A stretch of 40,421 nt of DNA from Methanobacteriota archaeon (GTDB lineage Archaea > Thermoplasmatota > Poseidoniia > Poseidoniales > Poseidoniaceae), in assembly GCA_018649825.1 (NCBI GenBank), contig JABIHC010000082.1:1-40421 (forward strand), written 5' to 3'. The position numbers and the translations under genes were made by a program. Every line of letters begins with the position of its first letter. Positions within the stretch are counted from its first letter, which is position 1. This document shows, in pieces, positions 1-40,421 of the stretch. The notes under the pieces were generated by a model. The model ran no database searches. It worked only from the letters and a program-made list of their open reading frames with translations, and was not told the DNA's origin.

Positions 1-894
1 ATCACCTATCCCTCAATTCCTGAAACAATGTCAATTGATACTGATTTGGCAGTCAAGGCAATATTGAATGAGAAGCCAAGGGTCTGTTATTTCGGCCAAT
101 CCGTTTATCTTTTTCCGAGTGATCTCAAACCAATGATTGCAGCAGCAAGAGAAGTTGGCGCAAGTGTCCAGTACGATGCAGCACATGTGCTTGGGCTCAT
201 TGCAGGAGGGCGATTCCAAGACCCAATTGGCGATGGTGCCGATTTAGTCACTGCCTCAACACACAAAACTTTCCCGGGACCTCAACACGGGGTTATTTTA
301 GGCGGTAAGGACCGTGAATTGCCCAACGGGCGCATGCTCCACAAGACGGTTAGAAGTAGGGTATTCCCCGGAGTTCATTCAAATCACCATTTACACAAAG
401 TTGCAGCATTTGGTGTCAGTCTTGCCGAAGCAATTGAATTCCAAGCAGATTATGCAGATGCTATCATTAGCAATGCTAAGGCTCTTGCCGAGGGACTTTG
501 GTCAAGGGGAATGAAAGTTTTTGCACCTGATCACGGTTTCACAGAATCCCATACCATCTTGGTTGATGTTTCTGAATTTGGAGGAGGTGCTGATGTTAGT
601 TTGCGTTGTGAAGCCCAAGGCCTAGTGATGAACAAGAACATGTTGCCTGGAGATACAAGTGCGGTAAAGCCATCGGGCATTCGCCTTGGTACTCCCGAAA
701 TGACTCGACTTGGGATGGGTACTGATGAAATGGACGAGGTAGCCGACCTCATCTATTTAGCAGCAAAGGACGGGCATGCCGAAGATGTATTGGCAAGGAC
801 AGCAGCGCTGAAATCCCAATTTAGCACAATTCACTATTGCTGGGGAAGCACCCCTAATGCCTATGCTGACCCAATATTCACAACAACTCTGTGA
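1..894 (+). CDS. glyA: Serine hydroxymethyltransferase-like PLP enzyme, 5'-truncated by window edge
   Basis: Frame 1 is open from base 1 (ITYPSIPETM...). PLP-lysine-type motif STHKTFPGPQHGVIL, plus YDAAHVLGLIAGGRFQDP and GIRLGTPEMTRLGMG typical of SHMT. Confidence 0.85.
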   Translation: MTYPSIPETMSIDTDLAVKAILNEKPRVCYFGQSVYLFPSDLKPMIAAAREVGASVQYDAAHVLGLIAGGRFQDPIGDGADLVTASTHKTFPGPQHGVILGGKDRELPNGRMLHKTVRSRVFPGVHSNHHLHKVAAFGVSLAEAIEFQADYADAIISNAKALAEGLWSRGMKVFAPDHGFTESHTILVDVSEFGGGADVSLRCEAQGLVMNKNMLPGDTSAVKPSGIRLGTPEMTRLGMGTDEMDEVADLIYLAAKDGHAEDVLARTAALKSQFSTIHYCWGSTPNAYADPIFTTTL

Positions 895-1037
895 CCTCCA
901 TTCGGCTACCCGCATTCGCCGAAAGCCAGCGCAATCATTCCAACGCGACTTTTTCATTCAAAGAAAATATTCTGAATTGCTTTTCAAATCCTATTGGCCG
1001 AGGCAGAAGCCTGATGTTTTATTGTTTCAACTGTAGG

Positions 1038-4000
1038 TTATTTCCTTTTCTTTCTTCTTGAAGATTGCTTCTTTTTCTTAGGACTCTCTTCGGAAGAAGG
1101 TTTGCTCTGCATGCCCGTTGGCGGGGGTCCAAATGAAGAAATTGAAGGTTTATTAGTTCTCGAACCCGGGAGTTTTGGTCCACTCGCCTTACTCCCTAAA
1201 GAAACAGGTTTTTCCGAAAGCCTTGAATGATGAGGAATTCCTTTTCTGGCCATATTTATTTCAGAAATAGGAACTCTCTTTTTTGATTTCTCCTTTCTTC
1301 CATGATGCTTATGTGAATCTTTTCTTGCCAAATATTGGCTTCGACCTCGATATGCTGAAGGTCCAATAACGTGTTCCAAATACGAACTGGTAATATCACC
1401 GCTCTTCGGTCGATTAAGCCACCATCCTTCTTTGAGAGGTTTTAGCCTTGGGACTTTATTCTTTTTCATTGTCCTTGCTCTTTTGCTTAATCTCTGTCTT
1501 GTGACCTTATCTGAATCCTTAGGTAATCTTACGACCAGCCATCCTGGCAAACCAAGGTCGTATATTGCACCATTAATTGAAATTAATAATCCAGATAGTA
1601 GCATATGATTTCCAATGGGTATTGAATTAATCGACATTTTCACCTTTCTGCGCTTAAATCTCTTGGCATATGCGATCATTGCTTTTTGGTCGCGATGTTT
1701 GATAACTCTGCGTTGACTTCTCCTAATTCGAAGGTAAAAAATCTGTAATATTGTTAATACCACTGGGACGACTATTGCGGCAGCCTGTGGTCTAAATGTG
1801 CTAATCCAAATTCCCAATACGCCATATAGTGGAACCAAGACAAACCATCTGAAAATAATTCCCAATGTTGAGGGCTTGTAAATAGGCGTGATGGCATGTT
1901 CAACTGCTTCACTAGCGGCAATGAAAACGTTGGCATTTAATGCTTCATCCTCGCCCCTTTTGGCACAAAGAGCAGCAACTGCATTGACAGGTGCCTCATT
2001 GACCCACTTCCTTCTTTCCTTGTCTTTACCGACTGCAATAGAAGTCTCAAATTCATCATCACCAGAGTGAATTCCAAGAATTGCTCCAAGTGCATTTACG
2101 CGAGGGTCGTTTGGATCACTTTCACTTAACTCTGAATGAATACTATTTGCGCTATGCCAATCTCCGGTATCCAATAAACAAAGGGCAGCGGCAATTCTTG
2201 CTTTAACCATTAACGGCTCTTGCTTGATGATTTCGAGTGAAATATCTAGAGCCTCTTCACTACGGCGTTGTGAGCGAAGAAGTGCAACATGACTTAAGCG
2301 AGCAGAAACTGTCAACTTATCTCGATGCATCGTTTTGTCCGGTGGCACAGGCATCCAACTACGCAATCTCTTCATCGTATCAATAATATGGTCAACGCAA
2401 GAGTTGTTTTCCCAATCCCACATGTCATCTTCAGTAACTTGCCCTCTCCAAGGGTCCATCCATTCAGTGACAAATGCAAGAAGTTCCGGTTCATCATAAC
2501 CCTCAGGTTGCTCCAATCCTCGCAATGCTTCTCTGGCCGCATCTAATCTGCGACTGGCAACATGTCCTGCTGCAATAATCATTCTTGCCTCATCATCATC
2601 ACCGCCTTGTTGAGCGAGCAACTTTCTGGCCTCATCAATGGCCGAAGGCCAAAGGCCTCGTAATGCAAGTTCAATCATTTTCGCTCTTGATTTTTCAAGC
2701 CTGACCAACGCTTCATCACCCTCAACAAAGTCTCTGCTAAATCGGCGCAAACGGTCAATATCATCATTACGCGCTGCCTGCTCAATTAAGGTACGCATCC
2801 AATCACCCCCGCCAGACATGATAACACCTTCTCGCCTCTCATCAGGAGATAGGTCGAAGGTCAATTTTGACAAAGAGATAAAGCGGATAATTGAAAGAAG
2901 CCACACAAGAAGGAAAATACCTTGACCAACGGCAATGAAAATCCAAGTGCTTTCAAGGATAATTAGGTCGGTGAATCCTTGATTGACGAGAACTGAGGTA
3001 AAAGGCATCAAATGGCTAAATTCTTTGTAACATATCATTATCAACAACAATACTGTATATCCACTAAAACCGGCAAATGAAAAGTATAACAATTTTGCTT
3101 GCGCCTTATCCTCTGAGCGAATCTCACGCGGAGATGAAAGAGTTACACCTCCTATCCCGCCAAAAGTTTGCCCACCAATGAATAAGTTGCGAGTTAATTC
3201 AAAGATGAAAGCCAATCCAACGATTGCTACATTCATTGAAAGATAGATCGTTAAAGTTGAAGCCAATTGCTTTACAGAAACCCATTTCTCAATCCAATCT
3301 TCATTTAACTGCGCCCATTCATAAATTGAATAGCCAATAATGCCACCAAAATTCAAAATCTCTTCAGCATTATCCGGGTTGTTTAGAAGCACATATGCGA
3401 CCGTCATAATTCCGTTTATTGCAGTGACGGGCATGGTAATCAAGAAAATACATAGGACAAGACCGCTAATACGAGAGCCAAAGGAGGGTGGGTCCGGATT
3501 TATTGGAGTTTGTTGTCCGCGCATAGTACGCCATTTACTAAGCAGCAGCATATTCCAAGAGGCCCCTAATATTCGTCCATAAGCAATAATTGTAGGTGAC
3601 ATAAATACTAACAATGCAAGAACAAGCCAAATCGGCCTTATTCCCCCCTCTGTAGTAATGCCAAACCATAGAGTAAACCCAGTTGCAGTTATCAACGCTA
3701 AAAATGTCCAAGTGCGACGAAAAATTTTGACGAGAACATGAACTCTATCTGAATTACGATACATTTGTTCAATCTGGGCATTGAATGTCTCCCAAGGGCT
3801 TAGTAATATTGGAAATAGTAGTAAGAAACCCATTAGGATGAGGTTCGGTTCGAAATATACAGTTGGATTAAATATTAATTCTGCAATTAATAATAATACC
3901 CCAGTCATCGCCATGAGGTACATTGTAACTGCAAAACCCACGCGAGGCAGGTTAAACAAATCCTTCACATCATCGCGAGTTTTTGTCAATCTGTGAACTT

Positions 4001-4286
4001 CATACAATGAATCATCAATCTCAAAAGCAACTTGTAATGAAGACATTGAGTTGGGAATAATTATTTTCCACATTATTAGTGCAAGGAATAATGATGTCGC
4101 CAAGGGAAAAAGAAGTTCAATATTAAATGAAGATGGGTTGACAATAGTAGTTCCTTCAGCAACTGCGTTAGGCAATGAAAATATAATCAATGCCAAGAGG
4201 GAAAATGCCGAGCACAAAAAGGATACTCTGCACTTGGGTGCTGCGAGGGTTCGGCTTCGCATATATGGCGCTACATCTCTATCCAT
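1038..4286 (-). CDS. Large multi-pass membrane protein with cytoplasmic TPR-like helical region and basic C-terminal tail, uncharacterised
   Basis: ORF 1038..4355. Internal Met (MDRDVAPYM) at 4286 avoids overlap with the upstream aminotransferase. Many hydrophobic segments, then helical repeats (e.g. EEALDISLEIIKQEPLMVKARIAAALCLLDTGDW), another TM pair and a Lys/Arg-rich tail. Confidence 0.75.
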   Translation of the reverse strand: MDRDVAPYMRSRTLAAPKCRVSFLCSAFSLLALIIFSLPNAVAEGTTIVNPSSFNIELLFPLATSLFLALIMWKIIIPNSMSSLQVAFEIDDSLYEVHRLTKTRDDVKDLFNLPRVGFAVTMYLMAMTGVLLLIAELIFNPTVYFEPNLILMGFLLLFPILLSPWETFNAQIEQMYRNSDRVHVLVKIFRRTWTFLALITATGFTLWFGITTEGGIRPIWLVLALLVFMSPTIIAYGRILGASWNMLLLSKWRTMRGQQTPINPDPPSFGSRISGLVLCIFLITMPVTAINGIMTVAYVLLNNPDNAEEILNFGGIIGYSIYEWAQLNEDWIEKWVSVKQLASTLTIYLSMNVAIVGLAFIFELTRNLFIGGQTFGGIGGVTLSSPREIRSEDKAQAKLLYFSFAGFSGYTVLLLIMICYKEFSHLMPFTSVLVNQGFTDLIILESTWIFIAVGQGIFLLVWLLSIIRFISLSKLTFDLSPDERREGVIMSGGGDWMRTLIEQAARNDDIDRLRRFSRDFVEGDEALVRLEKSRAKMIELALRGLWPSAIDEARKLLAQQGGDDDEARMIIAAGHVASRRLDAAREALRGLEQPEGYDEPELLAFVTEWMDPWRGQVTEDDMWDWENNSCVDHIIDTMKRLRSWMPVPPDKTMHRDKLTVSARLSHVALLRSQRRSEEALDISLEIIKQEPLMVKARIAAALCLLDTGDWHSANSIHSELSESDPNDPRVNALGAILGIHSGDDEFETSIAVGKDKERRKWVNEAPVNAVAALCAKRGEDEALNANVFIAASEAVEHAITPIYKPSTLGIIFRWFVLVPLYGVLGIWISTFRPQAAAIVVPVVLTILQIFYLRIRRSQRRVIKHRDQKAMIAYAKRFKRRKVKMSINSIPIGNHMLLSGLLISINGAIYDLGLPGWLVVRLPKDSDKVTRQRLSKRARTMKKNKVPRLKPLKEGWWLNRPKSGDITSSYLEHVIGPSAYRGRSQYLARKDSHKHHGRKEKSKKRVPISEINMARKGIPHHSRLSEKPVSLGSKASGPKLPGSRTNKPSISSFGPPPTGMQSKPSSEESPKKKKQSSRRKKRK

Positions 4287-4311
4287 AAGAGGGATTCGCC
4301 GACACGATATT

Positions 4312-5517
4312 TTAGCGATGGCGAAGCAAAAATTGTTCAATTCGATCAAAAGCAATGTTCAAAACATCAATATCTGGAAGAAAGACAATCCTAAAATGGC
4401 CCTTCCCAAGTTCGGGACTAAAACCACTCCCATGCACTACCAAAACATGCTCCTCGTGCAGTAAATCTAGAACAAATTGCTTGTCATTATTTGCCCATTT
4501 AGGGTCCTTCAAGCGAACAAACATGTAAAATGCCCCATTTGGTGATTGAACTTCAAGACCATCAATTTTTGATATTCGTTCAATACACAAATCACGCTGA
4601 GTAATCACTTTTTCCGAGTAGGCGTCCATCCACTTTTTGTCCCCTTCAAGTCCGGCAAGGTAACCCATTTGAGCGGGGGTGCTAGCGCAAAGGCGACTTC
4701 TCAATAATCTCTCCAAACCATCTCTCACATTTTCCATATTCCCCTGTGGGTCGTGAATGGCCAAGTAACCAATTCTCCAACCTGGTGCATAGTACACCTT
4801 ACTCACACCATTTAGGGTAATAACTGGTACCGAATTTGAGAGGGAAGCGACTGAGACCTGAGTGCCTGAAAAGTCCAAGCCATCATAAATTTCATCGGCA
4901 ATAATAATGCAATTTGGCCATTTTTCAGCGATTGAAATTAGACTTTTTATTTCCTCTTCGTTGGCAACATTTCCAGTCGGATTATTTGGATTGATCAGTA
5001 CTAATAATCGAACAGAATCATCCATTTTTTCCTCAATATCGGAAAAATCCAATTTCCAACCATCATCACATTTCAATTTATACTCAATTGTGCTTGCACC
5101 ATACATTTGTGGGTAGGCCATATAAGGCGGGTAGTGAGGTCCAGGTGCCAGTACTTTGGTGCCTTCTTCTAGGGTGGAAGCAAAGATAATTTGTAGCGCT
5201 TCGGTGACTCCATGGCATACGTAAACATCATCTTCACTACATTGCCAACCTTTACCGGTTTCATCCTTAGAAATAGCACTGCGGAGTTGTGGGAGTCCAT
5301 ATGAATGTGAGTATCCATTTTCTCCTCTCTCCAAACTTTCTTGAAAAGCCCTAATCATATGAGACGGTGTTTCAAGGCCAGGGTAGGCAATTGGGTCGCC
5401 AATATTCAATTTGATGATATTGTGTCCCTGTTTTTCCAACTCTGTCGCAGGTACTACAACATCACGTATTGCATACTCTATTTGGGCCGCCCGTTGAGCA
5501 ACTGGTATTTGCGCCAT
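4312..5517 (-). CDS. Class I/II aminotransferase (alanine/aspartate aminotransferase-like)
   Basis: KLNIGDPIAYPGLETP, NPNNPTGNV, ADEIYDGLDF and LNGVSKVYYAPGWRIGY (PLP Lys) motifs. Start MAQIPVAQ at 5517. Confidence 0.9.
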   Translation of the reverse strand: MAQIPVAQRAAQIEYAIRDVVVPATELEKQGHNIIKLNIGDPIAYPGLETPSHMIRAFQESLERGENGYSHSYGLPQLRSAISKDETGKGWQCSEDDVYVCHGVTEALQIIFASTLEEGTKVLAPGPHYPPYMAYPQMYGASTIEYKLKCDDGWKLDFSDIEEKMDDSVRLLVLINPNNPTGNVANEEEIKSLISIAEKWPNCIIIADEIYDGLDFSGTQVSVASLSNSVPVITLNGVSKVYYAPGWRIGYLAIHDPQGNMENVRDGLERLLRSRLCASTPAQMGYLAGLEGDKKWMDAYSEKVITQRDLCIERISKIDGLEVQSPNGAFYMFVRLKDPKWANNDKQFVLDLLHEEHVLVVHGSGFSPELGKGHFRIVFLPDIDVLNIAFDRIEQFLLRHR

Positions 5518-5550
5518 ACAATAGCGACCCCTATTCCACACATCAACATT

Positions 5551-6024
5551 TCATTTGGAGTCTATGTTCGCTCCACCCATTTCACAGACCACTGCAAAAT
5601 GCTCCTTACTTACGGGCTGAACAGACAATCGCTGACCCTTTGCGAGTAATGGCATCCCCTCAAGTAGCGGGTTCTCTCGCAATTTCGCAAGACTAATGGG
5701 CTGCAATTTCCTCACTGGCTCAATATCCACCATTATCCAGCGAGGTTGCTCTTGTGTAGATTTTGCATCATAATATTTGGATTTAATATCCCAGCAAGTA
5801 AAATCAGGATATCCCTCGGTTTTCACCCTTGCCACTCCCGCGACATGTGGTGGTTTTGTGTTTGAATGATAAAATATTACTAAATCGCCCTTTTTCATTA
5901 AATCACGCATGATATTTCTGGCCTGGTAATTTCTAACTCCATCCCAATGAGTCCAACCATCAATTTCCAATTGATCCCATGGATAAACATCGGGCTCTGA
6001 CTTTACCAACCAATGATTGACCAT
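5551..6024 (-). CDS. EVE domain protein (thymocyte nuclear protein 1-like)
   Basis: MVNHWLVKSEPDVYPWDQL...WDGVRNYQARNIMRDLMKKGDLVIFYHSN...GVARV is the characteristic EVE pattern. Confidence 0.88.
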   Translation of the reverse strand: MVNHWLVKSEPDVYPWDQLEIDGWTHWDGVRNYQARNIMRDLMKKGDLVIFYHSNTKPPHVAGVARVKTEGYPDFTCWDIKSKYYDAKSTQEQPRWIMVDIEPVRKLQPISLAKLRENPLLEGMPLLAKGQRLSVQPVSKEHFAVVCEMGGANIDSK

Positions 6025-6061
6025 ATTTTGCCCAATCGGCGATAGTCCATGAGGTTAACGC

Positions 6062-9000
6062 TCACCATGCTTCATCTGAAGAATTACTTGTGGGGGTTAC
6101 CATTACCGCATCAATTGCAATTTCGCCACTTCTCTGAGCCTGCATTAGGCCTAATGCTCGCTTCATGGAGTCACTCCCCCCAGTAGTCCCAATTCCCAAT
6201 TTTTCTAGAGTGACAAATATTGCAGGTAATAAGAACAAGGCACTCGCTGCAGCAATCCAAAGCAGAATAATAATTACCGTAATAAACGGTTTAATTTCGG
6301 GAATCGGAATTAAGTATGCGGTAGCAAGTCCAAGTGTGGTGACAGTTGCTGCTTCAAACAAAGACATTCCCGTTGACACGGTGGCCAGCCGTATCGCATC
6401 AATCCCGCCGCCAAGTTCGCGTATACGGTTGGATATGTGTATGGAGAAATCAACGCCCACTCCGACTAAAATAGAACCGATCATCACCGTCACTAGGGAT
6501 AATGAAACATCCTTCACAGCCATCACCAACCATTGCAGCGCAACAGTGGCAACCACCGGCGATGTAGTCCATATGGCAAAACGCAGATCTCGGAATACAA
6601 TCCCAAGAGTAATTAGTGTAAGAATAACTGCAAATGCAAGGGATGACCACTGAGAAGAAACTATCAGTTTATTGACAACAATCGCAACTGCAGCGACACC
6701 GGTTAATTTACCAGATTCGATATTACCGTCAGCATATGTCTGCTCTGAATATTCATTTATTTCCCCAACAGAACCTTGAGTTTCTTTGACTGGTAAGAAA
6801 GGCATATCAACATAAATCAGTGAACGGCCATAATCACCTGAAACGAATAATGAACGAGTTTCATCGGTAAGTGAGTCGTAAAATACATTGAGCAAGAAAA
6901 TCTGGGTTGCCTCATTTCCAGGGACCGAATCCAAGGAGAGTAGAACATTCCAAAAGGTTGCATCTTCCGATTCAGAACGATTGAAAATGATTTCACTTAT
7001 TTCTCGTATTTCATCTGGCATTGGAAGTATATTGAGTATTTCTTCAACTGCTTGATACTGTTCTTCTGTAGAGAAATTCACTTGAACACCGACTGCTTTC
7101 ATTAAGAAAACGACACTTACGCCTGTTGAATATTCAACCGTATTTATTCTCTTTTCCAATTCAGAAATCCCGCGTAAATTACGAAACGGGTCATCGTTTT
7201 CTGTATCATCATCCTGCAAATCGCCAGTGACGTTTCCCTTAACAAGAATCATCCCCACCTGACCGGCATTGAATTCGTTGGAATATTGTTTCATTTTGAT
7301 AACTGCATCCTCGCCCTCCGGCGCCATACCCAAAAGGTCAATGTTTTCTTCGACATTATCTTGACCCCAAGTTGCAGAAACCAAAATAGCTACCATGAAA
7401 ATTGCTATGACTGCGTAGTTCCATTTTATCGGTATGTCAACTGCGACATCAAAGGCTTTCAGAGGGGGGTGACTCGGTTTCTTTAGGTCTAATAGAATCG
7501 TTAAATTAGGCACCATTAGCATAGTCATTACCCAAACTGCGACGATTCCGCCAGATAGGGCAAAACCAATTGTAGCGATTGGGCGCATAGGTGTAAAAGT
7601 AAGTGAAATAAAACCAATAATTGTCGTCACCGCTGATAAGAATACGGCCTTCCCAGTAGATTCAATTGACATACGCATTTTTTCCCGTTTAGAACCCGAT
7701 TCCTCAGCATATCTATTGGTAATGTGTAAGCCATAAGATACGCCAAGTGCCAATAAAATCGGCCCGACAATAATAATCGTCATCGTAACTTCATAGTCAA
7801 TATAGCCTATCATCCCTAAAGTGATAAAGACTGAACATAATGTTGGAAGGCCAGAAATAATTACCACTTTCAATCCCTGAAGTGGATGCCAAGTTCCGGT
7901 CTGCAAAATATCACTATGGAAAACAAAAAGACCGGCAGCGACAAGAATAATCGCAATCGGGAATATTTTCCAAAACAAGGCAAAGGTGAATTCAGTTACA
8001 GTATTAGTAATTGGCACAGGCCCAGTGAGGGTCATGCTAATGTGCAACTCATTTCCATCACAATACATTGGGTCATTAACCTCGCGAATCTCTTCATCGC
8101 AATCCCAATTATTCTCAAGTCCAACCCTCTTCAATTCTGCAGTAGTTTTGTCAATAATTTCTTTCGCTGACTTGTCCTCGCTAACTGCAATGATAATTAC
8201 TGCACGGTCAAGAATCCCATCGGGCTGACCACCACTTCCTTCTATGTCTTGGGCCAATTTATCCATACCTGGTGTAGGTGAGCCATCTTCATCATACAAA
8301 TTATTTATTATTTGATCAATAGTAGTCTGAGACGGAATTGAATAAGAACCCATTACGCCATACACATCTTCAAGGCTTGAATTTGCACCAGAGGCCAAAT
8401 CTCGAGTAAGACAATCGGGGTCATCATCTCCTTGGCACCCCAACTCTCCAACCTCATGAATGAAAGCTTGAGTCACCCGAGCACTAGAAGAATTAACTTC
8501 TTTGATAAGGGTGGAAAGGGATAGAACATAAATCACATCATCACTAGGGTCTGAAATTAGTGGGTTAAGTGTTTTTTCAACTTTGTCGAACTGCTGCAAT
8601 ATCGCCTCATCAGTGATATTTTGGCCTTCGGATTCAACATAAATAATCATAACATTTGTTGACCAGTCCTCCTGAACTTCCTTTATTGCATTTGACACTG
8701 GGTCACCATCTGGCAAGTAAACATCAAGGCTACCATTTACTACCAGTGATTTCTCATTTTTTATCTGCCAAGGCATATCAGATTCTTCGCTTACATCCAT
8801 AAAACCGCTATGCCAAACGAAAAAACTAGTAATAACAAGGCTGATAACTACCATGAATAGTGGAAAGGCAGTGAGAATTCCAGTGTATCCACTTCGCTTG
8901 AACTCCCGACGAAATGCTTGAGGCGCTTCGACAAATCCTTGGGCGGTAGATTTACTGAATTCAATTGGGTCAAACCCCTTTGCAGTTGCAATGATTCGAT

Positions 9001-9094
9001 TTCGCCGTTCAGCAGTTCGTGCTCTACTATGTGACCAGAGGTCTTTCAAACGCTCACCAACACTTGGTTTTCGCTTACCCCCCCCTTCACTCAT
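6062..9094 (-). CDS. RND superfamily exporter (MMPL/SSD-like), duplicated TM architecture
   Basis: 1010 aa. Two TM bundles with paired motifs LALGVSYGLHITNRYAEE and VGVGVDFSIHISNRIREL, and two large extracytoplasmic loops. Confidence 0.85.
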   Translation of the reverse strand: MSEGGGKRKPSVGERLKDLWSHSRARTAERRNRIIATAKGFDPIEFSKSTAQGFVEAPQAFRREFKRSGYTGILTAFPLFMVVISLVITSFFVWHSGFMDVSEESDMPWQIKNEKSLVVNGSLDVYLPDGDPVSNAIKEVQEDWSTNVMIIYVESEGQNITDEAILQQFDKVEKTLNPLISDPSDDVIYVLSLSTLIKEVNSSSARVTQAFIHEVGELGCQGDDDPDCLTRDLASGANSSLEDVYGVMGSYSIPSQTTIDQIINNLYDEDGSPTPGMDKLAQDIEGSGGQPDGILDRAVIIIAVSEDKSAKEIIDKTTAELKRVGLENNWDCDEEIREVNDPMYCDGNELHISMTLTGPVPITNTVTEFTFALFWKIFPIAIILVAAGLFVFHSDILQTGTWHPLQGLKVVIISGLPTLCSVFITLGMIGYIDYEVTMTIIIVGPILLALGVSYGLHITNRYAEESGSKREKMRMSIESTGKAVFLSAVTTIIGFISLTFTPMRPIATIGFALSGGIVAVWVMTMLMVPNLTILLDLKKPSHPPLKAFDVAVDIPIKWNYAVIAIFMVAILVSATWGQDNVEENIDLLGMAPEGEDAVIKMKQYSNEFNAGQVGMILVKGNVTGDLQDDDTENDDPFRNLRGISELEKRINTVEYSTGVSVVFLMKAVGVQVNFSTEEQYQAVEEILNILPMPDEIREISEIIFNRSESEDATFWNVLLSLDSVPGNEATQIFLLNVFYDSLTDETRSLFVSGDYGRSLIYVDMPFLPVKETQGSVGEINEYSEQTYADGNIESGKLTGVAAVAIVVNKLIVSSQWSSLAFAVILTLITLGIVFRDLRFAIWTTSPVVATVALQWLVMAVKDVSLSLVTVMIGSILVGVGVDFSIHISNRIRELGGGIDAIRLATVSTGMSLFEAATVTTLGLATAYLIPIPEIKPFITVIIILLWIAAASALFLLPAIFVTLEKLGIGTTGGSDSMKRALGLMQAQRSGEIAIDAVMVTPTSNSSDEAW

Positions 9095-9327
9095 ACTCGC
9101 ACCTATTCCGGCGTCACATTCCCTCCTTTAACACATAACGCCTGTAGATGCACAACAAGAGCATTTTTTCCATCCAATAATTCACTTCCGTTTACTCTTG
9201 TGAATGTCCATCTAGGTTAAAAATTACAAAGTCTATGTTACTCAGTTGGCGGCGGGTTCATATGTTAAATTGATGCCGCCCCGAATGGACCTACATTGGT
9301 AAGAATGTCGGGCCGGCGGGATGCACT

Positions 9328-11835
9328 ATGCCCAAACCACGACTCAAAGATAAACGCTGGTCAATTGACCTTGAAAAGAGAATTCAAGAAGAACATTATT
9401 CCGATGCGACATCTTACGATTCACGATACGGTTTTAATCCTGCTAGTGAAAAGGAATTATTTGTCATTGACACCCCTCCTCCATACCCGAGTGGCACATG
9501 GCATATTGGTGCAGTTGCCCAGTATAGTATGATTGATGTGATTGCACGCTCACAGAGATTACTCGGCAAGGAGGTGTACTTTCCTTGGGGTGTTGATCGT
9601 AATGGAATCAACATTGAATTTACAGTCGAGAAGAATACTGGAAGGAAAATGAAGACTTATGACAGAGCAGAATTTCTTGACAAGTGTGCTGAAACTATTG
9701 AGGAGTTTACTCAGGCAATGCGCAAAACCGCCTCTCGAGTTGGCCTCTCCTGTCATTTTGCAAATGAATATCTTACAGATTCCCCCGAATATCGTTCAGT
9801 AACTCAGTCCATTTTCATCGAATTATTTGAAAAAGGCAGTATTGTTGAGGATCTCCGGCCAAATATTTACGACCCGATTGAAGGAACTACTATTGCGGAT
9901 GCCGAGGTTGAGCGCCTGCAACGAAATACCAACTTAGTCGACGTGATTTGGCAAACTGAAAGCGGAGAGAGTCTATCTATATCTACAACTAGACCAGAAT
10001 TAATTTGTGCCTGTGGTGTAGTAGTAGTCCACCCTGATGATGAGAGGTATCAACATTTAGTTGGACAAAAAATTAACCTTCCTGTGGAAGTATCTGGGCG
10101 TGCTGCTCAGGTTGAAATAAGGACTCACCTAAGTGTCAAATCAGAATTTGGCAGTGGTATTCTAATGGTTTGTTCATTCGGAGACCAAAATGATGTTGCT
10201 GTTTTCCGTGAATTAGGATTGACTCCATTTCAGGCAATTGGTTTAGATGGCTGCATGACTGAATTGGCAGGACCCCTTGCTGGTCTAAGTGTAAAGGATG
10301 CCCGCTCACAAGTTATTGAGACTCTTGAAGGGCAAGGGAAAATTGAGAAAATAGAACAACGCATGCAAGAAGTTCCAGTTAGTGAAAGAGGAAAGAATCC
10401 AGTGGAAATTATTCTTCTAAAGGAATGGTATGTCAAGCAAACCGATGTCCAAGACAAGATGCGAAAGAACATTGAAAAAATCAACTTCATTCCGCCTCGA
10501 AATAGACAATTATTGCTCGACTGGATGGATAATATTAGTATTGATTGGCCAATAAGTCGTCGCCGCTGGTACCATACAGAAATTCCTATTTGGTACTCCC
10601 TTGACGAAAGCAAAATAATCGTCCCTCCAAAAGGTGTTTATGTTCAACCTTGGCGCCAACAACCTCCTTCTGGCTCTCGCGTTTTGGACCGAGAAACAAG
10701 ACAAGTATTAGGACAGTGGGATGAACTTTCAAGTTCAATTGGTGAGGTTATTGGTGAGGAAAAGGTATTCGATACCTGGATGGACTCATCTAATTCAAAT
10801 TTGTATGTAAGTGGTTACTCTGACCCCGAAGTTTTCTCGCGTGCATTCCCTACTGCACTCCGTCCTCAGGGCAAAGAAATAGTTCGTACTTGGTTGTATT
10901 ACACCCTCCTAAAGAGCACCTTATTATTTGACAAACCCGGATTCTCCAATGTTTGGATAGATGGTTTAGGAATGGACCCTTGGGGGCGAAAAATGTCCAA
11001 ATCTCTAGGGAATGGAATTGATGCTGATTCAGTATTGGAGTGTGGGGCTGGTGGCAGAACCGGATCTTGGAAGGTCAAAGGGCCTGACAAGACAGTTTCC
11101 CTGAAAGCAAATAAAATTGGTAGTGAATGTTTCCGTTTGTGGAAGGCTTGTGAGGCTCAAGTTGGTGATGATTTCCAAATTAATCCTGAGGAAATTGAAA
11201 AGAAATATTTTGGTGTTTTGACAAAATTGTTCAATGTGGCTCGTTTTGCTTCCCAATTTGATTGCCCCGAAAACCTTGACACCGCTCCTGAAGGCTTACC
11301 GGTTGAGGACCGCTGGATATTGGCCGAATTCTCGCAAATGATGACAACAGTTGCTACCTCTTGGGAATCCGTTGACATTTATTCTGCCGGACATGCTTTG
11401 AAATCTTTCGGCACCGGTATATTACCAAGTCACTGGCTTGAAATGGCGAAAACTCGCCTCTATAGTGATGACAAACATGCAGCGTGGACAATACATCGTA
11501 TAGTTCGTGACTACATGGCAATGTTCAGTCCAATATGCCCCTTCTTTACCCATCACATTAGTACTACCTTGTATGGTTCAAGTGCAGTAGATGTGCGTGA
11601 ATTCCCTGCAATGCCGGTTGAATCATTGGCGACGGGCAGCGACGAAGGCAAGGCGATGTGCAACCTCACTCAGACAATAATTGAATTCAATAGCGACACT
11701 TGGAAGACAAAGAAGGACGCAGGAGTCTCACTGAATCAACCGATTGGCGGAATAATTATCCCAGAAAAACTTGTCAATATTGAAGCAGATGCAGACTTTA
11801 CTGAAATATTAACTTCAATGCATAGCCTTGAGTAA
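9328..11835 (+). CDS. valS: Valyl-tRNA synthetase
   Basis: PPPYPSGTWHIGAVAQYSMIDVIAR (HIGH-type), KMSKSLGN, and CP1 editing domain with STTRPELICACG. Confidence 0.93.
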   Translation: MPKPRLKDKRWSIDLEKRIQEEHYSDATSYDSRYGFNPASEKELFVIDTPPPYPSGTWHIGAVAQYSMIDVIARSQRLLGKEVYFPWGVDRNGINIEFTVEKNTGRKMKTYDRAEFLDKCAETIEEFTQAMRKTASRVGLSCHFANEYLTDSPEYRSVTQSIFIELFEKGSIVEDLRPNIYDPIEGTTIADAEVERLQRNTNLVDVIWQTESGESLSISTTRPELICACGVVVVHPDDERYQHLVGQKINLPVEVSGRAAQVEIRTHLSVKSEFGSGILMVCSFGDQNDVAVFRELGLTPFQAIGLDGCMTELAGPLAGLSVKDARSQVIETLEGQGKIEKIEQRMQEVPVSERGKNPVEIILLKEWYVKQTDVQDKMRKNIEKINFIPPRNRQLLLDWMDNISIDWPISRRRWYHTEIPIWYSLDESKIIVPPKGVYVQPWRQQPPSGSRVLDRETRQVLGQWDELSSSIGEVIGEEKVFDTWMDSSNSNLYVSGYSDPEVFSRAFPTALRPQGKEIVRTWLYYTLLKSTLLFDKPGFSNVWIDGLGMDPWGRKMSKSLGNGIDADSVLECGAGGRTGSWKVKGPDKTVSLKANKIGSECFRLWKACEAQVGDDFQINPEEIEKKYFGVLTKLFNVARFASQFDCPENLDTAPEGLPVEDRWILAEFSQMMTTVATSWESVDIYSAGHALKSFGTGILPSHWLEMAKTRLYSDDKHAAWTIHRIVRDYMAMFSPICPFFTHHISTTLYGSSAVDVREFPAMPVESLATGSDEGKAMCNLTQTIIEFNSDTWKTKKDAGVSLNQPIGGIIIPEKLVNIEADADFTEILTSMHSLE

Positions 11836-11871
11836 TGCCATTTTACTTTCTAATCTCCGGCAAGTTAGGTC

Positions 11872-13059
11872 CTATTCACTTTCCTCGCCAACATCGTCAA
11901 GGGTAGATTGCCTATTCGGAGGCGCTTCAAGCCCACCTATTTTGAAACCAATTAGCCTGACTGGCCGTTCAAGGTCAATGTTGGTGGCGAACAATTCACA
12001 GGCTACACGGCGAAATATTTTTTCATCGTCCATAGCAACCATTAGTGATTTTCCATAAGTGTGTGTTTCAAAACCTTTGTAGCGAATTTTGACCTCGCAA
12101 AGTCTCCCTGCAATCTCCATTTCTCTCACTCGCTTGCAAACGCGTCCGATGAGTAATTTCAATCGTGAAAGAATCTCTTCTGAATCTGTAATATCAGTAG
12201 GGAATGTATGCTCTTTGCTAATGCTCTTTCGACTACGCAATACGCTAACTTCGCTTGAACTAGTCCCTTCATAAATGTGAATTATCCATTTAGCAAATCT
12301 CTCACTACTGAAGCGAGTTAGACCAATCTCTCCCAATTCGTATGCATCATCAACAGTTTCTATACCCCATTCTGCCAATCGAGTAGCCGATTTAGGTCCG
12401 ATACCAGGAACTTCTCGGCATTTTCTGCCATTAAAGAAATGTTCAATTTCGTCGGGCATTACTCGGTGAATTCCCATTGGCTTGTTTTCTTCACTACTCA
12501 TTTTTGCAATAATACGCGTAGGACCAATCCCAAAAGATGAACCCAAGGAGACATTATTCATTATTTCATTCTGCAAAGACTTGGCTAATGCTAATGCTTT
12601 ATCCCAGTCTCCCTCGGTTACTGTTGTGACGTCCAAAAAGGCTTCATCCACACTTGTTTGTTCAAATTTGTCCGCTTTTGCTTGAAGGATTTCCATTACT
12701 TTTCGGCTGGCTCTTGAGATTAGCCCTCTTGTACTTTTCATGTACAGGCCAATGCCGATTGGATGGCCAGGGCAGCGACGCCATGCTTCCGAAATGGGCA
12801 TCGCAGAATGAATGCCATATTTCCTTGCGGCATAATTGCAAGTGCTAACAATCCCTCTCGCTCTCCCCCCTTTAGGGTCTGAACCAATGATTAAGGGGAT
12901 CTTAGGGTCAAGTCCATGATGTAAAGTTTCAACTGATGCGAAAAAGGCATCTAGGTCGCAATGAATGATGATTCTTCCTAGAGAGGTGGCGATATTGTTG
13001 CCGTGGCCAGCCAACGCCTCTGCTCTCATGCTGGATAATCCGTGGCGACAGTTATTCAA
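11872..13059 (-). CDS. dinB: Y-family DNA polymerase IV
   Basis: IIHCDLDAFFASVE, SVDEAFLDVT, VPGIGPKSATRLAEWGI, SxSKEHTF. Start may be at internal Met ~13029. Confidence 0.93.
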   Translation of the reverse strand: MNNCRHGLSSMRAEALAGHGNNIATSLGRIIIHCDLDAFFASVETLHHGLDPKIPLIIGSDPKGGRARGIVSTCNYAARKYGIHSAMPISEAWRRCPGHPIGIGLYMKSTRGLISRASRKVMEILQAKADKFEQTSVDEAFLDVTTVTEGDWDKALALAKSLQNEIMNNVSLGSSFGIGPTRIIAKMSSEENKPMGIHRVMPDEIEHFFNGRKCREVPGIGPKSATRLAEWGIETVDDAYELGEIGLTRFSSERFAKWIIHIYEGTSSSEVSVLRSRKSISKEHTFPTDITDSEEILSRLKLLIGRVCKRVREMEIAGRLCEVKIRYKGFETHTYGKSLMVAMDDEKIFRRVACELFATNIDLERPVRLIGFKIGGLEAPPNRQSTLDDVGEESE

Positions 13060-13103
13060 TTAACCTATCTCATTTTTTCTCCTGAAAAATCATAGGAGTT
13101 CAA

Positions 13104-13772
13104 TTATTCAAGGAAAACTGAAATCTCTCCAAGGTCTTTGCGCTCAATATTCGGAACTTTAGCCCCATCCTTTGGATATCCAACTGGTAGTACAAGCATT
13201 GCAGTTTCATGATTTGGCCTCTTTAGAATCTCTCCAAGAAATTTCATTGGAGATGGTGTGTGTGTAAGGGTGCAAAGCCCCATTTGATGTATTGCGGAGA
13301 TGAACATTCCTGCGGCAATACCAACCGATTCTGTCGAATAATAAGTTGGCCCCCATTCTCCATTCTCTCTCAATCTCATTGTCTGCCTAAATAGAACTAC
13401 GACCCAAGGTGCATCAGTAAGGTGTTCTTTTACAAAATCAGTCCCGAGCGGTGCCAAAACTTCCAACCATTCCTCCGGCATCCTTTGTTCGTAGGATTTT
13501 TTCTCCTCTATTTCAGCAGCAGTGCGAATTTTTTTCTTCAATTCATGATTAGAAATGGCCACAAAGGTCCATGGTTGCAGATGAGCACCGCTCGGAGCGG
13601 TGCCAGCACTTCTAATCGCCTGTTCAATCAATTCTTTAGCAACTGGCTGCTTAGAAAAATCCCGCATAGAACGTCGCTTATTCAGCATTTCAAAGAACTC
13701 AAGTGCCCTTTTCCCCATCTCTTCTTTTGGGAATGGGGTGAACTGTAATGGTACAAAGTCGGGCTCATCCAT
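13104..13772 (-). CDS. Nitroreductase-fold flavoprotein, iodotyrosine deiodinase-like
   Basis: RRSMRDFSKQPV...AGTAPSGAHLQPWTFV...EEKKSYEQRM...TDFVKEHLTDAPWVVVLF...VLPVGYPKDGAKVPNIERKDLGEI resembles the IYD subgroup of nitroreductases. Confidence 0.82.
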   Translation of the reverse strand: MDEPDFVPLQFTPFPKEEMGKRALEFFEMLNKRRSMRDFSKQPVAKELIEQAIRSAGTAPSGAHLQPWTFVAISNHELKKKIRTAAEIEEKKSYEQRMPEEWLEVLAPLGTDFVKEHLTDAPWVVVLFRQTMRLRENGEWGPTYYSTESVGIAAGMFISAIHQMGLCTLTHTPSPMKFLGEILKRPNHETAMLVLPVGYPKDGAKVPNIERKDLGEISVFLE

Positions 13773-13811
13773 ACCATCTTGGAAGTCGTGACGGCGGTTG
13801 AATGTGTCGCA

Positions 13812-14804
13812 TTAAAGTACGCCTTTGTTAACCAGCGTCTTCATTTCTCGCCCAGCGATAGCGTCCATAACTGCCTCGGCAATATCCAACCCCACTCTTC
13901 TTTGTGCTTCCAAAGTGGCTGCTCCGATATGCGGTGTTCCATGGAAATTAGGGTGTTGAAGTAATTGTTGTTGCAAACTTACAGGCTCTTTTTCAAACAC
14001 ATCAAGTGCAACACTTGTCAATTCTCCGCTATTTAATGCATCCAATACCGCCTTTTCATCAACGATTCCACCTCTTGCACAATTTACCACATGGTTACCA
14101 CAGGCAATACCATTTGGTGCTTTACCTGGCATCATTGCGATTCTCTCTGAATTAACTAGGTGATGTGTCTCCTCGCTTAGATTGCAGTGAATTGAAATAT
14201 GGGTGCACATACGGAATATATTGTTGACATTTTGATGAAGCGTAGTATTCATACTTCTTGCAATTTCCTTTGGCAGATAGGGGTCATATGCATGAACTTC
14301 CATCCCTATTGTTTGGGCTACTTTGGCAACACCTTGTGCTATTCTTCCAAAGCCGATTAACCCCAATGCCTTACCTGATAATTCAGTACCCCTCATTTGC
14401 TTTTTCTCCCACTTTCCTTGACGCATGCCCTCGTTCGCAAGCGGGATGTGGCGAATGCAAGAAATTAGGTGCCCAATGGTCAATTCTATCACACTCTGTG
14501 TACTGGCGCGTGGTGCATTAACAACCGCAATTCCGTGCTGTGTAGCAGTGGATAAATCTATGTTGTCAACTCCAACCCCTGCTCTTCCAATTACCTTTAG
14601 TTTTCCTCCCTCTAATGTACTTGCAGAGATTACCTCAGAGGTTAGTTTGGTCGCACTGCGGACAATAATCGCATCAAATTCCTGCAATGCACCGGCAAGC
14701 AAATCATCCTTGTTAATATGTGAAACAACAACTTCATGTCCAGCTTTAGTGAGGACTTCAACGGCTTCTTCAGCCATGCCATCAGTAACTGCAATACGTG
14801 CCAT
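13812..14804 (-). CDS. serA: D-3-phosphoglycerate dehydrogenase (short form without ACT domain)
   Basis: VIGRAGVGVDNID, GLIGFGRIAQGVAKVA, NCARGGIVDEKAVLDAL, TPHIGAATLEAQ. Start MARIAVTDGM at 14804 preferred over the ORF start. Confidence 0.88.
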   Translation of the reverse strand: MARIAVTDGMAEEAVEVLTKAGHEVVVSHINKDDLLAGALQEFDAIIVRSATKLTSEVISASTLEGGKLKVIGRAGVGVDNIDLSTATQHGIAVVNAPRASTQSVIELTIGHLISCIRHIPLANEGMRQGKWEKKQMRGTELSGKALGLIGFGRIAQGVAKVAQTIGMEVHAYDPYLPKEIARSMNTTLHQNVNNIFRMCTHISIHCNLSEETHHLVNSERIAMMPGKAPNGIACGNHVVNCARGGIVDEKAVLDALNSGELTSVALDVFEKEPVSLQQQLLQHPNFHGTPHIGAATLEAQRRVGLDIAEAVMDAIAGREMKTLVNKGVL

Positions 14805-14998
14805 GCTACCTCGTGCAAGCGTGCTAACAATGAATGTTGTGGCGAAAAAACACCCACTCATCTCTACCAACAAACACAGAAAACTAGCCAGCCTATCTTA
14901 TCATTGTTGTCAGATGAGCAGAAAATCAATTATTTCCAATTTAATATTCGTGTAATGCTAGGGGATATTTCTAAGCGAAAAGACCGGTAGCAGTAATT

Positions 14999-16171
14999 GT
15001 GTCCGACACCAATGTCGCTGCGCTATTGTGGTCAATAGCCTTGCTAACTATCCCTCTTTGGATGGCAATTCCAGCGCGAATTATTTGGCGTCATTGGGTT
15101 GGCAGTAAAATACAAGATGAACAATATCGGCAAAAAGTCAAGCAAATCTTAGACGGGGGTTATTCTCTTGAACAATTCCGTGCTTCATTGGACGACGAAA
15201 GGCGCAAATTGCATATTGATCAAAGTAAGGCAAAACTCATTGAAACTGACATATTGTATCCACTTTCAATCACCCACTTCTTACTCCTTCCTGCACTAAT
15301 TGTTAGTCCTTTAGCAATACTTTTGGCTATGCCTTTTCTTCTTTTTGCTCTGCCTATGATAATGTTATTTGAATGGTTATTGATAGACCGTAAAATATTG
15401 ATTAAGGCTATGTCGTTCTTCCAAAAACAGACAAAATGGCAAGTGATTCACATACCTCAACCACGTGTTGATCATTCAAATCTTCAAATCGACTTAATTT
15501 CATTCCACAGAATGCCGAGGGCCTCATTCCTTGGGATGTTTGCATGGCTAATTATTCACTGGGTTGTTCAATCAGAAGTTTGGTGGCTCGAAGTTCTATT
15601 CTTTGGACTCTTATATCTTGGGCTTCTTGCAGTTATCGAAGTTGTAACAACTGCAATGGATTCCGAATTGATATTTGCTGACCCTGCCGGAAGCAGGTTA
15701 ATACCCATTGACAAATGGATAGAGAATTTCATTCGGCCATTAATTGGCGCAGGTCTAATATTCCTATTGTCCCGAAATTTAATGGATGAATCCCGTTCGT
15801 CTGAAGGCGACCCAATTCTATTTTCTCTTCAAGCCCTACTGGTATTGTTTTCAGTAACAATTGTTGGTTTTGGTGTGGAAGTTGGCTTTTCAAGGCGGCG
15901 CGGAGGCAAAGTACGTGAAATATTTTCTCGGCAAGTTGTCTCAATTTTTTCCCCTCTTTCGTATAATTTCACTCGACATAGTGGACGTTTGGAATTACAT
16001 GTTGCATGTTCAATGGAAGAGCGACGCAATTCGAAAGATTCAGAGTTTGATGAACCCCGCAAGCATGTCAATTACACCTTCATTGAGGATTTGCGGTCAA
16101 CTTCACAGGATGGCAAGCCGATTTCCCCCCCGACAATTCCGGATAATTTCTCTTCCTCCAATAAGGAATAA
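14999..16171 (+). CDS. Multi-pass membrane protein, uncharacterised (GTG start)
   Basis: 390 aa with several hydrophobic helices (THFLLLPALIVSPLAILLAMPFLLFALPMIMLFEWLL etc.). No family recognised. Confidence 0.65.
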   Translation: MSDTNVAALLWSIALLTIPLWMAIPARIIWRHWVGSKIQDEQYRQKVKQILDGGYSLEQFRASLDDERRKLHIDQSKAKLIETDILYPLSITHFLLLPALIVSPLAILLAMPFLLFALPMIMLFEWLLIDRKILIKAMSFFQKQTKWQVIHIPQPRVDHSNLQIDLISFHRMPRASFLGMFAWLIIHWVVQSEVWWLEVLFFGLLYLGLLAVIEVVTTAMDSELIFADPAGSRLIPIDKWIENFIRPLIGAGLIFLLSRNLMDESRSSEGDPILFSLQALLVLFSVTIVGFGVEVGFSRRRGGKVREIFSRQVVSIFSPLSYNFTRHSGRLELHVACSMEERRNSKDSEFDEPRKHVNYTFIEDLRSTSQDGKPISPPTIPDNFSSSNKE

Positions 16172-16270
16172 TTATTCCAGTGCCATGAGACGATGCTTGA
16201 ATTGTAAGAGTTGAGACTCAGTGTATTTAGATAATTCAAGGACTAGAAAGAAAATAATTATGGTTATTGC

Positions 16271-16666
16271 TCAACTAAATGACTCCCCACAACCACAGGT
16301 ACGGTCTGCATTTGGGTTATTGATTTTGAAACCGCCACCCATTAATTTATCTTCATAGGCAATTTCAATGCCATTTAGCATATTGGCAAAATTCCGAGGA
16401 ATTAGAACCTCAATGCCTTCGACGATAACAGTCTGGCATATTTCATCAGTTTCCTCGACCAATTGTAATTCATACTTGAAACCAGAACAACCGCCATTTA
16501 ATACTCCAATAAGCAACGAAGAATTCCCTCCCTCCATTGCACCTTCAAGCATTACCTTTGCTTTATTGGTAATTGTTAGATTAATATCAACTAATTCATT
16601 CTCGTTATACACTTCAATAACTGGTTCGGCGGTTGGGCACTGGTCATCAGCAGACATCGGTATCAA
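16271..16666 (-). CDS. HesB/IscA-family iron-sulfur cluster assembly protein
   Basis: GGCSGFKYELQLV ... C-terminal CGCGESFS; conserved Cys positions of A-type carriers. Confidence 0.9.
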   Translation of the reverse strand: MIPMSADDQCPTAEPVIEVYNENELVDINLTITNKAKVMLEGAMEGGNSSLLIGVLNGGCSGFKYELQLVEETDEICQTVIVEGIEVLIPRNFANMLNGIEIAYEDKLMGGGFKINNPNADRTCGCGESFS

Positions 16667-16698
16667 TATGGGCTAAAGCCGATGTGCTAAAAACATGT

Positions 16699-19050
16699 CT
16701 AATTCATTTTTTTGGCCTGACGCAACTTTTCCTTCTTTAGTTGTGTACAACGCCTAATTTGTTCCTTTGCGAGTGCTCCCTCATCTTTTGACAATCCTCT
16801 CGGTATTGCTTGCTCATAACACTTCATGGCATCATCAAACCTCTCCATTTCGGCATATGCAGTTCCCATGTTGTAAAGGGTGCGACCTGAGACCGATTGC
16901 GGATTGATCATCATTGCTTGATGATAATTCTCAATTGTTTTCGGATAATCTTCAAGATAATAAAATGCATTTCCTCTAGCATTTAGAATACGAATTACCA
17001 TTTCATCATCATTCTTGAATGAAGGGAGTGCGCGATCAAGGCATGAAAGAGCTTCACGATATTTCTCAGCATGAATTAGGCCCAAGCCCTTGTTATACCA
17101 TTCAATGTCGTTTCCAATTGCAGAAGTTGAAGTTGTATATGTTGGGGAATCGCCAACTACAATTGCAGCATCTAATGCAACCTTAGCTAGGTCCACTTGC
17201 GGATTAGCTTGCACTTCAGGGGTGGGTTCCTCAACTGGGCGTTCAATGGGGAGAAGGAGAGAATTGGCTGCGCTCTCAATAGCCTGATTTTCTTCTTCCA
17301 CTTCCTCCTCACCCCAACTAAGTTCTGCAAAAGCATCAACATTATCTTCTTCAATCTCAGTTTCAATAGTCACAGTAGATGTTGGTTCTGGAACAGGTTC
17401 AGGAGCAATCTCAGGAACAGAAACAGGTTCAGGTGCATATTCTGGCTCAGGTACAGAAACAGGCTCAGGTACAGGCTCAACAACTGGTGTGACTTCACCG
17501 GAGAGAGCATTGGCCTTTTCGCGGCATTTTTGTGCAGTAGTTTCGTCTCCTGCACCATTTAATGCAGATGCTAAACCAAGCCAATAAGAGGCGTTTTCGG
17601 CCTCAATTTGTAAGAGTTCCTTCCATATGGTCACTGCTTCCACATGCTCGCCACATAGGCTCAATGCGTTTGCTCGCATCGGTGAAGATTGAGTAGAAAT
17701 ATGCTTCAATGCACGTTGTGCAAGAGATGGCCCTTCAGGCATTGTTGGAGGGAGATCGGAAATAAATTCTAAGGCGTTGGCTTCTCCCTTGGCCATTTGA
17801 ATTAGAGTTTCAGCAAAGGACAGGGCATCAACGCCTGGCTGATTAGCTTCAATCATCGCTTCCCAAACATCGAGCGCCTCTTCAACCCGTCCACTATCCA
17901 TTAATGTAGTTCGCAAAGATTCAGCGGCCTTCTGATAATTCTGGTCAAGTGAAAAAGCCTTTGAAAAGCAATCAATTGCTTCATCAATTTCACCTTGTCT
18001 CTTATGTAGTGCGCCGATATTATGCCACGCCTTTTGATTTAAATCGTTCAATTTTAATGCATACTTGTAGGATTCAATTGATTTGTCAATATGACCCATT
18101 CGGGCAAGGGCGCCAGCAGAAATATTCCATGCATCATGACTTTTTGCTGCGCTTGAATACAATTCACCCTTTAGCAAATTAAATGCTCCGTCAGCATCTC
18201 CTTGCTTTAGCATAGTTGTTGCGGCTTCAACAAGAGCATCAATATCAACTTCAATGACTTCTGGAACAGGGGAAACCTCAGCAACAGGTTCAGCAACTTC
18301 CTTTGCAACAGGGGCAGGGGAAGGAGTAACCTCGGTAACAGGTACAGCAACTTCCTTTGCAACAGGGGCGGGGGAAGGAGTAACCTCGGCAACAGGGGTA
18401 ATATTCATACCAGCTCTTTCTACAACTTCAATCAGCATTGCATGAGTAGAATAGGTTTTGAGAGCCACTTGTGCCCACTTGCCGGCATCTGCGGTTTCAC
18501 CGAGTCGGTCAAGAATAATCGCAAGGTTTGCGGCGGCAGGTGCGTGATCTTTGTTAACATCAAGTGTAATTGCAAATGATTGGCGGGCTCCATGAATATC
18601 GCCATTTCCTTCCAACAAAACACCGCGATTAAACCAAGCGGTATCACAAGAAGGGTCAACTGCTATTGCCTTGTTAAAAGCAGAAAGAGAGGCGGTGAAA
18701 TCACCCTCGCGGGAAAGAAATTCTCCTTCGTCAATAAGGTCGGTTAATTCATAATTTTCCTCGGCCTCTAAGCCTTCAGTTGGATTCCCTCCATTTTCTT
18801 CTTCAAAGTCCTTATCTGCTTCATCTGATGTTTCACTTTCTTCATTAAAAAATGCTGCTGAAGCCGTATTCATGGCCGCCGTTGCAATATCCTCCATTGT
18901 ATTAGAATTGGTGTCTGGTGAGCCATTTTGTTCAGCGGCATCCTGCTCGTTTGCACTGTCCTTATTAGCGGCAGACGTTTCAACATCACGCACTAATTTA
19001 TGCATGTCAATTTGGGTCGGACCTGCGTCACTCATTGGCTCACCGACCAT
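16699..19050 (-). CDS. TPR-repeat protein with Pro/Val/Glu-rich linkers
   Basis: Multiple TPR units (AWFNRGVLLEGNGDIHGARQSF; AWHNIGALHKRQGEIDEAIDCFSKAF; NARGNAFYYLEDYPKTIENYHQAM). Start possibly 19035. Confidence 0.85.
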   Translation of the reverse strand: MVGEPMSDAGPTQIDMHKLVRDVETSAANKDSANEQDAAEQNGSPDTNSNTMEDIATAAMNTASAAFFNEESETSDEADKDFEEENGGNPTEGLEAEENYELTDLIDEGEFLSREGDFTASLSAFNKAIAVDPSCDTAWFNRGVLLEGNGDIHGARQSFAITLDVNKDHAPAAANLAIILDRLGETADAGKWAQVALKTYSTHAMLIEVVERAGMNITPVAEVTPSPAPVAKEVAVPVTEVTPSPAPVAKEVAEPVAEVSPVPEVIEVDIDALVEAATTMLKQGDADGAFNLLKGELYSSAAKSHDAWNISAGALARMGHIDKSIESYKYALKLNDLNQKAWHNIGALHKRQGEIDEAIDCFSKAFSLDQNYQKAAESLRTTLMDSGRVEEALDVWEAMIEANQPGVDALSFAETLIQMAKGEANALEFISDLPPTMPEGPSLAQRALKHISTQSSPMRANALSLCGEHVEAVTIWKELLQIEAENASYWLGLASALNGAGDETTAQKCREKANALSGEVTPVVEPVPEPVSVPEPEYAPEPVSVPEIAPEPVPEPTSTVTIETEIEEDNVDAFAELSWGEEEVEEENQAIESAANSLLLPIERPVEEPTPEVQANPQVDLAKVALDAAIVVGDSPTYTTSTSAIGNDIEWYNKGLGLIHAEKYREALSCLDRALPSFKNDDEMVIRILNARGNAFYYLEDYPKTIENYHQAMMINPQSVSGRTLYNMGTAYAEMERFDDAMKCYEQAIPRGLSKDEGALAKEQIRRCTQLKKEKLRQAKKMN
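18281..18390. repeat. Approx. 2-copy 54-bp in-frame tandem repeat coding for EVTPSPAPVAKEVA(V/E)PV linker
   Basis: cagcaacttcctttgcaacaggggc(a/g)ggggaaggagtaacctcg recurs with a 54-bp offset (18291 and 18345); 18-aa protein period. Confidence 0.8.
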
Positions 19051-19218
19051 AGACCCTCGCCAATTATGGATAAGTATTACCTGTTGATGGTTATCAAATT
19101 ATTTGACAAATTGATGGAAATAGGGCAAAAGTATTATCAAAATACGTGCAATATTGAAGCAAGGTTAATTTATCCAGCGCAACTGGTTTGATTCATAGCA
19201 AATCATAGAGGTGCCTAA

Positions 19219-19581
19219 ATGCCACGACTTTATCACAACCCAAGTTGCTCAAAATCGCGACAAACTATCAACTTCCTTACCGAAAAAAATGCCAATTTTG
19301 TAGAAGTAAGATACTTAGAAACTCCACCCACTGTTTCTGAATTACTTTCTCTTATCAGTCGTCTCAATACACCCTTACCAACACTAATTAGGACTGGCGA
19401 GGAGGATTTTCAGCGTTCTGGGGTTTCTGTTAATGAACTACTTGACCCGCATGTTGTTGCTAATTTGATAAATGAATACCCCATACTTCTACAACGCCCA
19501 ATTTACGATGATGGTGAAGTTGCAGTAATTGGGCGCCCACCAGAGGACATCTTTTCTTTCTATTCTTCTTCAAATGAATAA
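19219..19581 (+). CDS. ArsC-family (arsenate reductase-like) protein
   Basis: LYHNPSCSKSRQTINFL thioredoxin-fold active-site Cys; LLQRPIYDDGEVAVIGRPPE. SD-like GAGGTG 7 nt upstream of the ATG. Confidence 0.88.
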   Translation: MPRLYHNPSCSKSRQTINFLTEKNANFVEVRYLETPPTVSELLSLISRLNTPLPTLIRTGEEDFQRSGVSVNELLDPHVVANLINEYPILLQRPIYDDGEVAVIGRPPEDIFSFYSSSNE

Positions 19582-20024
19582 CTATTCAAATCAATATCAT
19601 CTAGTGTTTGTCCGTCTGGAATTATTCCGGGTCCAATGTGCCACTTTTTTCCAAAAGGTTCCTTCAACATGGCTATTATTCTTAATTGCTGCATTTGCAA
19701 TAGTGCTGCTTCAGTGCGGTGCTTTGCCGGAGCAACTTTTTCATGAAAAGTAATGTCCATTAAGCCAACGATTTCTTCAACACTTCTCGTACCATCTGCC
19801 AATTCCCAAATAACGCTATTCAAATCATCAAGAGGGCGTTTTAATTCCCTTGGCCCCCGAAGTACTTTGCGGATAAGGGACTCGAGGCGGTTGAATTTTT
19901 TCTCAATTCTAAGGGTAACTAATTTGCCGGAAACCCCTCTCTCAAGAGGATGTGGGCCTGGGCTTCCATGTCTCCCCCACCATACTGGGAGGCGAGTTGG
20001 ATATCTAGTGTCCTCATTAGCCAT
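19560..20024 (-). CDS. PqqD-like (RRE-fold) domain protein
   Basis: LKRPLDDLNSVIWELADGTRSVEEIVGLM matches the PqqD-family signature. Confidence 0.6.
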   Translation of the reverse strand: MANEDTRYPTRLPVWWGRHGSPGPHPLERGVSGKLVTLRIEKKFNRLESLIRKVLRGPRELKRPLDDLNSVIWELADGTRSVEEIVGLMDITFHEKVAPAKHRTEAALLQMQQLRIIAMLKEPFGKKWHIGPGIIPDGQTLDDIDLNSYSFEEE

Positions 20025-20037
20025 GAATTAGCCCCAC

Positions 20038-20208
20038 TTAGATGTCCATTTTCCATGTCCATATTAACAATGCGCCCATGGCAATTGACCCAGTAAAAGC
20101 AAAAATACGTAACAGATCAACCCTTTGTGTGAAATTTCGGATGTACCAAGCACCGACTCCGCAAAATGATACTATTGCCAATAGAATATACCATGCAGTT
20201 GGCATCAT
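20038..20208 (-). CDS. Small two-TM membrane protein
   Basis: MMPTAWYILLAIVSFCGVGAWYIRNFTQRVDLLRIFAFTGSIAMGALLIWTWKMDI, preceded by GGTGGAGA SD-like sequence. Confidence 0.55.
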   Translation of the reverse strand: MMPTAWYILLAIVSFCGVGAWYIRNFTQRVDLLRIFAFTGSIAMGALLIWTWKMDI

Positions 20209-20230
20209 TATCTCTCCACCTCTGAATAAT

Positions 20231-23200
20231 CTATAGTGCAGAAAAGGCATCATTTAGAGATTTACTCTCTTGTTCTGGGGCTGACGCAGTTGTTGATTGC
20301 ATTCTATGATATTGTATTTGTTCAGCAGTCCATCCAGAGGCAGCTAACTGTTCATCAGTCCATTGTGGTGCTTGGGTAGCGGGTAAGGTGGCAGGAGTCT
20401 GGTGGGCCGGTTGGATAGGTTGAACAGGTTGGGCTACGGGTTGGTAGGCAGGTTGGACCGGATGGGCTATGGGTTGGTAGGCTGGTTGGACAGGTTGGAC
20501 AGGTTGAGTATTTTCATCTTCCACTTCATCATAATCATCTTCAACAATTGCTCTCCTCTTCTTTGCAAGAATCAATAAGGTGAAAACAACTGAAATAACC
20601 AATACAACTACCACGATTGCCAATGTTTTTGTATCCATATTTATGAAGTCTAAAGCGCCCTTTGCATCATCATTAGAAGTAGTGAAAGTGAAATAATCTT
20701 CTCCACTCATGAGTTCTTCCCCTTCTTGGTTACTGATTATCCATGTGAGTTCTCCATCGTTAATATCGCCGCCATTTAGCAAGGTACACTCAACTACAGA
20801 TGATGTTGGACGCATCCCATCACTTTTGATTAGGGTTATTTCAATGCCGGCATCAATTTGCAAGCCATCGCATTCAAGGGACCAGCCTTGGGGGAATTGA
20901 GGTATTAATTCAAGAGTCTCCAACACACTAGAGTTACTCCAAGCGGTGAAACTAAATTGCATTGCACTTCCAGCCATTACTTGTGAAGTTTCATAATATA
21001 AGTCGAGGGAAACATCTCTCCTTTCATCAGCAATAATCACAACATTTTCATTTAATGTAATGGGTAAATCGTTACCACCATCTCCACCTTCAACAACGAT
21101 GGTAATTGCAATATTAGTATTAATGGGGGTTTCATCTGAAACAATAACTTTCAGTTGCAGGTGGCCAATTCCCCTTGCAGGTTGTGAAATATCAATCCAA
21201 TTGGATTCTGATGTGGAAATACTTGGGTTATCCAAATTGATTAACAATAGTTCTACACCACTTGTTTGAGGCATAGTTTGCAATTGTGCTTTTACTCGTA
21301 AGTTGGGGTCTCCGACATTCCCTACATTGTGAACTTCAAAATCAAGTGCAATTGTTTCTCCCACACGCATATTTATCTGAGTGGTATTAAAATTTCTAAT
21401 TTCAGGGCGCTTTACCTGTGCAGTAAGAGTTGTAATGTATAGTTGATTATTCGCGGGGGTCAAATCAATTCCTCCATCAGAAGGCACTACTAAGATCTGT
21501 AATTCAAGTTCCTCATTTGGCTCCTCATCAGGAGGTAATAGCATCATTATGTCAATTGATGCAGTATCTTCTAATTCATATGACGGAGTTAGACTAATCG
21601 ACCCACTTTGATTTTCTCCATCAACAACTGTCCACCAATCCCAAGATTCCGGCATATTTGGTATGCTTATCTCTGCATTTACCACGCCATTGCCATCATT
21701 TTCAATTTCCACAGAATATGCAGTAGCCACACCTGGTTCAATTATTGCAGGAAAGTAGACTTCTCTAATTACCAAGTCATATTGGGGTGCAATTACAAGG
21801 TTTGTGAAAGCCGTTGCAGTTGCATTTGTATTAGATCTAGTGCTAGTTGCGTATGGAGTGATAATAGGGCCTGGGTCATTTGCCTGACCAGTTGTTGGTG
21901 CACTAACACTGACAGTGAATGTCGCATGTGATGATGGATTTACTGCCATCGAAGAAACACTTGGCTGAGAAACATTCCATGAACGTCCTCCTTGCACCAG
22001 AACACCTACATCAAATACATCTTGCCGTGTAGCATTATTCCAAAGGGTGAATGTAACAGAAGTTGAACCTCCTGGTATTACACTCCAATCAATCCCTGCA
22101 TATACACTTGGGTCAAGACCGACTTCGGCATTACTTACCATTGCTGCTTTGGCCTCAATTATCTTTGAATCAACCCGTGATGGGTCAGTAAAACTATTGA
22201 CATCAAACCAAATTGAACTAGTCAAATCAGGTTCAGCATCAGCGGGAACGCTGATGACGAATTTTACCATTTCCGAACTACCTGCTGAGATAGTAATTGG
22301 TGAGACCTGACTCCAAGATAGCCCCAATGTCCAGCCGCTACGAATGTTTATGTCGCGAACTGAAAGGTCAAATGAATCGGATGCATCGCCAATATTATTT
22401 ACCTCCACAAAGAACTCGCAGGTGCTACCAGGTGCACAAGCAGGAATACTAGTCATTTCTTGAATTTCGGGAATAAAGTCGGGATCAACATTAACAGACA
22501 TTTGCTTGAGGTCGAAATGCGTGGAATATGTGGCACTGGTAATTTTCAAATTGTATTGTGCTGGTCCAATAGTTGCATTTTCACCTGGCTTCAATCGAAC
22601 TCTGATGTTATGACTTTCTCCAGGCAAAACCATTACTCCCGAAAGTGAATTAATACCTCCTCCCGATTCGTGGAGGAAAGAAACATCCCACTCCGAAGGA
22701 AGCCCAGTTACAGTCGGCAAAAATCTATCCGATGCATTTCCATTATTGTGAATAGTAACTAATTGGTCAGTCCAATATCCTCTACGGGCACTTGACTGAT
22801 TATTGGCTCCAATACTCCAATCGAACTCACTCTCAAGGGCTATTTCATCATAATACCATACTAAATCATCAATCCAGTAGCCAATATTTGTTCCACTTGC
22901 ATCGGAGGTGAATTGCATTCTAAATTGGCTTGTAGCATGAAGTTGTCCAACATTCATAGGCATTACTGGTAGTGTTTGAGAACCTACAGTATTTGTATTG
23001 GTATTCCAAGAATTGAGATTTGTATCAATATTTCCTCCAATAATTCCAATTTGTTCCCATTGTCCATCAGCCCTTCTTCCTTGAAATGAAACAATATCGT
23101 TAGCCTCGCCGGCACCGGTGGCAAAGAAGGACAAACCAATAGCGCGAGTTGGATTGGGGTGTCTGTTTGAAAGATCAAAAATTGGAGTGTATAGCGAGGT

Positions 23201-23899
23201 GGTCAGGCCATTTCCATAATTGGAACTTGCGCCATTACCAACATGACAAGACCTTCCTGCCGAAATTGCAGCCTCTGTACTTGAAGACCAACTTGAACCG
23301 ACGGTCCATAGTGAAAGATCATCACAATTATCGTAAATAGAGCCGATGGTCAGATGGCGTGAACGTAAGTCATTTCCAGTATTATCATCGGTTGTGTGTA
23401 ATGTGGTAATGAGCATAGAATGGTTACCTGAGTAGGTTGGGTTCCATGTGAAAGTAATGTCTGCCGATGAGCCAGGATTAATGCTGGCGCTGGAAATTTG
23501 TGTATCCAGCAAAACAAACTCTGAATACTCATCATGTAAAACTTCAATTTGCGTATTAAATGTGCCACTTGGATTCACTCCAATGTTTTCAATCGTAATG
23601 GTTATTTGCAAATCAACCCCCTTCATGCCGTCAATAACAAAGAGCATTTCGGGGCGATTGAAATTGGGGATTGGATGGTTGCTACTGAACATTTTATATT
23701 TATCTTGGTCTGCTGAATTAGGATAATTAAACTTGACATTAATTGGGCGAACATCTATGCCTGATGTGCGTGCTGAAGCATAATTTTCTCCATCTTCATC
23801 ATTCTGTTCATAATACACTATGGTGGGAGCACAGGCGACGAGGATATCCATGATTAATAGGACCGCAACACAAGCGAGAACAGACCTAATTTGTCGCAT
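20231..23899 (-). CDS. Large cell-surface protein: jellyroll-like domain, multiple NEW3/CARDB-like beta domains, C-terminal TM and Pro/Gln-rich cytoplasmic tail
   Basis: N-terminal hydrophobic signal (VLACVAVLLIMDILVACAP); repeats such as GNASDRFLPTVTGLPSEWDVSF and GDASDSFDLSVRDINIRSGWTLGLSW; TM LAIVVVVLVISVVFTLLILAKKRRA. Confidence 0.8.
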   Translation of the reverse strand: MRQIRSVLACVAVLLIMDILVACAPTIVYYEQNDEDGENYASARTSGIDVRPINVKFNYPNSADQDKYKMFSSNHPIPNFNRPEMLFVIDGMKGVDLQITITIENIGVNPSGTFNTQIEVLHDEYSEFVLLDTQISSASINPGSSADITFTWNPTYSGNHSMLITTLHTTDDNTGNDLRSRHLTIGSIYDNCDDLSLWTVGSSWSSSTEAAISAGRSCHVGNGASSNYGNGLTTSLYTPIFDLSNRHPNPTRAIGLSFFATGAGEANDIVSFQGRRADGQWEQIGIIGGNIDTNLNSWNTNTNTVGSQTLPVMPMNVGQLHATSQFRMQFTSDASGTNIGYWIDDLVWYYDEIALESEFDWSIGANNQSSARRGYWTDQLVTIHNNGNASDRFLPTVTGLPSEWDVSFLHESGGGINSLSGVMVLPGESHNIRVRLKPGENATIGPAQYNLKITSATYSTHFDLKQMSVNVDPDFIPEIQEMTSIPACAPGSTCEFFVEVNNIGDASDSFDLSVRDINIRSGWTLGLSWSQVSPITISAGSSEMVKFVISVPADAEPDLTSSIWFDVNSFTDPSRVDSKIIEAKAAMVSNAEVGLDPSVYAGIDWSVIPGGSTSVTFTLWNNATRQDVFDVGVLVQGGRSWNVSQPSVSSMAVNPSSHATFTVSVSAPTTGQANDPGPIITPYATSTRSNTNATATAFTNLVIAPQYDLVIREVYFPAIIEPGVATAYSVEIENDGNGVVNAEISIPNMPESWDWWTVVDGENQSGSISLTPSYELEDTASIDIMMLLPPDEEPNEELELQILVVPSDGGIDLTPANNQLYITTLTAQVKRPEIRNFNTTQINMRVGETIALDFEVHNVGNVGDPNLRVKAQLQTMPQTSGVELLLINLDNPSISTSESNWIDISQPARGIGHLQLKVIVSDETPINTNIAITIVVEGGDGGNDLPITLNENVVIIADERRDVSLDLYYETSQVMAGSAMQFSFTAWSNSSVLETLELIPQFPQGWSLECDGLQIDAGIEITLIKSDGMRPTSSVVECTLLNGGDINDGELTWIISNQEGEELMSGEDYFTFTTSNDDAKGALDFINMDTKTLAIVVVVLVISVVFTLLILAKKRRAIVEDDYDEVEDENTQPVQPVQPAYQPIAHPVQPAYQPVAQPVQPIQPAHQTPATLPATQAPQWTDEQLAASGWTAEQIQYHRMQSTTASAPEQESKSLNDAFSAL

Positions 23900-24027
23900 A
23901 CTGTTTCATTGACTCTAACCAATCTATATGAAATAAACCCTCAAAAGTAATAGAAAATAACTCAAGTTCTTTATTTTCATAACAGATACTTGTCTTCATC
24001 TCAATTAGCCAAATATTAGGCAGGGGA

Positions 24028-24837
24028 TTAATTTACTTCACTTTCAGAGTCAATTTCAGTCTGCAATTCAGCCTTATTTCGCCGAGCATTTGCAGCAAAA
24101 TAGATACTAAATGACGGAACCAAGACCATCGCAAAACAACCAATTACTGCAGCCAATGCCCAAACCAATTCTGTCGCAGGATCTAGTTCAAATTGTTTAA
24201 TTTCACCGAGTTCCTCATTTACAGAAGTAGCGAAAACTTGTGGCTCTTGTGTGTGGTCACCCGGCAGTTGAACGATTACTTGCCAAGTATTATCTCCATG
24301 TTCATACAATACCTCCTCGTTGGCCATAGATCTTGCTTCCTCGAGATCTACCGCTCTTACAGTGCCTCCATCGCGCCTACTCGGGTTATGATGAGTTAAT
24401 CCGAATACTGCTGCCTCTCCTTCAACGACAAGTGCTGAATGACTACCATTTTTGAAACAATATTCTGCACACGAGAATAATTCTGCTTCTGGGTCTCCTA
24501 GGTCAGGATGACTCCAATATCCATCTCCTGTATTTAGCAAGCGAATTTCACCCTCGGCATCAGCATCAAGAAGACTTGCATTAATCCAAGTCAAATTGCT
24601 TCCGTTAGTGGTGAATTCCCAAGTCCAAGCAGTCCACGTCTCACCATCGCGTTGAAATGTATTATTTGAAATCATATTCAAATCCATATCGCTTTCCTGA
24701 CTCTCATTAGAATAGACAAAATATGTACTGTCCACCGTTGCTCCATAAACGGCATAGGAAAGGAAAAAGACAAGTGTGAAAGAGAGCCCTAGGAGCGTGC
24801 GAAGTAAGTTCGGATTTTGTGCCAAAGCCTTGCGCAT
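24028..24837 (-). CDS. Membrane-anchored protein with N- and C-terminal TM helices, uncharacterised
   Basis: Hydrophobic LLGLSFTLVFFLSYAVYG near the N-terminus and LVWALAAVIGCFAMVLVPSFSIYFAA near the C-terminus. Confidence 0.65.
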   Translation of the reverse strand: MRKALAQNPNLLRTLLGLSFTLVFFLSYAVYGATVDSTYFVYSNESQESDMDLNMISNNTFQRDGETWTAWTWEFTTNGSNLTWINASLLDADAEGEIRLLNTGDGYWSHPDLGDPEAELFSCAEYCFKNGSHSALVVEGEAAVFGLTHHNPSRRDGGTVRAVDLEEARSMANEEVLYEHGDNTWQVIVQLPGDHTQEPQVFATSVNEELGEIKQFELDPATELVWALAAVIGCFAMVLVPSFSIYFAANARRNKAELQTEIDSESEVN

Positions 24838-25013
24838 ATTTTGGGCGGGGCGGAGGGTGCATTCAATACTTACCTATCGTAAAAAGCCTAAATGGGATAT
24901 CTCTTTTACCCAATGGCAAGAAAAATCCTCCATTTCCACCCAACAATTACTATCTTCGTAGGAGTAGAATCTCGTCTTAGTGGGCTTTTATTGCTCCCAA
25001 TTGAACCCGACTG

Positions 25014-25022
25014 TTTCATATA
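25014..25022 (+). promoter_or_regulatory. Putative TATA box for ribosomal protein operon
   Basis: TTTCATATA about 40 nt upstream of the rpS19e ATG in a divergent intergenic region. Confidence 0.4.
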
Positions 25023-25058
25023 CGGGGAGTCGGTCGGCGAATCGCTTGGTGTGTACGC

Positions 25059-25553
25059 ATGACTACATTTTACGATGTCCCGGCTGGCCTATTACTGCCT
25101 GAGGTTGCTTCAACCTTGTCTTCTGACCACTCTATTGAGTTGCCTGAATGGGCGGTAAGTGTCAAAACGGGCATACACCGCGAAAACCCTCCTGTAAGCG
25201 CTGAATGGTGGCAAACTCGTGCTGCTGCTATCCTTCGCAAGGTTGCCATGAATGGCCCAATAGGGGTAAATCACCTCGCCCAATCCTATGGCGGCAAGGT
25301 TGACCGTGGAGCACAACCAAACCGAGCAAAATCTGGCAGTAGAAAAATTGTTCGCTCAATATTGCAGCAACTCGAAGACGCCGGCTTGGTCGAAAAAGTA
25401 CTTCATCGCGTCATTGAAGATGCTGAAGGAGAAAAGATGGATTTGTACAAGGGCCGCAAGGTTACCGGCGCAGGCCACAAAGTTCTAGATTCAGCCGCTC
25501 GTTCTGTTAAGGAATCAGCAGATAGTTCTTTCCCCGGATTGAATAAATACTGA
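25059..25553 (+). CDS. rps19e: 30S ribosomal protein S19e
   Basis: PEWAVSVKTGIHRENPPVSAEWWQTRAAAILRKVAMNGPIGVNHLAQSYGG is characteristic of S19e. Confidence 0.95.
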   Translation: MTTFYDVPAGLLLPEVASTLSSDHSIELPEWAVSVKTGIHRENPPVSAEWWQTRAAAILRKVAMNGPIGVNHLAQSYGGKVDRGAQPNRAKSGSRKIVRSILQQLEDAGLVEKVLHRVIEDAEGEKMDLYKGRKVTGAGHKVLDSAARSVKESADSSFPGLNKY

Positions 25554-25575
25554 AGGATGTGAAAAGGTGACCTCA

Positions 25576-25935
25576 ATGTCTGTTGAACAGGATGAGGAGT
25601 TGTTGCGGATTCGCCAACAACGTATTCATGCCTTGAAGCAGCAGGCTGAGTCCCAAGCAATGGACCAACTTCAAGCTGAAGAAAGTGCACAAGTACAAGC
25701 CGCTGAGAAAGATCATCTCAACAAGATGATGCGTACCATTCTTAGCCCCGAAGCACGCTCAAGACTAGCGACAGTTGAACTCGCTTATCCAGAATTAGCA
25801 ATTTCAGTAAAGACCCACCTTACATCCTTACATTCCCAAGGAAGAATCATTATCCCCCTCAATGAATCAACCTTAAAGAAAATCCTTTCCGGCCTGCAAG
25901 AGCAACGCCGTGAACCAACAATTAGAAGAGTGTGA
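25576..25935 (+). CDS. PDCD5/TFAR19-family DNA-binding protein
   Basis: RQQRIHALKQQAESQAMDQLQAEESAQVQAAEKDHLNKMMRTILSPEARSRLATVELAYPELA. ATG at 25576 preceded by AAGGTGA. Confidence 0.93.
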   Translation: MSVEQDEELLRIRQQRIHALKQQAESQAMDQLQAEESAQVQAAEKDHLNKMMRTILSPEARSRLATVELAYPELAISVKTHLTSLHSQGRIIIPLNESTLKKILSGLQEQRREPTIRRV

Positions 25936-25941
25936 TTACTT

Positions 25942-26097
25942 ATGGCACGAAATAAACCTACAGCTAAAAAAGCCCGCCTTAACAAGGTCGTTAAGCAAAA
26001 CCGCCGCGTACCTGTTTGGGTAATGCTTAGGACAAACCGCAATGTAACAACTCATGGAAAACGCCATCATTGGCGTCGAAGCAAGTTACAGAGGTAA
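25942..26097 (+). CDS. rpl39e: 50S ribosomal protein L39e (51 aa; absent from supplied ORF track)
   Basis: Translation: [51 protein letters not shown]; classic L39e. Confidence 0.95.
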
Positions 26098-26107
26098 GGT
26101 GTAAAAT

Positions 26108-26383
26108 ATGGGACGTGGAAATATTAGCGAATTAGTGGTACCTCTTCGAGGTGCTTGGAACATTACCCGATACAAGAGAGCACCTCGTGCAATCAAGATT
26201 ATTCGAAACGAAGTAATTCGTCATCTCAAAGTTCAGGAAGATGAGGAGATATACATTGACCCAAGTGTAAACGAACACATTTGGGCAAACGGTATTGAGA
26301 ACCCACCCCGAAAGGTGAGAGTTCAAGTTACTCGCTTTGAGGAAGATGAAATTCCTATTGAGGTAAAACTCGTTGAGGAGTGA
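26108..26383 (+). CDS. rpl31e: 50S ribosomal protein L31e
   Basis: [55 protein letters not shown]. Confidence 0.95.
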
Positions 26384-26393
26384 GGTGTTAGTT

Positions 26394-26585
26394 ATGGGAA
26401 ATATTCGACCTTCATTTATTAAAATAAGAGCAATTCGACTTTGTGAAATCTACGGTGATGAATTTACCGATGATTTTGAACACAACAAGAAATTGGTAGA
26501 GCAATACACCGATGTCAGTAACAAGCGCCTACGCAATTGGATTGCAGGCTATGTGACTCGTTACCGCCAACGCCGTGTAGATTGA
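26394..26585 (+). CDS. rps17e: 30S ribosomal protein S17e
   Basis: [64 protein letters not shown] at 26394 after GAGGTG. Confidence 0.88.
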
Positions 26586-26595
26586 GGTGTCATTA

Positions 26596-26829
26596 ATGCA
26601 ACCGGTCCGAGTGGACTGGAATCGCGTTCCTGTTAGTCTCCATCACGAATCTTTGGATGTATTGAAGAATTTGCTATTACACTTGCGTGATGTATACAAT
26701 TTAACAAAGCGCTCAATCCCAATGCCAGATCGTATCAATGGTGGTTATGTGGCATTTTTATACCAAGCCTGCGACCCACAATGGCTGCTTTCTTGGAACG
26801 AGGAATTCGTTGGTGAAAATAATGGGTGA
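26596..26829 (+). CDS. Small conserved-looking protein of unknown function in the translation operon
   Basis: 77 aa MQPVRVDWNRVPVSLHHESLDVLKNLLLHLRDVYNLTKRS...; SD GAGGTG; 8-nt overlap with the downstream gene. Confidence 0.65.
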   Translation: MQPVRVDWNRVPVSLHHESLDVLKNLLLHLRDVYNLTKRSIPMPDRINGGYVAFLYQACDPQWLLSWNEEFVGENNG

Positions 26830-27694
26830 GCGCCGCGATGTCCCCTTGCCGCAACGAGGGTGGGACCCAATTATCATACTTGTCAAGTCACAACACCCAG
26901 GGAACTTGGGTGCCGTCTGCCGAGCAATGATGAATTACGGTTTCACAAAACTTCGCTTAATTGAGCCTCAATGTGACATTAATTGTGATGAGGCTCGCAA
27001 TAGAGCAAAGCATGCAGGAAGTATCCTTGATGAGGCTGGAATTTTCTCCACTTGGGAAGAAGCAGTGGAGGATTGTAACCTTGTCATTGGCACAAGTGGA
27101 AAGAGAGAATATGGCACCAAGACAGTTTTTCGTCATTTCCTTAACCCGTGGGACGTAGCAGAATTGGGCCCTGAAAACGGCGGTAAAATCGCCATAGTTT
27201 TTGGCGAGGAAGGCATGGGTCTCTCAACCCCCGAGTTAACAAAGTGCGATTTACTAATGACTCTTCCAACTTGGGAGGGATACCCTATTGCTAACTTAAG
27301 CCATGCAGTTAATACTACTCTATATGAGATTCACCGCCACCATATTCTGGTCCAAGGGTCATCTTTGGGAGTTGCAGATCATTTGCAATTGGATAGAACT
27401 ATTTCGCCTGAGATTCGTAAATTATTGCGTCAAGCCATTCGCGAATTTGGCTACTCATTAACTGGTGATGATAGTCGGAAAGAAACTTATTCCACATTAT
27501 TGACTAGAGTAATAATGCGCGGTATGCCACTTGATACTGAGGCTCATCGTCTCCTTGGCGCCTTTGTCGAAGCCACTACTGCAATGCAGAAGCAAGGAGG
27601 TGATGTTGATTGGCAAAAAAAGCGCCGCAAGCGCCTAAATGTCATTGAAGAATCATCAATAAATATTCCCTTTCAAATCTATGAAGAAGAGTAA
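26822..27694 (+). CDS. SPOUT-family RNA methyltransferase, TrmJ/TrmH-like
   Basis: ILVKSQHPGNLGAVCRAMMNYGF, VFGEEGMGLSTPELTKCD, LPTWEGYPIANLSHAVNTTLYEI. Start MGERRDVPL at 26822. Confidence 0.88.
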   Translation: MGERRDVPLPQRGWDPIIILVKSQHPGNLGAVCRAMMNYGFTKLRLIEPQCDINCDEARNRAKHAGSILDEAGIFSTWEEAVEDCNLVIGTSGKREYGTKTVFRHFLNPWDVAELGPENGGKIAIVFGEEGMGLSTPELTKCDLLMTLPTWEGYPIANLSHAVNTTLYEIHRHHILVQGSSLGVADHLQLDRTISPEIRKLLRQAIREFGYSLTGDDSRKETYSTLLTRVIMRGMPLDTEAHRLLGAFVEATTAMQKQGGDVDWQKKRRKRLNVIEESSINIPFQIYEEE

Positions 27695-27736
27695 GTGCAA
27701 CTATAGCACCTTATGACAACAGTAAGTTCGATTTGG

Positions 27737-28186
27737 TTAGGGTTTCCATGTCGCCCATGACTTTGGTGTCTCACGCACATGCATTGCGACTAATTTCAAA
27801 CGATTGCCGTATGATGTCTTGATATGCGGCTCAACTTGTTCAAATGCCCACTTAGCCAAATTCTCAGCAGTAGGAATAAAGGGGACTACAACAGTTCTAT
27901 GCTCATCGCCCATCGCAGCACAAGCGGAAAGACCTTTTTCATCACCAGAATATACAACGAATGCATGATCAACAACATCATGGACATATTGTGCTAGAAT
28001 CGCGCTCACATCTGAGAAATCAATTAGCATCCCTTCTTCTGACACTCCACTTTCAGTCACAATATCTCCTTCAATTTCTGCCTCAAAGCGATACCTGTGC
28101 CCATGCATATGTCGGCATTTGCTCTTATGATTTGGAACACGATGTCCAGTGTCAGTTTCCACATATCTACGAATTATTGTTGTCAT
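27737..28186 (-). CDS. queD: 6-pyruvoyl-tetrahydropterin synthase family / 6-carboxytetrahydropterin synthase
   Basis: CRHMHGHRYRFEAEIEG, MLIDFSDVSAIL, DHAFV, PTAENLAKW, VRETPKSWATW. Clustered with folE/queE/queC; ATGA overlap with queC-msrB. Confidence 0.9.
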   Translation of the reverse strand: MTTIIRRYVETDTGHRVPNHKSKCRHMHGHRYRFEAEIEGDIVTESGVSEEGMLIDFSDVSAILAQYVHDVVDHAFVVYSGDEKGLSACAAMGDEHRTVVVPFIPTAENLAKWAFEQVEPHIKTSYGNRLKLVAMHVRETPKSWATWKP

Positions 28187-29346
28187 TCTTCCTTCACCTC
28201 TTTTCTTACTAATACTAAATTCAAAGCCGCTGAATTAATGCAATATCTCTCGCCGCCAAACCTTTCCGGTCCATCATCAAATACATGCCCTAGATGTGCA
28301 TTGCATTTATCACACCTCACTTCGGTTCGTACCATTCCTGCTGAGTTGTCTATATTTCGCCTAATTTCTGCATTTTTATCTTCGGAATGGAATGAGGGCC
28401 AACCACAATTTGAATTGAATTTCATTTGTGATGTAAATAACAAATGTCCGCAACAAATACACATATAATCTCCCTCCCTTTCTTCATCCCAATATTTTCC
28501 ACTAAAGGCTGCCTCAGTTCCATTTTCTCTGGTAATACGGTATTGCTCAGTGGACAATTGCTTGAGATATTGTGCATTCTTATGCATGGCCTCTACTTCT
28601 AGAGCCGCAAGTAATACTTCTTCCCAGGAAGTTGAATATTCAACAGGGTCTGCTCTCCCGACTGCGTGGAATGCCAAAATCCTCTCAACATCTGCGCCAC
28701 TTGTTCCACTCGACCTTCCCCATTCATCTGGGTTGTATGAGGTATTTGTGTTAGCAAATACCGTGTCAAAATCAAGTCCAAGGTTTTCAATTGCATCTTC
28801 AGCATCTCTCAATATTGATTCCTTATCTCCAGAAATGTATGGTAGGTTTAGAGAGATTCTATCGCTATCCCAATTTCCTATGGCAAAAGCGTGCTCAAGA
28901 GCCGAGTAAAATTCAGGACGACAATCGGGATAAATCTCATGGTCGCCACTGTGGACTCCAAGGGCAATATCTACCTTTGTATCCTCTCGCAAGGCAACTG
29001 TCAACGCATACCCATATAGGATTGAAGAAAATATGGCATTTCGGTTTGGAACCACTGTCGCTTTCATCTGTTCTTCCTCATAATGTCCTTCGGGAATATC
29101 CTCTCCACCAGTGATGAGTGCACTATGAAATAGGCTCATGGCTGAACTTAAATCTGCAATTTTGTGTTCAACAGAGTAACCATTTGCATTAAGGTAAGCA
29201 ATATTGGCCTGCGCCCTTTGCAATTCTACAATATGCTTTTGTCCATATTCAAATGAAATACATGAGACTTTGAAGCCATCTGCAAGTAAGCGCATCAATA
29301 GGCCAGTGGAATCCATTCCACCACTCAATGCCATAACTGCTCGCAT
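28183..29346 (-). CDS. Fusion protein: 7-cyano-7-deazaguanine (preQ0) synthase QueC + peptide-methionine (R)-S-oxide reductase MsrB
   Basis: N-terminal half: ALSGGMDSTGLL PP-loop, VVPNRNAIFSS, YPDCRPEFYSALEHA. C-terminal half: LSTEQYRITRENGTEAAFSGKYWDE...CICCGHLLF...NCGWPSFH...CDKCNAHLGHVFDDGP...RYCINSAAL (complete MsrB). Confidence 0.92.
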   Translation of the reverse strand: MRAVMALSGGMDSTGLLMRLLADGFKVSCISFEYGQKHIVELQRAQANIAYLNANGYSVEHKIADLSSAMSLFHSALITGGEDIPEGHYEEEQMKATVVPNRNAIFSSILYGYALTVALREDTKVDIALGVHSGDHEIYPDCRPEFYSALEHAFAIGNWDSDRISLNLPYISGDKESILRDAEDAIENLGLDFDTVFANTNTSYNPDEWGRSSGTSGADVERILAFHAVGRADPVEYSTSWEEVLLAALEVEAMHKNAQYLKQLSTEQYRITRENGTEAAFSGKYWDEEREGDYMCICCGHLLFTSQMKFNSNCGWPSFHSEDKNAEIRRNIDNSAGMVRTEVRCDKCNAHLGHVFDDGPERFGGERYCINSAALNLVLVRKEVKEE

Positions 29347-29417
29347 TTTTCTATCCCCTCAGTCAATACTTCAACGAACAATTAGTTACACGCTAATTTT
29401 GTGAGAATTAGAAAACA

Positions 29418-30095
29418 TTAGTCAACCCCCATCCATTTATGAGTTTGCAGAGATAGGCGCCAATTTTGGTTCATCTTTACTACCTCTTCAACTTCGGCAA
29501 ATTTTCTTCCATTCCACTCTACGTCCTTTGAATGATCATAGCATGGCTGAAGGAGTAAATTATCAAATCCCCTACTTATTTCATCATACATTGAGAGGTC
29601 TTGGCCAACATAAACGCACTTCAATTCATCACCAGTTTTTTGCCTAATCAAAACATTGGGGAATTCCTGATCCTTTGGGGAAATGCAAATCCAATCTAAC
29701 AAACCCTCTGGAATGACAATTGTTCCGTTGCTTTCGCATGAAAGATAGTAACCTCTAGAATGAAATAATCGACTTAGTGGCCATAAGTCATTTAACATCG
29801 GCTCTCCTCCAGTGAAAATGATGTTATTGCAATTATATTTTGAAACCTCTTCAACGATTTGAGCGGCAGTCATTATTGTGAATTTTGTAAAGTCAGTATC
29901 GCACCATTTACAGTGCAGATTACATCCTCCAAAGCGAATAAAAACATGTGGTATCCCTGCCTTAACACCCTCGCCCTGTACACTATGAAATATCTCTACA
30001 ACTGGATATTCTGATTCAATATCCATCTGGGTATTACTTTTTCCTTCGCGAACAATATCGCTTGGAGATTTTACATCTTGGACTTCACCTGACAT
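29418..30095 (-). CDS. queE: 7-carboxy-7-deazaguanine synthase, radical SAM
   Basis: VEIFHSVQGEGVKAGIPHVFIRFGGCNLHCKWCDTDF (CX3CX2C), IIFTGGEPML. SD GGAGGG before the ATG. Confidence 0.92.
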   Translation of the reverse strand: MSGEVQDVKSPSDIVREGKSNTQMDIESEYPVVEIFHSVQGEGVKAGIPHVFIRFGGCNLHCKWCDTDFTKFTIMTAAQIVEEVSKYNCNNIIFTGGEPMLNDLWPLSRLFHSRGYYLSCESNGTIVIPEGLLDWICISPKDQEFPNVLIRQKTGDELKCVYVGQDLSMYDEISRGFDNLLLQPCYDHSKDVEWNGRKFAEVEEVVKMNQNWRLSLQTHKWMGVD

Positions 30096-30144
30096 TTTTT
30101 TCCCTCCAAAGTTCGTTTCCTTTTCGCAGATTCATCTTTGCGGC

Positions 30145-30720
30145 TTAGTTTAGACGGCCATTGCCTATCAATTGAAACAATTCCGCTCTCGCTTCTGGTT
30201 TGTCAAAGAATACTCCACGCATTGCACTGGTAGTCATTATTGCGTTTTGCTTGCGAACACCTCTGCACTGCATGCATCCATGGCTTGCTTCTATGATTAC
30301 TCCAGCTCCAAGTGGTGTCAAATGTTCAACCAAATCATCAGCGATATTCTTGGTAATACGTTCCTGATTCTGCAATCGCCTAGCGTGTAATTCAACCAAT
30401 CTCGCTAATTTGCTAATTCCGACAATCCTATCAGTTGGAATATATGCAACATGTGCTTTTCCTTTGAAGGGTTGTAAATGATGCTCACATGTTGAGTGGA
30501 ATTCAATATCGCGTAATAGGACGATTCCATCGTACCCCTCTCCATTGAATGTGGAGGACAATACAACCGCCGCCTCCTCATTGTAACCAGAGAATATTTC
30601 ATTCCATGACTTTATCACTCTCTCAGGGGTGTCAATTAATCCCTCGCGGTTATATCCATCTCCCTCCAAATAGTGAAGTAATGTGAGCACTGCTTGTTCT
30701 GCTTCTTGTTTTGTTATCAT
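30145..30720 (-). CDS. folE: GTP cyclohydrolase I (GCYH-IA, FolE type)
   Basis: STCEHHLQPFKGKAHVAYIP, GISKLARLVELHARRLQNQERIT, ASHGCMQCRGVRKQNA. ATG (MITKQEAEQ) preceded by GGAAGG. Confidence 0.92.
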   Translation of the reverse strand: MITKQEAEQAVLTLLHYLEGDGYNREGLIDTPERVIKSWNEIFSGYNEEAAVVLSSTFNGEGYDGIVLLRDIEFHSTCEHHLQPFKGKAHVAYIPTDRIVGISKLARLVELHARRLQNQERITKNIADDLVEHLTPLGAGVIIEASHGCMQCRGVRKQNAIMTTSAMRGVFFDKPEARAELFQLIGNGRLN

Positions 30721-30734
30721 TTTCCTTCCCCCAT

Positions 30735-30914
30735 TCATTCATTTGATTTGCCAATTCGTCCTTGGCGCTCATCAATAATGTCCAATTGATCAAGCATTTT
30801 ACGACATGCTGTTCTGATAGCATCTGCTACGCTAATGAATTTATGCTGGTCACCAACATGCTTCTTTAGGTCACTTAGCAATTCGGCAGGTACGTCCAAA
30901 CTGATCTTCGGCAT
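30735..30914 (-). CDS. Ribbon-helix-helix (CopG-like) putative transcriptional regulator, 59 aa
   Basis: MPKISLDVPAELLSDLKKHVGDQHKFISVADAIRTACRKMLDQL fits the RHH pattern. First gene of the preQ0 operon. Confidence 0.75.
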   Translation of the reverse strand: MPKISLDVPAELLSDLKKHVGDQHKFISVADAIRTACRKMLDQLDIIDERQGRIGKSNE

Positions 30915-30935
30915 GAATGACGGTAAGAACTCGAC

Positions 30936-30942
30936 AATATAA
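30936..30942 (-). promoter_or_regulatory. Putative TATA box (TTATATT on minus strand) for RHH-preQ0 operon, leaderless spacing
   Basis: Centre 30939 lies 25 nt upstream of the RHH ATG (30914), as expected for an archaeal leaderless transcript. Confidence 0.55.
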
Positions 30943-30971
30943 GTATTCGCTGAGTAATACTTAGCGAATAC
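30943..30971. promoter_or_regulatory. 29-bp near-perfect palindrome, putative operator
   Basis: GTATTCGCTGAGTAATACTTAGCGAATAC: 13 of 14 symmetric pairs match around 30957. Directly abuts the TATA box; extra direct copy AATACTTAGC at 30978-30987. Confidence 0.65.
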
Positions 30972-31003
30972 CAAATGAATACTTAGCCATTGTCAATGTG
31001 AGT

Positions 31004-32248
31004 TCAATTGATTGAATCAACAAGATCTTCGCGATTAAATTGCCTACTTGCATAATATGCAGCAAGAAGAGCATAAATTAAACTCGAACCAGCCCACAAA
31101 ATGATGTGCTCAAGGATAATAGTATTAGTGAGAATTTCTCGCAAGGCAAGTAGAACATTTACCACGGGAATCAAGAACCAATATCCTTCAACGCCTTCCA
31201 AATTGATAAATTGAGCAAACATGGCAGGGAATATTATTGCGATAATCATTGGTCCCAAAGTTGAACCGGCTTCTTTGGTGCTGCGACTGCGTACCGCCAA
31301 TGCTAATTGGAAGGCAACTACCATTATGGCAAATAACAGAATAGACATTAACATCAATAATATCGCCGACAAACTAAGTTCTGGAACTCCAAACATATCG
31401 CTGCTGCTGGCGATGAAACCTATTGCAAAGAAGAGTGCACATACTTGCGCTAATACTCCCGTAGCCGAAATCAAAGCAACAGCAATCCACTTGCCGAGTA
31501 ATAATTCAAAGCGGCTAATAGGTGCACAAAGAAGTGCCTCCATGGTGCCTCTTTCTCGCTCTCCAGCAGTCATGTCAATAGATGGTTGCATTGCCGAAGT
31601 AGCAGTCCAAGTAGCAACAATCAAGGGGATAAAGAGAGAAAGTGCGAAACCGGCCTGCTCGCCCTTAGTTGCGACATCTGATGCATCAATATCTCCACCC
31701 CAGCGAATAGGATTTAGAGTGGTGTTTGGATTTAAATCATTTTCCTCAAGAGTCGCTTCAATCAACAGTTCCTCCCAAGTATCCAACGCAGTGACAATTC
31801 GCTTAGTTGCCTCATTAGCCATTTCGTCGGTAGAATCGCGTAATATAGAATAATTCCAGATGGTTGAGTTGTCTTCAACTCCTCCTTCCAAGCGTAGAAT
31901 CGCATTTACTCCATGCTCCCTTACCCTCGAATAATCTGGTCCTGGGTCTGACAAATTGGCAATTCCTGCAGGCAATTCCTCCCAAGTAATATTTGCATTA
32001 TCGCCATCTAAAAATGCCATGAAATCCGTAACTTCACTTTCAGATTGAACTACAATCCGTAATTCAAACTCACTTCTCTCTTCGGCTTGAGATTCAAGAA
32101 GTAAGGGTAGAGCAATGAATAGTAAAGGGAAAATTATCAAGGGGATCAGAATAACTGCGATAAGGGTACGCCAATCTCTAACGAAATCGATTAACTCCTT
32201 GGTGGCTACGGCCCGGACTCTAAACATGCGCCCCTTGAGTTTACTCAT
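31004..32248 (-). CDS. ABC-2 type transporter permease (NatB/YhfC-like exporter permease)
   Basis: KELIDFVRDWRTLIAVILIPLIIFPLLF; SIDMTAGERERGTMEALLCAPISRFELLLGKW. Start at 32248 after GAGGTGA. Confidence 0.85.
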   Translation of the reverse strand: MSKLKGRMFRVRAVATKELIDFVRDWRTLIAVILIPLIIFPLLFIALPLLLESQAEERSEFELRIVVQSESEVTDFMAFLDGDNANITWEELPAGIANLSDPGPDYSRVREHGVNAILRLEGGVEDNSTIWNYSILRDSTDEMANEATKRIVTALDTWEELLIEATLEENDLNPNTTLNPIRWGGDIDASDVATKGEQAGFALSLFIPLIVATWTATSAMQPSIDMTAGERERGTMEALLCAPISRFELLLGKWIAVALISATGVLAQVCALFFAIGFIASSSDMFGVPELSLSAILLMLMSILLFAIMVVAFQLALAVRSRSTKEAGSTLGPMIIAIIFPAMFAQFINLEGVEGYWFLIPVVNVLLALREILTNTIILEHIILWAGSSLIYALLAAYYASRQFNREDLVDSIN

Positions 32249-33089
32249 CTTCATTCACCTCCTCAGGAGTACTCGTATTACTTGGTAGTCTACGGGGAGT
32301 AAGTAATTTACGCCAAATTTTTGCTATCTTCCCTTCTGTGTCAACATCATCGTAAATCCTCGCCGCATCGGCAGTTAGACTTACATAAGCATCTTCCAGA
32401 TTTTCCTCTTTAGTCTGTTCCATAAGTTCATCTGGTGAGCCATCCGCCCTTACTTCTCCATTATGGATGATAATTATTCGATCACAAACTTGTTGTGCTT
32501 CGGCTAAATGATGGGTGCTGTAAATGACAGTGCCTCCTGAATCTCTAACTTGTCCAACGAGCGAACGAACTTCTCTAGCACTAGTTACATCCAAACCTCC
32601 AGTAGGCTCATCCAAGAGAAGAATGTCTGGAGAATGGGCTAGAGCCCTTATTATTGCGGCTTTTTGCCTCATTCCCCGGCTAAAGCCACGAGTTGGTCGT
32701 CCGAGTTCCCCTGTAAATGACAGGGCATCGGCTAATTGAAGTGTTTTTTCCCACGCCACTTCATCCTCTATTCCATGAAGCCTAGTATGGTAACGAATGT
32801 TCTCCCATGCAGTAAGTCGGTGATATAATCCAGTGCCTTCAGGAACAACACCCAAGTGATTTCTCATCTCAACCAAAGGCTGGTCGCCATTTTCTCCATG
32901 GTATACGACGTTTCCATCAGTCGGTTGATATAGCCCACACATCAATCGTAATAGAGTAGTTTTTCCGGCACCATTTCCACCCACTAGACCAACAACATCT
33001 CCTCGATTAAGAGTTAGGTCAACACGGCTTAGTGCCTCAATGTGACCAAAGTGTTTACTCACTCCGTTAAGAGTGAGAAGAGCCGACAA
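32241..33089 (-). CDS. ABC transporter ATP-binding protein
   Basis: GGNGAGKTTLLRLMCG Walker A, SRGMRQKAAIIRALAHSPDILLLDEPTGGLD. Likely TTG start at 33089 after SD AGGTGA; the ORF track extends to 33218. Confidence 0.9.
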   Translation of the reverse strand: MSALLTLNGVSKHFGHIEALSRVDLTLNRGDVVGLVGGNGAGKTTLLRLMCGLYQPTDGNVVYHGENGDQPLVEMRNHLGVVPEGTGLYHRLTAWENIRYHTRLHGIEDEVAWEKTLQLADALSFTGELGRPTRGFSRGMRQKAAIIRALAHSPDILLLDEPTGGLDVTSAREVRSLVGQVRDSGGTVIYSTHHLAEAQQVCDRIIIIHNGEVRADGSPDELMEQTKEENLEDAYVSLTADAARIYDDVDTEGKIAKIWRKLLTPRRLPSNTSTPEEVNEDE

Positions 33090-33093
33090 GGAA

Positions 33094-33417
33094 TCACCTG
33101 CTGCGTTTTGAATCAACGGCTTCATCCAGTGTGGGATGCTTCTCTGCAATTCGGTCAGCTCGTGAAAGTTGCTCTCTAAGCATTTGTTGAATTTCCTTTT
33201 GCGAAACCCCCAAATCAATATGAGTTGCTAAATTGTCTAATGCGCCGTGAACGACCCCGGCATCAAGAAAAGCATCATTACTTATTTCGCCCTTGCTTCT
33301 AGCCTCATCTAAGGTATTACAAAGGAATTCAGCCTCTGCTCTTACGGTAACTGCATCAATATGAGCCTCGGCAATTAGACGGTTTAGGCTTGCTCGCATA
33401 AACCTCCGAACATACAT
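33094..33417 (-). CDS. Hypothetical helical protein, first gene of ABC exporter operon
   Basis: 107 aa ORF with GAAGGG SD immediately before the ATG; same strand and tight spacing with the ABC genes. Confidence 0.55.
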   Translation of the reverse strand: MYVRRFMRASLNRLIAEAHIDAVTVRAEAEFLCNTLDEARSKGEISNDAFLDAGVVHGALDNLATHIDLGVSQKEIQQMLREQLSRADRIAEKHPTLDEAVDSKRSR

Positions 33418-33425
33418 CCCTTCAA

Positions 33426-33440
33426 GAGCCTTACCGGCTC
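33426..33440. promoter_or_regulatory. Leader hairpin GAGCC-TTACC-GGCTC
   Basis: Perfect 5-bp stem and 5-nt loop just upstream of the SD of the 33094..33417 gene. Confidence 0.4.
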
Positions 33441-33473
33441 AAAAGCAACTGCTAAATCTACCTCTCATCACAT

Positions 33474-33489
33474 GAAAAGTTGACTTTTC
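33474..33489. promoter_or_regulatory. Palindrome GAAAAGT-TG-ACTTTTC, putative operator
   Basis: Perfect 7-bp inverted repeat in the only intergenic gap upstream of the ABC exporter operon. Confidence 0.4.
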
Positions 33490-33532
33490 TTCTAGAAAAA
33501 CACAGGTGCATATCTTCTTTTTGTAAAAACAT

Positions 33533-33967
33533 CTATCTTTGAGTCAACTCAACTAGTACTCCGCCGGTACTCTTTGGATGGACAAAGGCAATCATTTTCC
33601 CTCCCGCTCCGATTACCGGATTTCGATTGATCAGCATTACTTCATTGTCATGTAAATAATCCAAAATAGCTTGTAGATTTCCCACGCTAAAGCAAATTTG
33701 TTGAACACCTATCCCTTTCTTGGCAATAAATCGCCCAATTGGTGTATCCTCAGAGGTCGGTTCAAGCAACTCAATCTTCGCAGGTCTCCCACTGGCAGTG
33801 GTAAAAAAGCGCGTGGTTACACCTTGTTCGTCAACCAATTCATCTTTCACCCCCTGCTCAAGCCCAAGCAATTGCCAAAACTTACTCGCTTGTTCAAGAT
33901 TTTCACATGCAATGCCAATGTGGTCAACCATCACTGGTCCAACTTTATTTGCTATTTCTTCGTTCAT
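33533..33967 (-). CDS. mce: Methylmalonyl-CoA epimerase
   Basis: DHIGIACENLEQASKFWQLLGLEQG...KIELLEPTSEDTPIGRFIAKKGIGVQQICFSV...FVHPKSTGGVLVELTQ. Confidence 0.92.
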   Translation of the reverse strand: MNEEIANKVGPVMVDHIGIACENLEQASKFWQLLGLEQGVKDELVDEQGVTTRFFTTASGRPAKIELLEPTSEDTPIGRFIAKKGIGVQQICFSVGNLQAILDYLHDNEVMLINRNPVIGAGGKMIAFVHPKSTGGVLVELTQR

Positions 33968-33979
33968 TATTTCACCCGC

Positions 33980-35554
33980 TTAAAACCCGCTCGGTGAACG
34001 GTATGTGCCAAAGATTTCCTTCATTGAATTCATCACCTCTCCGAGAGTACAATTATTTCGCACAGCCTCAATGATTAGCGGGAAAATATTTTCCTCACCA
34101 TTTGCACAAGAACTTACTGCAGCTAAGCATTGTTTGACCTTTTCCATATCTCTTGATTTTTTCAAATTAGCCAAATTATCCAACTGCGTTTGTGCTATTG
34201 CCGGATCTAGGGTAAGGGTTTCAGGCCCTTCTCCTTCATCCATTAATCCATGGTTCACTCCGACAATTTTTCTTTCTCCTGATTCTACTTGCTGGAGGTG
34301 TTCCCATGCAGCATCGTGTATTGCCCTCTGCTGGTAGCCATCTTCCATCGCCTTCAGGGCACCGCCATAGGAATCAATTTTTTCAATTTCACTTCTTGCG
34401 AGAGAGTATATTTTTTCGGTCAAATATTCAACATGATGTGAACCTCCGAGTGGATCAACTACATCTGCCGCTCCACTTTCTTCGGCAATTACTTGCTGAG
34501 TTCTAAGGGCCACCGTTGCACTTTTTTCGGTTGGAAGTCCCAACGCTTCATCAAAGGAATTAGTGTGAAGGCTTTGAGTCCCTCCACATACTGCAGCAAG
34601 TGCTTGAATTGTAACTCTAGCAATATTGTTTAATGGTTGTTGGGCGGTTAGTGAAACCCCTGCGACTTGAGTATGGAATCTCAGCATGGAACTCTTTGGG
34701 TTAGTAGGTTTAAAGTGCTCAGTCATCAAATCATGCCACAATTTTCTCGCTGCTCTAAACTTAGCAATTTCCTCAAAAAAGTCATTATGGCAATTAAAGA
34801 AGAATGAGAGACGTGGTGCAAATGAATCAACTTCCAATCCTGCATCAACTGCATATTTAACATATTCAAGAGCATTGGATAATGTGTATGCAACTTCTTG
34901 AACAGCAGTTGAACCTGCTTCTCTAATGTGGTAGCCAGAAATTGAAATTGTATTCCATTGAGGAACGGAGTTTGTGCAGTATTGAAAAATGTCACTAATC
35001 AATCTCATACTGTGGCTAGGTGGGAACACATATGTCCCTCTTGCGATGTATTCCTTGAGAATGTCATTTTGTATTGTACCTCGGATTTCACTTTGCGACA
35101 CGCCCTGTTCCTCAGCAACCACAATATACATGGCTAGCAAGATAATTGCTGGTGAATTAATTGTCATGGATGTGGAAACTTTATCCAAGGGAATATCAGC
35201 AAATAATTGCTGCATATCTGCAACACTATCTATGGCTACCCCTACTTTCCCAATTTCACCTGCAGACAACGCATCGTCACTGTCCATTCCCAATTGAGTG
35301 GGTAGGTCAAAAGCCACAGAGAGTCCTTTTTGCCCTCTATCGAGCAATAGTTTAAAGCGCTCGTTAGTTTGTTTTGCGCTTGAAAACCCAGCGTATTGGC
35401 GCATAGTCCACAAACGCGAACGATACATTGTGGAGTGAATTCCTCTTGTATATGGTGGCTGGCCAGCATTTTCGCTACTAGCATTTTCACCATCTTCTTG
35501 AAAATCAAGTGGAATCTTAATGCCGCTCAATGTTTCCCATTTCTCTTTACGCAA
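33980..35554 (-). CDS. Methylmalonyl-CoA mutase, catalytic (large) subunit; no B12-binding domain
   Basis: YTRGIHSTMYRSRLWTMRQYAGF, LSVAFDLPTQLGMDSD, SISGYHIREAGSTAVQE, CGGTQSLHTNSFDEALGLP. Likely TTG start at 35554 after AGGGGAGGTG. Confidence 0.92.
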   Translation of the reverse strand: MRKEKWETLSGIKIPLDFQEDGENASSENAGQPPYTRGIHSTMYRSRLWTMRQYAGFSSAKQTNERFKLLLDRGQKGLSVAFDLPTQLGMDSDDALSAGEIGKVGVAIDSVADMQQLFADIPLDKVSTSMTINSPAIILLAMYIVVAEEQGVSQSEIRGTIQNDILKEYIARGTYVFPPSHSMRLISDIFQYCTNSVPQWNTISISGYHIREAGSTAVQEVAYTLSNALEYVKYAVDAGLEVDSFAPRLSFFFNCHNDFFEEIAKFRAARKLWHDLMTEHFKPTNPKSSMLRFHTQVAGVSLTAQQPLNNIARVTIQALAAVCGGTQSLHTNSFDEALGLPTEKSATVALRTQQVIAEESGAADVVDPLGGSHHVEYLTEKIYSLARSEIEKIDSYGGALKAMEDGYQQRAIHDAAWEHLQQVESGERKIVGVNHGLMDEGEGPETLTLDPAIAQTQLDNLANLKKSRDMEKVKQCLAAVSSCANGEENIFPLIIEAVRNNCTLGEVMNSMKEIFGTYRSPSGF

Positions 35555-35584
35555 AAATACACCTCCCCTGTTGTGCTTGCGAGT

Positions 35585-35598
35585 GAGTGCTAGCACTC
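35585..35598. promoter_or_regulatory. Perfect 14-bp palindrome GAGTGCTAGCACTC upstream of methylmalonyl-CoA mutase
   Basis: Fully self-complementary 14-mer in the short gap between the FKBP gene end and the mutase start. Confidence 0.5.
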
Positions 35599-35609
35599 AA
35601 ACTATTGCC

Positions 35610-36113
35610 TCAATGGTGGTGGTGTCCATCGGGGCCGTGTGCATGACCATGAGACAATTCTTCCTCAGATGCCTTTCGGAGTTCGACTACTTCAACATCA
35701 AAGGTAAGCGTTTGTCCGGCTAGGAAGTGATTAAAATCAACTGTTACGGTTTCAGCACCAATGGTAAGAATTCTGAAAGGTGCAGGTTGCCCCTGCATAT
35801 CGGCAACAAGAGTCATTCCTACTTCCAACTTGAACTCATCGTCATCTTCGGGGAATTGCGCCTTGGGTAGTTCCATGACACCATTCTCATCTCTTTCTCC
35901 ATATGCGCGTGCGGGTTCAAGGGTGAATTTCCGTGATTCTCCTTTCTTTGCACCCATGATTTCCTCTTCAAATCCAGGGATCATTTGCATATGCCCAACT
36001 AAGAAAGTCAACGGCTCGCCACCATCACTAGTGTCAAAGACGCTATCGTCTTGTAGAGTTCCGGTATAATGTACGCTCGCAATAATATCTTTTTCAACAA
36101 CTTCGTCTGACAT
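35610..36113 (-). CDS. FKBP-type peptidyl-prolyl isomerase, SlyD-like with His-rich tail
   Basis: DIIASVHYTGTLQDDSVFDTSDGGEPLTFLVGHMQMIPGFEEEIMGAKKGE...DFNHFLAGQTLTFDVEV...HGHAHGPDGHHHH. Confidence 0.92.
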   Translation of the reverse strand: MSDEVVEKDIIASVHYTGTLQDDSVFDTSDGGEPLTFLVGHMQMIPGFEEEIMGAKKGESRKFTLEPARAYGERDENGVMELPKAQFPEDDDEFKLEVGMTLVADMQGQPAPFRILTIGAETVTVDFNHFLAGQTLTFDVEVVELRKASEEELSHGHAHGPDGHHHH

Positions 36114-36118
36114 ATTTT

Positions 36119-37108
36119 TCACCTTCTTGTAGTATATGAATATACAAGAGTTTTCAGCTTTGCAGCAATATTTGCAGGCAGAATAAGTTCTGCCTCTTTT
36201 TCCTCAATGAATTCAATAGCAGCATCAATACCAATGCGCTCGCCCTTTGCCCATATTTGACCAATGATATTGGAGCGATGTTCTTCCTCAACTGCTTCAT
36301 TATCAAGAATATCTTTGACTTCATATTTGTATTCCAAATACTTTCGTCGGCTGAGCTTTTTGGATTTCGGTTGCCTGCCGCCGCCTTTCTGATCAGGGCG
36401 GCGTCGGCGTTTTGGTTTGAATGAACCAACTTTTTTGGCAACAGCCTCAATGGATTTCTTAGCCGCACCTTCTAAGTGTGGATTAGCAATAATGGTTTCT
36501 CCTTCTGGTGCAATTACTACTTGCTCAAGGGAAACAGTCGCCTCACTTTCCATAACCTCTAATTGAACCTCAATGGCATTAACCTCTTCTGGTAATTCAG
36601 TTTCGGCGTTATCTTCACTTTGGGGTGTCTCAACAACCTCTTCAATAGACTTCTCATCACTGGAGAGGGGTGCCTCTGGAGTTTCAGGGAGATTTTCCGC
36701 TTCAACTAATGGTACTTCAGCGACCTCTTTTATTTCCTCAATTGGTATTTCTGGAACATCTATTTCACTTGGCTTATCAAGTGCCTCTCGCTTTTCCACT
36801 AGTGCGGCACTTTTCTGCTCTAGTGTTTCTTCCTTGTCTTTTTTGAAAACAGAAGGTGCTGCTTGGGGCTTGATTTGCTTGGTAAGATAAGCAGCAGGTA
36901 CCGCAGGTGCAGCACTTGCTTGTGTCTGTTCAAAGCGCTTTTTCATTTCCGCTGCAGTCGGTTTTCTTTGTGAAGCCGGCTTTGCTTGCTTTGGAGTAGG
37001 TTTGGGGGCAGGTGGACGAGTGGCTTTGGACTTGGATGTCTTTGAGCCACCTGTGAAGATGTTTGACGGGTCTTCGCCGCCACGACGTCTTCTCCCTCTT
37101 CCTCTCAC
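36119..37108 (-). CDS. Uncharacterised modular protein: Arg/Gly-rich N-terminus, acidic Pro/Glu middle, basic linker, helical C-terminal domain
   Basis: Likely GTG start at 37108 (VRGRGRRRRGGEDPSNIF...), which removes overlap with tsaD. C-terminus RRKYLEYKYEVKDILDNEAVEEEHRSNIIGQIWAKGERIG. Confidence 0.6.
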   Translation of the reverse strand: MRGRGRRRRGGEDPSNIFTGGSKTSKSKATRPPAPKPTPKQAKPASQRKPTAAEMKKRFEQTQASAAPAVPAAYLTKQIKPQAAPSVFKKDKEETLEQKSAALVEKREALDKPSEIDVPEIPIEEIKEVAEVPLVEAENLPETPEAPLSSDEKSIEEVVETPQSEDNAETELPEEVNAIEVQLEVMESEATVSLEQVVIAPEGETIIANPHLEGAAKKSIEAVAKKVGSFKPKRRRRPDQKGGGRQPKSKKLSRRKYLEYKYEVKDILDNEAVEEEHRSNIIGQIWAKGERIGIDAAIEFIEEKEAELILPANIAAKLKTLVYSYTTRR

Positions 37109-37172
37109 TATACAGTCTCCCGTATTTTTGTCGTGAAAACGGCCTCTTATAACCACTTGTGCAAGAAAACGA

Positions 37173-38180
37173 TTAACTCCAAGTAATTTCAGCACTGTCA
37201 GTACGCATATATTGATTGATTTTACTATCCTCAATGTTCATTTCATTGCCGCTTATGAGGCGAAGTCGCCCGAGAACTGCAATCATACTTCCATTGTCAA
37301 TACAATATTTTTTTTCAGGAACAAAACACTCGCCATCACGTTGTTCAGCCATCATGGAAGACATATTTCGCAATTTTTGATTACATGCAACACCGCCACC
37401 CAAAAGCAATTCGCTCTTACCTGTGTGAGCAAGTGCTCTTTCAGCAACTTCAACGCATGCAGCAAAAACGTGTTCCTGTAAACTCCAGCAAACAGCATCT
37501 AAGGGCGCTCCCTTTGCAACCATCATCAATGCCGCAGTAAGAACTCCCGAGAATGCAAGATCCATTCCCTGAACTGCATATGGTAAGGAAAAATCGTCAA
37601 GGCTGGAGTTTGGGTTCGCAGTAATCCATCGTAGCGCATTTTTTTCTATCACTGGTCCTCCTGGAAAAGGTATGCCCTGTTCACGGGCAAATTTATCCAA
37701 CATATTTCCAATTCCAATGTCCAAAGTTTCTCCGAGCACTCTGTACTTCCCCTCAAGACGGGCAATGATTTGGGTATTTCCACCAGATACATACAAGAGT
37801 ACTGGGTCACTACAATCACATTCTTGTCTGCCTATTTCGATGTGTGCAACACAGTGATTAACGCCAATCAATGGCACCTCCCAAGCAGTTGATATTGTCC
37901 TTGCAACAGATGCTCCAATACGTAAACAAGGGCCTAAACCTGGACCCTGCGAGAATGCAATTGCTGAAATATCTTCACTTTTCAATGAATGTTTTGCAAA
38001 TAATTGTTCGATTAATGATTGACAATTTTCAGCATGATGATCGGCAGCTTCCCGTGGATGAATCCCCCCCTTTACTGGGCGAACAAATGCCGAAGTAGAA
38101 GGTAAAGGGTTACCCTCGTCGTCACACAATCCAATGGAAAAGGTGTGCGCAGTAGACTCTATTCCGAGCGTGTAAGACAT
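37173..38180 (-). CDS. kae1: tRNA N6-threonylcarbamoyladenosine synthase catalytic subunit Kae1/TsaD
   Basis: LGIESTAHTFSIGL, NHCVAHIEIGR, YVSGGNTQI, LLGGGVACNQKLR. Start MSYTLGIES at 38180. Confidence 0.93.
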   Translation of the reverse strand: MSYTLGIESTAHTFSIGLCDDEGNPLPSTSAFVRPVKGGIHPREAADHHAENCQSLIEQLFAKHSLKSEDISAIAFSQGPGLGPCLRIGASVARTISTAWEVPLIGVNHCVAHIEIGRQECDCSDPVLLYVSGGNTQIIARLEGKYRVLGETLDIGIGNMLDKFAREQGIPFPGGPVIEKNALRWITANPNSSLDDFSLPYAVQGMDLAFSGVLTAALMMVAKGAPLDAVCWSLQEHVFAACVEVAERALAHTGKSELLLGGGVACNQKLRNMSSMMAEQRDGECFVPEKKYCIDNGSMIAVLGRLRLISGNEMNIEDSKINQYMRTDSAEITWS

Positions 38181-38212
38181 TGGTTTCATATCAACTGACG
38201 AGGGCATAACAT

Positions 38213-39607
38213 ATGAACACTCCCACCCCTGCTTGCATCATGCGCACTCTATTGGTGGGATGCGGTCCCATCGCTCACCTCGCCAAAGGCAAGGGTCCAG
38301 TCTGCGGCGCTGAAATGTCAAATGTGGAAGAATTAGTAAGTCCAAAAGGCATGGGTATTTTGATTGAAAATGGCATTATCTGTCAAATATCAAATGAGCA
38401 AGAATTGCTTGAGGAATATGCTCCCTGGGTAAATAAGGGAAGCATACATTCCCCCACTTCTTCAAGAAATAGGCCGAAATTATCTGAATATACTCAACAG
38501 GACGGTACCCGCATCCTTAATTTAGGCGGCAGTGCAATTATTCCCGGGCTCATTGATTCACATTCCCATCTCCTTTGGGCTGGTGATAGGTCACAGGAAT
38601 CTCAATGGCGCGCACAGGGTAAATCGTATGCTGAAATCGCTCAATTGGGTGGAGGCATAGGGTATACTGTCGCCGAAACCCGTCAGTCATCAAAGCAAGA
38701 TTTGCTAAACCTTGGTATCGACCGATTACAAACTGCTTTGCGAAATGGCACAACAATTCTAGAGGCAAAAAGTGGCTATGGGTTAACAACTGAATCCGAG
38801 TTACTATTACTGGATGCTGCAAATGAATTGCAGAAGATTTCAGGTTTGCCAGCACTTGACCTCACTTGGCTAGGCGCCCATGACACGCCACCAAGTGCTA
38901 TGGATGCCAATCTCTCTAGACAGTCATATGTAGAATCAATCTTAAGCGAACAACTACCACAAGTATTGGAACAAAATATTGCCCGTTCAGCAGATGTTTT
39001 CTGTGAGCCAGGTTGGTTTACAATTGAGGAGACCGCTGAGATACTTACTGCTTCAAAAAAGGGGGGACTTGACCTTCGCATACATGTAGATGAGTTCAAG
39101 GATGGTGGTGGATTGGAGTTGGCAGCAGAAATTGAAGTTACTACTGCTGACCACGCTCATCATTCATCAGACGATGCTAGGCAAAAAGCCCATGATGCTG
39201 GAGTAATGCAAGGTTTTTTACCAGGGACTCCTTATGTCATGGGTGAAGAATCACCTCCATTATTACATTGTCAAAATGAAGGCTGGATGTTTAGTATTGC
39301 TACTGATTATAACCCAAACTGCATGACTTTATCCTTGCCATTTATCGGCTCCTTGGCAGTAAATAGGGGGGGTCTAGATCCATTAGCAGCTCTTGTTGCT
39401 TGTACCCGTAATTCGGGGCATACAATTGCCAATTCTTCTGCAAAACCCCATGGGATGATAGTTGAGGGTGGCATCGCAGATCTAAATATTCTTTCAAGTA
39501 GGCAGTGGCAGTATTGGTGTTTGAGTCCTGGTGATTCGCCCTTTGCTGCAACCATGATTGCAGGCGAATTGCACAAGCACAATTCTATTGGTGGAGTGAC
39601 ACGCTAA
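38213..39607 (+). CDS. hutI: Imidazolonepropionase
   Basis: IIPGLIDSHSHLLWAGDR, LEAKSGYGLTTESELLLL, LRIHVDEFKDGGGLELAAEI, TADHAHHSS, IATDYNPNC. Start could be at 38240. Confidence 0.92.
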   Translation: MNTPTPACIMRTLLVGCGPIAHLAKGKGPVCGAEMSNVEELVSPKGMGILIENGIICQISNEQELLEEYAPWVNKGSIHSPTSSRNRPKLSEYTQQDGTRILNLGGSAIIPGLIDSHSHLLWAGDRSQESQWRAQGKSYAEIAQLGGGIGYTVAETRQSSKQDLLNLGIDRLQTALRNGTTILEAKSGYGLTTESELLLLDAANELQKISGLPALDLTWLGAHDTPPSAMDANLSRQSYVESILSEQLPQVLEQNIARSADVFCEPGWFTIEETAEILTASKKGGLDLRIHVDEFKDGGGLELAAEIEVTTADHAHHSSDDARQKAHDAGVMQGFLPGTPYVMGEESPPLLHCQNEGWMFSIATDYNPNCMTLSLPFIGSLAVNRGGLDPLAALVACTRNSGHTIANSSAKPHGMIVEGGIADLNILSSRQWQYWCLSPGDSPFAATMIAGELHKHNSIGGVTR

Positions 39608-39806
39608 ATGGGCATGGTTTGAAAAAACAGTAAATGTAATAAATATAGGCAAATGACGATATTTCAATAAAGGCTCAGGGAAGTGGAAAAATGTACGATG
39701 ATCAAAGTGCGAAACTATCCCCCTCTCTCCCAGTCTGTTTGCAAACACTTCGTTTTCTTCCTTCACTAAACCCATGCATGATGAATGCCATAAATCTAAA
39801 TCTGGA

Positions 39807-39816
39807 TATAAAAATA
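39807..39816 (+). promoter_or_regulatory. Putative TATA box
   Basis: TATAAAAATA about 70 nt upstream of the 39884 ORF. Confidence 0.35.
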
Positions 39817-39883
39817 CTCACAATTTATGAAAAAACACCACAAGGGCGCGTGTTAGACTTTTAATGTTATTTCAGGTGATACT

Positions 39884-40198
39884 ATGTTAATGGAAACGAT
39901 TGTATGTTCGGCAAGAAAAGGTAGGGATGTACGGCTATTGCGATTATTAGAATCTCGCCAAGCTTTCAAAAATCGCTGTGAAGGTTGTATGGGTGCCTGG
40001 GTTGCACCAGCATCGGGGCAGAAAGGGATGTTTTTGGTCCAAGCAATATATGTTGATGAGGTTGCATGGAAAAATGCCAACGATCGGGTTATTTCTGAAC
40101 TTGATAGCAAAGATGGAGGAATTGATGTTGAATTTGCAGGTCCTCCGCTCATTGGCATGTTTACAATTGAGGCCGAGCAACTGCCATTCTCTAATTAG
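39884..40198 (+). CDS. Small hypothetical protein with CxxC, possibly ferredoxin-like (ABM-like) fold
   Basis: 104 aa; SD CAGGTGA 5' of the ATG; NRCEGCMGAWVAPASGQKGMFLVQAIYVDEVAWKNANDRV. Followed by a strong hairpin. Confidence 0.6.
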   Translation: MLMETIVCSARKGRDVRLLRLLESRQAFKNRCEGCMGAWVAPASGQKGMFLVQAIYVDEVAWKNANDRVISELDSKDGGIDVEFAGPPLIGMFTIEAEQLPFSN

Positions 40199-40219
40199 AC
40201 AAAAAAAGAGCCCCCGTTC

Positions 40220-40245
40220 GGGCGCATAATGATAGTTATGCGCCC
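40220..40245 (+). terminator. Intrinsic-terminator-like hairpin
   Basis: GGGCGCATAA-TGATAG-TTATGCGCCC perfect 10-bp stem, flanked by an A-tract upstream (40201-40207) and T-rich sequence downstream. Confidence 0.65.
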
Positions 40246-40421
40246 TTTGATACTTTTTGGCCATTCTGTGAAAACCTTCGATTCGCTAAAATCATCCCAA
40301 GTAGCCTCGCAGTATTGCGTTTATTGACTAATTGGCGAGAAATGAATTTTTCTAATGGCCAGTTTTACCCATTTATCACCCTTTGAGCCTAGAGGGGAAG
40401 GGGTGCTAGTTGAGAAGGATG

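Follow-up and report, generated by a model that had tools for sequence, protein, structure and literature searches.

RHH dimers recognize short quasi-palindromic sites through a two-stranded sheet and commonly assemble in rows on repeated DNA. Phage P22 Arc, a 53-aa RHH protein of the MetJ-Arc superfamily, binds as cooperative dimers to neighboring half-sites, which lie about one helical turn (11 bp) apart. Archaeal viruses encode RHH proteins that cover the BRE/TATA of their own promoters and thereby repress them, and one of these, the small SSV1 protein F55, represses from 11-nt tandem repeats (ATAGATAGAGT) over the BRE/TSS of its targets, its own promoter included (PMC5569661). The plasmid protein omega, from the omega-epsilon-zeta system, places one RHH dimer on each heptad repeat and polymerizes on the repeat arrays at promoters (PMC4803016). 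A further tiny archaeal RHH protein, CdrS of the haloarchaeal CdrS/CdrL pair, is associated with ftsZ2 and cell division rather than with preQ0. The gene cluster described here is for synthesis of preQ0, a tRNA-modification precursor, and begins with the gene for a tiny putative DNA-binding protein. Bacteria often control their preQ1/queuosine genes by riboswitches. A search of the literature, covering mostly papers available without subscription, did not find a dedicated transcription factor for archaeal preQ0/archaeosine genes. The mechanism class proposed below is known from Arc, omega, and SSV1 F55; the member and its target appear to be new.

The window, which is the whole 40,421-nt stretch of DNA that was analyzed, carries the cluster on its minus strand. 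The first gene (30735–30914) encodes the 59-aa RHH protein (MPKISLDVP...), the proposed autoregulator. It is followed by folE, encoding GTP cyclohydrolase I (30145–30738; Pfam PF01227, E = 3.3e-65), which overlaps the RHH stop codon via ATGA and also comes directly after RHH in relatives. The next gene encodes a radical SAM protein (29418–30095; PF04055/PF13353) whose place matches the operon order in relatives and which, from this context, is probably QueE. The remaining genes are queC, whose product carries a fused methionine sulfoxide reductase B (SelR) domain (28183–29346; PF06508 and PF01641), and queD of the PTPS family (27737–28186; PF01242). Upstream, and outside of the system, lies an ABC-2 permease gene on the same strand (31004–32254; PF12679), which is replaced by other genes in many relatives. 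The GTP cyclohydrolase I of this archaeon is of the folE type (30145–30738, minus strand), while many archaea have a GTP cyclohydrolase of another type.

We take the 59-aa protein to be an RHH protein, based on weak sequence matches, a moderate AlphaFold model, and Foldseek hits with E > 1. The NCBIfam CdrS model (NF058555), which is the best NCBIfam family match, recognizes 24 of 24 aligned members weakly (best 5.3e-6, below the curated cut-off), and the Arc Pfam model recognizes two of 23 members (best 0.0047). A Pfam search with the window protein did not return an RHH model, nor did a PDB sequence search return an RHH match. In the AlphaFold model (pLDDT 72, moderate), residues 1–9 are extended and residues 10–22 and 29–50 are helical, with the strand itself expected only in a dimer. 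The model has the layout of the RHH superfamily, namely a short N-terminal strand then two helices, and Foldseek ranks 1–11 are all RHH proteins (ParD, VapB, CopASO, NikR, PutA52, and plasmid ParB), each with E > 1. Members of the family are 53–63 aa long, and the invariant residues in aligned sets include K3, S5, and D7 of the predicted strand, H19, S28 (where the second helix begins), and C37. The invariance of K3, S5, and D7 is as expected if the box read by the predicted strand is conserved. An identity with CdrS was considered and rejected: the window protein scores 17.7 bits against NF058555, for which the cut-off is 100, and the next gene is folE rather than ftsZ2. It was also observed that H19 and C37 are invariant in a protein (30735–30914, minus strand) that has no ligand domain.

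The original prediction placed a large palindromic operator against the TATA box of this operon. A scan of the window (14-bp arms, at most one mismatch, loop of 0–8) reproduced the quasi-palindrome GTATTCGCTGAGTAATACTTAGCGAATAC at 30943–30971, which spans 29 bp and pairs at 13 of 14 positions around a single central base, and found no second palindrome of that grade. As predicted, it directly adjoins the TATA box TTATATT (minus strand, 30942–30936), a position that appears as T-T-A-T/A columns in relatives. The stated distance of 25 nt to the RHH start codon holds when measured from the center of TTATATT to the A of the ATG (30914), and this spacing would fit leaderless promoter geometry. The predicted direct half-site was also borne out, with exact copies of AATACTTAGC at 30956–30965 and 30978–30987, an offset of 22 bp. 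Applied to first-order Markov windows, the same scan gave a match in two of 20; the palindrome by itself is only mildly unexpected, at about one window in ten with these settings. It is the comparison with relatives, rather than the palindrome, that gives strong significance.

Read on the minus strand from 30982 to 30939, the element consists of four putative operator boxes with an exact 11-bp period: box 0 (GTATTCATTTG, 30972–30982), box 1 (GTATTCGCTAA, 30961–30971), box 2 (GTATTACTCAG, 30950–30960), and box 3 (CGAATACTTAT, 30939–30949). Box 0 includes most of the upstream half-site copy and, with an 11-bp tandem repeat as the conserved unit, the 22-bp offset amounts to two periods of the array. 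Boxes 1 and 3 are the two arms of the palindrome and box 2 is its center, with the self-symmetric GTATTAC in the middle. Box 1 falls in a conserved block of RTAWTAC/GTATTC columns in relatives, while box 2 best matches the RTAWTAC consensus and its columns rank with the best conserved. Box 3 coincides with the BRE position and overlaps TTATATT, a layout common to most relatives. The 29-bp quasi-palindrome corresponds to boxes 1–3, and beyond its box content it is not conserved as a palindrome. The dyad around box 2 in relatives pairs at 8.57 of 14 positions, compared to 8.22 (sd 0.17) when columns are shuffled among sequences, and the sister genome keeps 12 of 14 pairs with no compensatory change. 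The palindrome was therefore rejected as the functional unit, whereas the operator-like element at the TATA box stands.

The relatives, Marine Group II archaea (Ca. Poseidoniales), have RTAWTAC/GAATAC boxes arrayed with an 11-bp period ahead of the same RHH-folE-queE-queC operon. A relaxed box pair at 11 bp is present in 122 of 126 distinct upstream regions and a triple in 91; nine regions have four boxes in register, and boxes with a changed letter are visible in the four regions that lack a relaxed pair. Counted over the 126 regions, which are mutually related and not independent, there are 229 relaxed pairs at 11 bp and 110 at 22 bp, compared to 2.4 and 2.3 in shuffles. Exact RTAWTAC pairs number 69 at 11 bp, 15 at 22 bp, and two at 33 bp, with approximately none in shuffles. 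Within the first 52 regions, near-match GTAWTAC boxes gave 47 pairs at 11 bp (0.09 expected) and 16 at 22 bp (0.06 expected). Side peaks are also seen at 8 and 14 bp, where the same boxes are probably matched in a second register.

The alignment gives RTAWTACYnnR as the unit, and the last box, GAATACTTATA, sits directly ahead of the AT-rich TATA position. In 44 of 52 regions, the center of box 2 is 39–46 nt upstream of the start codon, and such a nearly fixed distance from array to start would suit leaderless transcription. A comparison of the window with its sister genome shows that two of 28 core positions and seven of 16 spacer positions in the four boxes are different. In genus g3 the array has three boxes and lies about one period nearer to the start codon; genus g4 has a shorter array of GTATTC-N5-RTAWTAC or close forms, also nearer to the start, and the promoter geometry there is ambiguous. 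In many relatives, the upstream gene changes while the array stays with RHH. The comparison across related genomes that had been proposed as a check found the element kept with the same operon in all relatives examined, but no conservation of the palindrome beyond its boxes.

The array is confined to the RHH locus. The exact two-box pattern RTAWTACYNNNRTAWTACY has 43 matches in 59 genomes, all 43 of them just upstream of RHH, and the reversed control pattern has four matches in the same genomes. A scan with a profile of the array matched RHH loci only, down to E = 0.0169 per genome, with large batches filtered harder so that weak sites could escape. A convincing second array site was not found by the exact and profile scans of the 59 genomes and, since these match the RHH locus alone, the regulon of the array is likely a single operon. 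The original prediction had also suggested a search for other copies of AATACTTAGC, which did not extend the operator to new loci. Two further exact copies are present in the genome (L001 1435–1444 and L004 799–808, one apparently just past a tRNA gene); no array was seen in their flanks, and they likely occur by chance.

RHH and folE are inherited together. RHH was found in 53 of 59 relatives, with one copy each and with folE directly downstream in 53 of 53 loci. Across the order, 220 of 264 genomes and 21 of 22 genera have RHH, single-copy in nearly every genome that carries it, and 228 of 264 have folE. The closest named record with the same operon is Guaymas_26, in which RHH is 98% identical. 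Eight genomes with folE and apparently without RHH were considered as natural knockouts, and all eight turned out to be assembly breaks: in seven the contig breaks off within folE or immediately ahead of it (G046, G071, G125, G132, G193, G219, and G263), and in the eighth (G133) an N gap covers RHH. No genome that kept folE and lost RHH was found among the 264. The co-absence of RHH and folE carries little weight as evidence on joint loss, since many absences in metagenome assemblies such as these may reflect incompleteness.

Two genomes from a second order of the class (probably Marine Group III) also contain RHH with the same array. In one of these, RHH and folE are separated by a gene for a predicted membrane protein of 253 aa (L209 232–993), and the array is still located before RHH. 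Apart from this insertion, the gene after RHH is folE wherever the downstream gene was matched. Both loci are at contig ends, which leaves a slight chance of contamination; however, the differing gene order speaks against this.

Our current hypothesis, to which we assign a probability of roughly 0.8, is that the RHH protein encoded in the operon uses the array as its operator, with dimers arranged one helical turn apart over BRE/TATA and imposing negative autoregulation on preQ0 synthesis. Each 11-bp unit would contain a quasi-palindromic 7-bp box (GTAWTAC, or GAATAC beside the TATA) that is read by the two-stranded sheet of one RHH dimer. The dimers would bind cooperatively on the same DNA face, and a filled array would cover the BRE and TATA and exclude TFB/TBP. 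Filling of the array would then turn down the RHH-folE-queE-queC-queD operon, such that the level of RHH sets operon output through negative feedback. By analogy with the described systems, we infer that RHH is the binder, that binding is cooperative, and that the outcome is repression rather than activation. As for F55 and omega, short repeats of a fixed period are located in the protein's own promoter (122 of 126 regions) and overlap BRE/TATA. However, F55 is viral, has several target promoters, and uses a different box, whereas the locus described here has a cellular biosynthetic operon as its one target per genome. The heptad repeats of omega have a 7-bp period, unlike the array, and the Arc operator has two half-sites instead of three to four boxes, with no significant sequence match between the proteins.

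Whether the array serves RHH or an unlinked transcription factor, with RHH regulating something else, bears directly on this hypothesis. An unlinked factor would be compatible with the co-inheritance of array and RHH, which share one operon; indeed, co-loss of array, RHH, and folE cannot tell RHH from another binder because the array sits in the operon's own promoter. Yet a separate factor with no second array locus in 59 genomes would be odd, small quasi-palindromic boxes one turn apart are the kind of site that RHH dimers occupy, and the array remains beside RHH where another gene intrudes before folE, all of which make an unlinked factor improbable. We hold a similarly low opinion of a reading in which the array recruits or stabilizes TFB/TBP and RHH is an activator, or an activator at low and a repressor at high concentration. 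Both activation and repression are known for AvtR, an RHH protein of an archaeal virus (PMC5569661), and boxes 0–2 lie upstream of the BRE, where archaeal activators bind; occlusion nevertheless suits better the position of box 3 on the BRE and the g3 and g4 arrays nearer to the start codon. Of the two outcomes in the original prediction, blocking or recruiting TFB, blocking is the likelier, given the last box on the BRE/TATA position and the two genera with a closer array.

The 29-bp inverted repeat lies between two same-strand genes, as would an RNA hairpin that terminates the upstream ABC operon or serves as a riboswitch-like leader. This is highly improbable, as an Rfam search of 27000–34000 gave no match at E ≤ 1, the dyad is not conserved beyond the box columns and has no compensatory changes, and the array is retained in relatives with a different upstream gene in place of the ABC permease. 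Leaderless geometry would also put the array outside of the RHH mRNA. A chance AT-rich repeat could account for the palindrome alone, which is expected in about one window of ten, but the excess of about two orders of magnitude at 11 bp across relatives, together with the excess at multiples of this period, refutes chance and leaves it with almost no probability.

If RHH acts as proposed, this would be a regulator dedicated to a single operon, with an operator code that can be read and that is conserved across a highly abundant group of ocean archaea that has lacked cultured representatives, and the compact candidate protein-DNA pair could be tested in vitro without culture of the host. An additional role, in which RHH is a sensor that ties preQ0/archaeosine synthesis to the state of the cell and H19 and C37 bind metal or respond to oxidation, seems unlikely. 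Such a response would match an operon that includes GTP cyclohydrolase I, a zinc enzyme, and the QueC-MsrB fusion. As a separate observation, the SelR domain on QueC (28183–29346, minus strand) is complete, and 43 related loci likewise have matches to queC and msrB side by side.
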